Below, piece by piece: positions 1 to 64,000 of a DNA stretch of 64,000 nt. A program made the translations under genes and the position numbers. This stretch comes from Hyphomicrobiales bacterium (lineage in GTDB: Bacteria > Pseudomonadota > Alphaproteobacteria > Rhizobiales > Rhizobiaceae): positions 62,001-126,000 of the forward strand of contig UBMP01000004.1 in assembly GCA_900466575.1 (NCBI GenBank), given 5' to 3'. Every line of letters begins with the position of its first letter. Position 1 is the first letter of the stretch. The notes under the pieces were generated by a model. It had not been told where the DNA came from. It did not search any database and saw nothing but the letters and a program-made list of their open reading frames with translations.

Positions 1-1
1 G

Positions 2-2077
2 ATCGCCGATGGCGTGGCCGGCAAGCCTTGGGTCTTCCGCGTCAAGGACATCGCCGGCTGGTGGTCGAACCGGCACTACGAACGGCGCGGCGGCGTCGAA
101 CTGACAGGTCCGACCGGCTGGCTGCCGGGCATGAAGCCGGTCTGGTTCACCGAACTCGGCTGCCCGGCCGTGGAGCGTGGCGCAAACCAGCCCAATGTCT
201 TTCCCGATCCGAAATCGGCGGAAAGCGCGCTGCCGCATTTCTCCTCCGGCCAGCGCAGCGACGCGATGCAGCGCCGGTTTCTGGAGGCACATTTCACGCA
301 TTGGAAGAGCGGGAGCGCGCCGGCCGGGATGCTGGCTACGAATGACATCACGGTCTGGACCTGGGATGCCCGGCCGATCCCCGCCTTCCCCTATGACACC
401 GCGCTCTTTGCCGATGGCGGCAACTGGCAGACCGGCCATTGGCTGAACGGCCGGCTGGGGACGGGGACGCTGGCCGATGTGATCGCCGCGATCCTCGCCG
501 ACAACGGCTTTGCCGATTTCGACGTTTCGACGGTTTCGGGCGACCTCACCGGCTATGTTCAGGGTGACGTCGCCTCGGCCCGCACCATGATCGAGCCGCT
601 GATGGCGGCATTCCAGATCGATTGTCGCGAGAGCGGTGGCAAGCTCGTCTTCTCCTCGCGCGCGAAAGTCTCAAACCCGCCCCGCATGCTCGACGTGCTG
701 GCCGACCGCGAGGACAGGGCACTCTGGAGCGAAACACGGGCGCAGGAAAGCGATATCGCCGCGCAGGCAACGCTCGACTACTTTGACGAGGCGGGCGACT
801 ATGAAAGCGCCGTCGCCCGCTCGCGCCGGATGGCCGCCGGCAATGACCGGGTGGCCTCTGGCGCAATTGCCGGCGTGCTGCCAGAGGCGACGGCGGCGGC
901 GGCCGCAGAGGAAATGCTGCGCGACGCGCGTCTCGCCCGCCGGTCACTGAAGCTGGATGTCCCGCCCTATCTGCTGGAGCTGGAAACCGGCGATGCGGTC
1001 ACCCTGCCGGGCGTTGCCGGCCGTTTCCGAGTTGCGCGGATCGAAGATGGCGCGGCGCGCGGGATCGAAGCCCCGGAATATGTCCCGCCGGTGGGGGCGC
1101 ATGCCTTTCAGGAGAGCATCACGCGATTGAGCGAGGGCGGCTCGTCCCAGCTGTTTGCGCCGTCGGTGGTCTTCCTTGATCTGCCCACGCTCGGCGCCGG
1201 AACGCCCGAAAGTTACGCCTGCGCTGCCGTTCTCGCCCGCCCCTGGCGGACGGCGACGCTGTCCGCCGCGACCGGCTCGCAAGGCTACCGCGCCCGCGCA
1301 CTCGCCGCGCGCCCGGCGACGTTGGGTGCGCTCGCGAGCGCCCTCATGCCCGGCGTCACCGGCCGTATCGACCGGGCCAACAGCCTGGATGTCAGGCTTG
1401 CCTTCGGCAGCGTTTCATCGGTGAGCGAAGCCGATCTTCTGGCCGGGTCGAACCGCCTTGCGGTTCTGGCCGGCAATGGAGCCGCCGAAATCGTCAGCTT
1501 CCAGACGGCTCGGGAAGTCGAGCCGGGCCGCTGGCATCTCACGAACCTCCTGCGCGGCCAGTTCGGCACCGCCGACGCCATGGCGGCGGGCGCATTGGAA
1601 GGGGCGGACGTGGTGCTTCTCAATGATGCCGTCGTCTCGCTCGGCCTTGATCCGGGTGAGGCGGGGCTGTCGCTCAACTGGCGTGCGGAGGCAGGCATGT
1701 CGAGCGTGGGCCCCTTTGCCTTCGCTGGCGGGCGCAGGGCTGGGACGCCGCTTGCGCCAGTCCATTTGCGCGCCGCGCGGCAGACATCGGGCGACATTCG
1801 CCTGTCCTGGTTCAGGTCTGGCCGGATCGACGGCGACAACTGGGATGCCTACGACATCCCGCTGGATGAACCGGAGGAGCGCTATCTCGTGGAGGTGCTC
1901 GATGCGGATGGAACAAGCCTTCGCAATGCCGAAGTCAACGCGCCCGCCTTCAGCTATGCCGCCGCGGATGCACTGGCTGATCTCGGCCCATCTCCGGCAA
2001 GGATCCGCTACCGCGTCCGCCAGCTGGGCTGGACCGTGGCCTCCGGTCTTCCGGCCGAGGCTGCGCTGTCGCTTTGA
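2..2077 (+). CDS. GTA/phage-type baseplate-tip protein (TIM-barrel + tip domain), 5' partial
   Basis: The reading frame is already open at the first base, so the gene starts upstream of the window; 691 residues are visible. The start of the visible part has the look of the GTA TIM-barrel-like domain (WLPGMKPVWFTELGCPAVE, then a QPNVFPDPKS stretch and WTWDARP-type block). The rest resembles the putative tail protein/tip-attachment region, rich in beta-strand and Ala/Gly, with HLTNLLRGQFGT as a typical landmark. This combination is known in the last, very large gene of alphaproteobacterial gene transfer agents (often called baseplate megatron protein, about 1,200-1,300 residues), where it forms the distal tail tip. 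It is followed 32 bases later by a holin-like gene, so this is probably the 3' end of a GTA or GTA-like tail cluster. I infer the GTA rather than prophage assignment from family resemblance only. Confidence 0.85.
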   Translation: MADGVAGKPWVFRVKDIAGWWSNRHYERRGGVELTGPTGWLPGMKPVWFTELGCPAVERGANQPNVFPDPKSAESALPHFSSGQRSDAMQRRFLEAHFTHWKSGSAPAGMLATNDITVWTWDARPIPAFPYDTALFADGGNWQTGHWLNGRLGTGTLADVIAAILADNGFADFDVSTVSGDLTGYVQGDVASARTMIEPLMAAFQIDCRESGGKLVFSSRAKVSNPPRMLDVLADREDRALWSETRAQESDIAAQATLDYFDEAGDYESAVARSRRMAAGNDRVASGAIAGVLPEATAAAAAEEMLRDARLARRSLKLDVPPYLLELETGDAVTLPGVAGRFRVARIEDGAARGIEAPEYVPPVGAHAFQESITRLSEGGSSQLFAPSVVFLDLPTLGAGTPESYACAAVLARPWRTATLSAATGSQGYRARALAARPATLGALASALMPGVTGRIDRANSLDVRLAFGSVSSVSEADLLAGSNRLAVLAGNGAAEIVSFQTAREVEPGRWHLTNLLRGQFGTADAMAAGALEGADVVLLNDAVVSLGLDPGEAGLSLNWRAEAGMSSVGPFAFAGGRRAGTPLAPVHLRAARQTSGDIRLSWFRSGRIDGDNWDAYDIPLDEPEERYLVEVLDADGTSLRNAEVNAPAFSYAAADALADLGPSPARIRYRVRQLGWTVASGLPAEAALSL

Positions 2078-2109
2078 GTGCATGAGCCATCAACCGAAGG
2101 AGAAGACCC

Positions 2110-2316
2110 ATGGAAGACATGAAGACCTGGTATCAGTCCCGTACCATCTGGGGCGCCATCATCGCCATTGCAGCCTCGCTCGCGCATGCGGGCGGCTACA
2201 ACCTGTCCGTCGCTGACCAGGGACAGCTTGCAGATGCGGTTCTGTCGCTTGCCGGGACCGTTGGCGGACTGGTCGCGATCTGGGGCCGCATGAAGGCGAC
2301 CGTCAAGGTTGCGTGA
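2110..2316 (+). CDS. small holin-like membrane protein
   Basis: A 68-residue protein with an SD (gaaggag) 7 bases before the ATG. It has two hydrophobic segments, about residues 12-27 (WGAIIAIAASLAHAGG) and 43-60, separated by a polar stretch, and ends in an IWGRMKA-type basic tail. The pattern W...S..WG....ia, then a second helix ending in aiwGR.kA, is that of short phage holin-like proteins (Pam3 gp28-type) at the end of tail clusters. It is spaced 32 bases from the tail-tip gene and probably cotranscribed with it. A role in release of GTA particles or phage is inferred from position and shape only; no endolysin gene is visible. Confidence 0.6.
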   Translation: MEDMKTWYQSRTIWGAIIAIAASLAHAGGYNLSVADQGQLADAVLSLAGTVGGLVAIWGRMKATVKVA

Positions 2317-2340
2317 AGCTTGCGCCGCACGCGGATTGGG

Positions 2341-2368
2341 CCGCATCCCCGGCATTTCGGGGGTGCGG
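2341..2368 (+). terminator. GC-rich hairpin after the tail/holin genes
   Basis: An 11-bp stem (CCGCATCCCCG pairing with CGGGGGTGCGG, one G.T wobble) closes a 6-base loop, 24 bases after the holin stop. No T-run follows, so it is either a U-less terminator or an mRNA 3' stabiliser. Confidence 0.5.
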
Positions 2369-2426
2369 CACCGGCGGATTGCGATATTGTTGAGTGATTC
2401 GGTTCTCGCTTTTCCAGGACGCTCAA

Positions 2427-2537
2427 ATGATTTTCAGCATTTTTGTCTGGACCGTTTTTCCGGTCATCGTCGCACTCGGTTGTTTTGCCTTTGTAACCCA
2501 TGAACAAAGGGGCCGAGGCTCTCGTCCCGGTGAATGA
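2427..2537 (+). CDS. possible 36-residue membrane peptide
   Basis: An ATG-initiated frame of 36 codons whose first 23 residues are almost entirely hydrophobic (MIFSIFVWTVFPVIVALGCF), followed by a charged tail (THEQRGRGSRPGE). The SD is weak (aggac, 8 bases upstream). It lies in the roughly 400-base gap between the holin-like gene and the feu genes, where nothing else is convincing. It looks like a single-pass small membrane protein, but there is no family recognition and chance is a real alternative. Confidence 0.25.
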   Translation: MIFSIFVWTVFPVIVALGCFAFVTHEQRGRGSRPGE

Positions 2538-2663
2538 ACGAGGCCCGCATTCCCGTCGTTTCGGGGCGGCAACAGCGGTCCCGAAAGCGCGGCAACTTTG
2601 CCTTGGCCGGTTTCGTTCCGGCTTGCGCCGAGATTGATTTTCGGCTCATGTTCATTTGTCATT

Positions 2664-2677
2664 CAGATGCGCATCTG
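2664..2677. promoter_or_regulatory. perfect 14-bp palindrome upstream of feuN-like gene
   Basis: CAGATGCGCATCTG is a perfect dyad, with partial symmetry continuing into the flanks (att...aat). It lies 48 bases before the start of the FeuN-like gene and is the strongest candidate operator in this intergenic region. Whether FeuP itself binds it is unknown. Confidence 0.45.
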
Positions 2678-2724
2678 TATGAATAGGCTCGATTTGAGAC
2701 ATCCAAGCTCATGAAAGCAATGCA

Positions 2725-2964
2725 ATGGGATCGCATCTGATTTTGGCCGTGGCGGCCCTCGGACTTGGCATGGTGGGCGAGCCCGCCAACAAGAACCTTG
2801 TTGCCGTTCGTGGCGATTGTTCCGCAGCCGCCCGCGAGGCGCTGTCGGAAAACGGAGGGACACTTCTCTCCGTCGAACCCGTTGGCAATGAGTGCGTCAT
2901 CACGATATTGGTGCAGAACAGCGGCGAACGACCGAAGAAGAAGGTCGTTCACAAGCCAATGTAA
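2725..2964 (+). CDS. feuN: small exported FeuN-like protein
   Basis: A 79-residue protein placed 41 bases before feuP in the same direction. Residues 1-17 are hydrophobic (GSHLILAVAALGLGMVG) and look like a signal sequence or signal anchor. The remainder is polar with two cysteines (CSAAAREAL and NECVITILV) that could pair in the periplasm, then a lysine-rich tail (RPKKKVVHKPM). In Sinorhizobium meliloti, FeuN is a short periplasmic protein that restrains the FeuQ-FeuP system; size, location and export signal here fit that protein, but I assign it by context, not by alignment. ATG 2725 is the first ATG after an in-frame stop; the SD is poor. Another reading is an unrelated small secreted protein. 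Confidence 0.55.
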   Translation: MGSHLILAVAALGLGMVGEPANKNLVAVRGDCSAAAREALSENGGTLLSVEPVGNECVITILVQNSGERPKKKVVHKPM

Positions 2965-3005
2965 CCTGGGCCTCTTTTGGCCGCACGAACGACGGGAACC
3001 CACGC

Positions 3006-3671
3006 ATGCGCATATTGGTCGTGGAAGACGACGAGAACCTGAACCGGCAGCTGAGTGAATCGCTGAAAGAGGCGGGCTATGTCGTCGATCAGGCTTTCGA
3101 CGGCGAGGAGGGGCATTTCCTCGGCGACACCGAGCCCTATGACGCCGTCGTCCTCGATATCGGCCTGCCGGAAATGGATGGCATCACCGTTCTGGAAAAG
3201 TGGCGCGCCGCCGGCCGGGTCATGCCGGTTCTGATCCTGACGGCCCGCGACCGCTGGTCGGACAAGGTGGCCGGCATCGATGCAGGCGCAGACGATTATG
3301 TCGCCAAGCCCTTCCACATAGAGGAAGTCCTCGCTCGCCTCCGGGCGCTTATCCGCCGCGCCGCCGGCCATGCCTCTTCGGATCTCGTCTGCGGCCCCGT
3401 CCGTCTCGACACGAAGAGTTCCAAGGCCACAGTGGATGGCATGACGCTGAAGCTCACCTCGCACGAGTTCCGCCTTCTGTCCTATCTCATGCATCACATG
3501 GGCGAGGTCGTGTCGCGGACGGAACTGACCGAGCACCTTTACGACCAGGACTTCGACCGGGACTCCAACACGATCGAAGTCTTTGTAGGCCGATTGCGCA
3601 AGAAGATGGGCGTCGACATGATCGAGACCGTCCGCGGGCTCGGCTATCGCATGCAGGCGCCTGCCAAATGA
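3006..3671 (+). CDS. feuP: response regulator FeuP (OmpR family)
   Basis: A 221-residue OmpR/PhoB-type regulator. The receiver has the acidic pair D8/D9, phosphoacceptor D51 (VVLDIGLPEMDG), T79 and K101 (VAKPFH). The C-terminal winged helix (about 125-220) contains LTSHEFRLLSYLMHH and the DSNTIEVFVGRLRKKM recognition region. In rhizobia and Brucella, FeuP with FeuQ controls osmoadaptation and cyclic glucan export genes needed for symbiosis or virulence. It is preceded by the FeuN-like gene and followed 29 bases later by its kinase. The start at MRILVVEDDE fits family starts; the frame also runs upstream but those residues do not belong to the fold. Confidence 0.88.
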   Translation: MRILVVEDDENLNRQLSESLKEAGYVVDQAFDGEEGHFLGDTEPYDAVVLDIGLPEMDGITVLEKWRAAGRVMPVLILTARDRWSDKVAGIDAGADDYVAKPFHIEEVLARLRALIRRAAGHASSDLVCGPVRLDTKSSKATVDGMTLKLTSHEFRLLSYLMHHMGEVVSRTELTEHLYDQDFDRDSNTIEVFVGRLRKKMGVDMIETVRGLGYRMQAPAK

Positions 3672-3700
3672 GGCGCCTGCGATGAGGCCTCCACGATGAG

Positions 3701-5110
3701 ATGTGGCACATGAGAGGGTTTGGCGGACAATCGCTGACGCTCCGCGTCGTCCTGTCGGTCTCGATCTGGGCGATCGCCGGTCTCGTGGTGATTGCGATTG
3801 CTATCTCTACGCTCTATCGACGCGATGCGGAAAAGAGCTTCCGCGATCTCCTGCGCGCCCATCTGTTCAATGTCGTCAATTCCGTTTCCATCAACGAGAA
3901 CAAGCAGCTCGCAGGGCGTCCCGAGCTCGGTGACCTGCAATTTTCGCAGCCCGGCACCGGCTGGTACTGGATCGCCGAAGGGGTGGGCCAGTATAAGACG
4001 ACGCCGCTGGTTTCTCCCTCGTTGGGTGCGACTACGCTCCCGGACAAGCCGGCCAGCGAGGTACCCTTCGACATCCGGTTCCAGCGCTTCTACGACATCA
4101 AGGACCCTCTCGGAAACAGTCTGTCTGTGGCTGAAACCGAGGTCGAACTGGACGATCAGGGCGACATCGTCCGCTTCCGTGTCACCGGAAACAAGGCGGT
4201 GGTGGAGGCCAGCGTAGCGGCCTTCAATCGCAGCCTCTATCTCGCGCTGATCATCTTCGGCGCGGGCAGTCTGCTCGCCAACGCGCTGGCCATTCTGATC
4301 GGCCTGCGCCCGCTCGACCGCGTGCGAAATGCGCTCGAAAACATCCGCGGTGGCCGGGCGGAGCGGCTGGAAGGGCGCTTCCCCAGCGAAATCCGACCCC
4401 TGGCGAACGAGGTCAACGCGCTGATCGACAACAACCGCCGTATCATCGAGCGCGCACGCATGCAGGTCGGCAATCTCGCCCATTCGCTGAAGACGCCGAT
4501 TGCCGTGCTGATCAACGAGGCGCAGGCGATGGCGCCGGCCCATGGTGCGCTTGTGAAGCAGCAGGCGGAGGCCATGCAGATGCAGGTGCAATCCTACCTG
4601 AACCGCGCCCGGATCGCCGCCCAGCGCGAGACGGTTCTGGCGCGCACCGAGGCACGCCCCGTTCTCGACCGGATCATTCGCGTCATGCAGAAGCTCAATC
4701 GTGAGATCGAGTTCGAGATGGATGACAAGGCGCCCGGCGCCGTGCTCGCCATGGAGCAGCAGGACATTGAGGAAATCCTCGGCAACCTCCTGGAAAACGC
4801 CGCGCGCTACGCCAGGTCCTCCATTCGCGTCTCGCTGGCGGAAGTCGGCCAGGGGGAAGGGAAGGACATGGCGGAACTCACGATCGAGGACGATGGTCCC
4901 GGCCTGGAGCCCGACGAGATCAAGGAAGCGCTGAAGCGCGGCCGCCGGCTTGACGAAAGCCGCCCCGGCTCCGGGCTCGGTCTCTCCATCGTCAGCGAGA
5001 TCGTGTCCGAATATTCCGGACGCCTCAACCTGACGCGCGGATCATCCGGCGGTCTGCGTGCCGCACTCATTTTACCGATAGTGACACAGGAAAAGACCAA
5101 ACGTGGTTGA
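3701..5110 (+). CDS. feuQ: sensor histidine kinase FeuQ
   Basis: A 469-residue membrane kinase. TM1 is at about residues 13-38 (LRVVLSVSIWAIAGLVVIAI), a periplasmic sensor spans about 39-175, TM2 is at about 180-202 (SLYLALIIFGAGSLLANALAI), and a HAMP-like linker with RPLDRVRNALENI follows. The phosphoacceptor H-box is GNLAHSLKTPIAVL. The ATPase domain shows the N-box LLENAARYA, G1 DDGPGLEP and G2 GSGLGLSIV. It is the partner of the adjacent FeuP. The ATG at 3701 is used; an in-frame ATG at 3710 is equally possible because neither has a strong SD. Confidence 0.86.
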   Translation: MWHMRGFGGQSLTLRVVLSVSIWAIAGLVVIAIAISTLYRRDAEKSFRDLLRAHLFNVVNSVSINENKQLAGRPELGDLQFSQPGTGWYWIAEGVGQYKTTPLVSPSLGATTLPDKPASEVPFDIRFQRFYDIKDPLGNSLSVAETEVELDDQGDIVRFRVTGNKAVVEASVAAFNRSLYLALIIFGAGSLLANALAILIGLRPLDRVRNALENIRGGRAERLEGRFPSEIRPLANEVNALIDNNRRIIERARMQVGNLAHSLKTPIAVLINEAQAMAPAHGALVKQQAEAMQMQVQSYLNRARIAAQRETVLARTEARPVLDRIIRVMQKLNREIEFEMDDKAPGAVLAMEQQDIEEILGNLLENAARYARSSIRVSLAEVGQGEGKDMAELTIEDDGPGLEPDEIKEALKRGRRLDESRPGSGLGLSIVSEIVSEYSGRLNLTRGSSGGLRAALILPIVTQEKTKRG

Positions 5111-5185
5111 TTCTGAGGCGCTTGTTCCCCATAATTAATGTGGAGGAGCATACGGACGATATTTGGCAAGACGAAAGACGGGGAC

Positions 5186-5647
5186 ATGAAGACCGGGGGC
5201 ACAGCGCGAACAATGAAGCTCATGGTGACTTGCGCCATGGTGGCGGTGGCTGCCGTGACGTCTGGCTGCGCCTCGATGTCGAAGCGCTCCGCGACCCCGC
5301 TCGCCTTTGCCGCGCCGCAGACGTCCTACTCCTCCGGCGATGCGTTCGTGCGCGCTCTCGACGGCGGTCTTGTCTCGCAAATTCAAGGCGCTAACCTCGG
5401 CGCAGAGGACCGCAAGCTCGCTCTTCAGGCCGAGTACAAGGCGCTGGAAGATGCGCCCGGCGGCCAGGCCGTTCCGTGGTCGGGCGCCACCGGCGTCAGC
5501 GGCACGGTCGTTGCCGCCACACCCTATCAGGTTGGCACGCAGAACTGCCGCCAGTACACCCAGACCGTCAGCGTCGATGGCCGTTCGCTCATCGCGCGCG
5601 GTGCAGCCTGCCGCAATCCGAACGGTACCTGGACGCCGCTCACTTGA
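5186..5647 (+). CDS. outer-membrane lipoprotein, 17-kDa surface antigen type
   Basis: A 153-residue protein with a positively charged n-region, hydrophobic core (LMVTCAMVAVAAVTSGC) and a lipobox-like TSGC placing the lipidated Cys near residue 28. The C-terminal half (SGTVVAATPYQVGTQNCRQY through ARGAACRNPNGTW) matches the short surface-antigen domain of alphaproteobacterial 17-kDa antigen/RT0821-like lipoproteins. The start chosen is ATG 5186; the frame also offers ATG 5138, which would give an awkwardly long n-region. It lies 75 bases after feuQ, so it could share regulation with the feu genes, but this is not shown. Confidence 0.65.
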   Translation: MKTGGTARTMKLMVTCAMVAVAAVTSGCASMSKRSATPLAFAAPQTSYSSGDAFVRALDGGLVSQIQGANLGAEDRKLALQAEYKALEDAPGGQAVPWSGATGVSGTVVAATPYQVGTQNCRQYTQTVSVDGRSLIARGAACRNPNGTWTPLT

Positions 5648-5726
5648 CGCGGCGGCGCGAAAGTCTGCCTGCATTCTCGCAAAGCACGCTGCGCAGATAG
5701 GGACCTCACATTAAATTGATCCGTGG

Positions 5727-5754
5727 CAACCGTTTGAGCGAGGTCAAACGGTTG
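5727..5754. terminator. perfect 11-bp inverted repeat before ccmI
   Basis: CAACCGTTTGA and its exact complement TCAAACGGTTG flank a 6-base loop between the lipoprotein gene and ccmI. There is no T-run downstream. It can act as a terminator-like hairpin for the lipoprotein gene or as an operator in front of the ccm operon. Confidence 0.5.
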
Positions 5755-5820
5755 CGTCAAATTGCCGTGTATTGCCTTTTGTCAGTTGGAAACCCTTTGG
5801 CCTTCGGGTAATTGAGCGGC

Positions 5821-6969
5821 ATGCTATTCTGGATCATTGTCTCCTGCGTCACCGCGCTTCTGGCGGTCGCACTTCTCGCGCCGCTCCTGCGCCGCTCCGC
5901 AACGGCCGGCGGCGAGCATAGCCATGACGTCGAGGTCTATCGCGACCAGATGGCGGAAGTCGACCGCGACGCAGCCGCAGGCCTGATCTCGGCCGAAGAG
6001 GCCGAATATGCGCGTGCGGAAATCGGGCGCCGTCTGCTGGCATCTGCCGACAAGGCAAGCAGGGAGACGGGTGGCCGCATCAGGACGAGCCGTCATCCGC
6101 TGGCGCAGGCCTTCATCATCCTCCTGCTTCCCGCCATTGGCATCGGCCTTTATCTCTACGCCGGCAGCCCCGGCGTGCCCGATGCACCGCTTGCCGCGCG
6201 TCTCGCCAATCCCGGCAATGATGTCGCACTCCTGCTGGCCAAGGCGGAAAACCATCTCATCCAGAACCCGGATGATGGAGCGGGTTGGGACCTCGTCGCA
6301 CCGATCTACCTGCGCAACCGCCGTCCCGCCGATGCCGTGAACGCCTATCGCCAGGCCATCCGCATTCGGGGTGAAAGCGCCGAACGCCTTTCGGGCCTGG
6401 GCGAATCGATCGTTGCGTCCAATCAGGGTTTGATCAACTCGGAAGCGACGGACGCGTTTCGCAAGGCGCTGAGCCTCGACCGCAATGACGCAAGATCCGA
6501 ATTCTACCTCGCCTTCGCGCTGGAACAGGAAGGCCGCAGCCTGGAAGCGCTCGCCGCGTTCCAGGCGCTGGCCAAATCCTCGCCGCCCGATGCGCCATGG
6601 CAGCCGATCGTCGCACAGCACATTGCTTCGCTTCAGAAGGGCCCCGGTGGGGCAAATCCGAGCCCGAATGCACCGGGCAACCCTACGGCCGCTGATGTCG
6701 CGGCTGCGCAGAACATGAATGCCGGCGATCGCCAGCAGATGATCGAGAGCATGGTGTCCGGCCTCGATGAAAAGCTCAAGGCCGATCCCAACAACTTCGA
6801 AGGCTGGATGCGCCTCGTGCGCTCCTATGCCATGCTCAAACAGGCCGACAAGGCGAGCGATGCGCTGACCCGCGCGCTGAAGGCCTTCCCGGCTGACGGC
6901 GAGCAGGGCAAGCAGTTGGTCGCCCTTGCCACCCAGCTTGGCATCAAGGCCCCGGAGGCAAAGCCATGA
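5821..6969 (+). CDS. ccmI: c-type cytochrome biogenesis protein CcmI (CycH)
   Basis: A 382-residue protein that begins with a membrane segment ([21 protein letters not shown]), a cytoplasmic leucine-rich stretch with [15 protein letters not shown] (typical CcmI/CycH), and a second TM at about residues 95-115 ([20 protein letters not shown]). The periplasmic C-terminal part contains TPR-like repeats (for example [19 protein letters not shown]). It acts as the apocytochrome c chaperone of the haem-lyase module in the inner membrane. The ATG at 5821 was chosen over an upstream TTG. Its stop overlaps the ccmE start (ATGA), showing translational coupling in the ccmI-E-F-H operon. Confidence 0.93.
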
Positions 6970-7433
6970 CCGGAACGAGAATGACCCGCAAACAGAAACG
7001 CCTTGCCATCATCTCCGGCGGGGTCGGCTTCATCATCGTGGCGGTTCTCCTGGTGATGTTCGCCTTCAGCCAGTCGGTCTCGTATTTCTATGTGCCGGGC
7101 GATCTTCAGAAGGCCGATGTGAAGCCCGGAACGCGCATTCGACTCGGCGGGCTGGTCAAGACCGGTTCCTGGGTGCGCGGCGAGGGAACGACTTCGACCT
7201 TCGAGGTGACGGACACGATTTCGACTGTAAAGGTGACCTATACCGGCATCCTCCCCGATCTTTTCCGCGAAGGGCAGGGCGTGGTGGCGGAAGGCTCGTT
7301 CGTTGCCGGCAATCCGGTCTTCGTCGCCGACACGGTTCTGGCCAAGCACGACGAGACCTATATGCCCAAGGATGTGGCGGACCGGCTGAAGGCGCAGGGC
7401 GTCCAGCTGAGCGGCAAGGAGACGGTCAAGTGA
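6966..7433 (+). CDS. ccmE: cytochrome c maturation haem chaperone CcmE (CycJ)
   Basis: A 155-residue periplasmic haem chaperone anchored by an N-terminal helix (residues 14-35, [20 protein letters not shown]). The beta-barrel carries the haem-attachment HxxxY motif, H128 to Y132 (KHDETYMP), that covalently binds haem before handover to CcmF. The start overlaps the ccmI stop by four bases, and the stop overlaps the ccmF start, so all are translated as one operon. Length and motif are complete. Confidence 0.96.
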
Positions 7434-9421
7434 TCATTGAATTCGGCCTTTACGCTCTTGTCCTTTCGCTGGCCACGGCCATCGTCCTCTCCATCCTGCC
7501 GATCCTCGGCGCGCGGCGCGGCGATGCGAACCTGATGGCGGTTGCGCCGGTGGCAGCGCTCGGCCAGTTTGCATTGGTGACCACCTCCTTCGGCATTCTC
7601 ATGCACGCCCATCTCGTGTCGGACTTCTCCGTCGCCAATGTCTGGGAGAATTCGCATTCGCTGATCCCGACGCTCTACAAGGTCTCCGGCGTCTGGGGAA
7701 ATCACGAAGGCTCGATGATGCTGTGGCTCTTCATCCTGTCGCTCTTCAGCGCGCTTGTCGCGCTCTTCGGCGGCAATTTGCCCGCCACGCTGAGAGCCAA
7801 TGTTCTGGCGGTGCAGGGCTGGATCTCCTCGGCCTTCATCCTGTTCATTGTACTCACCTCCAATCCGTTCCTGCGCATAATGCCGCCGCCGCCGGAGGGC
7901 CGTGACCTCAACCCGGTCCTGCAGGATGTCGGCCTCGCCATCCATCCGCCACTGCTCTATCTCGGCTATGTCGGCTTCTCGGTCTGCTTCTCCTTTGCTG
8001 TCGCAGCCCTCATGGAAGGCCGCATCGACGCTGCCTGGGCGCGCTGGGTGCGGCCGTGGGCGCTGGCCGCCTGGACGTTCCTCACGGCCGGTATCGCCAT
8101 GGGCTCCTACTGGGCCTATTACGAACTCGGCTGGGGCGGCTGGTGGTTCTGGGACCCGGTTGAAAACGCCTCCTTCATGCCCTGGCTGGCCGGCACGGCG
8201 CTGCTCCACTCGGCGCTCGTGATGGAAAAGCGCGAGGCGCTGAAAATCTGGACCGTGCTGCTGGCGATCCTGACCTTCTCGCTGTCGCTGCTCGGCACCT
8301 TCCTCGTCCGCTCGGGCGTACTGACCTCCGTCCATGCCTTCGCCAGCGATCCCTCGCGCGGCGTCTTCATCCTCGCGATCCTGGTGATCTTCATCGGCGG
8401 CGCTCTTACACTCTTTGCTCTTCGTGCCAGCAGCCTGACGGCGGGCGGCCTGTTCGCGCCGGTCTCGCGGGAGGGTGCGCTCGTCCTCAACAATCTGATT
8501 CTCACGGTCTCCACGGCCACCGTGCTCATCGGCACGCTCTATCCGATGGCGCTGGAATCGCTGACGGGCGAAAAGATTTCCGTCGGTGCTCCCTTCTTCA
8601 ATCTGACCTTCGGCCTGCTGATGCTGCCGCTGCTGCTCGCCGTGCCCTTCGGACCGCTGCTTGCCTGGAAGCGCGCCGATCTGCTGGGCGCCGCACAGCG
8701 GCTTTTCTTTGCCGTGGCGGCCGGTTTCGTCATTGCTATCGTGATCTGGTATTTTGAAAATGGCGGACCGGTTCTGGCCGTTCTCGGCATGGCCCTCGCA
8801 TTCTACCTCATGGTCGGCGCTCTGACCGATCTCTGGCTGCGCGGCGGCTTCGGCAAGGTTCCGTTCTCCACCGCCTTGCGCCGGTTGGCCGGCCTGCCCC
8901 GTTCGGCCATCGGCACGGCGTTTGCACATTTCGGCCTTGGCGTCACCGTGCTCGGCATCGTCGCCGTCAGCGCCTTCCAGACCGAAAACGTGCTGGAAAT
9001 GAAACCTGGACAGACCGTGGAAGCCGGAGGCTATGCACTCAAATTCGAAGGCATGCAGCGCGGGCAGGGGCCGAACTTCACGGAAGATCGCGGCACGTTC
9101 ACGCTATCGAAGAGCGGTTCCTCGCTGGGGACAATCTCCTCGTCGAAGCGCGTCTACACGGCCCGCCAGATGCCGACGACCGAGGCCGGCATCCGGACGT
9201 TCGGCCTCAGCCAGTTTTACATTGCGCTCGGCGATGTCATGCCGGATGGCGGTATTGTAGTACGTGTCTGGTGGAAGCCGTTCATCGTCTGCATCTGGTT
9301 CGGCGCGCTGATCATGATGGTTGGCGGTTTCATCTCGCTGTCGGATCGCCGCCTGCGCGTCGGCGCGCCGTCGCGGCGGGCAAAGAAGGCTGCAGTCCCT
9401 GCACTGGAGGCCGCAGAATGA
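7430..9421 (+). CDS. ccmF: haem lyase subunit CcmF (CycK)
   Basis: A 663-residue polytopic membrane protein, full length for CcmF. The translation starts at GTG 7430, overlapping the ccmE stop. The haem-handling WWD motif is visible as [17 protein letters not shown] at about residues 235-251, together with the conserved [10 protein letters not shown] segment and the [12 protein letters not shown] loop. It accepts haem from CcmE and, with CcmI and CcmH, attaches it to apocytochrome CxxCH motifs in the periplasm. The stop overlaps the ccmH start. Confidence 0.97.
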
Positions 9422-9873
9422 TCCGTCGGATCGCCTTCGCGTTTTTCCTCCTTCTCTCCGCGCTGCCGGCACATGCCGTGAACCCGGATGAAGTTCTGGC
9501 CGACCCGAAGCTGGAGGCGCGCGCGCGCGAAATCTCTTCGCATCTGCGCTGCCTCGTCTGCCAGAACCAGTCCATCGACGATTCCAACGCCGAACTCGCC
9601 CGCGATCTCCGTCTCCTCGTGCGCGAGCGGCTGAAGGCCGGTGCATCCGACCAGCAGGTCTATGACTATCTGGTCTCTCGCTACGGCGAGTTTGTGCTGC
9701 TCAAGCCGCGGCTTTCGGAACATACGCTGCTTCTGTGGGGCGCCCCGGCGGTGCTCGCGCTCCTCGGCGTCATGGCTCTCGGCTTCTTCGCCGCCTCGCG
9801 CAATACGAAGCGAAAAACCGTTGCCCTGACGGATGAAGAAAAAGCGCGCGTGGAAGCAATTCTCAAAGAATAA
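9418..9873 (+). CDS. ccmH: cytochrome c maturation thioreductase CcmH (CycL)
   Basis: A 151-residue protein with an N-terminal signal peptide ([17 protein letters not shown]), the redox motif [10 protein letters not shown] that reduces apocytochrome cysteines, and a C-terminal membrane anchor ([21 protein letters not shown]). It is the last gene of the ccm operon, sharing ATGA with the ccmF stop. Unlike enterobacterial CcmH it lacks the TPR extension, which in this genome sits in the separate CcmI. Confidence 0.96.
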
Positions 9874-9887
9874 CGCCGCTTCATCTG

Positions 9888-9916
9888 GAATTTTTCTGGA
9901 ACATTACGAAAAATTC
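9888..9916. repeat. AT-rich inverted repeat upstream of degP
   Basis: GAATTTTT and AAAAATTC (8 bp, 13-base loop) lie in the 149-base region between ccmH and degP. It could end the ccm transcript or be part of the degP promoter; no clear -35/-10 pair was found. Confidence 0.3.
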
Positions 9917-10022
9917 ATTCCTCAGCCACTTCACAGTAAGGTCTTCCGGTCTATCTCTTGTCCATCAACTGATCGGGTTCGCCACATGCGGTCCTGACAA
10001 CTGAAAAAGGGTGGTAGATCCA

Positions 10023-11582
10023 ATGTCTTCTTCGAATTCCAATCGCGGCCTGTCCTACAAGACGATCCTCAAGTCGACGGCTGTCGCCGGCGTTGCGGCT
10101 GTCCTCCTGTCCTCCGGTTTGCCGGCGCGCGTCACCGGCGCATTTGCCGAGCCCGTCCGCATCGAAGCGCCGCAGATGACGGGCTTCGCGCCCATCGTCA
10201 AAGCCGTTTCTCCGGCCGTCGTTTCCGTCCGCGTCGAGTCCCGCGTCCAGCAGGTTGCCGATGATCAGAGCGGCTTCAACTTCGATTTCGGCCCCGGCTT
10301 CGACCAGCTTCCGGAAAACAGCCCGCTGAAGCGCTTCTTCAAGCAGTTCGGCGGTCCGGACGGCCAGGGCCCCGGCAAGCAGCAGCAGGGCCAGAAGAAG
10401 CCCGGCGACAAAGGCCCGCTGCGCCCGGTTGCACAAGGTTCCGGCTTCTTCATCTCTGAAGACGGCTACATCGTCACCAACAACCACGTCGTCAATGACG
10501 GCAGCGCCTATGTCGTCGTCATGAACGATGGCACCGAATTGCCTGCCAAGCTGATCGGCACCGATCCGCGTACGGACCTCGCCGTGCTGAAGGTCGAGGC
10601 AAAGGATCGCAAGTTCACCTACGTCAAGTGGGCAGATGACGCCAAGGCCAATGTCGGCGACTGGGTCGTCGCTGTGGGCAACCCGTTCGGTCTAGGTGGT
10701 ACGGTTACGGCCGGTATCATTTCGGCCATGGGCCGCGACATCAATTCCGGCCCGTATGACGACTTCATCCAGATCGATGCAGCCGTCAACCGCGGCAACT
10801 CCGGCGGCCCGACCTTCAACCTGAATGGCGAAGTGGTCGGCATCAATACCGCGATCTTCTCGCCCTCGGGCGGCAGCGTCGGTATCGCCTTCGACATTCC
10901 GGCGTCTACAGCACAGACGGTCGTTGCCGAACTCATCAAGTCTGGCAAGATCGAGCGCGGTTGGCTCGGCGTGCAGATCCAGCCGGTCACCAAGGACATC
11001 GCTGAATCGCTCGGCCTCTCCGATGCGCAGGGCGCGCTGGTCATCCAGCCGCAGGAAGACAGCCCCGGTCTGAAGGCCGGCATCAAGAAGGGTGACGTCG
11101 TGACGGCCGTCAATGGCGAGCCGGTCAAGGACGCCCGCGATCTGGCCAAGCGCATCGGCGCCCTGCGCCCCGGCACGAAGACCGACATCACCATCTGGCG
11201 TGATGGCAAGTCTCAGACGCTGCAGCTGACGGTCGGCACGCTGCCGCCGGAACAGAAGATGGCCGCGAAGGACGGAAACAGCCAGCAGGATGAGAGCGAA
11301 CAGAAGCAGACCTCGCTGGAATCGCTCGGCATCACCGTCGGCCCGACCGACGACGGCAAGGGCGTGCAGATCCTCTCCGTCGATCCGAACTCGGCAGCCG
11401 CTGACGCCGGCATCAAGCAGGGCGACCGCATTGCCGCCGTCAACAACAAGGACGTGAGCTCCGCCAAGGAAATCACGGGCCAGCTTGACGCCGCCAAAAA
11501 GGAAGGCCGTACCAAGGCGCTCTTCCAGGTTGAGACCGACAACGGCAGCCGCTTCGTCGCCCTGCCGACCGACAAGGGTTGA
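10023..11582 (+). CDS. degP: periplasmic serine protease/chaperone DegP (HtrA)
   Basis: A 519-residue Do-type protease. The N-terminal hydrophobic segment (about 18-38) directs export. The trypsin-like domain has the catalytic triad in the contexts VTNNHVVND (His), RTDLAVLKV (Asp) and NRGNSGGPTF (Ser). A Gln/Lys-rich linker loop lies before the catalytic His (GKQQQGQKKPGDKG), and two PDZ domains follow (about 290-385 and 420-515). It degrades or refolds misfolded envelope proteins. The ATG at 10023 begins MSSSNSNRG; an upstream GTG in frame is less likely. Downstream lie a strong hairpin and a two-component pair that may respond to the same envelope stress. Confidence 0.95.
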   Translation: MSSSNSNRGLSYKTILKSTAVAGVAAVLLSSGLPARVTGAFAEPVRIEAPQMTGFAPIVKAVSPAVVSVRVESRVQQVADDQSGFNFDFGPGFDQLPENSPLKRFFKQFGGPDGQGPGKQQQGQKKPGDKGPLRPVAQGSGFFISEDGYIVTNNHVVNDGSAYVVVMNDGTELPAKLIGTDPRTDLAVLKVEAKDRKFTYVKWADDAKANVGDWVVAVGNPFGLGGTVTAGIISAMGRDINSGPYDDFIQIDAAVNRGNSGGPTFNLNGEVVGINTAIFSPSGGSVGIAFDIPASTAQTVVAELIKSGKIERGWLGVQIQPVTKDIAESLGLSDAQGALVIQPQEDSPGLKAGIKKGDVVTAVNGEPVKDARDLAKRIGALRPGTKTDITIWRDGKSQTLQLTVGTLPPEQKMAAKDGNSQQDESEQKQTSLESLGITVGPTDDGKGVQILSVDPNSAAADAGIKQGDRIAAVNNKDVSSAKEITGQLDAAKKEGRTKALFQVETDNGSRFVALPTDKG

Positions 11583-11604
11583 TCCCTGTCAGGCCCTCAT
11601 GGAT

Positions 11605-11634
11605 GGGCGGCGCTGGAGAAATCCGGCGCCGCCC
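11605..11634 (+). terminator. 13-bp stem with GAAA tetraloop after degP
   Basis: GGGCGGCGC pairs with GCGCCGCCC; the stem continues through one G.T wobble and GGA/TCC to a GAAA tetraloop. It sits between degP and the regulator gene. No T-run follows, so it may attenuate rather than fully terminate degP transcription. Confidence 0.55.
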
Positions 11635-11673
11635 AGGCTCATGTCGCCATTTTCTGCTGGAGAGGCTATCATC

Positions 11674-12357
11674 ATGCGTATGAAGATTCTGATTGTTGAA
11701 GATGACCTGGAGGCTGCGGCCTACCTCTCGAAAGCCTTCCGTGAGACGGGCATTGTCGCCGACCATGCAAGCGACGGCGAAAGCGGCCTCTTCATGGCCT
11801 CCGAAAACGCCTATGACGTGCTGGTGGTCGATCGCATGCTGCCGCGCCGCGACGGCATTTCATTGATCACCGAGCTGCGTGCCCGCGGCAAGGACATGCC
11901 CGTTCTCATCCTCTCCGCACTCGGCCAGGTCGATGACCGCGTTGAAGGCCTGCGCGCCGGCGGCGACGATTATCTGCCAAAACCCTATGCCTTTTCGGAA
12001 CTCCTCGCCCGCGTCGAAGTCCTGGGCCGCCGCAAGGGCGCGCCGGACAAGGACATGGTCTACCGTGTCGGCGATCTCGAGCTTGACCGGCTGGCCCATG
12101 AGGTGAAGCGCGGCGGCAAGGAAATCCTGCTGCAGCCGCGCGAGTTTCGCCTGCTCGAATATCTCATGAAGAATGCCGGACAGGTCGTCACCCGCACCAT
12201 GCTCCTCGAAAACGTCTGGGACTATCACTTCGATCCGCAGACCAATGTCATTGACGTTCACGTCTCGCGGCTTCGTTCCAAGATCGAACGCGACGCCGAG
12301 CGGCCGCTTCTGAAGACTGTGCGCGGCGCGGGCTACATGATCAAGGATGAAGCTTAA
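11674..12357 (+). CDS. response regulator, OmpR family
   Basis: A 227-residue OmpR/PhoB-type regulator. The receiver shows EDD acidic residues near the N-terminus, phosphoacceptor Asp in VLVVDRMLPRRDG, and Lys in YLPKPYAFSEL. The DNA-binding winged helix follows, with LLQPREFRLLEYLMKN and TNVIDVHVSRLRSKI. An SD (ggagagg) lies 9 bases before ATG 11674. The cognate kinase follows after five bases. Its position between degP and glnE is the one I recall for an unnamed two-component pair in Sinorhizobium; the signal is unknown, and envelope stress is only suggested by degP. Confidence 0.9.
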   Translation: MRMKILIVEDDLEAAAYLSKAFRETGIVADHASDGESGLFMASENAYDVLVVDRMLPRRDGISLITELRARGKDMPVLILSALGQVDDRVEGLRAGGDDYLPKPYAFSELLARVEVLGRRKGAPDKDMVYRVGDLELDRLAHEVKRGGKEILLQPREFRLLEYLMKNAGQVVTRTMLLENVWDYHFDPQTNVIDVHVSRLRSKIERDAERPLLKTVRGAGYMIKDEA

Positions 12358-12362
12358 GCCCT

Positions 12363-13787
12363 ATGCTTCACCAACTCCGCATCCTGATGAAGAGCACGGC
12401 GGTTCGGCTGTCGGCGCTCTACATTCTCCTGTTCGCCTTCTGCGCCGCTTTCCTCGTGATCTATGTCGCGGGTATGTCGGCGAACTTCCTGCGTGAGCAG
12501 ACGCAGAACGCGATCTCGGCGGAAGTGGAAGAGATCAGCCACATCTATGAGGTGGCCGGGATGAACGGTCTGGTGAAGACGCTGGAGCGCCGGTCGCGCC
12601 AGCCGGGCGCCAATCTCTATGTGATCGCCGGCCCCTCGGGCGATTTTCTTGCCGGCAACGTCGCGGCGATCCAGCCGGGTATCATGGGAGATCCGGGCTG
12701 GACGGATACGCCATTCCGCTACGAGCGCTTCGGCGATGAAAACAAGGACAAGTCCAAGCTTCAACCGCATATGGCGCTCGCCAATGTCTTCGTTCTGCCC
12801 AACGGTCTGCGGGTCCTCGTCGGTCGCGACCTTGGCGAGCCGGAACATTTCAAGGTTCTCGTCCGCCAGGCACTTGTCGTGGCGCTGGGCGTCATGGGCA
12901 TCGGCGCACTTGTCATCTGGTTCTTCATCGGGCGCAATGCGCTGAACCGTATTGCCCGCATGTCGGACGCCAGCGCCAAGATCATGGCGGGCGATCTCTC
13001 GCAGCGGCTGCCGGTGGTCGGTTCGGGCGACGAATTCGACCGCATGTCCGTCTCGCTCAACAGCATGCTCGGCCGCATCGAGAAGCTCAACGAGGGGCTG
13101 AAGCAGGTCTCCGACAATATCGCCCACGACCTGAAGACGCCGCTGACCCGCATCCGCAACAAGGCAACCGACGGTCTGGCGCGATCGAGCAACGAGGACG
13201 AATATCGCCAGTCACTTGAAGGCATCATTGGCGAATCCGACCAGTTGATTCGGACCTTCAATGCGCTGTTGATGATCTCTCGCGTCGAGGCTGGTTCTTC
13301 TACCGCTGAGATGAATGACATCGACCTGAGCGCGATTGCTGCAGACACTGCCGAACTTTACGAGCCGGTCCTCGATGAGGCGGGCCTGACGCTCAAGATG
13401 GAAATTGCCGCCGGCATTCACATCCACGGCAATCGCGAGCTCGTCGGCCAGGCACTGTTCAATCTCCTCGACAATGCGGTCAAATATGCCGGCGATATCG
13501 AGGGAAGCGCGATCACGGTCTCGCTCTCAAGACAGGGCGAGAACGCCCTGCTCACGGTCGCCGACGAGGGGCCCGGAATTCCTTCGCATCGCTATGAAGA
13601 TGCCGTCCAGCGCTTCGTTCGCATCGACGAAAGCCGCTCCAAGCCGGGGACGGGCCTCGGCCTTTCCATGGTGGAAGCCGTCACGGCACTGCATGGGGGC
13701 TCGCTTGAACTTACGTCGACAAAAGACGAGACTGCGGAAAACAAGGGACTCACCGTCAGGATGCTGTTCCCGCTTATTGCCGCCTGA
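12363..13787 (+). CDS. sensor histidine kinase paired with the preceding regulator
   Basis: A 474-residue membrane kinase. TM1 is at about residues 14-40 (VRLSALYILLFAFCAAFLVI), a small periplasmic domain of about 130 residues follows, TM2 is at about 170-192 (ALVVALGVMGIGALVIWFF), then a HAMP domain. The H-box is SDNIAHDLKTPLTRIRN; the N-box is LFNLLDNAVKYA; G1 is DEGPGIPS and G2 is GTGLGLSMV. It starts five bases after the regulator stop, so the two are translationally linked. Confidence 0.9.
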   Translation: MLHQLRILMKSTAVRLSALYILLFAFCAAFLVIYVAGMSANFLREQTQNAISAEVEEISHIYEVAGMNGLVKTLERRSRQPGANLYVIAGPSGDFLAGNVAAIQPGIMGDPGWTDTPFRYERFGDENKDKSKLQPHMALANVFVLPNGLRVLVGRDLGEPEHFKVLVRQALVVALGVMGIGALVIWFFIGRNALNRIARMSDASAKIMAGDLSQRLPVVGSGDEFDRMSVSLNSMLGRIEKLNEGLKQVSDNIAHDLKTPLTRIRNKATDGLARSSNEDEYRQSLEGIIGESDQLIRTFNALLMISRVEAGSSTAEMNDIDLSAIAADTAELYEPVLDEAGLTLKMEIAAGIHIHGNRELVGQALFNLLDNAVKYAGDIEGSAITVSLSRQGENALLTVADEGPGIPSHRYEDAVQRFVRIDESRSKPGTGLGLSMVEAVTALHGGSLELTSTKDETAENKGLTVRMLFPLIAA

Positions 13788-13826
13788 TCCGCCGTCCCTC
13801 TGGCCTTCGGGCGGGGGAGGATGTGC

Positions 13827-16775
13827 ATGTCCAGGCCTGCTACGCTTGCCGAGTTTCTCGCCGCAAGCCCGATCGAGCCGCCGAGCAAGACGGCCGCCAA
13901 GGAGGCCCTGCAGGCGCTGCGCGAGGCCGGTCGCGATTGTGAGCGGCTGAAGTCGCTTGCGGCCAAGGAGGGCGCGCTACACGAGTTCGGCGTGGCCGTT
14001 CTGTCTCTATCGCCCTATCTCGCCGAGATTGTCCGCATCGCACCGTGCCTTCTTGACACGGCTCTGTTCGGCGATATCGAGGCTGAACTCGAGTTGGAAA
14101 TCCGCGCCGCGCGCGATTGCTGGTCGGCTCCCGAAGAGGGCGGGACAAGCGCCGAGACCACGCTGATGAACCGCCTTCGGCTAGCCAAGCGGAAGGTCTC
14201 GTTCCTTCTCGCTATCGCCGATCTTGCACGGTATTTCGAAGCGCCCGAGACAACGCGCTGGCTCAGTCGCCTCGCAGAGGCCTCACTTTCATCCGCCGTG
14301 GATTTCCTGCTTCTCTCGCTCCACGAACAGCGCAAGCTCAAACTCCCCCATCCTGAAAATCCCTCGCAAGGCTCGGGCCTGATCGTGCTTGGTATGGGAA
14401 AGCTCGGCGCTTCGGAACTGAACTATTCATCCGACATCGACGTGGTCGTGTTCTTCGATCCGGATTGCGGCATCGTGACGGACCCCGACGAGGCGTCGGA
14501 GACCTTCGCGCGGCTTTGCCGCCGGCTGGTGCGCATCATGCAGGAGCGGACGGCCTATGGCTATGTCTTCCGCATCGACTTGAGGCTCCGGCCGGATCCG
14601 GGTTCGACGCCGCTCGCGATTCCAGTTGAGGCCGCGCTGATCTATTACGAGGGCAGGGGCCAGAACTGGGAGCGCGCCGCCTTCATCAAGGCACGGCCGG
14701 TCGCCGGCGATATCCCGGCCGGGGAGGGATTCCTCAAGGAACTGGTCCCCTTCATCTTCCGCAAGTATCTGGACTATGCGGCGATTGCCGACATTCACTC
14801 GATCAAGCGGCAGATCCATCTGCACAAGGGTTTCGACGAGATCGCGGTGAAGGGACATAACGTCAAGCTCGGTCGCGGCGGCATTCGCGAGATCGAATTT
14901 TTCGCCCAGACCCAGCAACTGATCGCCGGCGGCCGGATGCCGGAACTGCGATCCCGGCGCACGGATGAAGCGCTGGCGGGGCTTGCCCGCGCGAACTGGA
15001 TCGGCGCCGAGACGGCGCAGATGCTGACGTCCGCCTACTGGTTTCTGCGCGATGTGGAGCATCGGATCCAGATGGTGCATGACGAGCAGACGCATATCCT
15101 TCCCGACAAGGAAGCCGAACTGAAGCGCATCGCCTTGATGATGGGTTTCAGCGATGTGAAGTCCTTTTCCGCGAAGCTCGTTTCGGTGCTCCGCACGGTC
15201 GAGGATCGTTATGCCAAGCTCTTCGAACAGGCGGCGGAACTCTCGGGCAGTTCCGGCAATCTCGTCTTCACGGGTACGAAAGACGATCCCGACACGCTGA
15301 AGACGTTGGAAAACCTGGGCTTCCGGCGCCCAGCGGATATCTCGCGGGTGATCCGAACCTGGCATTCGGGCCGCTATCGTGCCACGCATTCCGTGGAAGC
15401 GCGCGAACGGCTGACGGAAATGATGCCGAAGCTGCTCGCGGCCTTCGGCGCGAGTTCGCGCGCCGACGACGCGTTGATGCACTTCGATCGCTTCATGGCG
15501 GGCCTGCCGGCCGGCATCCAGCTCTTCTCCCTTCTCGGAAACAATCCGCCGCTTCTCGAACTCCTCGTCACGATCATGGCTGCAGCGCCTCGGCTTGCCG
15601 GCATCATCGCAGCGCGTCCGCATGTCTTCGATGGAATGCTTGATCCGACGCTGATGACGCGGATTCCGGAACGTTCCTATCTTGCCGAGCGGCTGGGGCA
15701 GGCGCTCGCCTCGGCCAGCAACTTCGAAGATGTTCTGGACGGCCTGCGCGTGTTCGCCGCTGAACAGCGGTTTCTCATCGGCATTCGCCTGCTGACCGGT
15801 GCCATCACGGGCGCCCGCGCTGCTGCGGCCTTTTCCGATCTTGCAGACCTGACGCTGGAACGCGCGCTCGTCGCCGTCGAGGCTGAGATCGCCGCCTCCC
15901 ATGGCCGCTTCCCCGGCGGCCGAACGGCCATTATCGGCATGGGCAAGCTCGGCAGCCGTGAACTCACGGCAGGCTCCGATGTCGACCTCATCCTTCTCTA
16001 TGACTACGACGGCGAAGCCACCGAATCCGATGGGCCGAAGCCACTCGACGCCAACCGCTATTTCGCCCGGCTCACCCAGAGACTGATCGCGGCTCTGTCG
16101 GCACCGACGGCCGAAGGTGTGCTCTATGAGGTCGACATGCGGCTGCGCCCCTCCGGCAACAAAGGGCCGGTCGCCACGCGCATCAATGCTTTTGCGCGCT
16201 ATCAGCGCGAAGAGGCGTGGACCTGGGAGCATATGGCTTTGACGCGCGCCCGCCCGATTGCCGGCGACGAGAGCCTGATGCAGGAGGCGGGAGCAATCAT
16301 CGGCGAGATCGTCGCGATGAAACGCGACCGTGCGAAGATCGCAAAAGACGTCGCCGAAATGCGGACGCTGATCGATCAGGAAAAGCCGCCGTCCGGAGCC
16401 TTCGACTTCAAGCTGATCCCCGGCGGGCTGATCGACATGGAATTCATCGCGCAATTTTTGGCGATGATGGCGGAAGGCGGTGTCGAGGCCGGCACGCCGA
16501 CAGGGGAGGTGCTGCAAAGTTTGGGCCTGCAGGCGCTCTCTCGGGACGAGATGGAAACTGTCTCCGTAACATTCTCGCTTCTCAGCGACCTGTCCCAGGT
16601 CGTGCGGCTGTGCATTGACGGCCCGTTTGACCCGAACGACGCACCGGGCGGCCTGGTCGACCTCGTCTGCCGCGTGGCGAATGCACCGGACATCAAATTC
16701 CTGGAGGCCGAACTCAAGTCCCGCACACGCGCGGTGCGCAAGACTTTCGTGGCATTGATGAAAGCCTCAGGCTGA
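13827..16775 (+). CDS. glnE: glutamine synthetase adenylyltransferase/deadenylylase GlnE
   Basis: A 982-residue bifunctional enzyme that adenylylates and deadenylylates glutamine synthetase in response to PII. It has two nucleotidyltransferase modules: the N-terminal one with GMGKLGASELNYSSDIDVV near residue 190 and the C-terminal one with GMGKLGSRELTAGSDVDLIL near residue 703. Each is followed by its GlnD-like helical region. The start is ATG 13827 because the SD gggggagg ends 6 bases before it, whereas the ATG at 13821 directly abuts the SD. The last 9 bases overlap the convergent pleC gene. Confidence 0.97.
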   Translation: MSRPATLAEFLAASPIEPPSKTAAKEALQALREAGRDCERLKSLAAKEGALHEFGVAVLSLSPYLAEIVRIAPCLLDTALFGDIEAELELEIRAARDCWSAPEEGGTSAETTLMNRLRLAKRKVSFLLAIADLARYFEAPETTRWLSRLAEASLSSAVDFLLLSLHEQRKLKLPHPENPSQGSGLIVLGMGKLGASELNYSSDIDVVVFFDPDCGIVTDPDEASETFARLCRRLVRIMQERTAYGYVFRIDLRLRPDPGSTPLAIPVEAALIYYEGRGQNWERAAFIKARPVAGDIPAGEGFLKELVPFIFRKYLDYAAIADIHSIKRQIHLHKGFDEIAVKGHNVKLGRGGIREIEFFAQTQQLIAGGRMPELRSRRTDEALAGLARANWIGAETAQMLTSAYWFLRDVEHRIQMVHDEQTHILPDKEAELKRIALMMGFSDVKSFSAKLVSVLRTVEDRYAKLFEQAAELSGSSGNLVFTGTKDDPDTLKTLENLGFRRPADISRVIRTWHSGRYRATHSVEARERLTEMMPKLLAAFGASSRADDALMHFDRFMAGLPAGIQLFSLLGNNPPLLELLVTIMAAAPRLAGIIAARPHVFDGMLDPTLMTRIPERSYLAERLGQALASASNFEDVLDGLRVFAAEQRFLIGIRLLTGAITGARAAAAFSDLADLTLERALVAVEAEIAASHGRFPGGRTAIIGMGKLGSRELTAGSDVDLILLYDYDGEATESDGPKPLDANRYFARLTQRLIAALSAPTAEGVLYEVDMRLRPSGNKGPVATRINAFARYQREEAWTWEHMALTRARPIAGDESLMQEAGAIIGEIVAMKRDRAKIAKDVAEMRTLIDQEKPPSGAFDFKLIPGGLIDMEFIAQFLAMMAEGGVEAGTPTGEVLQSLGLQALSRDEMETVSVTFSLLSDLSQVVRLCIDGPFDPNDAPGGLVDLVCRVANAPDIKFLEAELKSRTRAVRKTFVALMKASG

Positions 16776-19103
16776 AAGCTTCACCGGCTCTGGCGCAAGG
16801 TCGAGCACCGGATCGGCTGCGTCTGCTGGTGCGGGAATGCGCAGCGAGATCGTCGTGCCGCGACCTTCGCGCGAGAAGACGCGAATGCGACCGCCATGTA
16901 GCGTGATAAGTGACTTGGAGATGGCAAGGCCGAGACCCGAGCCACCCTGACTCTTTGCGTATTGGCTCTGCACCTGTTCAAAAGGCTGGCCGATCTTCTT
17001 GAGTGCGTCGCGCGGAATGCCGATGCCGGTATCGCTGATCGACAGTGTGACTGCGCCGTCATGCTTGCGGGCGCGCAACGATACCGTTCCGCCATGCCCC
17101 GTGAACTTGACTGCGTTGGAGAGGAGATTGAGCAGCACCTGCTTGATGGCCCGGCGATCGGCCGAAAGCATCAATCCGTCGCAGACCTCCCGGTCGATAT
17201 GGATATCCTTGCATTCGGCAGTGATCGCCATGCAGCGGACGGTTTCCTCGATCAGGGGCGCAAGATCGACCGGTTCGCGCTCGATCTTTATATGACCCGC
17301 CTCGATCTTCGACATGTCCAGAATATCGTTGATCACGTTGAGGAGATGCTTTCCGCTATCGAAGATGTCCTGAGCATACTCGTCGTACTTTTCCGAGCCG
17401 AGCGGACCGAACATGTGGTTCAAGAGCATTTCGGAGAAGCCGAGGATGGCATTGAGCGGCGTGCGCAGCTCGTGTGACATGTTGGCGAGGAATTCGGACT
17501 TCGCCCGGTTGGCGGCCTCGGCGCGCTCCTTTTCCGAGAGATAGTTTTCGTTGGCGAGCGAGAGTTCGGCCTTCTGCTTCTCGAGGATTTTGCGTGAGGC
17601 GTAGAGGTCGCCGATGGTGACCATCTGGCGACGCTCGGACTCGCGCAGGCGCTCCTGGTGGCGCTTGAGCACGGTGATGTCGGTGCCGACCGAGACGAGG
17701 CCGCCATCGCGGGTGCGGCGCTCGTTGATCTGCAGCCAGCGACCGTCGGCGAGCTGAACTTCCGACGTCTGCGAGCACACGCCAGCCTGATCGGGATCGG
17801 CGATGCGGCGCACGATGACGGGGCGAGCGGCAGCGGCGTTGACGGTGGCGCGCTCGGTGCCCGGCACCAGCACCTTGTCCGGAAGGCCGTAGGCCTGCTG
17901 GTAATGGCTGTTGCACATCACAAGGCGGTCGTTCTTGTCCCAGAGCACGAAGGCTTCGGAGGTCGATTCGATGGCGTCTGCCAGACGCTGGTCGGCTTCG
18001 GCGTAGCGCTCGGCCAGGCGATGCTGTTCGCTGACGTCCATCGCGATACCGATGAGGCGGTCGCGGCCGGACGCGGTGCGTATCATCTGGGCGCGGGCGC
18101 GCATCCAGACATAGTGGCCGTCCGCATGTCGCATGCGGAAGACGCGATCGACCTGCTTCGATTCCCCGCGAATGATCGAGCGGGCCAGCGAATAGACGCT
18201 GCCGTCATCGGGATGCATCAGTCGCGCCGCGTCGCCGAAGCTCAACACCGCTGCTGCGGGTGGCAGACCCAGCATTTCATACATGGAGCGTGACCAGAAC
18301 AACGTGCGGTTCTGCATGTCGAAGTCCCAAAGGCCACATCGACCACGCGACAGCGCGGTTTCGACGCGCATGTTGGACTCGACGAAAACCTGATCCGCAT
18401 CCCGCGTCCGTTTCACCTGCGCATAATAGGCGATCAGGATGACAAGCAGGATGGAGGTGATGCCCGCAAACAGTGTGACGTTCAGCGAGACTTCGTCACG
18501 CCAGCGTTCGTCCACCTCCGCCATGGAGTTTGCGACAAGGATGTAGCCGGCGTCGTCTGGCAGGGCGGCGATCGCCATGTAGTGATCCTGCCCATCCAGT
18601 TCCGCGTGGAAGGTGCCGGCACGGTCGCCGAAGGCGCTGGTCATGCGGGCGTCGGGAGCGACCGACGAGAGGGAGCGCCCGATAAAGGACATTCCGCCCG
18701 GCGAGGCGGCGAACACTTGCCCGGAGCGCTGGACCAGCAATACGAAACCGGCGTCGGGCAGTCGCTCCTGCGGCAGGTAGCGCTTCAGAAGCGCTTCGGC
18801 AGCCGGGCGGTTGGCAGAGGTGAAATAATCGACATGTTCCGCCAATGCGGCAGATGCAGCGGCGACGGACAGGATCGTTGTCTGGCGCACCGCGCTTTCC
18901 AGTCTGTCGCGCTCAAGATAGATGCCCATGACGCGCGAAGCTGCGACCACGACCAGAAACGCCACGATCAGGACCGGGATGGATCGCTTCAGAATTGGCT
19001 CCAGACGTCCGCTCGTCCGGCCCGTCGTGAACGGACTGCGCCCTGGCGCGCGACCGGAAACATGGCCTGGAACGTGGCCTGGAACGTGGAACGAATGCCG
19101 CAT
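16767..19103 (-). CDS. pleC: PAS-domain sensor histidine kinase, PleC type
   Basis: A 778-residue hybrid-free kinase of the PleC/DivJ/PdhS family. TM1 is at about residues 37-60, a periplasmic region follows, TM2 is at about 205-228 (LNVTLFAGITSILLVILIAY), then two PAS domains (about 250-375 and 385-490). The H-box FLANMSHELRTPLNAILGF sits near residue 540 with the family-typical continuation MLLNHMFGPLGSEKYDEYA. The ATPase domain has LLNLLSNAVKFT, SDTGIGIP and GSGLGLAIS. PleC controls phosphorylation of DivK and so polarity and CtrA activity. The start is ATG 19103, preceded by GGGAG at 8-base spacing; the frame stays open further upstream. The gene order glnE-pleC matches what I recall for Sinorhizobium meliloti pleC. 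Confidence 0.78.
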   Translation of the reverse strand: MRHSFHVPGHVPGHVSGRAPGRSPFTTGRTSGRLEPILKRSIPVLIVAFLVVVAASRVMGIYLERDRLESAVRQTTILSVAAASAALAEHVDYFTSANRPAAEALLKRYLPQERLPDAGFVLLVQRSGQVFAASPGGMSFIGRSLSSVAPDARMTSAFGDRAGTFHAELDGQDHYMAIAALPDDAGYILVANSMAEVDERWRDEVSLNVTLFAGITSILLVILIAYYAQVKRTRDADQVFVESNMRVETALSRGRCGLWDFDMQNRTLFWSRSMYEMLGLPPAAAVLSFGDAARLMHPDDGSVYSLARSIIRGESKQVDRVFRMRHADGHYVWMRARAQMIRTASGRDRLIGIAMDVSEQHRLAERYAEADQRLADAIESTSEAFVLWDKNDRLVMCNSHYQQAYGLPDKVLVPGTERATVNAAAARPVIVRRIADPDQAGVCSQTSEVQLADGRWLQINERRTRDGGLVSVGTDITVLKRHQERLRESERRQMVTIGDLYASRKILEKQKAELSLANENYLSEKERAEAANRAKSEFLANMSHELRTPLNAILGFSEMLLNHMFGPLGSEKYDEYAQDIFDSGKHLLNVINDILDMSKIEAGHIKIEREPVDLAPLIEETVRCMAITAECKDIHIDREVCDGLMLSADRRAIKQVLLNLLSNAVKFTGHGGTVSLRARKHDGAVTLSISDTGIGIPRDALKKIGQPFEQVQSQYAKSQGGSGLGLAISKSLITLHGGRIRVFSREGRGTTISLRIPAPADAADPVLDLAPEPVKLSA

Positions 19104-19285
19104 TGCACTCACTCCCGGAAATTTTAAACGCAGCCGACCATCGGCTACGCTTCCCCGTTGCGCGTCCGCCATAATTCCCCGTTCCTGTCCTTGAACATCC
19201 GTCACATGCCCGCATCGCATGGAACATCGGATGTCACTCATCCCTGCTGTTCGCCGGGGCCAATTCCCGGCCTTTGATCGCAGGT

Positions 19286-19372
19286 GATTCGGGCCGCCGT
19301 GCCCGAAGTGATTCTAGTGAATCAAAGCTGATTCCCCTTGTCCAGTGGCAATCGTAACTCTTTTTTAACCAT
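19286..19372 (-). promoter_or_regulatory. GANTC cluster and CtrA half-site upstream of pleC
   Basis: Within the 416-base gap between pleC and pepN lie four GANTC (CcrM methylation) sites at 19286-19290, 19310-19314, 19319-19323 and 19330-19334, two of them forming the palindrome TGATTC-TAGT-GAATCA (19309-19324). A TTAACCAT element, the half-site form of the CtrA box in rhizobia, is at 19365-19372. These are the features expected of a cell-cycle-controlled promoter. Confidence 0.55.
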
Positions 19373-19462
19373 CTGAAAAAGCGTGCAGTTTCGCGGCGGC
19401 ATGCGGGTTGGAAATGCAGCGAATGGGTGTGTGAATGTTGCGGCGCACGCGAAAGATTCAAA

Positions 19463-19490
19463 GCGCCCGCAAATCACTTTTTGCGGGCGC
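19463..19490 (-). terminator. pepN terminator hairpin
   Basis: GCGCCCGCAAA and its exact complement flank a 6-base loop, 30 bases beyond the pepN stop. On the plus strand GCGCGCGTTTT follows; on the pepN strand only a short T-containing tract follows. Confidence 0.65.
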
Positions 19491-19519
19491 GCGTTTTATG
19501 CACCGGTTTTTGGGAAGCC

Positions 19520-22171
19520 TCAGGCGTCCTGCAGCATGCGCTCAGCAATGTCGCGGACGTCCACGGAGAGGTCGGTGGACGAGTCGATCTTCGCGAGGGC
19601 ACGTTTTGCATGTTGGGCACGCTGCGGTTCCAGCATGCGCCACGAACGCATCGAGGTCAGGAGGCGCGCCGCAAGCTGCGGATTGCGCGTGTCGATGTCG
19701 AGCACCTGATCGGCGAGGAAGTCGAAGCCCGCGCCGTCGGCCCTTGCGAAGCCGGACAGATTCGAGAAAGCGAAGGTGCCGATCAGTGCCCGCACCCGGT
19801 TGGGGTTGCCGGCATTGAAGCGCGGACTATCCATCAGTGCCTTGACCCGGTCGAGTGCATCCGGTCCCGGCGTGGTGGCCTGGATGGCGAACCATTTATC
19901 GAGCACCAGCGGGTTGCCTTCGAAGCGCGATGCAAACTCCTCCAGCGCTTCGGCGGTCTCTGCGCTGTCCGGATAATGATGCGCGAGAACCGTCAGAGCG
20001 TGGCTCAGGTCGGTCATGTTGTCGGCCTTGTCAAAGGTCTCCCGCGCCAGAGTTGGGTCATTGTCTGCAAAGGAAAGATAGGTGAGCGCCGTATTGCGCA
20101 GCGCGCGCATGCCGGCGCTGGCTGCATCGGGCTTGAACGGCGCCGTCGACGACATGGTATCGAAGAGGTGGGCGAAGATCTTTCGCCCGGTCAGGCCGAT
20201 CGCGTTGAGCAGGCTCAGCCGAGCGACAAGATTGGCGTCCGGATCGTTGTGGATGCCGATCTCGCGTGCGAGGTCGCTTTCGCTCGGCAGCGCGAGCGCC
20301 TGCGCCCGGAACGCGGGTTCGAGGTCTTCGTCTGCGGCTGCGGCGAGCAGGGCCGCAATGAACGCCGGATTGAAGGACGGTGCGTCGCCCCGGTGCAGGG
20401 CCTTCACGGCGCCGGTCAATTCCGGAAGCGCCAGACTGTTCAGCGCCTGCCAGCGCGCGAAAAGATCGCGATCATGCACGGCGATCTGCGCGAGGTCTTC
20501 CGCGGTCAGCGAATAGTCGACATTGATCGGGGCGGAGAAACCGCGGTTGAGGGAGAGGACGGGTCGCGCCGGGATGTTCGTGAAAGTGAAGGTCTGGCTG
20601 CGTTCGGTCAGATGCAGCACATCATCCGTCACATCGCCGCCGGTGACGCCGGCCAATTCCGCTTCGTTTCCATTCGGCAGGATGAGGCCGAACATCAATG
20701 GGATATGCATCGGCTCCTTGCGCGCCTGTCCAGGCGTCGGCGGCACGATCTGTTCCAGCGAAACGGTGAACTCCTGCCGCTCGGCATCGAACTCGGTGGA
20801 GACGCTGACCAGCGGCGTGCCGGCCTGATGATACCAGCGCGAGAACTGCGTCAGATCGCGCTCGGAGACGTCCTCGAAGCATTTGACGAAGTCTTCGATC
20901 GTGACGGCTTGTCCGTCATGCCGCTCGAAATAAAGGTCCATGCCCTGCTTGAATATGTCGCGGCCGAGGATGGTCGCGATCATGCGGGTGACTTCGGACC
21001 CCTTCTCGTAGACGGTCGAGGTGTAGAAGTTGTTGATTTCCTTGTAGCGCGTCGGGCGTACGGGATGCGCGAGCGGGCCCGCATCCTCCGGGAACTGCTC
21101 CGACTTCAGATGCCGGACTTCCGCAATGCGCTTGACGGCGCGCGAGCGCTGGTCGGCGGAGAATTCGTGATCGCGATATACGGTCAGCCCTTCCTTGAGG
21201 CAGAGCTGGAACCAGTCGCGGCAGGTAATGCGGTTGCCGGTCCAGTTGTGGAAGTACTCGTGCGCGATGATCGCCTCGATATTGGCGAAGTCGGCGTCCG
21301 TGGCTGTTTCCGGATCGGCGAGGACATATTTGTCGTTGAAGATATTGAGGCCCTTGTTTTCCATGGCCCCCATGTTGAAGTCGGATACGGCAACGATCAT
21401 GAAGATATCCAGATCGTATTCGCGGCCGAATACCTCTTCGTCCCAGCGCATGGAGCGCTTCAGAGCATCCATGGCATAGGCCGCGCGCGGCTCCTTCCCA
21501 TGCTCGACATAGATCTTCAGCGCGACTTCGCGGCCGGACATGGTCGTGAACGTATCCTCGATCACGCCGAGATCCCCTGCAACCAGCGCGAAGAGGTAGG
21601 AGGGTTTCGGATGCGGGTCGAACCAGGAGGCAAAGTGCTTGCCCTCGCCATAGCCGGCCTTGCCGATGCAATTGCCGTTGGAGAGCATGACGGGGCAGGT
21701 CGACTTGTCGGCGATGATATGGACCGTGTAGACGCCGAGCGCGTCGGGTCGGTCATAAGCGTAGGTAATACGGCGGAAGCCCTCGGCCTCGCATTGCGTG
21801 CAATAGACACCGTTGGAGCGATAGAGACCCATCAGTTGCGTATTGTTGGTCGGCGCCAGCACGGTCTCGACCGTGATTTCGAATGCGATCTCCTCGGGCA
21901 GGCCGGTGATGATGAGTTGCTTGCCGTTCTCTTCATAACGGTCGCGCGCCAGGTCAATGCCATCGAGCAAAAGCGAGGTCATGATCAGTTCGTCGCCGTC
22001 GAGCACCAGCGGCGCGTCAGGCGCAGCACCGGGGCGACGATGGAAGAGCGACCGCGCCGTGACCTTCGTCTCCAGCGGATGCAACTCGAATGTGAGGTCG
22101 ATGCGCTCAAGAATGAAATCTGTCGGCTTGTAGTCCGCCAGGGTGAAGACCTGGCCCGTTTCAGTGCGCAT
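19520..22171 (-). CDS. pepN: aminopeptidase N
   Basis: An 883-residue M1 metallopeptidase that removes N-terminal residues from peptides in the cytoplasm. The exopeptidase signature appears as FNMGAMENKGLNIF and the zinc site as AHEYFHNWTGNRITC followed by LKEGLTVYRD, giving HExxH plus the distal Glu. The long C-terminal helical domain is intact, so this is the full PepN form. The start is taken at ATG 22171 (MRTETGQVFTLADYKP), which matches family N-termini; the open frame runs 34 codons further upstream. A hairpin terminator follows the stop. Confidence 0.95.
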   Translation of the reverse strand: MRTETGQVFTLADYKPTDFILERIDLTFELHPLETKVTARSLFHRRPGAAPDAPLVLDGDELIMTSLLLDGIDLARDRYEENGKQLIITGLPEEIAFEITVETVLAPTNNTQLMGLYRSNGVYCTQCEAEGFRRITYAYDRPDALGVYTVHIIADKSTCPVMLSNGNCIGKAGYGEGKHFASWFDPHPKPSYLFALVAGDLGVIEDTFTTMSGREVALKIYVEHGKEPRAAYAMDALKRSMRWDEEVFGREYDLDIFMIVAVSDFNMGAMENKGLNIFNDKYVLADPETATDADFANIEAIIAHEYFHNWTGNRITCRDWFQLCLKEGLTVYRDHEFSADQRSRAVKRIAEVRHLKSEQFPEDAGPLAHPVRPTRYKEINNFYTSTVYEKGSEVTRMIATILGRDIFKQGMDLYFERHDGQAVTIEDFVKCFEDVSERDLTQFSRWYHQAGTPLVSVSTEFDAERQEFTVSLEQIVPPTPGQARKEPMHIPLMFGLILPNGNEAELAGVTGGDVTDDVLHLTERSQTFTFTNIPARPVLSLNRGFSAPINVDYSLTAEDLAQIAVHDRDLFARWQALNSLALPELTGAVKALHRGDAPSFNPAFIAALLAAAADEDLEPAFRAQALALPSESDLAREIGIHNDPDANLVARLSLLNAIGLTGRKIFAHLFDTMSSTAPFKPDAASAGMRALRNTALTYLSFADNDPTLARETFDKADNMTDLSHALTVLAHHYPDSAETAEALEEFASRFEGNPLVLDKWFAIQATTPGPDALDRVKALMDSPRFNAGNPNRVRALIGTFAFSNLSGFARADGAGFDFLADQVLDIDTRNPQLAARLLTSMRSWRMLEPQRAQHAKRALAKIDSSTDLSVDVRDIAERMLQDA

Positions 22172-22276
22172 GAAGTGTCCCGAGTGCGGCGGATATTTCC
22201 AATGTCCCCATACCGGCATGGAAATCCGCAAATCCATGCCCGCAGCACATCTTTCCGCAGGCGGGAAAGACATTCC

Positions 22277-23287
22277 TCAGTGCAATTTTGACAGCCAATT
22301 CTGAATGATTGCTAAAGTTTGCTGTGAATTGACGATACCGAAATGCGTTTCTTGCGGCACGACCGCCGTGTCGCCATGTTTGTTGAAGCTCGTCAGGGCG
22401 GCCCCGAGCTTCTCTGCGTCGATCACTTCGTCGTTGCTGCCCGCTATTGCAAGATAGGGTACGCGCACGCTGGCGAAGTCGGAGCCGTTGGAGGAGAGGA
22501 GCTGCAGGGATTTCACAAAACGCCACGTGTAGTCGCTGGTGACCGAGAATCCGAGAGGGCCTTCCCAGACCGCCTTGGGGATCGCGTATTGCACGGCAAC
22601 CTCCTGATCCGACCAGTGAATACCGAGGGCGTTCTGCAATCGTAATGCCGCCACCCGCCCGGAGAGTGGCAGAGCCCAGCGATCGAGATCGGGCCTGTTG
22701 GCGGCAAAATCGGGTGAAAGAACAGGCGCCAGCATCAGCAGGCCGGAGAGCTTGATCTGACCTGGTGCCGCCGCAAGTCGTGCTGCGACTGCGGCGCCGG
22801 CGGAATGACCGCCGATCACGATGACATCGCCCGGCGCGGACGTCGCGCGAATGAGATCGGCGAGGTCGTTCGTCGGCTGACCCACATAGGCAACATCGCC
22901 GCGATGGAGAGGGTTCTGTCCATGTCCCCGCATGTCGAAGGTGAAGACGTCGGCCATGCCTGAGCGGACGGCAAGTGTCGTCGCCAGGGAGCTGAACTGC
23001 AGATCGTCCCAGGTTTCTGCATGGACGAGATAGAGCTTGATCCGCGTCGGCTGCGAACTGCGGTAATGCCGAAAGCCCAGAAGAGACCGGTCGCGCGCCT
23101 CGAAATTCTCCACACCCGGAATGGACGCATTCTCGCCGGCGGTGGGCACTGGCATGTCAATGACAGCGGCTTTCCGCAGAACCTCCGGCTCGCGTGGCCT
23201 GTTCATCGCAACGAGGCTCTGCACCGCAAACAGGGCAAGGAAGGCCACCGCAACCAGTGCCAAACTGAACCAACCGAGCGCCTTCAT
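22277..23287 (-). CDS. membrane-anchored alpha/beta hydrolase
   Basis: A 336-residue protein with an N-terminal signal anchor (LGWFSLALVAVAFLALFAVQ) and an alpha/beta-hydrolase fold. The nucleophile elbow is GGHSAGAA, the oxyanion/acid region is VFTFDMRGHGQNPLH, and the late motif YLAIAGSNDEVIDAEKL and THFGIV supply the Asp and His. The product is probably a periplasm-facing lysophospholipase- or esterase-like enzyme; the substrate is unknown. ATG 23287 is used because GGAGG stands 8 bases upstream, while ATG 23293 is only 2 bases from it. It lies 105 bases upstream of the pepN start on the same strand. Confidence 0.78.
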   Translation of the reverse strand: MKALGWFSLALVAVAFLALFAVQSLVAMNRPREPEVLRKAAVIDMPVPTAGENASIPGVENFEARDRSLLGFRHYRSSQPTRIKLYLVHAETWDDLQFSSLATTLAVRSGMADVFTFDMRGHGQNPLHRGDVAYVGQPTNDLADLIRATSAPGDVIVIGGHSAGAAVAARLAAAPGQIKLSGLLMLAPVLSPDFAANRPDLDRWALPLSGRVAALRLQNALGIHWSDQEVAVQYAIPKAVWEGPLGFSVTSDYTWRFVKSLQLLSSNGSDFASVRVPYLAIAGSNDEVIDAEKLGAALTSFNKHGDTAVVPQETHFGIVNSQQTLAIIQNWLSKLH

Positions 23288-23476
23288 CGGCATTTCCTCC
23301 CGAGAACTGAAGTGGGCGCTTATTTTCGATGTTCAGAATACAAGCATATTCTTTCGATTTCTCTCGTCATTTGGCATTACAGCGGGCCAAAACCTGCTAC
23401 ATTCCGGCAGTTGTCATGGTTTCTGTGCCAGATCGGCACATGACCGGCCCGCCGGCTTCAAATTCCCGGAATTGAA

Positions 23477-24412
23477 ATGCAAAGCTCTGCCGCCAACCCC
23501 ATCAGGGGGATTGTGCTGAAAATCATGTCCGTGATCGTTTTTCTAGCGATGTCCACCTGCATCAAGCTGGCGGGCGACGGAATGGCGACCGGCGAAATCA
23601 CCTTCTACCGGTCCTTCTTCGCCATCTTCCCGATTCTCGGCTATCTGGCCTGGCGCGGCGAGCTGAAGACGGCATTCAAGACGAAGAGCATTCTGGGACA
23701 GATCACGCGCGGCTTTGTCGGTGTTGTCTCGATGACCTTCAGCTTCTACGGGCTGGTTCGGCTGCCGCTACCCGACGCGATTGCAATCAATTACGCCATG
23801 CCGCTCTTCTCGGTGATTTTCGCGGCGATTTTCCTGAAAGAAGTGTTGCGCATCTACCGGATCACGGCGGTCATCATCGGACTGACCGGAGTGCTGATCA
23901 TATCTTGGCCCAAGTTGACGCTGCTGGAGCAGGCGGGCTCCTCGCAGGCAGCCTTCGGCGCCATGGCGCTGATCGGGTCAGCCATTCTCGGCGCGGTCGC
24001 CATGCTGCTCGTCCGACGGCTCGTCCAGTCGGAAAAGAGCTCGACGATCGTCCTCTATTTCTCTCTGACGGCCTCTGTCTTCTCGCTCTTCTCGATCCCC
24101 TTCGGCTGGCCACCAATGGCGCCAGAGCAGCAATTGTTGCTGGTGGTTGCCGGCTTCTGCGGCGGCCTTGCACAGATACTGATGACGGAAAGCTATCGCT
24201 GTGCCGAAGTCTCAACAATCGCGCCATTCGAATACACATCGATCGTATTCGGGATGATTGTCTCGTATTTCCTGTTTGGGAATGTGCCGGAAACGATGAT
24301 GCTTGTGGGAACCGCCATCGTCATATCGGCTGGCGTCTTCATCATCTATCGCGAAAGCCGGCTAGGGCTGGAGCGCAAGGCAATGCGCAAGCTCGTCACG
24401 CCGCAGGGGTGA
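23477..24412 (+). CDS. DMT-family (EamA) inner-membrane transporter
   Basis: A 311-residue protein with about ten predicted TM helices arranged as two EamA repeats. Landmarks are the charged loop GEITFYRSFFAIFPILGYL in the first repeat and the second-repeat ending FEYTSIVFGMIVSYFLFGNVP. The substrate cannot be deduced. It is transcribed divergently from the alpha/beta hydrolase with a 189-base intergenic region in which no convincing operator was seen. Confidence 0.85.
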   Translation: MQSSAANPIRGIVLKIMSVIVFLAMSTCIKLAGDGMATGEITFYRSFFAIFPILGYLAWRGELKTAFKTKSILGQITRGFVGVVSMTFSFYGLVRLPLPDAIAINYAMPLFSVIFAAIFLKEVLRIYRITAVIIGLTGVLIISWPKLTLLEQAGSSQAAFGAMALIGSAILGAVAMLLVRRLVQSEKSSTIVLYFSLTASVFSLFSIPFGWPPMAPEQQLLLVVAGFCGGLAQILMTESYRCAEVSTIAPFEYTSIVFGMIVSYFLFGNVPETMMLVGTAIVISAGVFIIYRESRLGLERKAMRKLVTPQG

Positions 24413-24424
24413 CGAGCGTCTGGA

Positions 24425-24553
24425 TCAGAGGCTGGGGCCGGAGAGGCGGGCGCGGCGGCGCTCGGCGCGTTCACGGTAATCGCTGGCAGCCGAAACGGCG
24501 AGTTTGACCGACTTGATCGTGTCGACGAGGTTCTGAAGAGGATTATAGCGCAT
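24425..24553 (-). CDS. very small basic protein (42 aa)
   Basis: A 42-residue protein with a perfect SD (aaggag) 7 bases before ATG. It is strongly basic with an amphipathic helix (NLVDTIKSVKLAVSAASDYR) and an Arg-rich end (RERAERRRARLSG). It is preceded 11 bases upstream by another small gene, so the two form a mini-operon. It is of the size class of rhizobial DUF1127 proteins, which bind RNA and affect metabolism, but the DUF1127 signature is not obvious, so I leave the family open. Confidence 0.6.
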   Translation of the reverse strand: MRYNPLQNLVDTIKSVKLAVSAASDYRERAERRRARLSGPSL

Positions 24554-24564
24554 CGCGTGGCTCC

Positions 24565-24744
24565 TTACTTCTGGATGAAATCGCTGAACAGCGCCATCGG
24601 CTTGGCCGGGTTGGCATAACCGCGCGCGGTCAATTGTTCGTTCGTGGCGATCTGAAAACGACGATAGGCAGACTGGCCCGGCGTGCGGGACATTTTGCGG
24701 AGCGTTTCGAACCCGGAATGGGTAGAGCGGAAAGTAGCGTTCAT
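24565..24744 (-). CDS. small basic protein (59 aa)
   Basis: A 59-residue protein starting at MNATFRSTHSGFETL with an SD-like aggaa upstream. The part YRRFQIATNEQLTARGYANP weakly resembles the closing R..L....L.D.G..R pattern of DUF1127 proteins. It is followed 11 bases later by the 42-residue gene, and the two are probably cotranscribed. An upstream in-frame ATG (24825) would add a poorly conserved-looking leader and is rejected. Confidence 0.55.
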   Translation of the reverse strand: MNATFRSTHSGFETLRKMSRTPGQSAYRRFQIATNEQLTARGYANPAKPMALFSDFIQK

Positions 24745-24836
24745 GGCCTTGGTTCCTAAAAGTGCGATTCCTCCCAAGACACAGCCGCAATATCGCAATG
24801 CAGCATGATTTTTGCAATGCGGCATAATGGGAGACT

Positions 24837-24857
24837 GCCATGCGCGATGCGCATGGC
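24837..24857. repeat. 21-bp perfect palindrome between UDG and the small-protein pair
   Basis: GCCATGCGC-GAT-GCGCATGGC, arms 9 bp, perfect. It lies 54 bases beyond the uracil-DNA glycosylase stop and 93 bases before the 59-residue gene, so it is either a U-less terminator of the former or an operator for the latter. Confidence 0.55.
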
Positions 24858-24911
24858 TTCCGACACATTGCTGTCAAATAAGGCAGGGGTTGCCCAATAT
24901 CTTAAGGCAGA

Positions 24912-25763
24912 TCAGGCATTTGCCTTTTTCATGCGCTGCTCGAACTCGAGAAGATCCATCCACGCCAGACGCTTGCTGAGAGGCGCGGTCATGAGGTCCT
25001 GAGGATGGAGCATGGCGACGGCGTCTGTCGGCGGGGTGCCGATCTCGAACCATTGGCCGCGCAGCGCATGGATCGCTTCCGTCGATCCGGTAAAGAAGCG
25101 TGTGGTGAAATTGCCCAACATGACGATGAAGCGTGGCTTTGCCAGAGCGATCAGCCGCATGGCAAACGGGCGGCAGATTTCGGCCTCCGCTGGTGTCGGC
25201 GGCCGCCCGCCCGGCGGACGCCAGGGAACCGTGTGCGCCAGCGTCGTCCGGCCGACATCGATCCCGATGGCGCCGAACATTTTCGCCAGCAACTCGCCAT
25301 GCGCACCGGAGAAGGGAACGCCTTCGCGATCATCCTCGGCAGAGGGTGTCGCGCCGAAGATGAGAATCGGCAATTCACCCGCCTCGGTCGGCAACACGCT
25401 GTTGCGGGCGCTGGCCTTGAGGTTGCAGCCCTCGAACGAGTCGATTGCCTGCTTCAGCTCGGCGAGGCTTGCCGCGGCCTCAGCCGCGCGGCGCGCCATC
25501 TCGACGGCTTCCTCCCCGGGGATGGCGACGGCCGTTGCCGAAACCGGCCTTGTTGCCGGTTTTGCTGCTGCGGTGGCGCTCGGCCGCTGGGCGCGCTCCT
25601 GTTGCGGCGCGCTCTGCGCCGGCGCGCGCAACGCGACACTTGCCGCAAACTCGGCGAACCGATCGACGCCCTCATCTTGCAGCAGGAACTCCACCCCCGC
25701 ATCCGCATGAAAATGCAAAAGCGCGGCCAGTTCTCCAGCATTGAGTTGCGAGGCTTCGATCAT
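24912..25763 (-). CDS. uracil-DNA glycosylase superfamily protein (family 4-like, divergent)
   Basis: A 283-residue protein. An Ala/Pro-rich N-terminal region (about 1-100) precedes a family-4-like glycosylase domain: LILIFGATPSAEDD in the place of the usual GEAPG.xED, VPFSGAHGELL, the HTVPWRPPGGRPPTPAE block and the late AMLHPQDLMTAPLSKR motif. Family 4 enzymes normally hold a 4Fe-4S cluster with four Cys; here only two Cys are seen in the equivalent places (FEGCNLKA, AEICRPF), so the cluster is probably absent or altered. The role is uracil removal from DNA by inference. It lies 58 bases downstream of the Hsp70-like gene on the same strand. Confidence 0.75.
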   Translation of the reverse strand: MIEASQLNAGELAALLHFHADAGVEFLLQDEGVDRFAEFAASVALRAPAQSAPQQERAQRPSATAAAKPATRPVSATAVAIPGEEAVEMARRAAEAAASLAELKQAIDSFEGCNLKASARNSVLPTEAGELPILIFGATPSAEDDREGVPFSGAHGELLAKMFGAIGIDVGRTTLAHTVPWRPPGGRPPTPAEAEICRPFAMRLIALAKPRFIVMLGNFTTRFFTGSTEAIHALRGQWFEIGTPPTDAVAMLHPQDLMTAPLSKRLAWMDLLEFEQRMKKANA

Positions 25764-25821
25764 GCCTCTTCTTTAAAGGACAGCGAGGCAACCGGCAAAC
25801 GCTCATCCACAGGGGTAAGCG

Positions 25822-27108
25822 TCACGAGACCCAGTCGGCGATGTCGTCGCGCTCGCCGATCAGCGCCAGACCATGGGCAATCGATAGCAATTCGCCGCCA
25901 CCCTGGATTCGCTCCGCGCCGAAGCGGCGGCTGAACAGACTGCGCACGGCCGGCACGAAGGATGTGCCGCCGGTGAGAAACACCGCGCCGACTTCGCTTT
26001 CCGGCATTTTGGCCTCCGCCAGTGTCTCGTCCAGCGCCTTTTCCATCAGCGCGATGTCCGGCGCGATCCAGTTTTCGAAATCGGAACGCTTGACGACCCG
26101 GTCGCCCGAACGGCCCAGCGGCTCGAAATGGAACTCGGCCTCTTCTTGTGAGGAGAGGGCGAATTTCGTCTTCGAGATCGACTGATAGAGCGGATAGCCC
26201 TCGTCATGCTCGATCAGATCGACGAAGAGCTCGAGCTGATCCGGGTCTTCCGCCTGCCGCACCAGTGACTTCAGATCCTGGAAATCGCGCAACGTCTTAA
26301 AGATGGACAACTGGTTCCAGCGGCCGAAATTGGCGTAATAGTTCGACGGTATTTCCAGCCGCTTGCCGAAATTGCGGAAATAGCCGCCCTTGCCGATCTG
26401 CGGGCTGACGACGTTGTCGATGATGCGGAAGTCGAACATGTCGCCGGCAATCCCGACGCCACCATGCGCGATCGGCGTTGCCTTGACCTTCCCCGCCACC
26501 TTCTCGAAACGGATGATCGAATAGTCGGTCGTGCCGCCGCCGAAGTCGGCAACAAGGACATTCGTGTCCTGCTCGAGATTCTGGGCGAAATAGAAGGCCG
26601 CCGCCACCGGCTCCATGACGAACTGCACGTCCGGAAAGCCGAAGCGGGCGAGCGCCGTCCGGTAGCGCTCCATGGCGAGTTCCGCATCCGCGTTCATGCC
26701 GGCAAAGCGCACGGGCCGGCCGGCAACAATGCGCGTCACGTCAGAAGGCCAGCCATCACCGGCATAAGCCATCATGCGCCGCGTGAAGATTTCGAGCAGG
26801 TCCTCGAACGTATGCCGGCGCGCATGGACGATGGTCGATTGGAAGAGCGGGCTCGCCGCGAAGGTCTTGATCGACTGCAGGAAGCGGGCTTCCCCCGGAT
26901 TGTCGATGAAGCTGCGGATGGCCGCCGCACCGGCTTCGACCTTCAGTGCCAGCCCGCCCAGATCCTTGTCCTTCATGAAGGAGAGGCAGGTGCGCAGGCT
27001 TTCCGTCACTTCCGCCTGGCTCGTGAAACTCAGCGAACGCGTGGTGTCGCCGGCCTTGGCGGCCAGCACGGTGTTGGTCGTGCCGAAATCAAAGCCGAGG
27101 GCGGTCAT
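25822..27108 (-). CDS. Hsp70-family protein, YegD-like
   Basis: A 428-residue Hsp70-type ATPase lacking the substrate-binding half, as in YegD. Phosphate 1 is GFDFGTTNTVLA, phosphate 2 is VADFGGGTTDYS, and the adenosine motif is FLTGGTSFVPAVR. There is no J-protein or GrpE gene near it. It probably acts as an atypical chaperone or ATP-dependent regulator in the cytoplasm; clients are unknown. The start at 27108 is preceded by aagga at good spacing and begins MTALGFDFG, so the longer frame is not used. Confidence 0.88.
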   Translation of the reverse strand: MTALGFDFGTTNTVLAAKAGDTTRSLSFTSQAEVTESLRTCLSFMKDKDLGGLALKVEAGAAAIRSFIDNPGEARFLQSIKTFAASPLFQSTIVHARRHTFEDLLEIFTRRMMAYAGDGWPSDVTRIVAGRPVRFAGMNADAELAMERYRTALARFGFPDVQFVMEPVAAAFYFAQNLEQDTNVLVADFGGGTTDYSIIRFEKVAGKVKATPIAHGGVGIAGDMFDFRIIDNVVSPQIGKGGYFRNFGKRLEIPSNYYANFGRWNQLSIFKTLRDFQDLKSLVRQAEDPDQLELFVDLIEHDEGYPLYQSISKTKFALSSQEEAEFHFEPLGRSGDRVVKRSDFENWIAPDIALMEKALDETLAEAKMPESEVGAVFLTGGTSFVPAVRSLFSRRFGAERIQGGGELLSIAHGLALIGERDDIADWVS

Positions 27109-27237
27109 GGCAAAATCCTTGTCCGGCCGCGGGGAGGGGCGCAGCCTGTGTTTAGGGATGGAGGCAAATGGCAGGGCGCGCCTGATCGCATGGCGACCGC
27201 GCGAAATCAAGGCGGGTTCTGTGAAGTTTTTGAGAAA

Positions 27238-27429
27238 CTACATCCTGCGTCCGGCGAAAATCGCACCGATCCCCACGAGCGCGAGGATGGCTCCATAAAG
27301 CATCCATTGCGGCTGCGCGATCATGAAACTGGAGGCCGGGTAGGGGAAATAGCCGCTTCCCTGACCAATCCAGACAAGGCCGAAAAGAACGGCGAGAATG
27401 CCGACGCCAACGACTGCAACACGTTTCAT
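27238..27429 (-). CDS. small two-helix membrane protein
   Basis: A 63-residue protein with SD ggag 8 bases before ATG. Two hydrophobic helices are visible: residues 4-22 (VAVVGVGILAVLFGLVWIG) and about 41-58 (MLYGAILALVGIGAIFAG), joined by QGSGYFPYPASSFMIAQPQW. It begins 32 bases after the SDR stop, which suggests a two-gene transcript. I do not recognise a named family. Confidence 0.65.
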   Translation of the reverse strand: MKRVAVVGVGILAVLFGLVWIGQGSGYFPYPASSFMIAQPQWMLYGAILALVGIGAIFAGRRM

Positions 27430-27461
27430 GACCGGTCTCCGTTCCAGGTTTCCAAGAAAGA

Positions 27462-28253
27462 TCAGATCGACTTCGCCGCGCCGCCGTCGCAGCGGACCAG
27501 CGTCCCTGTGACATAGCTGGCGGGTGCGGAGCACAGGAAAGCTCCAACGCTGGCAAACTCTTCCACGGTCCCAAGCCGCCCCGCCGGGATCGACTTGACT
27601 GAAGCCTCGCGCACCTCTTCGAGCGACTTGCCGCTCCGCTTGGCATTCGCGCCGTCTAGCTCATCGATCCGGTCGGTGTGGATGCGGCCCGGCAGCAACA
27701 GGTTCGCCGTCACGCCGGCACCGGCAATCTCCGCCGAAAGCGTTTTGTTCCAGCCCACAAGCGCCGAGCGCAGCGTGTTGGACAGCGCCAGATTGGCAAT
27801 CGGCTCGAACACGCCGGAAGACGCAACCGTCAGCACGCGACCCCAACCACGTGCCTTCATCTGCGGCACGATGAGATTGGTGAGCGTAATCAAGCTAACC
27901 ACCATCGACTGAAAATAGGTGTTGAGGTTTTCGGCCGTCAGCACGTCCTGCGCCGTTCCCGGCACCGGCCCGCCGGTGTTGTTGACGAGAATGTCCACGC
28001 CGCCCAGCAGTCGCTCCGCCTCGCCGGCAATGAAAGCGGGGAATCCGCTATCGGCAATGTCGGCCGCGAAATACTGCGCTTTACCCTTGCCCTCTGCATT
28101 GATCGCCGCGCAATTGGCCGCCAGCTTGTCGGCGCTGCGGCCGCACAGGAGAACATCCGCACCCTCACGCGCCAAAGCCACTGCGATGCCCAATCCAAGG
28201 CCGCGAGAGGAGGCGAGCACCAGAGCGCGCTTGCCGGAAATACCCAGATCCAT
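27462..28253 (-). CDS. SDR-family oxidoreductase with atypical active site
   Basis: A 263-residue Rossmann-fold short-chain dehydrogenase. The coenzyme loop is SSRGLGLG in place of TGxxxGIG, the structural motif is VNNTGGP, and the catalytic region reads VASSGVFEPIANLALSNTLR. The expected YxxxK is replaced by SxxxR (SNTLR). A known SDR subgroup resembling beta-ketoacyl-ACP reductase departs from the catalytic tetrad in this way, so it may reduce a special substrate or be non-catalytic. The C-terminus CDGGAAKSI is typical. Probably cotranscribed with the small membrane protein; divergent from ETF-QO. Confidence 0.85.
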   Translation of the reverse strand: MDLGISGKRALVLASSRGLGLGIAVALAREGADVLLCGRSADKLAANCAAINAEGKGKAQYFAADIADSGFPAFIAGEAERLLGGVDILVNNTGGPVPGTAQDVLTAENLNTYFQSMVVSLITLTNLIVPQMKARGWGRVLTVASSGVFEPIANLALSNTLRSALVGWNKTLSAEIAGAGVTANLLLPGRIHTDRIDELDGANAKRSGKSLEEVREASVKSIPAGRLGTVEEFASVGAFLCSAPASYVTGTLVRCDGGAAKSI

Positions 28254-28364
28254 GATGTCTCTCCTTTTATTTCCGTCGACTTATAATCCGATCGACCCGA
28301 TCCGCAAAGCCGCGATCACCGTTCCCGGAAAAGCCACAGGGCCAGTTTTTTGATTGCCTTTTAA

Positions 28365-28386
28365 TTGACGTTCACGTAAACGTAAG
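28365..28386. promoter_or_regulatory. candidate MerR-type (LiuR-like) operator before ETF-QO
   Basis: The sequence holds the dyad-like elements TTGACGTTCACGTAAACG followed by TAAG, with overlapping ACGT cores. Such ACGT-spaced dyads resemble the operators of LiuR, the MerR-family regulator of branched-chain amino acid and acyl-CoA catabolism, whose regulon often includes ETF-quinone oxidoreductase. It sits in the 295-base gap between the SDR and ETF-QO genes; the rest of the gap shows only a 7-bp inverted repeat (GCCTGAC...GTCAGGC, 28477-28500). Confidence 0.4.
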
Positions 28387-28548
28387 TGGATAAATCGTTT
28401 GTAATTTCGCACATGCAAGAATTGCAAAGGATTTGGCGCATCCACGCTCGACAAGGCGCAAAGCCTTTGTCAAAAAGCCTGACAATTTTAATCGTCAGGC
28501 CGCGCGTGGGGCGAACAAGACATCTGCGGCTTGCTAGAGGAGAGACCG

Positions 28549-30213
28549 ATGAGCGGAGAGACAGAACTTCCGGAACGCGAGTCGATGGAATTCGACGTTG
28601 TGATCGTGGGCGCGGGCCCGGCCGGTCTGTCGGCGGCCATCCGTCTGAAACAGGTCAATCCGGAACTGTCCGTCGTCGTCCTGGAAAAGGGCGCGGAAGT
28701 CGGCGCGCATATCCTCTCTGGCGCAGTCGTTGATCCGATCGGCATTGACGCGCTGCTTCCCGGCTGGCGCGAGGAGGAGGGGCATCCCTTCAAAACTGAG
28801 GTAAAGGCCGACCACTTCATGCTGCTCGGCCCGGCGGGCTCTATCCGCCTACCGAATATCCTCATGCCGCCGCTGATGAACAACCACGGCAACTACATCG
28901 TCTCGCTCGGCAATGTCTGCCGCTGGCTGGCGACGAAGGCCGAGGAGCTGGGCGTCGAAATCTATCCGGGCTTTGCCGCTGCCGAAGTGCTCTATAACGA
29001 CGCCGGCGCCGTGATCGGCGTCGCCACCGGCGATATGGGCATCGAAAAGAACGGTGAACCGGGTCCGAACTATGCCCGCGGCATGGCGTTGCTCGGCAAA
29101 TACGTTCTCATTTCGGAAGGCGTGCGCGGCTCAATTGCCAAGCAGCTGATTGCGAAGTTCGACCTCTCCAAGGATCGCGAGCCGCAGAAATTCGGCATCG
29201 GCATCAAGGAACTCTGGGAGGTCAAGCCCGAGAACCACAAGCAGGGTCTCGTCCAGCACTCCTTCGGCTGGCCGCTCGGCATGAAGACCGGTGGCGGCTC
29301 CTTCCTGTATCACCTGGAAGACAACCTCGTCGCCGTAGGCTTCGTGGTGCATCTGAACTACAAGAACCCCTATCTCTTCCCGTTTGAAGAGTTCCAGCGC
29401 TTCAAGACGCATCCGGCGATCCGCGGAACGTTCCAAGGCGGCAAACGCATCTCGTACGGCGCGCGCGCCATCACCGAAGGTGGTTGGCAGTCCGTGCCGA
29501 AGCTCTCCTTCCCCGGCGGCGCGCTGATTGGCTGTTCGGCGGGCTTCGTCAACGTGCCGCGCATCAAGGGCAGCCACAATGCCGTGCTCTCCGGCATGCT
29601 CGCCGCCGACAAGATCGCGGCGGCGATCGCAGCTGGCCGCGCCAATGACGAGCCGGTCGAGATCGAAAACGAATGGCGCGATACGGCGATCGGCAAGGAC
29701 CTCAAGCGCGTGCGCAACGTCAAGCCGCTCTGGTCCAAGTTCGGCACGGCGATCGGCGTGGGGCTGGGCGGTCTCGACATGTGGACGAACCAGCTCTTCG
29801 GCTTCTCGTTCTTCGGCACGCTGAAGCATGGCAAGACGGACGCCGCCTCGCTGGAGCCTGCGTCGCAGCACAAGCCGATCGACTATCCGAAGCCGGACGG
29901 CGTACTCACCTTCGACCGGCTCTCGTCAGTGTTCCTTTCCAACACCAACCACGAGGAAGACCAGCCGGTCCACCTCAAGGTCAAGGACATGGCGCTGCAG
30001 AAGGCGTCCGAACTCGGCGTCTATGCCGGCCCGTCCTCGCGTTACTGTCCGGCGGGCGTCTATGAATGGGTCGAGAAGGACGGCGAGCAGACCTACGTCA
30101 TCAACGCCCAGAACTGCGTCCACTGCAAGACCTGCGACATCAAGGACCCCAACCAGAACATCAACTGGGTTCCGCCGCAGGGTGGCGAAGGGCCTGTTTA
30201 CCCGAATATGTGA
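28549..30213 (+). CDS. electron-transfer flavoprotein:ubiquinone oxidoreductase
   Basis: A 554-residue flavo-iron-sulfur enzyme of the inner membrane face. It carries the FAD fold (VVIVGAGPAGLSAA, residues 18-31) and C-terminal 4Fe-4S ligands in SSRYCPAGVYEW and NCVHCKTCDIKDPNQ. It passes electrons from reduced ETF (acyl-CoA and branched-chain amino acid oxidation) to ubiquinone. The start is ATG 28549 behind agaggag; upstream in-frame start codons lack an SD. No ETF subunit genes are near. A palindromic repeat lies right after the stop. Confidence 0.96.
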   Translation: MSGETELPERESMEFDVVIVGAGPAGLSAAIRLKQVNPELSVVVLEKGAEVGAHILSGAVVDPIGIDALLPGWREEEGHPFKTEVKADHFMLLGPAGSIRLPNILMPPLMNNHGNYIVSLGNVCRWLATKAEELGVEIYPGFAAAEVLYNDAGAVIGVATGDMGIEKNGEPGPNYARGMALLGKYVLISEGVRGSIAKQLIAKFDLSKDREPQKFGIGIKELWEVKPENHKQGLVQHSFGWPLGMKTGGGSFLYHLEDNLVAVGFVVHLNYKNPYLFPFEEFQRFKTHPAIRGTFQGGKRISYGARAITEGGWQSVPKLSFPGGALIGCSAGFVNVPRIKGSHNAVLSGMLAADKIAAAIAAGRANDEPVEIENEWRDTAIGKDLKRVRNVKPLWSKFGTAIGVGLGGLDMWTNQLFGFSFFGTLKHGKTDAASLEPASQHKPIDYPKPDGVLTFDRLSSVFLSNTNHEEDQPVHLKVKDMALQKASELGVYAGPSSRYCPAGVYEWVEKDGEQTYVINAQNCVHCKTCDIKDPNQNINWVPPQGGEGPVYPNM

Positions 30214-30221
30214 TGAGATTT

Positions 30222-30402
30222 CTCCTCTCCCCTTGTGGGAGAGGAAGCAAAATCAGCATCTTAGCTGAAAGCTAAGTGTAAGAAATCGCAGGTGAGGGGG
30301 TGGGTTTTTGGCTTGCGCCGGCAGATACCCCTCACCAAGCTCGCCACGCCAATCGGCTTCGCCTCTTGGGGCGAGCTATCCTCTCCCACAAGGGGAGAGG
30401 AG
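30222..30402. repeat. 181-bp nested palindromic intergenic element
   Basis: The element is bounded by a perfect 24-bp inverted repeat (30222-30245 and 30379-30402, beginning CTCCTCTCCCCTTGTGGGAG). Inside are three smaller hairpins: CTTAGCT-GAA-AGCTAAG (30260-30276), GGTGAGGGG with its partner CCCCTCACC (about 30291-30336), and AGCTCGCC with GGCGAGCT (30338-30345, 30370-30377). It lies exactly between the convergent ETF-QO and MFS genes and resembles the dispersed intergenic palindromic units common in Rhizobiaceae; it may also terminate both genes. Confidence 0.8.
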
Positions 30403-30408
30403 GGGGCA

Positions 30409-31620
30409 TCACCGCCGCGTTGTCATCATCCGCGCCGTCTTTTCCATTCGCCACGACACCGTGAAGATCATCAGCCCGATCAGGCCCAGGAACATGCCGA
30501 CATAGCCGGTTGCGGGATAGCCGAAGCCGAGCGTGACGACGAGGCCGCCGAGCCAGGCGCCGAGTGCATTGGCGACGTTGAAGGCCGAATGCATGGAGGC
30601 TGCGGCGAGTGCCTGCCCCTCTGCCGCGACGTCCATGAGGCGCGTCTGCACGGCAGGACCCGGAGCGAATGTGCAGCCGGTGAAGAAGACGCACAAGCAG
30701 AGCATGTAGGGGTTTGCTGCGGTCAGGCTGAAGAGCAGCATGATCGCCATGTTGAAGATCAGCATCCCCCCGATCGTCCCCATGATCGAGATGTCGGCGA
30801 GTCGCGAACCGACGATATTGCCGACATTCATGCCGACGCCGAAAATCCCCATGATGACGGGTATCCAGACCGGCGACATCTTGGCGACTTCAAGCGCGGT
30901 TGGCGCGACATAGCTGAACACCGCAAACATGCCGCCGAAGCCGGTCGAGGCGATCAGCAGCGTCAGCCAGACCTGCGGACGCGTGAAGGCGACGAGTTCG
31001 CGCTTCATGCTGGCTCCTTCCGCCACGGTGTCGCGCGGGAGGTAGATTGCACAAAGAACGACCGTGACGAGCCCGATCACGCCGACGCCGCCGAAGACGA
31101 CGCGCCAGTTCAGCAGCTGTCCGAAGAAGGACATGATCGGCGTGCCGGCAAGTGTGGCGACCGTCAGGCCGAGCATCATCCAGCCTACGGCGCGCGCCCG
31201 CATGCCGACGGGCACAAGCGAAGCCGAAACGAGCGCGGCGACGCCGAAATAGGCGCCATGGGGCAGGCCGGTGAGAAAGCGCAGGACCGTGAAACTGGCA
31301 AAAGTGGGAGCAAGAGAGCTCAGGATATTGCCGAGCGCAAAGACGCCCATGAGGCTCAGCAGCAGGTTCCGCCGCGAGAGTTTGGCGCCCAGCATCGCAA
31401 TGATGGGTGCGCCAACGACGACGCCCAGCGCATAGGCGCTGATGACATAGCCCGCCTGCGGGGCCGTCACGTTGAATGCCGTCGCGATATCCGGCAATAC
31501 GCCCATGACGGCGAATTCACCCGTGCCGATGCCGAACCCGCCGACGGCTAGCGCCAAAATGACAAGCGCGACTTCAAAGCGGGTATAGGTGCGGGGTGCA
31601 GCCTCTTCGGTCGCAGGCAT
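30409..31620 (-). CDS. MFS transporter, DHA1/AraJ-type
   Basis: A 403-residue protein with twelve predicted TM helices. The DHA1 landmarks are GFGIGTGEFAVMGVLPDIA in TM1, the loop GAKLSRRNLLL (motif A), and GMLIFNMAIMLLF. The family exports drugs, sugars or amino acids; specificity is unknown. ATG 31620 is used, but it has no clear SD, and TTG codons at 31647 or 31677 are possible starts. A perfect 24-bp dyad lies 102 bases upstream and may be its operator. Confidence 0.85.
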   Translation of the reverse strand: MPATEEAAPRTYTRFEVALVILALAVGGFGIGTGEFAVMGVLPDIATAFNVTAPQAGYVISAYALGVVVGAPIIAMLGAKLSRRNLLLSLMGVFALGNILSSLAPTFASFTVLRFLTGLPHGAYFGVAALVSASLVPVGMRARAVGWMMLGLTVATLAGTPIMSFFGQLLNWRVVFGGVGVIGLVTVVLCAIYLPRDTVAEGASMKRELVAFTRPQVWLTLLIASTGFGGMFAVFSYVAPTALEVAKMSPVWIPVIMGIFGVGMNVGNIVGSRLADISIMGTIGGMLIFNMAIMLLFSLTAANPYMLCLCVFFTGCTFAPGPAVQTRLMDVAAEGQALAAASMHSAFNVANALGAWLGGLVVTLGFGYPATGYVGMFLGLIGLMIFTVSWRMEKTARMMTTRR

Positions 31621-31721
31621 GGAATCGGTGCAAACGGAATCGCTCAAAACGCGGTCTCTCGGAAAATATGCACGCAACGCGCTGGGCGCGCGGCGTCAAA
31701 CACGGGGATGTAAGGTATCGA

Positions 31722-31745
31722 CAATCGAACGAATTGGTTCGATTG
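31722..31745. promoter_or_regulatory. 24-bp dyad operator candidate upstream of the MFS gene
   Basis: CAATCGAAC-gaattg-GTTCGATTG, perfect 9-bp arms. It lies in the 192-base gap between the second SDR and the MFS gene, both read leftwards. Size and symmetry suit a TetR- or LysR-type dimer; no regulator gene is adjacent. Confidence 0.5.
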
Positions 31746-31812
31746 CCTTAGGGGTAGCAGAAGCGCTGAGGCACGTAAAGCAGATATTGCGTTGCAGCAA
31801 TCTCTCTCGCCC

Positions 31813-32517
31813 TCAGATCGAGCGCATGATCCCGCCATCGACGCGGAGATTCTGACCGGTGATATAGCCGCCGCCCGCCGAGGCAAGGAAGCCGACGGTC
31901 GCGGCGATTTCATCCATCGAGCCATATCGGCCCATCGGGATTTTCTCTCGCCGCTCGTCCTTTTCAGGGAGGCTGTCGATGTATCCGGGCAGGATGTTGT
32001 TCATGCGGATATTATCGACCGCATATTTGTCGGCGAAGAGCTTGGTGAACGCGGCGAGACCGGCGCGGAACACGCCCGAGGTCGGAAACTGCGCGTCCGG
32101 CTCGAAGGCCCAGGCGGTGGAGATATTGATGATTGCGCCGCCGCCCTGCGCCTGCATGAGCGGCGTGACGAGGCGCGTCGGGCGGATGACGTTGAGCAGG
32201 TAATAGTCCATCCCGAGATGCCAGTCCTCATCCGAAATGTCGAGAACCGGGCCTTTGGGGCCGTGACCGGCGCTGTTGACAAGTACATCGACGCGCCCGA
32301 AGCGTCCCAGCGCCAGATCGACAAACCGCTTGACGTCGTCGGCCGAAAGATTGGACCCGGTGACGCCCAGTCCGCCGAGCTCGGCCGCCAGTGCTTCGCC
32401 CTTGCCGGAGGAGGAGAGGACCGCGACCTTGTAGCCATCGGCCGCGAGCTTTCGGGCCGCTGCTGCGCCCATGCCACTGCCGCCTGCCGTAATCAGCGCC
32501 ACTTTCGAACCGGTCAT
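31813..32517 (-). CDS. second SDR-family oxidoreductase with atypical active site
   Basis: A 234-residue short-chain dehydrogenase. Coenzyme motif TAGGSGMG, structural motif VNSAGHG and the catalytic segment NISTAWAFEPDAQFPT followed by SGVFRAGL are visible. As in the other SDR of this window, the YxxxK dyad is replaced by SxxxR (SGVFR). The C-terminal TGQNLRVDGG is standard. Substrate is unknown. It lies 70 bases upstream of nothing on its strand except the quinone-oxidoreductase-like gene, which ends just behind its start. Confidence 0.85.
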   Translation of the reverse strand: MTGSKVALITAGGSGMGAAAARKLAADGYKVAVLSSSGKGEALAAELGGLGVTGSNLSADDVKRFVDLALGRFGRVDVLVNSAGHGPKGPVLDISDEDWHLGMDYYLLNVIRPTRLVTPLMQAQGGGAIINISTAWAFEPDAQFPTSGVFRAGLAAFTKLFADKYAVDNIRMNNILPGYIDSLPEKDERREKIPMGRYGSMDEIAATVGFLASAGGGYITGQNLRVDGGIMRSI

Positions 32518-32587
32518 CGCAATCCTCCATTTCGACGCGCGGCGAAACTCTCCGCGCGCCTCGTTCTATACGCGGCTTCATCGGGCT

Positions 32588-33601
32588 TTAGAACCCCGCC
32601 AGCACCAGCTTCCCCTTCGTTCTGTTCGTCTCGATCAGGGCATGCGCTTTCTTGAGATTAGCCGCGTTGATGGTTCCCAGCACGTCCGTGAGCGTCGTGC
32701 GGATGGTGCCTGCCTCGACAAGGCCCGCAACCTCATTGAGCAGCTGATGCTGCTGTTCGATATCTGCGGTCAGGTAGAGCGGGCGCGTGAACATCATTTC
32801 CCAATGCACGGAAACCGCCTTTGACTTGAATGGCATGATGTTGAAGCTCGCCGGATCGTCGATCAGCGCATAACGTCCCTGCGGCGCAATCAGCGTTGCG
32901 ACCTCGCTGACATAGGTGTCGGACTGGTTCGTGGAGAAGACATAGCCCGGCTGACCGATCTCCAAAGCCTCGACCTGCGCGGCAAGGGGCTTTGTGTGGT
33001 CGATGACATGATGCGCTCCAAGGGTCTTGACCCACTCCATCGTCTCAGGCCGCGAGGCCGTCGCAATCACGGTGAGGTTTGTCAGGCCACGGGCCAACTG
33101 GATCGTCATGGACCCAACGCCGCCAGCGCCGCCAATGACGAGCAGGGCGTTTTCAGCGCCCGGCACAGCCTCGCGAACTCTCAGCCGGTCGAACAGCGCC
33201 TCGTAGGCGGTGATGGTCGTGAGCGGCAGGGCGGCCGCTTCCGGGAAATCGAGATTGCCGGGCATCCTGCCGACGATCCGCTCGTCCACCAGCTGAAATT
33301 CCGCGTTCGAACCCTGACGGTTGATCGCACCTGCATGGTAAACACGGTCGCCCGGCTTGAAGAGCCGGGTCTCTGGCCCCGTCTTCACGACAACGCCGGC
33401 CGCGTCCCAGCCGAGAACGAACGGTTGACCGTTCGGGGGCGGCCGGTGCCCGCGCACCTTGACATCCACCGGGTTGACGGACACCGCCTTTATCTCGACC
33501 AGAATGTCCCGGCCTGCCGGTTCCGGCATCGGCAGTTCAAGATCAATCAACGAGTTTTGATCGGAAATCGGCAGTGGCTGTGAATAGGCGACGGCACGCA
33601 T
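32588..33601 (-). CDS. zinc-type alcohol dehydrogenase/quinone oxidoreductase-like protein
   Basis: A 337-residue MDR-superfamily oxidoreductase. The N-terminal GroES-like part contains VSVNPVDVKVRG and VLGWDAAGVVV, and the nucleotide-binding motif is VIGGAGGVGSMTIQLA. The Cys cluster of the structural zinc site is lacking, as in the quinone oxidoreductase branch. The start at 33601 has aggag 5 bases upstream and begins MRAVAYSQP. It is divergent from an HxlR-type regulator, an arrangement known for redox- or aldehyde/quinone-induced reductases. Confidence 0.88.
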   Translation of the reverse strand: MRAVAYSQPLPISDQNSLIDLELPMPEPAGRDILVEIKAVSVNPVDVKVRGHRPPPNGQPFVLGWDAAGVVVKTGPETRLFKPGDRVYHAGAINRQGSNAEFQLVDERIVGRMPGNLDFPEAAALPLTTITAYEALFDRLRVREAVPGAENALLVIGGAGGVGSMTIQLARGLTNLTVIATASRPETMEWVKTLGAHHVIDHTKPLAAQVEALEIGQPGYVFSTNQSDTYVSEVATLIAPQGRYALIDDPASFNIMPFKSKAVSVHWEMMFTRPLYLTADIEQQHQLLNEVAGLVEAGTIRTTLTDVLGTINAANLKKAHALIETNRTKGKLVLAGF

Positions 33602-33637
33602 GGTCTTCTCCTGTGTTTGAAAGACAGGCGCTATTAA

Positions 33638-33687
33638 GGTACTAAAGAAGAAAGCTGCAAGAATGCACATTTTTGGCCAGTAGTACC
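33638..33687. promoter_or_regulatory. inverted GGTACTA/TAGTACC repeats in the HxlR-reductase intergenic region
   Basis: Two exact inverted half-sites, GGTACTA at 33638-33644 and TAGTACC at 33681-33687, lie between the divergent genes. HxlR-type regulators often bind such GTAC-containing dyads, so this is a likely shared operator. Confidence 0.5.
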
Positions 33688-33704
33688 AAAAAGGATACTG
33701 TTAC

Positions 33705-34124
33705 ATGTCTCGACCCAGAGCCAAGCTCGTCAAGGATTTCCCCGGTTGTGCCGTCGAGGCCGCCCTGAGTTTCATCGACGGCAAGTGGAAAGGCGTCCTG
33801 CTTTTCCATCTTCTGTCCGGCACGCAGCGCTTCAACGAACTGCGCCGGAAGCTGCCGTCTGTCACGCAGCGCATGCTGACCCGCCAGTTGCGCGAGCTGG
33901 AGGAGGCCGGTCTGGTGCGCCGCACGGTTCATCCAGTCGTACCGCCGCATGTCGATTACGACCTCACGCCGCTGGGGCGAAGCATGGAGCCGGTGATCCA
34001 GGCGCTCGCCATCTGGGGCAAGACCTATGTCTTCTGCGGGGAGGAGGGCGCGCGGGTCATTTTGCCCGAAGATCAGACGGAACTTCAGGGGGCCGCTCTG
34101 CGTTTCTTCGCCAAGACGGCATAA
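33705..34124 (+). CDS. HxlR-family transcriptional regulator
   Basis: A 139-residue winged-helix regulator. The HxlR signature covers ALSFIDGKWKGVLLFHLL, RFNELRRKLPSVTQRMLT, and ELEEAGLVRR followed by PPHVDYDLTPLG. Cys15 (FPGCAVEA) occupies the position of the redox-sensing Cys of HypR/QorR-type members. It is divergent from the quinone-oxidoreductase-like gene and probably controls it, with derepression by thiol-reactive electrophiles as the likely signal. Confidence 0.9.
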   Translation: MSRPRAKLVKDFPGCAVEAALSFIDGKWKGVLLFHLLSGTQRFNELRRKLPSVTQRMLTRQLRELEEAGLVRRTVHPVVPPHVDYDLTPLGRSMEPVIQALAIWGKTYVFCGEEGARVILPEDQTELQGAALRFFAKTA

Positions 34125-34148
34125 AAAAACCGGCTCGCGGGAGCCGGT
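34123..34148 (-). terminator. Rho-independent terminator of the DUF2778 gene
   Basis: ACCGGCTC-gcgg-GAGCCGGT hairpin followed, on the minus strand, by a run of seven T. It overlaps the HxlR stop codon, so it may also serve the plus strand weakly. Confidence 0.8.
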
Positions 34149-34174
34149 ATGTTGAATTCGGTCGAAGGAAACGT

Positions 34175-35365
34175 TCAGCCGCCGAAGAGAGAGGCGAGGA
34201 AGTTCTTCTTGCCCCCTGTCGGCGCGTCGCTTCCGAGGCTTTCGACGACGACGATGGTGTGAACTTCGCCGCGCTTGTAGTACTTCAGGAAGCTGTAATA
34301 GTCCTTGAAGGCGATACAACCTGCGGAGTCACCCGGACGGCGACGGAGATAGGTATGTGTCAGGATCCCGTCGCGGCCGAACATGCGGCTGCGATCCTGC
34401 GGCGTCATGCGAAGTGCCGGCACCCCGTGGAACGGGCTCTCGCGCATGGAAAGCTTGTATGTATTCGGCGGCGTCGGACCCTTGGTCTTGACGTTCTTAT
34501 ACTTGGGATTGTCGCGATACTGGCCAAGACCCGAATGGGCCTCGAACTTCGTTCCGTCCGGCATGTAGACCGTCTTCGCGGTGATGTCATAGATGGCAAC
34601 GCCAGCCTGCATCTTCGGCGCGACGGCAGCCTTGCGCGGCAGGCCGATGTCTTCGTTGTCGGTTTGCGGGCTCGCATAAGCGAGCACCTGCTTCGGTGCA
34701 TCCGCCTTGGACGTGGCAGGCGTAGCCGGCGGCTTGGGCCAGCCTTCGGGACGGGCCATTGGCAGCGGCGCGTCGAAATCGGGCTCCTGCATGACCACTT
34801 TGAAGCGGTTTTCTGCGCTGTCCGGCGTGACGAGGCTGGCCACCTGCTGTTCGGCCTGCGGTTTCTGCGGAATGGAGGCGGTGGCGACAGCCGGCTCGGC
34901 ATCGATCTGCGGCGCAGCGGTGGGCGTCGGAACGCTGGCAAGACGCAGCATGTTCTGCATGTCAGCCTGGGCAAAAACCTCTGCCTTCTTCGGCAGAACC
35001 GGCACATCGACGGAAGCCACGGCTTCGCGCGGGGGGACCGTGAAGGACTTGGCCGCATGCGTGACGACGGCATCAGCCACGAAGGGATAAAGGCGCGAAG
35101 ATTTTTCGGTGCGGATGTTGCGTGCCTCGTACTGCTCCTTGGTCGGAGGCAGAGGATCGCTCAGCGTCAGGCGGATCTTGCTCGTTTCAGCAGGCGCCTT
35201 ATGCGTGGATGTAACGGTGGCGAATGCGATCAACAGCGCTGTCGCGCCCGTTGCTGCAATAGCCGCTCCCTGGGACATGCTCAATCCGGTAGCCTTCGTC
35301 GCTTTCGCCTTTTGCGGACGGGCTTGCGCCCCGAACCTGCCGGCGATATCTGCCACATTTGCCAT
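34175..35365 (-). CDS. membrane-anchored DUF2778 (Tlde1-type L,D-transpeptidase-like) protein
   Basis: A 396-residue protein. After a basic cytoplasmic start comes one TM segment (about 32-52, GAAIAATGATALLIAFATV), then a long Pro/Ala-rich periplasmic linker (about 55-260), and a C-terminal DUF2778 domain. Its motifs are KFEAHSGLGQYRDNP, ILTHTYLRRRPGD and SAGCIAF, which give the His and Cys expected of an L,D-transpeptidase-like active site. The related Tlde1 domain is a type VI effector, but this protein is fused to its own anchor, with no immunity or secretion gene nearby, so a housekeeping peptidoglycan role is more likely. ATG 35365 with ggag upstream is preferred to GTG 35380. Confidence 0.8.
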   Translation of the reverse strand: MANVADIAGRFGAQARPQKAKATKATGLSMSQGAAIAATGATALLIAFATVTSTHKAPAETSKIRLTLSDPLPPTKEQYEARNIRTEKSSRLYPFVADAVVTHAAKSFTVPPREAVASVDVPVLPKKAEVFAQADMQNMLRLASVPTPTAAPQIDAEPAVATASIPQKPQAEQQVASLVTPDSAENRFKVVMQEPDFDAPLPMARPEGWPKPPATPATSKADAPKQVLAYASPQTDNEDIGLPRKAAVAPKMQAGVAIYDITAKTVYMPDGTKFEAHSGLGQYRDNPKYKNVKTKGPTPPNTYKLSMRESPFHGVPALRMTPQDRSRMFGRDGILTHTYLRRRPGDSAGCIAFKDYYSFLKYYKRGEVHTIVVVESLGSDAPTGGKKNFLASLFGG

Positions 35366-35609
35366 TAAACTCGGCTCCACTCGTTACGCAGACCCGCGAT
35401 GAGAGGCGAAAAGCCACGCGGGGAACTGATGAGCCTAGTGTGACAAACTATGGTAACCAAATGGTTTACGAGGCCTTCTGAATTGTAACTACGCCTTAAA
35501 GCAACGCCTAAAGATAGGACGTTATTGGCCTTTTTGCGGCGTTCGTCAACAGAAGCGGCCTTGTGCAGCCGTGTTTTGGTTACTGGCCCTCGTCGAAATA
35601 CCAAAAAGC

Positions 35610-35638
35610 AAAAACCGCGCCGGAGCAGCCGACGCGGT
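35610..35638 (-). terminator. terminator of the SEL1 transcript
   Basis: A stem of ACCGCG and CGG paired with CCG and CGCGGT (two single-base bulges) around AGCAG, followed on the minus strand by T-runs (TTTTTGCTTTTTGG). It lies about 110 bases beyond the SEL1 stop. Confidence 0.65.
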
Positions 35639-35766
35639 CATGAATATGCGAGAGCTTGCTTGCGCGAAGCATTCTGTCCCTTGTCGGGCTTCTTCTTCTT
35701 GTCGATATCTGGTGGGGCGATCACGCGGCGATCCGATCTACTTCGGATCAGTGCATGGTCATCCAT
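35638..35766 (-). CDS. possible 42-residue basic protein overlapping the SEL1 gene end
   Basis: An ATG frame of 42 codons starts inside the last codons of the SEL1 gene (19 bases overlap) and ends at the base of the terminator hairpin. It is very basic, with IDKKKKPDKGQNASRKQ. The fit of its stop to the terminator suggests translation, but no SD is clear and an alternative GTG start at 35724 exists. It may be chance. Confidence 0.25.
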   Translation of the reverse strand: MDDHALIRSRSDRRVIAPPDIDKKKKPDKGQNASRKQALAYS

Positions 35767-36008
35767 TCGCGCGCTTCGCGGAGCGCCTGGGCGAGCTGCA
35801 TCTTGGTCATGGTCGCTGAGAGATCGGCGCGCAGCGAGGCGGCTCGGTCGGAACCCTTGATGGCGGCAATGTTCAGCCACTTGTGCGCGGCGACCAGGTC
35901 CACAGCGCAGCCACGGCCGGCGGCATACATCAGACCCATTTCGCAGAAGACGTCCGCGCGGGTTTCGCAGCCCATCGTCGACGTTTCGTTCATTTCAAAT
36001 CGTGCCAT
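35748..36008 (-). CDS. SEL1-like repeat small protein
   Basis: An 86-residue protein consisting mainly of one Sel1 repeat (VFCEMGLMYAAGRGCAVDLV then AAHKWLNIAAIKGSDRAA), followed by a helical tail ending EAREWMTMH. Sel1 repeats mediate protein contacts. The protein is conserved in Rhizobiaceae as far as I recall, without a known role. The start MARFEMNET has a weak upstream SD. It is followed by a separate terminator. Confidence 0.8.
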   Translation of the reverse strand: MARFEMNETSTMGCETRADVFCEMGLMYAAGRGCAVDLVAAHKWLNIAAIKGSDRAASLRADLSATMTKMQLAQALREAREWMTMH

Positions 36009-36542
36009 TGTCTTTATCCCTGTGCCTGTTTTCTTTTGTCTTGTTTGGTCCCTGTCTTCCCTTGCGGGTCACCTTGCTGGCCCCGCCCGTCTTGTTGCGG
36101 ACTGGGGCCTGCCTGGTGCATCTGGCCGGGTTGTTTCCCGTGCTCGTCTTATGGCTTCACTATCCCACGAGCCTTTCAACACCCGCTTAAAAGGCATCCT
36201 TAATTTGCGGAAAACAAAGTTCAAATGATTGGTAAACTTGGCTTTTTGTTAAACATCAGAAGCCTTGGGATGCCGGGCTTTTGGGATAAATTTTACGGAT
36301 TATTCAATCTGCGATTTCAACCAAACGCTAACCAAGCAAAACGAAGCCATTTTCCGATGATCGGAAAAAGACCTGCGAAATGCCGCAAAAACCTCGTTTA
36401 CCTTTACGTGCGCGTAAGATAATGTTGATGCGTCTGCACCCCTGAATGGGCTTGGCAGGCACTGGTTTTCATAGGAGCATGGCAAAGGTCGGTCCGGCGA
36501 AGCATGCTTGGACGGCAACGACGCCTTGGAGGAGGTCTCTGA
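36009..36542. other. 534-base AT-richer intergenic region
   Basis: Between SEL1 (leftward) and the DUF2147 gene (rightward). Base composition is clearly more AT-rich from about 36180 to 36420. A TTTACGTGCGCGTAAG dyad lies at about 36404-36419 and recalls the element before ETF-QO. A 65-codon rightward frame in it (36225-36422) lacks an SD and protein character and was not called. Confidence 0.4.
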
Positions 36543-36884
36543 ATGATGAAGTTGATTTCTGCAGCGATTGTGATCTCGGCATTTGCCGCACCCGCTTTTG
36601 CGGCTGAGCCGATCGAGGGCACGTGGAAGCGCCCGAATGGGACGCTCATCCAATATTCCGGTTCCGGCGACAAGTTCTGCGGAACCGTGCTGAACAACGA
36701 GTACAAGGGCAAGTCTATCGGCTGCATGTCCGGCAAGGGCGCCGATTACAAGGGCAGCGTCAACAAGCTGGACGAAGGCAAGACCTATTCCGGCAAGGCC
36801 CATGTCGAGGGCGGCACTTTGACATTGTCGGGCTGCGCGCTCGGCGGCCTGATCTGCAAGAGCGAGAAGCTGACGAAACAGTAA
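36543..36884 (+). CDS. DUF2147 secreted protein
   Basis: A 113-residue protein with a clean signal peptide (MMKLISAAIVISAFAAPAFA, cleavage after AFA). The mature part reads IEGTWKRPNGTLIQYSGSGD and GGLICKSEKL, the DUF2147 pattern of short periplasmic proteins. A strong SD (ggaggagg) lies 7 bases upstream of ATG 36543; ATG 36546 is equally usable. The mature part has four Cys, which may pair. Function is unknown. Confidence 0.8.
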   Translation: MMKLISAAIVISAFAAPAFAAEPIEGTWKRPNGTLIQYSGSGDKFCGTVLNNEYKGKSIGCMSGKGADYKGSVNKLDEGKTYSGKAHVEGGTLTLSGCALGGLICKSEKLTKQ

Positions 36885-36911
36885 TCGTGCCGAGGTCGAT
36901 ATTTCGAGGAG

Positions 36912-36938
36912 GGCCCGGTGGCAACGCCGGGCCTTTTC
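36912..36938 (+). terminator. terminator of the DUF2147 gene
   Basis: GGCCCGG and CCGGGCC flank an 8-base loop, followed by TTTTCCTTT, 27 bases after the stop. Confidence 0.8.
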
Positions 36939-37058
36939 CTTTGGCGCCATCGCGTTCATCATTCTGAATGCCGGCTGAATGCGGGTCTCAGCCCTCGTTC
37001 AGTCCCGCCTTGCTACAACACCATCACACGATGAGAGTGGATCGGGGAGTTGAGTGAG

Positions 37059-37229
37059 ATGGAAAAGCAGGTTCGGCGCATGATGATTATCGTTCTGATG
37101 GGCGTGGTCTTCGGCCTGTCGACGTCTGCAATCGTGGCTTCATCCTCCGGGACCAATGTCCGCTTCTACCATGGACCGGAAGTTGCCTGCGTCCTGACGG
37201 ACGATCCGATCTGCGGTTCGCCCAGGTGA
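37059..37229 (+). CDS. small secreted protein (56 aa)
   Basis: A 56-residue frame with SD ggggag 9 bases before ATG. Residues 8-29 (MMIIVLMGVVFGLSTSAIVA) form a signal peptide after a basic start MEKQVRR. The mature peptide is only about 28 residues (SGTNVRFYHGPEVACVLT...ICGSPR) with two Cys that could pair. It lies 60 bases before amn in the same direction. No family is recognised. Confidence 0.55.
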   Translation: MEKQVRRMMIIVLMGVVFGLSTSAIVASSSGTNVRFYHGPEVACVLTDDPICGSPR

Positions 37230-37256
37230 TCGCCCTTGATGAGCATTGCCTGTCGA

Positions 37257-37284
37257 TTGCTTGTTACATAGTTCCGTCTATAAT
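37257..37284 (+). promoter_or_regulatory. sigma-70-type promoter placing amn mRNA start at its ATG
   Basis: A consensus -10 TATAAT at 37279-37284 and TTGCTT at 37257-37262, spacer 16. The ATG of amn is at 37290, so transcription from this promoter would begin at or next to the start codon. Confidence 0.5.
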
Positions 37285-37289
37285 GGGAC

Positions 37290-38789
37290 ATGGACAAGCG
37301 AATCTTCCCCACACGACCCCTTCCTTTCATTTCACCAGATCCGTACGAGCCGCAGGTGTTTGACGATCCTGCTGCCGCGGTGGATGCCTTGAAGGCACTC
37401 TACGAGCGCAATACGGCCTTCCTGAGCGACGCCTTCAAGGCGATCGCCAGTGGCGTAACACCCGGCGCGCGCTTCCGCGCCTTCTACCCGCAGGTCTCCA
37501 TCGAGACGTCGAGCTTCGGGCATATCGATTCCCGTCTTTCCTACGGCCATGTCACCGCCCCCGGCATGTACACGACCACGATCACGCGGCCCGAACTCTT
37601 CCGCCATTACCTAAAGACACAACTCGAACTGTTGATGAAGAACCACGGCGTGCCCGTCGTGGTGTCTGAATCCGCGACGCCGATCCCGCTGCATTTCGCG
37701 TTCGGCGAAGGCGCTCATGTGGAGGCGAATTTCGTGGAAGGCGCGGAAGTGCAGCTGCGCGACCTTTTCGACACGCCCGATCTCAACACGACGGACGACG
37801 AGATCGCCAATGGCGAATACGAACCGGCGCCCGGCGAGCCGAGCCCGCTGGCCCCCTTTACCGCGCAGCGCATCGACTATTCGCTCGCCCGCCTAAGCCA
37901 CTATACGGCGACCGGCGCCACGCATTTCCAGAACTTCGTCCTCTTCACGAACTACCAGTTCTATATCGATGAATTCTGCAAATGGGCGCGCGAGCAGATG
38001 CTGGCGGGTGGCAATGGCTACAGCGCCTTTGTCGAACCCGGCAATATGATCACCTATCCGGGCGAGGCAGAGCCGACCGAAGGCGGGACGCCCCGTCTGC
38101 CGCAGATGCCGGCCTATCACCTAAAGAAGAAGGGCCATGCCGGCATCACCATGGTCAATATCGGCGTTGGCCCGTCCAACGCCAAGACGATCACGGACCA
38201 TATCGCCGTGCTGCGTCCACATGCCTGGCTGATGCTGGGCCACTGCGCCGGCCTGCGCAACTCCCAGCGCCTCGGCGACTATGTTCTGGCGCATGCCTAT
38301 ATGCGCGAAGACCATGTGCTCGACGACGACCTGCCGGTCTGGGTGCCGATCCCGGCGTTGTCGGAAGTTCAGGTGGCTCTCGAAGAGGCCGTCGAGGAAG
38401 TCACCGGCTATAACGGCTACGAGCTGAAGCGCATCATGCGCACCGGCACGGTCGCGACCATCGACAACCGCAACTGGGAACTGCGCGACCAGCGCGGCCC
38501 GGTGAAGCGCCTCAGCCAGGCCCGCGCCATCGCGCTCGACATGGAATCGGCGACGATTGCCGCCAATGGCTTCCGCTTCCGGGTGCCTTATGGAACGTTG
38601 CTCTGCATTTCCGACAAGCCCTTGCATGGCGAGCTGAAACTGCCGGGCATGGCAACGGCCTTCTACCGCACGCAGGTCAACCAGCACCTCCAGATCGGCA
38701 TCCGTGCCGTTCAAAAGATGGCTGAAATGCCCTCGGAAAAGCTCCATTCACGCAAACTCAGAAGCTTCTTCGAGACGGCGTTCCAGTAA
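37290..38789 (+). CDS. amn: AMP nucleosidase
   Basis: A 499-residue enzyme hydrolysing AMP to adenine and ribose 5-phosphate in purine salvage. The N-terminal regulatory part (FRAFYPQVSIETSSFGHID) and the C-terminal nucleoside-phosphorylase-like domain (ITMVNIGVGPSNAKTITDH, LMLGHCAGLRNSQRLGDYVLA and ALDMESATIAANGFRF) are intact. No SD is seen, and a good -10 element ends five bases before the ATG, so the mRNA may be leaderless. Confidence 0.95.
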   Translation: MDKRIFPTRPLPFISPDPYEPQVFDDPAAAVDALKALYERNTAFLSDAFKAIASGVTPGARFRAFYPQVSIETSSFGHIDSRLSYGHVTAPGMYTTTITRPELFRHYLKTQLELLMKNHGVPVVVSESATPIPLHFAFGEGAHVEANFVEGAEVQLRDLFDTPDLNTTDDEIANGEYEPAPGEPSPLAPFTAQRIDYSLARLSHYTATGATHFQNFVLFTNYQFYIDEFCKWAREQMLAGGNGYSAFVEPGNMITYPGEAEPTEGGTPRLPQMPAYHLKKKGHAGITMVNIGVGPSNAKTITDHIAVLRPHAWLMLGHCAGLRNSQRLGDYVLAHAYMREDHVLDDDLPVWVPIPALSEVQVALEEAVEEVTGYNGYELKRIMRTGTVATIDNRNWELRDQRGPVKRLSQARAIALDMESATIAANGFRFRVPYGTLLCISDKPLHGELKLPGMATAFYRTQVNQHLQIGIRAVQKMAEMPSEKLHSRKLRSFFETAFQ

Positions 38790-38889
38790 GCGGACGAGCG
38801 GTTACCTCGGTTGAACGGCCGTCACAAAGCTGTTTGAAATCACCGTTATCGCTCGTTCCGAAAGATCACGAAGCCTTCGGAGGACGCAG

Positions 38890-39678
38890 ATGGACAGTGT
38901 AGCTGTTGGTGCTTACTGGGAGGCGAATGCTGCCGAATGGACGAGGCAGAGTCGTGCGGGTCTTGATGTCTATCGCGACGCGCTGAACACGCCCGCCTTT
39001 CTGGCCATGCTCCCGCTCGTGGAAGGTTTGACCGGCCTGGACATCGGTTGCGGCGAGGGGACGAATACGCGGCAAGTCGCGGCGCGTGCAGCAAAGATGA
39101 CGGCAGTGGATATTGCCCCCACCTTTATCGCTCACGCTGAAGCCAGCGAAGCAGCCGATCCGCGCGGCATTGATTACAAGGTTGCCGACGCGGCCCTGCT
39201 GCCCTTCGATGAGGCGACCTTCGATTTCGCCACGGCCTTCATGTCGATGATGGATGTCGCCGACCAGCAAACCGCACTCAAGGAAGCGTTTCGGGTTCTG
39301 AAGCCCGGCGGCTTCTTCCAGTTTTCCATCCTGCATCCTTGTTTCGTACCGCCGGTGCGCAGGAACATACGCTCTGCCAACGGCGAACCGGTAGCTGTTG
39401 AGATTGCCGATTACTTCAGGCGCACAAACGGCGACGTTGATACCTGGCACTTCTCGTCCTTGCCAAAGGAAGAGCGGGAGGGGATCGAGCCATTCCGCGT
39501 GCCGCGGTTCCATCGCACCATGAGCGATTGGGTGTCCATGTGCGTTGCTGCCGGTTTCGCCATCGAAGCCTTTGGGGAGCCTATGGCCGACGAAGCCCTG
39601 GCCGCGCGCGAGCCAGTGGTTGCAGATACGCGCATTGCGCCCATCTTCCTGCATATCCGGCTTCGGAAACAGGGGTGA
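38890..39678 (+). CDS. class I SAM-dependent methyltransferase
   Basis: A 262-residue methyltransferase with ggagg 5 bases before ATG. Motif I is GLDIGCGEGTNTR, motif II covers MTAVDIAPTFIAHAE, and the post-I acidic and LKPGGFFQFSI loops are present. It belongs to the UbiE/BioC-like Methyltransf_11 class, which methylates small molecules; the substrate is not evident. Convergent with the MarR gene. Confidence 0.85.
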   Translation: MDSVAVGAYWEANAAEWTRQSRAGLDVYRDALNTPAFLAMLPLVEGLTGLDIGCGEGTNTRQVAARAAKMTAVDIAPTFIAHAEASEAADPRGIDYKVADAALLPFDEATFDFATAFMSMMDVADQQTALKEAFRVLKPGGFFQFSILHPCFVPPVRRNIRSANGEPVAVEIADYFRRTNGDVDTWHFSSLPKEEREGIEPFRVPRFHRTMSDWVSMCVAAGFAIEAFGEPMADEALAAREPVVADTRIAPIFLHIRLRKQG

Positions 39679-39685
39679 AAAGGGT

Positions 39686-40195
39686 TCACTCTTCCTGATG
39701 GGCGAGCCCCGCCAGATACCGTGTCACAAGCTCGTTGAGAGCGACCTGATCCTCGGCGGTCAGCGGGGCGACAAGCCGATGCTGGTTCTCGACATGCGCC
39801 GCCACGGCCTCATCGATCAGCTTCAATCCCTCGGGCGTCAGCGCGACAATCATGCTGCGACGGTCTTCCGGGTTCGGCTCGCGGGAAACGAGGCCTGCCT
39901 TTTCGAGCTGGTCGATGCGGTTCGTGACCGTCCCAGATGTGATCATCATGCTGTCCATCAGCGCGCCGGGGGAGAGGGCGTGGGGCGCGCCGTGCCGCCG
40001 CAAGGTGGCCAGCACATCGAAGCCTGCGCTGTTCAGTCCGAAGCGCGCGAAGACCTTTTCCTGCTCCCGCGCGATCTTCTCGCGCAGCCGCCCCAGTCGC
40101 CCAATCAGCGCCATCGGCGCAACATCAAGATCCGGTCGCTCCCGATTCCACTGCGCCACGATTCTGTCGATGTCATCCGGGGTTTTGTCGGTCAT
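39686..40195 (-). CDS. MarR-family regulator, PecS-like
   Basis: A 169-residue winged-helix regulator. The N-terminal extra helix with AQWNRERPDLDVAPM precedes the MarR core (FDVLATLRRHGAPHALSPG, TSGTVTNRIDQLEKAGLV, PEDRRSMIVALTPEG). The extension with its Trp and the divergent PecM-like transporter point to the urate-responsive PecS/UrtR branch. Two operator-like dyads fill the intergenic region. Confidence 0.85.
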   Translation of the reverse strand: MTDKTPDDIDRIVAQWNRERPDLDVAPMALIGRLGRLREKIAREQEKVFARFGLNSAGFDVLATLRRHGAPHALSPGALMDSMMITSGTVTNRIDQLEKAGLVSREPNPEDRRSMIVALTPEGLKLIDEAVAAHVENQHRLVAPLTAEDQVALNELVTRYLAGLAHQEE

Positions 40196-40217
40196 GCCGA
40201 AGCGTCACCATGAATTT

Positions 40218-40259
40218 ATCTTGACGTCAAGATTTATCCATTTATCTTGAGGTCGAGAT
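40218..40259. promoter_or_regulatory. two tandem MarR operators
   Basis: A perfect palindrome ATCTTGACGTCAAGAT at 40218-40233 and a near copy ATCTTGAGGTCGAGAT at 40244-40259, centres 26 bp apart. They lie between the MarR-type gene and the EamA gene, suited to autoregulation and control of the transporter. Confidence 0.8.
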
Positions 40260-40273
40260 AAATGGAGGCTTCC

Positions 40274-41149
40274 ATGCCAGCTGTCGCCCTGTCCGATATC
40301 CTGCTGACCGCGCTCGCGCCTCTCATCTGGGGAAGCACCTATATTGTCACAACGACATTTCTGCCTGGCCTTGATCCGCTCTTCGTTTCCGCACTGCGGG
40401 CCTTGCCCGCCGGCATTCTCTTGCTCGTCCTGACTCGCCAACTGCCGACAGGCATCTGGTGGCTCCGCGCGTTCATACTCGGTGCGCTCAATTTCTCGAT
40501 CTTCTGGTGGATGCTTTTCGTCACGGCCTATCGGCTGCCGGGCGGTGTGGCGGCGACGGTGGGCGCGGTGCAGCCCTTCATCATCGTCTTTCTGGCCCGC
40601 GCGCTTGTCGGCACGCCAATCCGCGCCGTCTCCGTTCTTGCTGCTCTCGGCGGGGCGCTGGGCGTCGCGATCCTGATCCTGAAGCCCGGCGCCGCGCTCG
40701 ATCCCCTGGGCGTCGCGGCCGGCCTTTTCGGCGCTCTCTCCATGGCCTTCGGCACGGTGCTGACGCGACGCTGGCAACCCCCGGTTCCGCTGCTCACCTT
40801 CACCGCATGGCAATTGAGCGCCGGCGGCATTCTCCTGCTGCCGGTCGTCTTCCTGCATGTTCATGATTTACTGTCGCTCACCCCCGCCAATCTCGGTGCA
40901 GTCGCCTATCTGAGCTTCATCGGCGCAGGGCTCACCTATGCGCTCTGGTTCCGCGGCATCGCGAAGCTCGACCCGAACCGCGTTTCGCAACTGGCCTTCT
41001 TAAGCCCCGTCGCAGCCGTCACACTTGGCCTGATCTTCCGCCACGAAATGCTGACGCCCTTCCAGTGGGCCGGCATGGCGCTGATCTTCTGCAGCATCAT
41101 GCTCGGCCAACGGGGAGGGCGCGCACCCGCTTCCGGGCGAGCGGCTTAA
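40274..41149 (+). CDS. EamA/DMT exporter, PecM-like
   Basis: A 291-residue protein with about ten TM helices. The beginning LLTALAPLIWGSTYIVTT and ALRALPAGILLLVLTR and the loop AYRLPGGVAATVGAVQP are close to the PecM branch of the DMT superfamily. In Dickeya PecM exports indigoidine; here the cargo is unknown. ATG 40274, 5 bases after ggagg, is used rather than ATG 40262. Divergent from the MarR gene with shared operators. Confidence 0.85.
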   Translation: MPAVALSDILLTALAPLIWGSTYIVTTTFLPGLDPLFVSALRALPAGILLLVLTRQLPTGIWWLRAFILGALNFSIFWWMLFVTAYRLPGGVAATVGAVQPFIIVFLARALVGTPIRAVSVLAALGGALGVAILILKPGAALDPLGVAAGLFGALSMAFGTVLTRRWQPPVPLLTFTAWQLSAGGILLLPVVFLHVHDLLSLTPANLGAVAYLSFIGAGLTYALWFRGIAKLDPNRVSQLAFLSPVAAVTLGLIFRHEMLTPFQWAGMALIFCSIMLGQRGGRAPASGRAA

Positions 41150-41218
41150 GCAGGCGCACTCGTCTCCGCTCGGAGCCACAGCGCCCCAGGCAGTTGCCTT
41201 TTGTCATCTTATGAGCTA

Positions 41219-41338
41219 GGTCGGCGGGTATCCGTATGGACCCGGTGCAATTCCGGGTGGCTCTTCTGGCCGCCGATCCGCCAGACAACACAGCAACGCA
41301 ACTCTCTCCCAGGAACCGGGTTTCGCCCGGCTCGTTGC
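41219..41338 (+). ncRNA. structured leader RNA upstream of the SulP gene (possible sul1-type motif)
   Basis: A 9-bp outer stem (GGTCGGCGG 41219-41227 with CCGCCGATC 41270-41278, one wobble) encloses a small hairpin (TCC-GTAT-GGA, 41231-41240) and a stronger one (CCCGG-TGCAATT side with CCGGG, 41241-41257). A second domain has GCAACG (41293-41298) pairing with CGTTGC (41333-41338) around the hairpin GAACCGGG-TTTCG-CCCGGCTC (41313-41333). It ends 24 bases before the SulP ATG. A cis-regulatory motif called sul1 has been described before sulfate-transporter genes in alphaproteobacteria; whether this is one needs a covariance-model search. Confidence 0.5.
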
Positions 41339-41362
41339 CTTCAACTGTGAAAAACCAAGCTC

Positions 41363-42850
41363 ATGACACTCCTATCAAACTACCGTCAGCAGTGGTTCTG
41401 CAACATTCGCGCCGACATCCTGTCGGGCATCGTGGTGGCGCTGGCCCTCATTCCCGAGGCCATCGGCTTCTCCGTCATTGCCGGCGTCGATCCCAAGGTC
41501 GGACTCTATGCATCCTTTGCAATTGCCTGCGTGGCAGCCTTCACGGGCGGTCGCCCCGGCATGATTTCGGCCGCGACCGCCGCGACCGCCGTCGTCATGG
41601 TGTCGCTGGTGAAGGAACATGGCCTGCAATATCTGTTCGCAGCCACGATCCTGATGGGTATTATCCAGATCCTGGCCGGGTTCCTGAAGCTCGGCCGCAT
41701 CATGCGCTTCGTCTCGCGCTCGGTCATCACCGGCTTCGTCAATGCGCTCGCCATTCTCATCTTCATGGCGCAGTTGCCGGAATTGATCGGCGTCCCGGTC
41801 GAAACCTATTTCATGATCGCGGCTGGCCTTGCCATCATCTATCTCTTTCCGATGCTGACGAAGGCGATCCCTTCGCCGCTGGTGGCCATTGCGGTACTGA
41901 CGCTTGTAGCCTGGTTCACCGGCATGCACTTGCGCACCGTCGGTGATCTCGGCGAACTGCCCTCGGCCCTGCCGAGCTTCGCGCTGCCGGACGTCCCGCT
42001 GACGCTGGAAACGCTGAAGATCATCCTGCCCTATTCGCTGACGCTCGCTGCCGTCGGGCTGCTCGAGTCGCTGCTGACGGCGCAGATCGTCGACGACATG
42101 ACCGACACGCCCAGCAACAAGAGCCAGGAATGCATCGGGCAGGGCGCCGGCAACATCGCCTCGGCGCTGATCGGCGGCATGGGCGGTTGCGCGATGATCG
42201 GCCAGTCCGTCATCAACGTGACCTCGGGCGGGCGCGGGCGCCTCTCGACATTCGTCGCCGGCGCGTTTCTCCTGTTCCTGATCGTCGTACTGTCCGATCT
42301 CGTGCGCATCATTCCGATGGCCGCACTGGTCGCCGTCATGATCATGGTCTCGATCGGCACGTTTTCATGGAAGTCGATCATCGACCTGCGCCGCAATCCG
42401 CTACCGTCTTCGGTGGTCATGCTGGCCACGGTCGTAACGGTGGTTGCCACGCATGATCTTGCCAAGGGCGTGCTGGTCGGCGTGCTGCTGTCCGGCATCT
42501 TCTTCGCCGGCAAGGTCGCGAAGCTCTTTCGTGTGGTACGACACGAAGCAGGCGAAGACGGCGCCGTTCGCTATGACGTCAGCGGCCAGGTCTTCTTCGC
42601 GTCCGCCGAAGCCTTCATCCATGCCTTCGACTTCAGCGAGGCGACCCGACAGGTGACGATCGACCTGCACACCGCGCATCTTTGGGACATCACCGCCATC
42701 GGCGCATTGGACAAGGTTGTCATGCGTTTCCGCGCCAATGGCGTCGATGTGGACCTGGTGGGCTTCAATGAAGCCAGCGCCGACATGGTCGACCGCTTCG
42801 CGCTCCACGACAAGGAACAACGCCTCGCCGGCGCGGCCTCATTGCACTGA
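41363..42850 (+). CDS. SulP-family anion transporter with STAS domain
   Basis: A 495-residue transporter. The membrane part (about 1-390) has the SulP signature region [19 protein letters not shown] and [22 protein letters not shown]-terminal STAS domain (about 405-485) contains [17 protein letters not shown] and [19 protein letters not shown]. SulP proteins carry sulfate, bicarbonate, oxalate or other anions; the cargo is uncertain. The SD is weak, and a structured leader directly precedes the gene, so translation may be controlled through it. Confidence 0.93.
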
Positions 42851-42877
42851 GGCCGGCGGGCGCGGCGACAAAGCCCG

Positions 42878-43507
42878 TCAGGCGCTCTGCGGTTCCTGGA
42901 TGACGATGACCTTCGTGCCGGTCGGCACGCGATCGTAAAGGTCGATCACGTCATAGTTCAGCATGCGAATGCAGCCGGACGACATGGCGTAGCCGATCGA
43001 TTCCGGCTGGTTCGTGCCGTGAATGCGGAAATGCAGGTCGTTGCCGCCGCGATAGAGATAGAGCGCGCGGGCGCCGAGCGGGTTGTTCGGGCCGCCCGGC
43101 ATGCCACCGGCGAGCTTGGCGTAGCGATCCGGATCGCGCTTGATCATGTTCTGCGTCGGCGTCCAGCTCGGCCATTCGGCCTTGCGGCCGACATAGGCAT
43201 TGCCGCGCAGCTGCAAGCCTTCGCGGCCGACGCTGACGGCATAGCGGATCGCCCTGTTGTTGCCGAGGATGTAATAGAGCCGGCGTGCGGGCGTGTCGAT
43301 AATGACGGTGCCGGGCTTCTCGTCCGACGGATAATCGATTTCCGCGCGGCGCAGTTCCGGCTTGATCTTGTCAAGCGGCATGCCAGGAAGAGGATGCTCC
43401 TCCTGCGGTCTCGGACCATAATTCGCGACCTGCTGGGCGTTTTGCGTGGTGCAGCCTGCAAGAGCTGCGGAAAAGCCGAGAAGAAGGCTGCGACGGGTAA
43501 TCGACAT
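42878..43507 (-). CDS. lipoprotein L,D-transpeptidase (YkuD/ErfK family)
   Basis: A 209-residue protein with signal SLLLGFSAALAGC, a lipobox LAGC at the end of it, and the YkuD domain. The catalytic motif is HFRIHGTNQPESIGYAMSSG followed by CIRM. It forms 3-3 cross-links or attaches proteins to peptidoglycan in the periplasm. SD aagga lies upstream of ATG 43507. It lies 68 bases downstream of the aminotransferase on the same strand. Confidence 0.93.
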   Translation of the reverse strand: MSITRRSLLLGFSAALAGCTTQNAQQVANYGPRPQEEHPLPGMPLDKIKPELRRAEIDYPSDEKPGTVIIDTPARRLYYILGNNRAIRYAVSVGREGLQLRGNAYVGRKAEWPSWTPTQNMIKRDPDRYAKLAGGMPGGPNNPLGARALYLYRGGNDLHFRIHGTNQPESIGYAMSSGCIRMLNYDVIDLYDRVPTGTKVIVIQEPQSA

Positions 43508-43575
43508 GGAAATTCCTTCGGGGGAGGGAGAAGATTTGACGCCGCAGAATTACCTTAATTATGGTAAACCGAAGG

Positions 43576-44700
43576 TTAACGTGAGCCTTGATCAAGCCGT
43601 TTGAGCACCCTTGGCAACGCTTCTTCGAACAGCATCATGTCTGCTTCCGGTCCGACGCTGACGCGGATGCAACGGTTGAGCGGCGCAACACCCGGCATGC
43701 GGATGAAAACCCCTTCCTCCATCAGGCCATCCACGATCGCGCGCGAATAAGCACCGTCACGGCCTGTGTCGATGGCGACGAAATTGGTAGCCGACCGAAG
43801 CGGCGAAAGTTGGTTCGCCCGCGCGATGTCAGCTATGCGTTCGCGCGCCGCTTTGATGCGGGACAGCGTTTCTTCCAGATATGCCTTGTCGTCGAGTGCA
43901 GCGAGTGCGGCTGACACGGCAATCCGGTTCATGCCGAAATGGTTGCGAATCTTGTCGAAGGAGCTGGCGTTTTCCGGCGTGGAGATAACATAGCCGACGC
44001 GAGATCCCGCCATGCCATAGGCTTTGGAGAAGGTGCGCGTGCGGATCACGTTTGGCAGATCGATCAGGCTTTCGATGGAAGGAATGGCGCCAGCCGGTGC
44101 GGTTTCGCCATAGGCTTCGTCGAGGACCAGCAGTGTTGTTTCCGGCAGCGCCTTCGTGAAGGCGACGATTTCCTCCGCCGAGTGCCAGCTGCCCATCGGA
44201 TTGTCGGGATTGGCGAGATAGACCAGCGGCGCGTTCTCGCGCTTCACCGCCTCGAGCAAACCCTCAAGGTCCTCCTGATCGTTCTTGTAGGGGACCGTCA
44301 CAAGCCGTCCACCGAAGCCCGCGACCTGGAAATTGAACGTCGGATAACCGCCGAGCGAGGTGACGACAGGCGTGCCCGGAAGCACGACCATGCGCACGAT
44401 CAGCCCGAGCAACTCATCGATCCCGCCCCCGACATTGATCTGATGCGGCGTAATACCCAGATGCGCCGCAAGTGCCACCCTGAGATCGTAGTTTTCGGGA
44501 TCGGCATATTGCCATGTCGCGCGCGCCGCCTGTTCCATCGCCGCGATCGCCTTGGGCGAAGGGCCGAAGCCGTTCTCGTTTGCGCCGATGCGCGCCTTCA
44601 CGGTCAGTCCGCGGCTGCGTTCGATGGCTTCCGGGCCGATGAAAGGCACAGTGGCGGGCAGCGATTGGATAAGCGGCGTAAACCGGCTGAAACTGGACAT
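43576..44700 (-). CDS. class I/II aminotransferase, HisC-like
   Basis: A 374-residue PLP enzyme. Motifs include ARIGANENGFGPSPKA, VYLANPDNPMGSW, VLDEAYGE, and the Schiff-base lysine in RTRTFSKAYGMAGSRVGY. Sequence and length match histidinol-phosphate/aromatic aminotransferases, but no his gene is adjacent, so it may instead act on phenylalanine or another amino acid. A TTACC-ttaattat-GGTAA inverted repeat (43550-43567) lies between its stop and the L,D-transpeptidase start and may be the latter's operator. Confidence 0.88.
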   Translation of the reverse strand: MSSFSRFTPLIQSLPATVPFIGPEAIERSRGLTVKARIGANENGFGPSPKAIAAMEQAARATWQYADPENYDLRVALAAHLGITPHQINVGGGIDELLGLIVRMVVLPGTPVVTSLGGYPTFNFQVAGFGGRLVTVPYKNDQEDLEGLLEAVKRENAPLVYLANPDNPMGSWHSAEEIVAFTKALPETTLLVLDEAYGETAPAGAIPSIESLIDLPNVIRTRTFSKAYGMAGSRVGYVISTPENASSFDKIRNHFGMNRIAVSAALAALDDKAYLEETLSRIKAARERIADIARANQLSPLRSATNFVAIDTGRDGAYSRAIVDGLMEEGVFIRMPGVAPLNRCIRVSVGPEADMMLFEEALPRVLKRLDQGSR

Positions 44701-44765
44701 GCGACGAAAAAGCTCCCTGGAGGCGTGGCGCTACAATAGGGAGAAACCCCGCAGGGGCAAGGGGG

Positions 44766-45122
44766 CTACTTCCCCTTGAAATAGTCGGCGCGGATCATCT
44801 TGTGGATGAGGCGCTCATCGATTTGCGCGATGAATTTCACGCCCACCTTGCGATCCTTGCGGTAGATTTCCGCGCAGCCGATCCTGTTCGGAAAGCCTTC
44901 GATCATCAGGTAATAGTGCTTCGGGAGGCCGATGCAATGGCTGAGTTCCAGGCCTGCGCCGGCAACCGAAATGTCCACGACCTTTGCCTGACGTTCGTAA
45001 AGACCGGTCAGGCCGCGCCCGATCGTGATGATCCGGGCATTCTGCCTGACCTTGAAATGCTCGAAGGCCCGGTCGTAGACGCCGGATTGGACGTCGGACA
45101 TGTAGGTGGATTTGTCGAGCAT
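44766..45122 (-). CDS. PilZ-domain protein
   Basis: A 118-residue single-domain PilZ protein. The c-di-GMP motifs RxxxR (R26-R30, RQNAR) and DxSxxG (D50-G55, DISVAG) are both present, so binding of c-di-GMP is likely. The rest is a small beta-barrel with a C-terminal helix (QIDERLIHKMIRADYF). No SD is evident at the used start; MSDVQSG at 45101 is an alternative. Confidence 0.82.
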   Translation of the reverse strand: MLDKSTYMSDVQSGVYDRAFEHFKVRQNARIITIGRGLTGLYERQAKVVDISVAGAGLELSHCIGLPKHYYLMIEGFPNRIGCAEIYRKDRKVGVKFIAQIDERLIHKMIRADYFKGK

Positions 45123-45226
45123 CGGAGGGGGCCTGTCTTTCGGTTGCCCCCACTCTGGCGCACATCTCTTCCTTTGACCTGAAGGAAATCGTTAAGAGTT
45201 GATTGATCTCCAAATCATTTGGCGCA

Positions 45227-45583
45227 TCAGTTGCTGAGTTCGAACGCCGTATTCCTGCGCAGGATCATCTCGACGAAATCATCCGCCAGCAGCATGTTGA
45301 ATTTCAACGATACCGATTCCAGCGTGCGCTTGACCAGCGTACAGCCGATCTCGTCGTGAAGGCCGTTGATGATGATGAAGAAATGGCTCGGAACGATCAG
45401 GTGGGGTTCGACCTTCAGCTTCGCGCCGCTCACGGAAACATCCTGCATCATGCACAGCGCTTCGCTGGACTTGAAGTGATGGCCGATCATAATGAGCCGC
45501 GTCGGCAGGTTGACCGGAAATCGTTCGTAGTCGAACTCGGCTCCCGGCCGGTGCGGTTCAGTCCCGTTAAAATGCAGGCCCAT
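45227..45583 (-). CDS. PilZ-like protein with incomplete binding motif
   Basis: A 118-residue PilZ-type domain paralogous in size and layout to the neighbouring PilZ protein. DxSxxG is intact (D48-G53, DVSVSG), but the first motif reads R21-F-P-V-N25, lacking the second Arg; R29 lies four residues further on. c-di-GMP binding is therefore doubtful. It lies 104 bases upstream of the other PilZ gene on the same strand. Confidence 0.75.
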   Translation of the reverse strand: MGLHFNGTEPHRPGAEFDYERFPVNLPTRLIMIGHHFKSSEALCMMQDVSVSGAKLKVEPHLIVPSHFFIIINGLHDEIGCTLVKRTLESVSLKFNMLLADDFVEMILRRNTAFELSN

Positions 45584-45709
45584 GTCTGGCCCCCATATCG
45601 ACTGTTAAACCTGAATGTCATATTAGCTTAACACCCCTCGCCGGAAGCTTAATGCGTTCCGTCAAGTTTTAGGCGTTTCCAGATTTGGGAGCGCCTCCCG
45701 GTCGCAACG

Positions 45710-46684
45710 TCAGCTGAACTGCCGCCTGTAGGCTGCAGGGCTGACCCCGAGCCGGGTGCGGAAGTGATGGCGAAGGGTCGCCGCACTGCCATAACCCGCC
45801 AGCCGCGCCACTTCCTCGATGTCGGCCTGCGTTTCGGTTTCCAGCAGTCGTTGCGCCTCGCGCAGCCGTGCGGTCGCGATCCATTCGCCGGGCGCCACTC
45901 CCGTCGCTTCCTCGAATCGCCGCTGAAAGCTGCGCAGGCTCATGCCGGCCCGTCGGGCGAGCGTCGCAAGCGGCATGTCGGAGGCGATATTCGCGCGCAT
46001 CCAGTCGAAGAGGGGGCTCAGCCGGTCCTTTTCATGATTGCGCGGAACGGGTCCCGGTATGAACTGCGCCTGGCCGCCCTCCCGATGCGGCGGCACGACC
46101 AGCCGCCGCGCAACGCTGTTGGCAGCCTCCGTGCCAAAATCGCGGCGCACCACATGCAGGCAAAGATCAATCCCCGCAGCACTGCCCGCCGCCGTCAGGA
46201 CCGCGCCGTTGTCCACATAGAGAACCGAAGGATCAAGCGCGATATCCGGAAAACGGGCCGCGATGGACGCTGCGTATCGCCAGTGTGTGGTCGCCTTCAG
46301 CCCGGCAAGAAGCCCGGCCTGCGCCAGAACCGTGATGCCCGAACAAAGCGACATCACGCGCGCGCCCCGCAGGTTCGCGTCCCGCAGGGCATCGAGCAGC
46401 AACTGCGGGGCGGCGGCATCGATCGCCCGCCACCCCGGAATCACAATGAGATCTGCTTCCCGAATGCGGTCGATGCCGCCATTGGCCGTCACCGTCAGTC
46501 CGCCAGCCGCACGTAAGGGGCCGTCTTCAACCGCCACCACCTGATAGCGATACCAGTCAGGACCCATTTCCGGGCGTGGCAGGCCGAAAACCTCGTAGGC
46601 CACGCCGAACTCGAATGTGCACAGACCATCGTAAGCGACGACGGCAACGAGCGGGCCATGGGTTAAAGCGGGACGATCTGGCAT
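45710..46684 (-). CDS. GlxA/FtrA-type AraC-family regulator
   Basis: A 324-residue regulator with an N-terminal DJ-1/PfpI-like domain (VAVVAYDGLCTFEFGVAYEV, ARVMSLCSGITVLAQAG) and a C-terminal AraC double helix-turn-helix (MPLATLARRAGMSLRSFQR and IEEVARLAGYGSAATLRHHF). This matches FtrA. It is divergent from a rhodanese gene. ATG 46684 is used; ATG 46705 seven codons upstream is possible. Confidence 0.88.
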   Translation of the reverse strand: MPDRPALTHGPLVAVVAYDGLCTFEFGVAYEVFGLPRPEMGPDWYRYQVVAVEDGPLRAAGGLTVTANGGIDRIREADLIVIPGWRAIDAAAPQLLLDALRDANLRGARVMSLCSGITVLAQAGLLAGLKATTHWRYAASIAARFPDIALDPSVLYVDNGAVLTAAGSAAGIDLCLHVVRRDFGTEAANSVARRLVVPPHREGGQAQFIPGPVPRNHEKDRLSPLFDWMRANIASDMPLATLARRAGMSLRSFQRRFEEATGVAPGEWIATARLREAQRLLETETQADIEEVARLAGYGSAATLRHHFRTRLGVSPAAYRRQFS

Positions 46685-46778
46685 GATTTTGACGATAGTT
46701 GTCATCTACGCCAATTTCAAGCGGCGCGACCGGGGGCTAACCTTCGCACAATGCACCATCCGAAGAAGGAAACTTGCC

Positions 46779-47192
46779 GTGCCCAGTCCCGTTGCGGAAG
46801 TCCCCGCCGCCGCCAGCGTCGATGCCGAAAGGCATTTCGCCGCGAGGTTCACCTTCGAAGCCGATTGCTGGGATGTCCATGCGTCCATGCAGGGCGGCGC
46901 CCCCGACTTCGTCCTCCTGGACGTCCGATCGCCCGATCTCTACCGCAAGTCTCACGTGCCGGGGGCGTTGAGCCTGCCACACGGCAAGTTGACCGCGAAC
47001 CGCATGGCGGAGTGGCCGGAAGATACACTGTTCGTCGTCTACTGCGCTGGTCCGCACTGCAACGGCGCTGACCGTGCAGCGTTACGCCTGGCACGACTCG
47101 GCCGACCGGTGAAGATCATGATCGGCGGCATGACGGGCTGGGCCGACGAAGGCTTCGAATTTGTGAGGGAAACGCCTTCGGAATCGGCTTGA
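46779..47192 (+). CDS. rhodanese-like domain protein
   Basis: A 137-residue single-domain rhodanese. The chain has DFVLLDVRSPDLYRKSHVPG and the active-site loop VVYCAGPHCNGADRAA with the catalytic Cys. It transfers sulfane sulfur or serves as a thiol sensor. GTG 46779 is used because aagga stands 7-8 bases before it. Divergent from the FtrA-type regulator, its likely controller. Confidence 0.85.
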   Translation: MPSPVAEVPAAASVDAERHFAARFTFEADCWDVHASMQGGAPDFVLLDVRSPDLYRKSHVPGALSLPHGKLTANRMAEWPEDTLFVVYCAGPHCNGADRAALRLARLGRPVKIMIGGMTGWADEGFEFVRETPSESA

Positions 47193-47261
47193 AACAGCTT
47201 TCCAACCCGGCGCTCTGCCGTTAGTTTCGCCGCGAAACAGGGTAGAGTGGAGAATTGGATC

Positions 47262-48479
47262 GTGTCTGAGCGGCTGGTGATCATAGGGGGAGGGCAGGCG
47301 GCGTTCGCCTGCGCCGCAAAACTCAGGGCGCTCAACGACATGCGTCCCGTCACCATCGTCTCCCGCGAAGACGCCTATCCCTACCAGCGCCCTCCGCTGT
47401 CCAAGAAATACCTGCTGGGCGAGATGTCGCTGGACCGCCTGATGTTTCGGCCAGTGGAGTGGTATGCGGAGAATGCAATCGATGTGTTGACCGGGGTTTC
47501 CGCCGTGTCGCTGGACCGGTCGCGCAAGCGGGTCGCGCTGTCGGACAGTCAGGTCCTCGATTACGGCAACCTTGTTTTCGCCACCGGTTCGACGCCACGC
47601 AGTCTCCCCGACGCATTGACGCAGGGGCTCGCCGGCATCTTCACCATCCGCAGCTTTGCCGATGCCGATCGGCTCCGTCCCCACATGGAGGCGGGCAAGA
47701 GGCTGCTCGTTGTCGGGGGCGGGTATATCGGCCTCGAAGCGGCCTCGGTCGCGCGCCACCTGGGGCTCGAGGTGACAGTGATCGAGGCGGCAGACCGTAT
47801 CCTCGCGCGTGTCGCATCAACCGCCACCGCCGATCTCTTTCGCGATATCCACCGGGCCCACGGCGTCGAACTTCTCGAGGGTGTCGGGCTGGCGGCGCTG
47901 ACAGGAGAGGCGGGAAAGGTGAAGGGGGCGGAACTCTCCGATGGCCGGCATCTCGACGTCGATCTCGTGATCGCGGGTATCGGAGCCTATGCGGAGGATG
48001 GCCTGGCGCGGGCGGCCGGCATCGCTTGCGGCAGCGGCGTCACCGTGGATGAATGCGGCCGCACGTCGGATCCCGATATCTACGCGATGGGCGATTGCGC
48101 CGAACTTGAATGGAAAGGTCGCCGCATTCGGCTTGAATCGGTGCAGAATGCGGTCGATCAGGCAGAGAACGTCGCACTCAATCTGACCGGCGCGCACGAA
48201 GCCTATCGACCGAAGCCCTGGTTCTGGTCGGACCAATATGATGTGAAATTGCAGATTGCCGGCTTCAATGCGGGCTATGACGAAACGATCGCCCGCCCCG
48301 GCGCGCGGGAAGGCGCGTCGTCCGTATGGTATTTTGCCGGCGGAGAACTGATCGCCGTCGATGCCATCAACGACGCAAAGGCCTATGTCGTGGGCAAAAA
48401 GCTGCTCGACAGCGGTCGCACCGCGCATTTGCGCGATTCCGTCGCTAACCTGGAGACGGATATCAAATCATTGATATAA
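47262..48479 (+). CDS. NAD(P)H-dependent FAD oxidoreductase (ferredoxin reductase type)
   Basis: A 405-residue flavoprotein with two Rossmann motifs, LVIIGGGQAAFACAAKL for FAD and LLVVGGGYIGLEAASVA for NAD(P)H, the FAD-contact TSDPDIYAMGDCAE and a C-terminal reductase domain. The motif YPYQRPPLSKKYLLG is typical of ferredoxin/rhodocoxin reductases that reduce a ferredoxin for P450 or dioxygenases. GTG 47262 with ggag upstream is chosen over GTG 47247. It lies 69 bases after the rhodanese gene; no ferredoxin or P450 gene is near. Confidence 0.9.
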   Translation: MSERLVIIGGGQAAFACAAKLRALNDMRPVTIVSREDAYPYQRPPLSKKYLLGEMSLDRLMFRPVEWYAENAIDVLTGVSAVSLDRSRKRVALSDSQVLDYGNLVFATGSTPRSLPDALTQGLAGIFTIRSFADADRLRPHMEAGKRLLVVGGGYIGLEAASVARHLGLEVTVIEAADRILARVASTATADLFRDIHRAHGVELLEGVGLAALTGEAGKVKGAELSDGRHLDVDLVIAGIGAYAEDGLARAAGIACGSGVTVDECGRTSDPDIYAMGDCAELEWKGRRIRLESVQNAVDQAENVALNLTGAHEAYRPKPWFWSDQYDVKLQIAGFNAGYDETIARPGAREGASSVWYFAGGELIAVDAINDAKAYVVGKKLLDSGRTAHLRDSVANLETDIKSLI

Positions 48480-48586
48480 GTTCGCCTTCAAGAACCACAA
48501 GCCATCGGCGAGTCAGCCAAACACAGGTTGCTCACTGCGCCATCTGCCCAAGAGCCTGAAACAGAAGAATTTTGCGGGATTTTTTG

Positions 48587-48677
48587 TGGCGGAGAGGAAG
48601 GGATTCGAACCCTCGATACCCTTTTGAGGTATACTCCCTTAGCAGGGGAGCGCCTTCGACCACTCGGCCACCTCTCC
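48587..48677 (-). tRNA. tRNA-Ser (GCU)
   Basis: The minus strand reads GGAGAGGTGGCCGAGTGG at the 5' end, an anticodon stem-loop CTCCC-CTGCTAA-GGGAG with anticodon GCT, a long variable arm (class II), TTCGAATCC in the T-loop, and an acceptor stem closing with a genomic CCA at 48587-48589. Confidence 0.97.
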
Positions 48678-48773
48678 AACCACGACCGGGCTGATAAAGA
48701 AAAGCCTGCCTTGAATCAACAGCAAACTTTATCAAAAACATCAGGGACCGATCCTTTGCACAGGAAGTCGTTC

Positions 48774-48809
48774 GACGGAAACGATTCTCTGCGCAAGAGA
48801 ATCTCCGTC
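48774..48809. repeat. long interrupted hairpin
   Basis: GATTCTCT-gcgca-AGAGAATC (perfect 8 bp) is extended by GACGGA/TCCGTC beyond a 3-base bulge, giving 14 paired bases. No T-run follows on either strand. It sits in the 586-base region between the tRNA and the first porin, which otherwise holds only an AT-rich stretch (about 48960-49040) likely to contain the porin promoter. Confidence 0.5.
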
Positions 48810-49263
48810 CCGTGAGTCGCAACCTGCATCTCTCGTGATGCCTTCCGAAAATTGCAGGGCGGTGAATTTCTACAACCAAAGCGGCCGGCGGAAGCGTGCC
48901 GACAAGGGCGTCAAACCTGTGCCAAATCGAGAGAGGAGCTGTTATCCCACCCCGCGGAAAGATTGATAAAATCTTAATTTTTACCGTTCAAGCCTTTGTT
49001 CAAAAAGAATTTTTATTAATCCAATGGTAACGAATTCCCCTAGCGTTCGCTCAATTCGTGTCTTTTCCGCAACAGCATTTCATGAAGCGCCGGGATTTGC
49101 CTATCAGGAAAGCAGTTGGTGATTGCGCCAGCTAAACCGTTTTGTATTTTCAACTCCGGAAGTGAGGCGGAAGTCGCCGCGCTTCCAAAGTGTCGGGGCC
49201 GAGCAGGGAAACTGCCTGGCAGTTACTCGATCCCGATTTGAACAATTGACTGGAGGTCAAATT

Positions 49264-50322
49264 ATGAACATCAAGAGCCTTCTTCTCGGCTCGGCAACTG
49301 CCTTCGCAGTTGTTTCTGGCGCACAGGCCGCTGACGCGATCGTCGCAGCCGCGCCGGAACCTATGGAATACGTCAAGGTTTGCGACGCATTCGGTACGGG
49401 CTACTTCTACATTCCAGGCACGGAAACCTGCCTGAAGATCTCGGGTCTCGTTCGCGCCGAGCTCGATTACTCGAACAAGCCGCTGTTCAGCGACCGCACT
49501 GCTGCCACGGCAGGCATCACGAACCCCGGTTACAAGTGGTCGTCCTACACGGGCTCGCAGTTCCGCCTGTTTATCGACGCCAAGAACAGCACCGAAGTCG
49601 GTACCGTTTATTCGAGCATCCAGATCCGCGCCTATAACGGTCAGGTTGCTGGTTCGGGCATCAACACCGGCTCGACCTACAACGGCGGCTACCGCGCATA
49701 CTTCTACGCCGGTATCGACGCTGGCGCAGTTGGCTTCGAAGCTGGTAGCTACGATAGCTATTGGCACCGCTTCTTCGGCTACGGCGGCTTCACGGACGAC
49801 GGCGGCTCCTACTACAGCGGCGCGCTTTACAGCCTGCTGCGTAGCTACGCTGCCTTCTTCGGCAAGGTCGGCAACATCTCTTACACGGCTGGCGTTGACG
49901 ACTTCTCGGGCGTCGCAGGCAAGACCGCCGGTCTCAATGGCGCCGTCAAGGGCACGTTCGACAACGTATCTGCCGCTCTCGGCGTAGACTACGACGTTGC
50001 CGGCAAGTCCTTCGGCCTGACCGGTTACGTGTCTGCAAAGTTTGATCCGGTCAGCCTGAAGCTGATGGGCATCTATGCTGACAAGTCGACCAACTTCTAC
50101 ACTCCGGCTCGCGGCTTTACGATGATCGCAGCTGGCAAGGTGGACATCACCAAGCAGCTCTTCGCGGCTGTTGACTACTCCTACTCGTTCACGCCGAAGA
50201 CCTGGAACGTTGTTGGCGACCTCGGTTGGAACGTGACGAACGGCTTCGCCGTCCTCGTTGAAGGCAAGTACACGAGCACGAAGATTTCTTCGGGCTTCCT
50301 GCGCTTCCAGCGCAACTTCTAA
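49264..50322 (+). CDS. ropA: outer-membrane porin, RopA/Omp2 type
   Basis: A 352-residue porin. The signal peptide is [19 protein letters not shown] followed by AQA; the mature start has [20 protein letters not shown] and GTETCLKI of the alphaproteobacterial porin_2 family, and the chain ends in the beta-barrel Phe (LRFQRNF). SD ggagg precedes ATG 49264; the longer open frame upstream is not coding. It forms diffusion channels in the outer membrane. Its ends are nearly identical to the next porin. Confidence 0.93.
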
Positions 50323-50338
50323 TCCGCAAGGGTTTTTG

Positions 50339-50362
50339 GGAGGTCCGGTTTGCCGGACCTCC
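50339..50362 (+). terminator. hairpin after the first porin
   Basis: GGAGGTCCGG-tttg-CCGGACCTCC, perfect 10-bp stem, 16 bases after the stop; no clear T-run. Confidence 0.75.
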
Positions 50363-50503
50363 TCTCGATCTCCGGCAGCTTGAGCCGCTGGCAATAAAAG
50401 CAAGTTCGCGGGTAAACGCGGCGAAAATCTGAAGCTGACCATGAGGCGAGCTGTGAGTTCGTTGTCTTGGTTTCACACTCAACTCTTTGAATGGGGTCTA
50501 ACT

Positions 50504-51550
50504 ATGAACATCAAGAGCCTTCTTCTCGGCTCCGCAGCGGCTTTCGCAGCCGTTTCCGGCGCACAGGCTGCTGACGCAATCGTCGCTGCCGCTCCGGAAC
50601 CCATGGAATACGTCAAGGTCTGCGACGCATTCGGCACCGGCTACTTCTACATCCCGGGCACGGAAACCTGCCTCAAGATCGGTGGCCTCGTTCGTTGGCA
50701 GCTCGACTACTCCAAGGCTCCGCTGATCAGCGACCGCACCGCGGCTACCGCTGGCATCACGAACCCGGGCTACAAGTGGTCTTCTTACGCGAACTCGCAG
50801 TTCCGTCTGAACATCGACGCCAAGAACGACTCTGAAGTCGGCACGGTTTACTCGTCCATCCAGCTCCGTGGCTATAACGGCCAGGTTGCTGGCTCGGGTA
50901 TCAACACCGGCACGACCTACAACGGCGGCTACGTTGCTTACTTCTACGCTGGTATCGACGCTGGCGCATACGGCTTCGAAGCTGGTCGCTTCGACGGTAG
51001 CTACTGGACTCGCTTCTTCGGCTTCGGTGGCTTCACCGACGACGGCGGCTCCTACGTCTACAACGACAACAGCTACGCTGCCTTCTTCGGCAAGGTCGGC
51101 TCGGTCTCGTACACCGCTGGCGTTGACGACTTCACGAACGTTGCTGGCAAGACCGCTGGTCTGAACGCCGCTGTCAAGGGCACCTTTGGCCCGGCTGAAG
51201 CCGCTCTCGGCGTAGACTACGACATCGCTGCCAAGGCCTTCGGTATGAAGGGCTACGTTTCTGGCAAGTTCGACATCGTCAGCCTCAAGCTGATGGGTCT
51301 GTACTCGGCTAAGGACAACAACGCCTACGCTCCGGCTCGTGGCTTCACGATGGTTCTGGGTGGCAAGGTCGACATCACCAAGCAGCTCTTCGCTGCCGTC
51401 GACTACTCCTACTCGTTCACGCCGAAGACCTGGAACGTTGTTGGCGACCTCGGCTGGAACGTTGCCAACGGCTTCGCAGTTCTCGTCGAAGGCAAGTACC
51501 AGAGCACGAAGGTTTCTTCGGGCTTCCTCCGCTTCGAGCGCACGTTCTAA
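50504..51550 (+). CDS. ropA: outer-membrane porin, RopA/Omp2 type (second copy)
   Basis: A 348-residue porin, tandem paralogue of the preceding gene. The signal peptide and about 40 mature residues, and the last roughly 70 residues ([18 protein letters not shown] onward), are almost identical to the first copy, while the central loops differ (for example [19 protein letters not shown]). The C-terminal Phe is present (LRFERTF). A separate leader and its own terminator suggest independent expression. Confidence 0.93.
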   Translation: MNIKSLLLGSAAAFAAVSGAQAADAIVAAAPEPMEYVKVCDAFGTGYFYIPGTETCLKIGGLVRWQLDYSKAPLISDRTAATAGITNPGYKWSSYANSQFRLNIDAKNDSEVGTVYSSIQLRGYNGQVAGSGINTGTTYNGGYVAYFYAGIDAGAYGFEAGRFDGSYWTRFFGFGGFTDDGGSYVYNDNSYAAFFGKVGSVSYTAGVDDFTNVAGKTAGLNAAVKGTFGPAEAALGVDYDIAAKAFGMKGYVSGKFDIVSLKLMGLYSAKDNNAYAPARGFTMVLGGKVDITKQLFAAVDYSYSFTPKTWNVVGDLGWNVANGFAVLVEGKYQSTKVSSGFLRFERTF

Positions 51551-51564
51551 TCAATCGAAGATCG

Positions 51565-51588
51565 GGACGGAGCTTTTGGGCTCCGTCC
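51565..51588 (+). terminator. terminator of the second porin
   Basis: GGACGGAGC-ttttgg-GCTCCGTCC, perfect 9-bp stem, followed by a pyrimidine-rich TCCTTCTC, 14 bases after the stop. Confidence 0.75.
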
Positions 51589-51768
51589 TCCTTCTCAAGT
51601 CGGGCCGGACGCAATGCGTCTCGGCCCGATTTGCGTTCATGCTGATGAGCCGCGTTCGCCGTTCGAGCGACACTGGTTCTATCGGGCGTCCTTATCAAGT
51701 CGGCTTGATGCTTGCCTTTGCGTGTGGCCGCCATTATGTCCAGTGACAGGCATATGCGGGATCGGCTC

Positions 51769-53841
51769 ATGAACAGCGGCTTTTTCAATCTTCATCGCCA
51801 TGGTTTCGTCCGTGTGGCCGTTGCTACGCCACCAGTTGCCTTGGCTGATCCGATGGCGAATGCGCCTTCGGTGATCGCCATGGCCCGCGAGGCGGATGCG
51901 CGTGGCGCGTCCCTGGTGCTGTTTCCCGAACTTGGCATATCGGCCTACTCCATCGACGACCTATTGCAACAGTCGGCGCTTCAGCGCGCCGTGCATGACG
52001 CGCTTCTTGCGGTCGCCGAGGCAAGCCGTGGTTTCGGCAGCCTCGTCTTTGTCGGCGCGCCGCTGAGCGCGGGCGGACGGCTTTATAACGTGGCGGTGGC
52101 CATCCAGGGCGGACGCATTCTGGCCGCCTATCCAAAATCCTACCTGCCAAACTACCGCGAGTTCTACGAGAAGCGGCATTTCGCATCCGGCACCGGCGCG
52201 GTCCCGCCTGCAATCCGCATTGCAGGAGAGACCGTTCCCTTTGGAACCGATATCCTCATCGAGGCGGAAGATCTGCCTGGATTTATTGTGCATGCCGAGA
52301 TTTGCGAGGACGTTTGGACCCCGCTGCCGCCGAGCACTTATGGCGCTATGGCCGGCGCCACAGTGCTCGTGAACCTTTCCGCCAGCAACATTACCATCGG
52401 CAAGGCCGAGGAGCGTCACGGGCTCTGCCGCGTGCAGTCGTCGCGCTGCCTTGCAGCCTATCTCTATTCTGCTGCAGGCGCCGGCGAGTCGACGACGGAT
52501 CTGGCATGGGACGGGCAGGGCGCCATTTATGAATGCGGCCGTCTTCTGGCTGAAGCCGAGCGCTTTGCCCCGAACGCGCAAACGATTTACGCGGATATCG
52601 ACCTCGGGCTGATCGAGACCGAGCGCCAGCGCCAGGTCACGTTCGGTGATTGCACCGACCTGACCATGAGGGAGCGCCCCTTCCGCAAGGTTTCCTTCCG
52701 GCTTCAGCCGGATGTCGAAAGCGACCTCGGCCTGCTGCGTGCCGTACCGCGCTTCCCTTACGTCCCGGATGACGCCGCACGCCTGGCGGAGCTTTGCTAT
52801 GAGGCCTACAATATCCAGTCGCACGGGCTCGTGCAGCGCCTCAAGGCGTCCGGTGTGAAGAAGGCCGTCATCGGCGTCTCTGGAGGTCTCGACTCGACAC
52901 AGGCCCTGCTGGTCGCCGCCCACGCCTTCGATCGTCTCGGCTTGCCCCGCGCCGATATCCTTGCCTACACGCTCCCCTCGTTTGCGACGAGCGCAAAGAC
53001 GAAGGAAAGCGCCTGGGCACTCATGCGGGCGTTGGGCGTCACGGCACAAGAGATCGATCTGACGGACGCCAGCCTGGCCATGCTTCTCGATATTGGCCAC
53101 CCCTATGCCAAGGGCGAAAAGGTCTATGACATCACGTTCGAGAACGTGCAGGCGGGCGCACGTACGTCAGTGCTCTTCCGTCTGGCCAACATGCACGGCG
53201 GCATCGTGCTCGGCACGGGCGATCTTTCCGAACTGGGGCTAGGCTGGTGCACCTATGGCGTCGGCGATCACATGTCGCACTACAATGTGAATGCGTCTGT
53301 GTCGAAGACCCTCATCCAGCATCTGATCCGTTGGGTTGCAGACACCGGCACGTTCGGCGAAGAAGCGAAGGCGGTTCTTCACGCCATCCTCGCGACGGAA
53401 ATCTCGCCCGAGCTCGTGCCCGGTGATGACAATACCGGCGAGCCTGCGCAGAAGACGGAGGATTTCGTCGGTCCCTATGCCCTGCAGGACTTCAACCTCT
53501 ATTTCACCACCCGCTACGGCTTCGCCCCGTCCAAGATTGCCTTCCTCGCGCATCATGCCTGGAGCGATGCGGGGAAGGGCGTCTGGCCGCCCATGACGCC
53601 GGACAACAAGCGCGTGTCCTATGATCTGGAAACGATTGCGAAATGGCTGCGCGTGTTCCTCCGCCGCTTCTTCGCAACCAGCCAGTTCAAGCGTTCTGCC
53701 GTTCCCAATGGGCCAAAGGTTTCCTCCGGCGGGTCTCTGTCGCCCCGCGGCGACTGGCGCGCGCCTTCCGACGGCAACGCCAACGCCTGGCTCGCTGAAC
53801 TGGAGTCGAACCTGCCTGCCACCGTTCAGACGCGCGCGTAG
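51769..53841 (+). CDS. nadE: glutamine-dependent NAD(+) synthetase
   Basis: A 690-residue two-domain enzyme. The nitrilase-type glutaminase supplies ammonia, with Glu in [14 protein letters not shown], Lys in [16 protein letters not shown] and Cys in [11 protein letters not shown]. The synthetase domain has [15 protein letters not shown]. It converts NaAD to NAD. The length fits the large glutamine-dependent form. ATG 51769 is preferred over ATG 51754 on SD spacing. Its last 16 bases overlap the convergent manC. Confidence 0.93.
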
Positions 53842-55247
53842 ATGTCCTCGATGCGCTGAATGTCGTCTTCGGCGATATAGCTGCCGGTGCGGACCTCGAT
53901 GAGTTCCAGCGGCACCTTGCCTTCGTTTGCGATGCGGTGGACCACCCCGACCGGCACATAGACAGATTCGTTTTCCGTCACGAGGCGCGTGTGATCACCA
54001 ATGGTGATCGTGGCGGTGCCGCTGACGACAACCCAATGCTCGGCACGATGCATATGCTTCTGGAGCGATAGAACACCGCCGCAATCGACTGTGATATGCT
54101 TCACCGCATAGCGCGCACCATCGACCACGCTGTCGACCGTGCCCCATGGGCGATGGCTGCGGCGATGGCCGTCGGCCTGCGGCACGGAGCGGCTCTTCAT
54201 CTCATCGACCAGCTTCTTGACGTCCTGCACCTTGTTCTTCGGCACCACCATGACGGCGTCGCGGGTCGAAACAGCGATCAGGTCGTCGACACCCACGAGC
54301 GTGGTGTAGATGCCTTCGGAATGAATAAGGCAGCCAGAGGCGTTCAGCGCCATGCCCTCGCCATAGACGACATTGTCCTTCTCGTCGCGATCCAGCACTT
54401 CCCAGATCGCATCCCAGGAGCCGACATCCGACCAGCGGAAATGCCCGGTCACCACGGCCATTTCCTTCGTCTTCTCGATGACCGCATAGTCGATCGAATT
54501 CTTCGGAGAGCGCTCGAAGCTTTCCTGGTCCAGCCGCACGAAGCCTAGGTCATGCGTCGCCTTTTCCACGGCCGCTTCCGCCGCTTCCAGGATCGCCGGC
54601 GCATATTTGCGGAATTCGGCGATCATTACGTCCGAACGGAAGAGGAAGTTGCCGGAGTTCCAGAGATAGCCCTTGCGCAGATAATCGAGCGCCGTCTCCG
54701 CATTGGGCTTTTCGACAAAGGCATCGACCAGCGCCAGATCCGGATTGCCGTTGATCGAGGCGCCTGGGCGGATATAGCCATAGCTGGTGCGTGGCTCGGT
54801 CGGCTTCAGGCCGAAGACGACGATCTTGCCGGCGCTGGCGGCTTCTGCGCCGAGTTCGACGGATTTCGTGAAGAGGTCGTCGTCCAGCACCATATGATCG
54901 GCCGCCAGCGCCAGCACGAGCGATCCGCCTGCGCGCCGCTCCGCCATGACGGCGGCAACGGCCACTGCGGCGGCGCTGTCGCGGCGCGCCGGCTCCAGCA
55001 CGACGGTCGCCGGATGACCAGCCGCCTCGGCCTGACGGCGCGAAAAGAAGCGGAAGGCGTCGTTGGTAATGACGATGGGCGCTTCATAGACCTTGGGGTC
55101 TCCAACGCGCCGCAGGGTTTCCTGATAGCTTGAGAATTCCCCCGTCAGAGGCTGAAACTGCTTCGGCAGATCATCACGCGAGACCGGCCAGAGTCGCGAA
55201 CCCGCGCCACCAGCGAGGAGGATGGGGATGATCTTCTGGGCACTCAT
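53826..55247 (-). CDS. manC: mannose-1-phosphate guanylyltransferase/mannose-6-phosphate isomerase
   Basis: A 473-residue bifunctional type II enzyme making GDP-mannose for polysaccharides. The nucleotidyl site is [20 protein letters not shown], the sugar site has VDAFVEKPN, and the C-terminal cupin isomerase part contains [18 protein letters not shown]. The start at 55247 ([11 protein letters not shown]) is preferred. It overlaps nadE tail to tail by 16 bases. Confidence 0.94.
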
Positions 55248-55400
55248 CAATCTCTGTCTCCAATACACAAACGCCGTCAGGCGGCGGATAGCTTCATGTC
55301 CTCGTCACATATCGGCCCGCGCCACGGCCAGAATGGCCGCAACCTACAAGACATGCCTCGATTGGAAAACCCGCCGGGACAATAAACCTTGAAGCTTGGT

Positions 55401-56285
55401 TTACGCTGCTCCGTCAAGGAACGCCTTGATCGCGGCCGGTGTTCCGCCGAGATGAAGCAGGGGCGCGTGACCCTGGTCTGCCACCAGTCGTATCTCCATG
55501 TCGGGATTGCGCGCCTTCATCCGGTCGAGAATTTCCGGCGTGAGCAGGACGGAGTTTTCACCGCGGATCGTCATCAAGGGATGGCTGCGGAACAGATCGA
55601 ACTGCTCCCACAGTTCCGGGAGCGGCTGGCTGAGGTCAAGCGATGCCATGCCGTCGGCGATCGCCGGATCATGATCCGGCTCATATCGGCCGTCGATCTC
55701 TCGCAAGGTCGCGGCTGCGAATTCAAGCCAGTCGGCATCCTCCAATTTCGGGAAGGCGGGGCCATGCACATGTTTCATCGCCTTTGCCGCCTCCGCAAGG
55801 CTGGCAAAACTCGGCCGACGACCCACGTAGGACTGGATATGCCGTAGCCCCTCTATCCCGATCGCGGGGCCGACATCGTTGAGGACCACCGCCGCCAGAA
55901 GCTGCGGCTGAACGGCCGCCAGCACATGCAGGATCAGTCCTCCCCGCGATGTGCCTATAAAGGCTGCACGGCCGATGCCAAGCGCTGTGAGCACCGTGAG
56001 GACATCGCCGGCCTCATGCGGAACCGTGTACCGCGAGACGTTGGCATCCCACGACGAGCCGCCACGGCCGCGCGTGTCGATCGCAATAACCCGGCGCGGC
56101 GCCTTTGGATCGGTGGAGAGCTGCACCGCCAGTGGATGAAGATCCCGGCTGTTGCGCGTCAACCCGGCAAGGCACACGACCGGCAACCTGTCGCCCGTCC
56201 CCGGCCCATCGCTGCCATAGTCCCGCGCATAGAGCGTCAGCCCGTCGGGCGAGGGGATATGGTGTTCGCGATAGCGTGCAGTCAC
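55401..56285 (-). CDS. alpha/beta hydrolase
   Basis: A 294-residue alpha/beta-hydrolase. The nucleophile elbow is IGTSRGGLILH, the oxyanion region is IAIDTRGRGGSSWD, and DQGHAPLLH gives the catalytic His. The start is GTG 56285 with ggagg 8-9 bases upstream. Members of this type act as esterases or haloalkane-dehalogenase-like enzymes; the substrate is unknown. Confidence 0.85.
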   Translation of the reverse strand: MTARYREHHIPSPDGLTLYARDYGSDGPGTGDRLPVVCLAGLTRNSRDLHPLAVQLSTDPKAPRRVIAIDTRGRGGSSWDANVSRYTVPHEAGDVLTVLTALGIGRAAFIGTSRGGLILHVLAAVQPQLLAAVVLNDVGPAIGIEGLRHIQSYVGRRPSFASLAEAAKAMKHVHGPAFPKLEDADWLEFAAATLREIDGRYEPDHDPAIADGMASLDLSQPLPELWEQFDLFRSHPLMTIRGENSVLLTPEILDRMKARNPDMEIRLVADQGHAPLLHLGGTPAAIKAFLDGAA

Positions 56286-56435
56286 GTCGGGCTCCTCCGG
56301 AAATGTTTCAATCCGACGTTAATTCAACTGAAGGCTGATTGAAACAAGCGCCAAGGGCATCAGCCAGCTGCTAGCCAGGCCGGCGTATCGCGCGCTTCTT
56401 CGGAGGGCGTCCGGTGTTTACAACAGTTATGAACC

Positions 56436-58496
56436 TCATCCCCCAGCGGTGAGATCAGCCTTGATGTTTGCGCCCAGCCCAAGCTGGAGCTGATAGGCCT
56501 CGAAGTTCTCCATGACCCGCATCACGTAGTCGCGCGTCTCTGGATACGGGATCGACTCGATCCAGTTGAGGACGAATTCGAGATCTTTTCCGCGCGGGTC
56601 GCCGAAGCGGGCAAGCCATTCTCGGACCTTGCCCGGCCCGGCATTGTAGGCGGCGAAGGTCAGGACATAGGAGCCGGCCTGCCGCTTGATCTGGTTGTCC
56701 AGATATTGCGTTCCGAGAATGGCATTATAGGCCGTATCCGCCGTCAGCTTTTCCGGAGCATAGGCAAGGCCCAGCTGCGATGCCATGTCCTTGGCAGTGC
56801 CGGGCAATATCTGCATGAGGCCCAGGGCCTGCGCAGCCGAAACGGCCTGCGCGTTGAAGCCGCTCTCCTGCCGGGCAATTGCGTAGGCCAGGGCAAGTTG
56901 CGTTCCAGAAAGCCCTGCCGTGTCGGGGATCGCGCCAAGCGGATAGGCTAGCGCGGCGTCGTCGCCGCCCTTTGCATAGGCTTTCTTCCCTATATCGAGC
57001 GCCAGAGCGCTGTCCTGTTCCCGCTTGGCCTTCTCGGCGAGGATTGTCAGCACGTCCGGATCATCAATCTGGTCGGCAAGTCCGCGATAGAGCCGCTTGG
57101 CCGCCGCCGGGTAGTTTTCCTTCTGCAGAAGGTCAATCGCCCGGACGCTCTCCTGAGCGGCAAAAAGAAGACGGTCCGAGGGCGTCGGCTGGCTTTTCTC
57201 GGTATCCGTTGCAGGCGTGCGGCCGGAAAGCTCTGTGGTTGCGACAAGGCCATAGAAGGAATGGTCATAATCGGCCGCATCGGCGAAATAGGTTTTGCCA
57301 TCGCCACCTGCCGCCTTGTCCGCACGACCGAGCCAGTAAAGCGCGCGCGAGGCGGTCTGCGGCGTTGTTGCTGCCTCCAGCAGCTTTTCGAAATGCGCCT
57401 TGGCGAGCTTGCCGTCCTTCATTCCGACCAGCGCATACCAGCCTGCATGGAACTCGGCGTCCGCAACGGCGGCAGGCGAGGCGGCGACATGCCCGGCGGC
57501 AAGATCGTAGGCCGCCTTGAACTTGCTTTCTTCAAACAGGCCGCGGCTGACGATGCGCTGCTCATGCCACCATTCGTCGGAATTGACGCGATCGGAGGCC
57601 GCTGCCGGCAGTTTCTGAAGAAGCGCCCCGGCGCCGTCGAAATCGTTCTTCTGCTCCTTTTGCAGGATATTGGCGAAGAGCAGGGCGCTGTCGCCCTTGA
57701 AGCTCGCCTCCGCGGCCTTCAGCAATTGCGGGGCCTTGGGGCTCTGCTTGATCACCGCGCTCCAGGCATCGTAGAGCGGCTGCGCATTGCCGAGCTTGGC
57801 GAAGCGTGCAGCCTGCTTCAGTCGGTCCCGATAGAGCAGATAGTCCATCCGCGCCTTGTGGTCGGCGGGCGTCAGCATGTCCGGGAAGCGGGTCAGGACC
57901 TCGCCTTCGAACCAGGTGTTAAGCGCATTGGTTGCCCAAAGGCCGGCAATAATGTTCTTTGCACGGTCCACCTCGCCGACATTCTTCAGCGCACGGGCAT
58001 AGAGCAGGTTTCCTTCCGGCGTCTGCGGCGCACGCAGGCGGAAGGCGGCAAAGATGGCATCGTCGCTTGGCCGCTCGCGATAGAGCGCACGCTCGTAATG
58101 GCGGTCGAGATCGGCAAGACCCGGCCAGCCGTTAAGCTCTTCGCGTGCCGAAAGATACTCCGCGCTCGATATTCCGGAGAGGCCGGATGTGACGATCGCA
58201 TAGGTCAGCGCCTTGCGTTCGATCCCGTCGCGCGGCACGAGATTGTCGCGGGCGTTCAGTGCGGCCAGCACATCGTTGCGTTTCAGAGCGTCGATACCGG
58301 TCGCAAACGCCCCTTGCGATGCGGCGATGATGGCCTTCTGCGGGGTCTTGTCGGAAGGGGTGGTCGCTTCCTTGTCCGCACCCGTCAGCGCCGGCGTCGC
58401 TATGCTGTAGGGCATGGCAGGACCCATCGCCTCCCACCCTGCAATGGGTGCGAGGACGGCCAAGGCTATGGCGATGGGCGCGGTCACTTTCGTCAT
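56436..58496 (-). CDS. soluble lytic murein transglycosylase (Slt70-like)
   Basis: A 686-residue exported protein. The signal-like start MTKVTAPIAIALAVLAPIAG precedes a long alpha-superhelical U domain and a C-terminal SLT catalytic domain, with the Glu in AYAIARQESGFNAQAV followed by GLMQILPGTAKDM and the AAYNAGPGKVREWL motif. It cleaves peptidoglycan to 1,6-anhydromuropeptides. The open frame continues far upstream, antisense to dapA; that part is not coding. ATG 58517 would add seven basic residues and is a possible start. Confidence 0.9.
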   Translation of the reverse strand: MTKVTAPIAIALAVLAPIAGWEAMGPAMPYSIATPALTGADKEATTPSDKTPQKAIIAASQGAFATGIDALKRNDVLAALNARDNLVPRDGIERKALTYAIVTSGLSGISSAEYLSAREELNGWPGLADLDRHYERALYRERPSDDAIFAAFRLRAPQTPEGNLLYARALKNVGEVDRAKNIIAGLWATNALNTWFEGEVLTRFPDMLTPADHKARMDYLLYRDRLKQAARFAKLGNAQPLYDAWSAVIKQSPKAPQLLKAAEASFKGDSALLFANILQKEQKNDFDGAGALLQKLPAAASDRVNSDEWWHEQRIVSRGLFEESKFKAAYDLAAGHVAASPAAVADAEFHAGWYALVGMKDGKLAKAHFEKLLEAATTPQTASRALYWLGRADKAAGGDGKTYFADAADYDHSFYGLVATTELSGRTPATDTEKSQPTPSDRLLFAAQESVRAIDLLQKENYPAAAKRLYRGLADQIDDPDVLTILAEKAKREQDSALALDIGKKAYAKGGDDAALAYPLGAIPDTAGLSGTQLALAYAIARQESGFNAQAVSAAQALGLMQILPGTAKDMASQLGLAYAPEKLTADTAYNAILGTQYLDNQIKRQAGSYVLTFAAYNAGPGKVREWLARFGDPRGKDLEFVLNWIESIPYPETRDYVMRVMENFEAYQLQLGLGANIKADLTAGG

Positions 58497-58709
58497 GCGT
58501 CTCGATGGGTGTTCCATCACAATATAGGATCGGCGCGTTGCATAAAGCTTGTCCCGGTTACGATTTTCATTCTTCCAAGGCGTCACAAACTCCTCTAAGA
58601 AACGCGATCGGGAACAAGGTCTGAAGCTCGAAGCAGAAAGCGCCTGACCAAGAAGAATAATCAGGATTGCGGCTAAAGCTTGTGTTAGTCGCCAGTGAGG
58701 TAATACCAC

Positions 58710-59591
58710 ATGTTCAAGGGATCGATGCCCGCCCTCGTCACCCCGTTCACGCCTGACGGGAAGATTGACGAAAAAGCCTTTGCTGAACATGTGGACTGGC
58801 AGATCAAGGAAGGCTCCAGCGCGCTCGTGCCCGTCGGCACGACAGGCGAGTCCCCGACGCTGTCGCATGCCGAGCATAAACGTGTCGTCGAACTCTGCAT
58901 CGAGGTCGCCGCAAAGCGCGTGCCGATCATTGCCGGCGCCGGCTCGAACAACACGGTTGAAGCCATCGATCTGGCGCGCCATGCCGAAAAGGCCGGCGCC
59001 GACGCCGTTCTCGTCGTGACGCCCTATTACAACAAGCCGACGCAGAAGGGCCTGATCGCGCACTATTCGGCGATCGCCGAAGCGATCACCCTGCCGATCA
59101 TCATCTACAACATTCCCGGCCGCTCGGTCATCGATATGAGCGTCGACACGATGGCGACGCTTGCCAAGGCTCACAAGAACATCATCGGCGTCAAGGACGC
59201 CACCGGCAAGATCGAGCGCGTCTCCGAACAGCGTATGGCCTGCGGCAAGGGCTTCGTTCAACTGTCGGGCGAAGATGCCACGGCCCTCGGCTTCAACGCC
59301 CATGGTGGCGTCGGCTGCATTTCTGTGACGGCAAACGTCGCGCCGCGCCTGTGCGCCGAGTTCCAGGCGCTTACGCTGAAGGGCGATTACGCCGCAGCGC
59401 TCGAATATCAGGATCGTCTGATGCCGCTGCACAAGGCCATCTTCCTTGAACCCGGCGTCGCAGGCTCTAAATATGCTCTGTCGCGTCTTGGCCGCATGGG
59501 TGAAACGGTTCGCTCTCCGCTGGTCGGGCTCGAAGCCTCCACCAAGGCTGCCCTTGATGCAGCCTTGAAACATGCAGGATTGTTGAACTGA
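58710..59591 (+). CDS. dapA: 4-hydroxy-tetrahydrodipicolinate synthase
   Basis: A 293-residue class I aldolase that condenses pyruvate with aspartate semialdehyde in lysine and DAP synthesis. It shows [17 protein letters not shown], the Tyr in [11 protein letters not shown] and the Schiff-base Lys162 in [12 protein letters not shown] gagg lies upstream. It shares one base of its stop with the smpB start, indicating coupling. DAP supply and the neighbouring Slt both serve the cell wall. Confidence 0.97.
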
Positions 59592-60070
59592 TGGCACCCA
59601 AGGGTAGCGAACGCGTGGTGAAGAAGGTCGTTGCGGACAACCGCAAGGCCCGCTTCAACTATGAAATCGTCGATACCTATGAAGCCGGCCTCGTCCTCAC
59701 GGGGACGGAAGTGAAATCCTTGCGCGATGGCAAGGCCAATATCGCCGAATCCTACGCCTCGGACGAGGACGGGGAAATCTGGCTGATCAATTCCTATCTG
59801 CCGGAATATCTGCAGGGCAACCGCTTCAATCACGACACCCGTCGTCGCCGCAAACTCTTGCTGTCGAAACGGGAAATCCACCGCCTGCGCGTTGGTGTCA
59901 ACCGCGAGGGGATGACGCTGGTTCCGTTGAAGATCTACTTCAACGAAAAGGGCAGGGCGAAGATGGAGCTGGCGCTTGCCAAGGGCAAGAAGCTGCATGA
60001 CAAGCGCGAGACCGAGAAAGAGCGCGACTGGAACCGGCAGAAGAGCCGCCTGCTCAAGGAGCGCGGCTGA
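59591..60070 (+). CDS. smpB: SsrA-binding protein SmpB
   Basis: A 159-residue tmRNA-binding protein. The core [18 protein letters not shown] followed by [14 protein letters not shown] and the basic tail [13 protein letters not shown] are complete. It delivers tmRNA to stalled ribosomes. Translationally coupled to dapA, an order frequent in rhizobia. Confidence 0.97.
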
Positions 60071-60094
60071 GCCCGCGTCGATCTTCCGACACCA

Positions 60095-60382
60095 TTAGAA
60101 CTGCTTGTAAAATTCCGAGTGAACGGGCGCATTGTCATGTTCGAGCGCCTCGTCCGGAGCGGCGGTGTCTGACTTCATGGCGTCACGCAAGGCGCGAAGT
60201 CGCCGGATGTCGGCGGCCTCCGTGTCTTCCCTGCGGCGGTTGCGTGGCTCGGGGAAATGGCGCGAAGCCTCTCCCGCAAGCAGCATGTCCACGTTCGTGA
60301 TTTCGGTGGAGATGCTAAACTCCTCCACGGTCTGCTTGAGCAGTTCAGGCAGGGGCGGAAGATTTGGAGCAACTTCTGACAT
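60095..60382 (-). CDS. conserved small protein of unknown function (95 aa)
   Basis: A 95-residue acidic protein convergent with smpB. It has a charged central stretch (RNRRREDTEAADIRRLRAL) and ends in HSEFYKQF. No signal peptide or TM is seen, and the SD is weak. The plausible charge pattern and the position make it a real gene, but no family is recognised. Confidence 0.55.
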   Translation of the reverse strand: MSEVAPNLPPLPELLKQTVEEFSISTEITNVDMLLAGEASRHFPEPRNRRREDTEAADIRRLRALRDAMKSDTAAPDEALEHDNAPVHSEFYKQF

Positions 60383-60470
60383 GGACGCAACCGCAACGAT
60401 TCTTGACAGCTATAGCTTGCCAGATCAGCCTTGCGAAAACGCCAAGTCTCAAGGTTAATAAACCGTTTCG

Positions 60471-61049
60471 TCAGTCGCCGACGTCTTCGGCGACCGGCTC
60501 GTGGACACGCGCCTGGCGCTCAGAGGGATCGCGACCGACTTCCGCCTTCAGCGAATTCAGATCGATGAAGTGGTCCGCCTGACGGCGCAGGTCGTCGGCG
60601 ATCATGGGTGGCTGCGTTGCCATGGTGGAAACGACGGAAACCTTGCGGCCACGACGCTGAAGCGCTTCGACCAGCGTGGTGAAATCGCCGTCACCGGAAA
60701 AGATCACGAGGTGATCCACAGTCTCGCACTGCTCCATCGCGTCGATGGCCAGTTCGATATCCATGTTGCCCTTGATCTTCCGCCGACCGAGCGAATCGGT
60801 AAATTCCTTCGCCGGCTTGGTCACGACGCGATAGCCGTTGTAATCGAGCCAGTCTATCAGGGGACGGATGGAGGAATATTCCTGATCCTCGATCAGGGCC
60901 GTATAATAATAGGCGCGCAGGAGATAGCCACGCTTCTGGAAAGCCTTCAAAAGCTTGCGATAATCGACGTCAAATCCCAGCGACTTCGACGCCGCGTAGA
61001 GATTCGCGCCGTCAATGAAAAGTGCAATTTTTTCTCTGGGGTCGAACAT
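60471..61049 (-). CDS. NYN-domain protein (LabA/DUF88)
   Basis: A 192-residue PIN-like NYN protein. Acidic residues of the putative metal site are in IALFIDGANLY, GNMDIELAIDAM and VIFSGDGDFTTLV. NYN proteins are thought to be ribonucleases. SD agga lies just before ATG 61049. A ribonuclease or RNA-processing role is inferred from the fold. The region 61050-61347 to its right holds the rpoZ promoter area and no further gene. Confidence 0.88.
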   Translation of the reverse strand: MFDPREKIALFIDGANLYAASKSLGFDVDYRKLLKAFQKRGYLLRAYYYTALIEDQEYSSIRPLIDWLDYNGYRVVTKPAKEFTDSLGRRKIKGNMDIELAIDAMEQCETVDHLVIFSGDGDFTTLVEALQRRGRKVSVVSTMATQPPMIADDLRRQADHFIDLNSLKAEVGRDPSERQARVHEPVAEDVGD

Positions 61050-61347
61050 TGATCCATCCTGCTCTATTCCATTCCGTTAGGAACGGCTAATGTTATATGA
61101 GGAAACCGTCAACAGGCGAATTCGGTTCCGCACCCTTATTATCTGGTCGCGGAATGTGCCACAAGCAACCGGATATCCTTAGAATTACCAACGAATTGCA
61201 ACCAAATTTGGCTATATTTGACCGGATGGGACGGGTAAGCGCCCAAATCCGTAAAAGTGTCGCGTTCAGGAAAAACTTGAATTACCGCCGCTTTGCCTGT
61301 ATCGAGCACGCAATCCCGTAAGGAAACGAATTCACGAAGGACAGGCT

Positions 61348-61746
61348 ATGGCCCGCGTCACAGTAGAAGATTGCATTGATAAAGTCGACAATCGGTTCGA
61401 GCTCGTTCTGCTCGCCAGCCATCGCGCACGCCAGATCTCCCAGGGCGCCGGCATCACCGTCGATCGCGACAACGACAAGAATCCCGTTGTTGCGCTCCGC
61501 GAGATCGCCGACGAGACGCTGTCTCCGGAGGATCTGAAGGAAGACCTCATCCATTCGCTGCAGAAGCACGTCGAAGTGGACGAGCCCGAGCCCGATCCGG
61601 CTTCGCTGGTTGGTGCTGCCGCAACCGGCAACGACCTGGAGGAAGACGACCTTCCCGATACGCTGACCTTCGACCGCATGTCGGAAGAAGAGCTGCTGGC
61701 CGGCATTGAAGGTCTTGTGCCGCCGGAAAAAAGCGACGATTATTGA
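61348..61746 (+). CDS. rpoZ: RNA polymerase omega subunit
   Basis: A 132-residue omega subunit. The core [20 protein letters not shown] and [14 protein letters not shown] is typical; the acidic C-terminal extension is normal for rhizobia. SD aagga precedes ATG. Omega stabilises RNAP and, with the downstream Rsh, is linked to the ppGpp response. Confidence 0.97.
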
Positions 61747-61852
61747 TTTTGCCACATTTTAGTCGCTGACAGGTCTATGACTTGATGCGACATTTGGATG
61801 CGCCGGTCCTGATCTGGAGCGGCGCATTTGCGATTCCGGGGAGATGCGCTTC

Positions 61853-64000
61853 ATGATGCGACAATACGAGCTTGTTGAGCGCGTTCAGCAATACAAGCCG
61901 GATGTCAACGAAGCCCTCCTCAACAAGGCCTACGTCTATGCCATGCAGAAGCATGGCATGCAGAAGCGCGCGAGCGGCGATCCCTATTTTTCGCATCCGC
62001 TCGAAGTCGCCGCCATCCTCACCGACATGCATCTCGACGAGTCGACCATCGCGGTCGCGCTCCTCCACGACACGATTGAGGACACGACCGCGACGCGCGC
62101 GGAGATCGACGAACTCTTCGGCAAGGATATCGGCCGTCTCGTCGAGGGGCTGACCAAGATCAAGAAGCTTGAACTCGTCTCGCAGAAGGCCAAGCAGGCT
62201 GAAAACTTGCGCAAGCTGCTTCTGGCGATTTCGGACGATCTGCGCGTTCTCCTGGTCAAGCTTGCCGACCGTCTGCATAATATGCGCACGCTCGACGTCA
62301 TGCGCGACGACAAGCGCCGCCGCATCTCCGAAGAGACGATGGAAATCTATGCGCCGCTCGCAGGCCGCATGGGTATGCAGGGCGTGCGCGACGAACTTGA
62401 GGAACTCGCCTTCCGCCATCTCAACCCGGAAGCCTGGGACACGGTGACGAAGCGCCTGGCAGGCCTTTCCGCCAGCAATGAAGGCCTGATCGAGAACATC
62501 GAGCGGGAACTGACCGAACTGCTGACCCAGAACGGGCTGACCAAGGCCGTCGTCAAGGGTAGGCAGAAGAAGCCCTATTCGGTCTTTCGCAAGATGCAGT
62601 CGAAGTCGCTCTCCTTTGAACAGCTCTCCGACGTCTATGGTTTCCGTATCCTCGTCGAGGATATTCCGTCCTGCTATCGAGCGCTCGGCATTGTCCACAC
62701 GCGCTGGCGCGTCGTGCCGGGCCGCTTCAAGGACTATATCTCGACGCCGAAGCAGAACGATTACCGGTCGATCCACACGACGATCGTCGGCCCGTCGCGT
62801 CAGCGTATCGAACTGCAGATTCGCACGCTGCGCATGAATGAAATCGCCGAATACGGCATCGCCGCGCATTCTATCTACAAGGACGGCCAGAGCGGACAGG
62901 CTGAGGACACGCTCGCGCGCGAATCCAACGCCTATTCCTGGCTCCGCCAGACCATCGAGGCGCTGTCGGAAGGCGATAACCCGGAAGAGTTTCTGGAACA
63001 TACGAAGCTCGAACTCTTCCAGGACCAGGTCTTCTGTTTCACGCCCAAGGGCAAGCTGATCGCTCTGCCGCGCGGTGCAACCCCCATCGACTTCGCCTAT
63101 GCCGTCCACACCAATGTGGGCGACACCTGTGTCGGCGCCAAGATCAACGGTCGAATCATGCCGGTCGTGACGCGGCTCGCCAATGGCGACGAGGTTGAAA
63201 TCATCCGCTCCGGCGTGCAGGTGCCGCCGGCCGCCTGGGAAGAGATTGTCGTTACCGGCAAGGCGCGCTCCGCCATTCGCCGTGCGACACGCCTTGCCAT
63301 CCGCAAGCAATATGCCGGCCTCGGCTATCGGATTCTGGAACGCACCTTCGACCGTGCCGGCAAGGTTTTCTCCCGCGACGTGCTGAAGGCCTCGCTCTTC
63401 CGCCTCGGCCACAAGGAGGCGGAGGACGCGATTGCCGCCGTCGGGCGAGGGGAGCTCTCGTCGCTCGACGTGCTCCGCGCCGTCTATCCGGACTATCAGG
63501 ACGAGCGCGTCACGGTGAAGCAGAACTCCGACGACGGTTGGTTTGCGATGAACTCGGCCTCGGGCATGATTTTCAAGGTGCCGGGTCAGCAGAAGACGCC
63601 GTCCGGCGAAATCTTGCCGTTCCGGGGGCTTTCCAACGATATCCAGGTGCATTTCGCCACCGGTGGCGCCGTGCCGGGCGATCGCATCGTCGGCATTCTT
63701 GATGGCGAGAAGAGCCTCGCCATCTACCCGATCCAATCGCCCGGTCTCCAGCAGTTCGAGGACGAGCCTGAGCGCTGGATCGACGTGCGCTGGGATCTCG
63801 ATCTCGCCAACAAGTCGCGTTTCAACGCTCGCGTCATGATCAGCGCCATCAACGAGCCGGGAACGCTGGCGACGATTGCCCAAAATATTGCCACGACCGA
63901 CGTCAACATTGCCACGCTGACCATGACCCGCGTTGCTGCCGACTTCACCGAGATGCAGCTGGAGCTCGAGGTTTGGGATCTGCGTCAGCTCAACCAGCTG
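61853..64000 (+). CDS. rsh: bifunctional (p)ppGpp synthetase/hydrolase Rsh, 3' partial
   Basis: 716 codons are visible and the frame runs off the window. The hydrolase HD motif is VALLHDTIEDTTA; the synthetase has the RFKDYISTPKQNDYRSIHT motif whose RxKD form marks bifunctional Rel/SpoT enzymes rather than RelA. The TGS domain is VFCFTPKGKLIALPRGATP and the C-terminal ACT domain begins near ARVMISAINEPGTLATIA. It makes and degrades ppGpp in the stringent response. The start follows ggggag by 9 bases; ATG 61856 is also usable. The ACT end is missing because of the window. Confidence 0.95.
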   Translation, partial: MMRQYELVERVQQYKPDVNEALLNKAYVYAMQKHGMQKRASGDPYFSHPLEVAAILTDMHLDESTIAVALLHDTIEDTTATRAEIDELFGKDIGRLVEGLTKIKKLELVSQKAKQAENLRKLLLAISDDLRVLLVKLADRLHNMRTLDVMRDDKRRRISEETMEIYAPLAGRMGMQGVRDELEELAFRHLNPEAWDTVTKRLAGLSASNEGLIENIERELTELLTQNGLTKAVVKGRQKKPYSVFRKMQSKSLSFEQLSDVYGFRILVEDIPSCYRALGIVHTRWRVVPGRFKDYISTPKQNDYRSIHTTIVGPSRQRIELQIRTLRMNEIAEYGIAAHSIYKDGQSGQAEDTLARESNAYSWLRQTIEALSEGDNPEEFLEHTKLELFQDQVFCFTPKGKLIALPRGATPIDFAYAVHTNVGDTCVGAKINGRIMPVVTRLANGDEVEIIRSGVQVPPAAWEEIVVTGKARSAIRRATRLAIRKQYAGLGYRILERTFDRAGKVFSRDVLKASLFRLGHKEAEDAIAAVGRGELSSLDVLRAVYPDYQDERVTVKQNSDDGWFAMNSASGMIFKVPGQQKTPSGEILPFRGLSNDIQVHFATGGAVPGDRIVGILDGEKSLAIYPIQSPGLQQFEDEPERWIDVRWDLDLANKSRFNARVMISAINEPGTLATIAQNIATTDVNIATLTMTRVAADFTEMQLELEVWDLRQLNQL

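What the first reader, a model, noticed from the sequence alone, without database searches (positions are those of the whole stretch)
41219..41338. Structured leader RNA before the SulP transporter gene
The 120 bases upstream of the SulP gene fold into two domains: a 9-bp stem enclosing two hairpins, and a second one with a 6-bp closing stem and a long GC hairpin. The SulP ATG has no good SD, so the RNA could gate translation or transcription. A motif named sul1, upstream of sulfate transporters in alphaproteobacteria, is known in the literature; no cobalamin core was found.
Basis: partly seen in the sequence, partly recalled or inferred. Interest (0 to 1): 0.72.

Follow-up and report, generated by a model that had tools for sequence, protein, structure and literature searches.

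The report
sul1 RNA heading an anion-transporter mRNA
The leader before this transporter gene is a member of the known sul1 RNA family, probably a small RNA switch at the very start of the message, and its relatives suggest that it controls more than the sulfate uptake it was named for.

Summary
The leader is real and is a sul1 RNA: Rfam RF03058 matches window 41235-41290 at 76.2 bits (cut-off 36.2). The fold differs from the finding: two hairpins side by side (P1, P2), backed by covariation in 110 elements. The 9-bp enclosing stem overlaps the presumed promoter and is not conserved. A third arm is supported: in 214 SulP leaders the bases just after sul1 pair with the region before the start codon far better than with permuted partners (z -7 to -14; other genes -0.5). 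This points to control of translation; coupling to sul1 is not shown. The transporter is closest to SLC26Dg, a fumarate symporter, so 'sulfate' is unproven. With three chance matches dropped, 20 of 320 distinct elements lack a recognisable SulP; 16 of these precede genes mostly of surface-polysaccharide type. sul1 also occurs in Beta- and Gammaproteobacteria. Ligand and switching remain untested. The window element is a new member of a known kind; the second gene class and the arm extend the family.

The parts
41194..41199 (+). presumed -35 hexamer (TTGCCT)
   Evidence: TTG(A/C/T) is concentrated at -42 to -38 from the element start in 149 distinct loci; in this window inferred by position only, a strict sigma-70 scan found nothing
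41216..41221 (+). presumed -10 hexamer (CTAGGT); start of transcription expected near 41228-41230
   Evidence: TA-containing motifs peak at -19 to -15 in 149 loci; spacing 16 nt here; start site not measured
41235..41290 (+). sul1 RNA element (RF03058)
   Evidence: 76.2 bits, cut-off 36.2; own model R1, which includes this copy, 77.1 bits
41240..41258 (+). P1 hairpin: 41240-41245 pairs with 41253-41258
   Evidence: 5 of 6 pairs with changes on both sides across 110 elements
41259..41264 (+). junction GGCUCU (GGCU invariant in the 110-element alignment)
   Evidence: L135, not in that alignment, has GUCU
41265..41285 (+). P2 hairpin: 41265-41270 pairs with 41280-41285; loop CGCCGAUCC
   Evidence: 4 of 6 pairs with changes on both sides, e.g. 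C-G to G-C in 32 of 110 at the loop-closing pair
41289..41349 (+). P4: 41289-41293 (CACAG) pairs with 41345-41349 (CUGUG), -18 to -14 from the ATG
   Evidence: consensus fold of 13 leaders; single-sequence z -2.19, 10 of 200 shuffles as good; family-wide pairing of the two regions
41298..41338 (+).
   Evidence: leaders chosen for GCAAC/GUUGC
41363..42850 (+). SulP/SLC26 transporter gene, 495 aa, ATG 72 nt after sul1
   Evidence: PF00916 and PF01740; nearest solved structure 5DA0 = SLC26Dg, 606 bits

Best explanation
The element is a sul1 RNA at the extreme 5' end of the SulP mRNA. It works in cis on its own message, most likely at the level of translation: two short hairpins (P1, P2) form a compact recognition domain, and directly after it a third arm pairs the bases following sul1 with the region 11-25 nt before the start codon. 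Binding of a signal (small molecule or ion, identity unknown) to P1/P2 would shift the stability of the abutting arm and so ribosome access. Shown: family membership, P1/P2, and the start-proximal arm by sequence covariation. Inferred: transcription start, ligand, coupling, direction of the switch.
For: RF03058 match; 98.0% of cells paired, 9 of 12 pairs with double changes, 0 of 500 shuffles as good, same 12 pairs predicted independently. Promoter-like peaks place sul1 about 5 nt after the presumed start. SulP start a median 69 nt after sul1 in 254 leaders. The post-sul1 segment pairs with its own ribosome-binding region: -10.30 against -7.29 kcal/mol permuted in 214 leaders; with one leader per cluster (142, 79 and 25 clusters) z -14.3, -10.3, -7.0, 0 of 3000 permutations each; control of 214 other genes z -0.5. 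In the window's family sul1 occurs in 69 of 74 genomes with the closer SulP (at least 56% identity), 0 of 18 with only the more distant one.
Against: No segment of sul1 itself is complementary to the ribosome-binding region beyond chance. In the full transcript the linking pairs fall from 7.32 to 4.56 on average and exceed 3 in 53% of leaders; in 120 full transcripts the P1 and P2 pairs have mean probabilities of only 0.54 and 0.43. P1+P2 and the arm can form together, so no mutually exclusive switch is visible. In 12 non-SulP leaders the linking helix is not significant (-9.54 against -8.61, sd 0.75; starts uncertain). The 13-leader alignment alone gives weak covariation (2 of 14 pairs with double changes, reached by 105 of 500 shuffles). 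No expression or binding data. A strict promoter scan of the window found none.
Confidence: 0.6

Rival explanations
1. sul1 is the landing site of an RNA-binding protein rather than a ligand-binding RNA; the protein represses or protects the message.
For: Small size (56 nt), two simple hairpins with a nearly invariant loop (CGCCNAUCC) and an invariant junction (GGCU). Two diverged copies precede NYN-domain genes; that NYN is an RNase-like fold is recalled.
Against: No protein gene other than SulP was seen to accompany sul1 consistently: 295 of 323 distinct copies precede SulP, also in Beta- and Gammaproteobacteria (L179, L210). A protein encoded elsewhere is not excluded.
Confidence: 0.22
2. 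sul1 is a constitutive 5' stabiliser or translation-setting leader without a signal.
For: Position at the presumed 5' end; structure can co-form with the downstream arm.
Against: Loop and junction bases that no pairing explains are invariant or nearly so in 110 elements, more than a stabiliser should need. One copy before a SulP remnant has a broken outer P1 pair (L170), but another before a cut-short SulP looks sound (L338:8427-8482, 67.1 bits), so decay with the gene is not established.
Confidence: 0.12
3. The leader controls transcription by attenuation.
For: A GC hairpin lies between sul1 and the gene.
Against: No terminator-like site in the window; U-runs of 5 or more in only 31 of 254 leaders. 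Rho-dependent control was not tested.
Confidence: 0.05
4. The conserved stretch is a small overlapping gene (AUG at 41236 opens a 236-aa frame).
For: Open frame in this window.
Against: The AUG is not conserved: A in 70 and T in 56 of 149 at its first two positions; the P1 length differs from the commonest in 124 of 323 copies; changes follow base pairs.
Confidence: 0.01

Closest known systems
sul1 RNA, Rfam RF03058 (typed Cis-reg; riboswitch)
   Same: Full-length match 1-56, P1 and P2, SulP gene downstream
   Different: Nothing in the core; the start-proximal arm and the non-SulP gene class are not part of the 56-position model. The original description (Weinberg et al. 2017, recalled) is not held and was not read, so it may already mention either.
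Translational riboswitches with a ribosome-binding arm next to the aptamer (recalled)
   Same: Conserved core followed by a variable arm that pairs near the start codon
   Different: Ligand unknown; no mutually exclusive state seen; no SD
SLC26Dg, Deinococcus geothermalis (5DA0), for the gene
   Same: 606 bits over residues 4-488; 5DA0 is SLC26Dg (PMC6497670, passages)
   Different: Fumarate transport was measured for SLC26Dg, not for this protein; whether D. geothermalis has a sul1 was not searched

Membership tests
sul1 (RF03058) | covariance-model score over the curated cut-off | tested here: met
   76.2 against 36.2 bits
sul1 (RF03058) | two consecutive hairpins with covariation | tested here: met
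   single-sequence fold of 41235-41290 gives both
sul1 (RF03058) | upstream of a SulP gene | tested here: met
   SulP ATG 72 nt downstream
riboswitch | direct, specific binding of a small ligand | not testable with these tools
   needs in-line probing or equilibrium binding
riboswitch | expression platform coupled to the aptamer | tested here: inconclusive
   start-proximal arm supported, coupling not shown
sulfate permease (TIGR00815) | score over the curated cut-off | tested here: not met
   295.6 against 380.45 bits; the broader PF00916 and STAS cut-offs are met

The most novel reading that the evidence does not exclude
sul1 is not a sulfate sensor but the shared control of a small regulon that links an SLC26Dg-type organic-anion transporter with enzymes that decorate or build surface polysaccharide, acting through a start-proximal arm; its ligand would be a metabolite common to both, such as a C4-dicarboxylate or an acyl/sulfuryl donor.
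Probability: 0.3. Interest if true: 0.7.

Novelty: new member of a known kind. Interest (0 to 1): 0.43.

Why it matters
sul1 is an orphan as far as the held library shows. Searches for the RNA (also 84 and 87 for orphan or candidate riboswitches with sulfate transporters or SulP) led to four papers whose sul1 passages I saw: two data-set lists or counts (PMC7371854; PMC9943018), one that relabels sul1 among speculative riboswitches as ligand 'unknown' (PMC12021280), and one passing mention under another accession (PMC10636060). None names a ligand. Two facts here give handles: the controlled transporter belongs with a fumarate symporter, and a minority of copies, in several lineages, head surface-polysaccharide genes. 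Both change which ligands should be tried first. Laboratory strains carrying sul1 exist (Sinorhizobium meliloti 1021; Cereibacter sphaeroides 2.4.1), so the question is directly testable.

Tried and rejected
Direct sequestration of a Shine-Dalgarno by the P2 loop, junction or tail: no excess complementarity in 220-221 leaders. Terminator: none in the window, few U-runs elsewhere. Small gene at 41236: start not conserved. Pseudoknots GGC/GCC (junction with P2 loop) and GG/CC (5' end with P2 loop): possible, but the bases are invariant or nearly so, so covariation cannot test them. sul1 in phage records: no match at E 0.01. Three of 23 regex elements without SulP (L234:3138, L381:5618, L382:1237) were chance matches: not found by model R1. 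The regex also missed six copies that R1 finds (L135, L149, L189, L223, L239, L379); they are not in the 323. Three hits of the genome searches lie below Rfam's cut-off (L008, L009, L128) and have no SulP; left out of the structure counts. 20 of 320 is not a population frequency: genomes with several copies were fetched on purpose. Base rate: Acyl_transf_3 gave 4 to 10 matches per genome (fragments included) in seven genomes with non-SulP copies (two further such genomes, G806 and G821, were not scanned), yet heads 5 of 20 non-SulP copies; gene totals were not counted.

Full report
WHAT IS THERE. Rfam's sul1 model (RF03058, typed Cis-reg; riboswitch) matches window 41235-41290 on the + strand over its full length with 76.2 bits (cut-off 36.2, E 4.2e-12 for the window). 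A permissive scan of 40900-41500 gave seven other matches, all below their cut-offs. The genome search found one sul1 and three genes with Pfam's Sulfate_transp domain, one of them behind sul1. The gene downstream, 41363-42850, has Sulfate_transp and STAS domains.

STRUCTURE. A script found 323 distinct copies (distinct in element plus 30 nt on each side) in 388 loci and the window and grouped their sequences into 137 representatives, of which 110 were printed. I aligned 109 of these 110 (one chance match, L234:3138, dropped) plus the window's own copy. P1 and P2 are paired in 98.0% of cells; 9 of 12 pairs show changes on both sides (103 cells); none of 500 shuffles reached the observed values, and sliding the partner by one to three bases drops pairing to 56.2% or less. 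RNAalifold, without being told, predicts the same 12 pairs. GG at positions 4-5, U24, GGCU and most of the loop CGCCNAUCC are invariant or nearly so.

The 120 nt given in the finding fold no better than shuffles (z -0.74). The 9-bp outer stem appears only when 41219-41234 is included; the 56-nt element alone folds as P1+P2. Across 169 distinct elements the upstream bases show no excess pairing with P2; of the 14 loci printed (the window's copy and 13 kin) only L032 shares the strong stem. The same bases lie where a promoter is expected: in 149 distinct loci TTG(A/C/T) clusters at -42 to -38 and TA-containing motifs at -19 to -15 from the element start. In the window this gives TTGCCT (41194-41199), 16 nt, CTAGGT (41216-41221); a strict consensus scan did not accept it. 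The start of transcription, and so the claim that sul1 opens the message, is an inference.

THE ARM TO THE START CODON. In 254 SulP leaders where I could place the start, it lies a median 69 nt after sul1 (5-95%: 59-103). The stretch from sul1 to the start folds slightly better than shuffled (mean z -0.80, 140 leaders). I asked whether the last 5 nt of sul1 and the next 12 pair with the last 30 nt before the ATG, in 214 non-redundant leaders: 7.32 expected pairs against 3.61 in shuffles. Own partners bind with -10.30 kcal/mol, permuted ones with -7.29 (sd 0.16). With one leader per cluster at 65, 58 and 52% identity (142, 79, 25 clusters) z is -14.3, -10.3 and -7.0, with 0 of 3000 permutations as good; upstream regions of 214 other genes give z -0.5. 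A first, looser clustering gave only 11 groups, 9 of them with the own partner better. Pairing begins at tail position 4 and peaks at -24/-23 and -14 to -12 from the ATG. In the window this is P4 (41289-41293 with 41345-41349) and P3 (41298-41302 with 41334-41338) around a GC hairpin. The same arm is predicted for 13 distinct leaders of related species, but these were selected for GCAAC and GUUGC, so P3 is no independent evidence there, and the tool counts only two pairs with double changes. By eye, L037 (CACAU/AUGUG) and L094 (CACUG/CAGUG) carry compensated P4 helices; L094 is misaligned in A2. Against a simple switch: sul1 and the arm can form together, linking pairs fall to 4.56 in the full transcript, P1 and P2 pairs have mean probabilities of 0.54 and 0.43 there (120 leaders), and no part of sul1 is complementary to the ribosome-binding region beyond chance.

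WHICH GENE IT CONTROLS. The window's family is unnamed in the tool; named kin are Rhizobiaceae (inferred). In it, sul1 was found in 69 of 74 genomes with a SulP of at least 56% identity and in 0 of 18 with only a 47-49% relative (genome lists compared). That sul1 sits directly before SulP comes (144 of 153 loci). The five exceptions have no sul1 in the fetched 1 kb, nor do 8 of the 18 others (one chance match of 7.6 bits). The protein's nearest solved relative is 5DA0, SLC26Dg (606 bits; 7LHV, AtSULTR4;1, 102; 6KI1, BicA by recall, 130), described as an H+-coupled fumarate transporter (passages of PMC6497670, PMC7329351, PMC8298490). It misses NCBI's cut-offs for sulfate permease, DauA and BicA. 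The substrate is therefore open, and fumarate or a related dicarboxylate is as good a guess as sulfate.

A SECOND GENE CLASS. Of the 323 copies, 295 have a SulP frame within 500 nt (one of them cut short, L338; 11 more run off the end of the DNA held), 5 have too little DNA, 23 have none; 3 of the 23 were chance matches. The other 20: five Acyl_transf_3 genes (L163, L297, L300, L341, L377), two glycosyltransferase genes (L293, family 8, followed by polysaccharide pyruvyl transferase; L381, group 1/4), a Polysacc_synt_3 flippase (L338), a Sulfotransfer_3 gene (L166), a protein without Pfam match twice (L164; L165, there followed by MBOAT), a hexapeptide-repeat protein heading an operon three times (L346, L380, L376; then a small protein that looks like an acyl carrier protein to me though Pfam found nothing, a dehydrogenase and, in L376, an AMP-binding enzyme), two methyltransferases (L343, L336), two NYN-domain genes (L293, L303), one unclear (L337) and one SulP remnant (L170). 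The first seven kinds make the 16; the methyltransferases and the Pfam-less proteins are the least certain to concern polysaccharide. Rfam's own model confirms all 20 above its cut-off (L338's copy). Named hosts are Paracoccus, Cereibacter, Roseibium (NYN only), Lichenicoccus, Inquilinus and Alsobacter; others are unnamed (genus g417 and two genomes, G882 and G922, of the family of a Paracoccus genome). In the hexapeptide operon sul1 is kept between L346/L380 and L376 although the leader behind it differs; a 57%-identical relative in G993 had no sul1 match. Caution: most gene starts are from a simple caller of mine, L346 and L380 are close kin, and the sample is biased towards genomes with several copies. 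The start-proximal arm is not significant in this class (12 leaders).

DISTRIBUTION. Genomes with a match: 9 of 289 (7 over cut-off) across the class, 89 of 199 in the window's family, 51 of 297 in the order, 7 of 20 in one further family, 31 of 248 in the family of a Paracoccus genome; scans over 40 genomes use stricter filters, so these are lower bounds. A pattern scan of named genomes stopped at its limit with 119 loci, 113 with SulP directly downstream; three of the other six end too soon (L189, L192, L273). They include Achromobacter, Eoetvoesiella and another Alcaligenaceae strain, and Rhodanobacter glycinis; L179 and L210 pass Rfam's cut-off. Plasmid records: 142 with a match; none in phages.

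VERDICT. The window element is an ordinary, well-formed member of a known orphan RNA family. What is new to me, and not found in the searches named in this report, is the covarying arm to the start codon, the gene class outside SulP, and the SLC26Dg kinship of the main target; the original description could not be read. Control of translation is the best-supported reading; ligand and mechanism are not shown.

Noticed in passing
L294-L296, L298, L303, L342, L345, L347: In Rhodobacterales and Roseibium the sul1-linked SulP is often followed by a universal-stress-protein gene; on one Agrobacterium plasmid it sits between arsenic genes and TauE/SafE, rhodanese and chromate genes (L301).
   Followed up: partly
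L293:1712-1770 and L303:7723-7771: Two diverged sul1 copies (42 bits) head NYN-domain genes close to a SulP gene that has its own sul1.
   Followed up: partly
L239:259-303: A sul1 whose P1 has lost its apex (no loop left in the model alignment) before a SulP frame of 649 bits; natural variant or assembly fault.
   Followed up: no
L226: sul1 plus SulP in an assembly labelled Solirubrobacterales; possibly misassigned alphaproteobacterial DNA.
   Followed up: no
L170:9540-9595: sul1 before a SulP reduced to its first codons; the element carries a mismatch at the outer P1 pair.
   Followed up: partly
L379:5394-5451: sul1 copy with no + strand gene called behind it and two P2 pairs broken.
   Followed up: no
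window 48590-48677, - strand: tRNA gene, the only other RNA family over its cut-off in the window.
   Followed up: no
L290:6001-6053: Sinorhizobium meliloti 1021 carries sul1 on pSymB (record 79424-79476, - strand) before SulP; useful for bench tests.
   Followed up: partly
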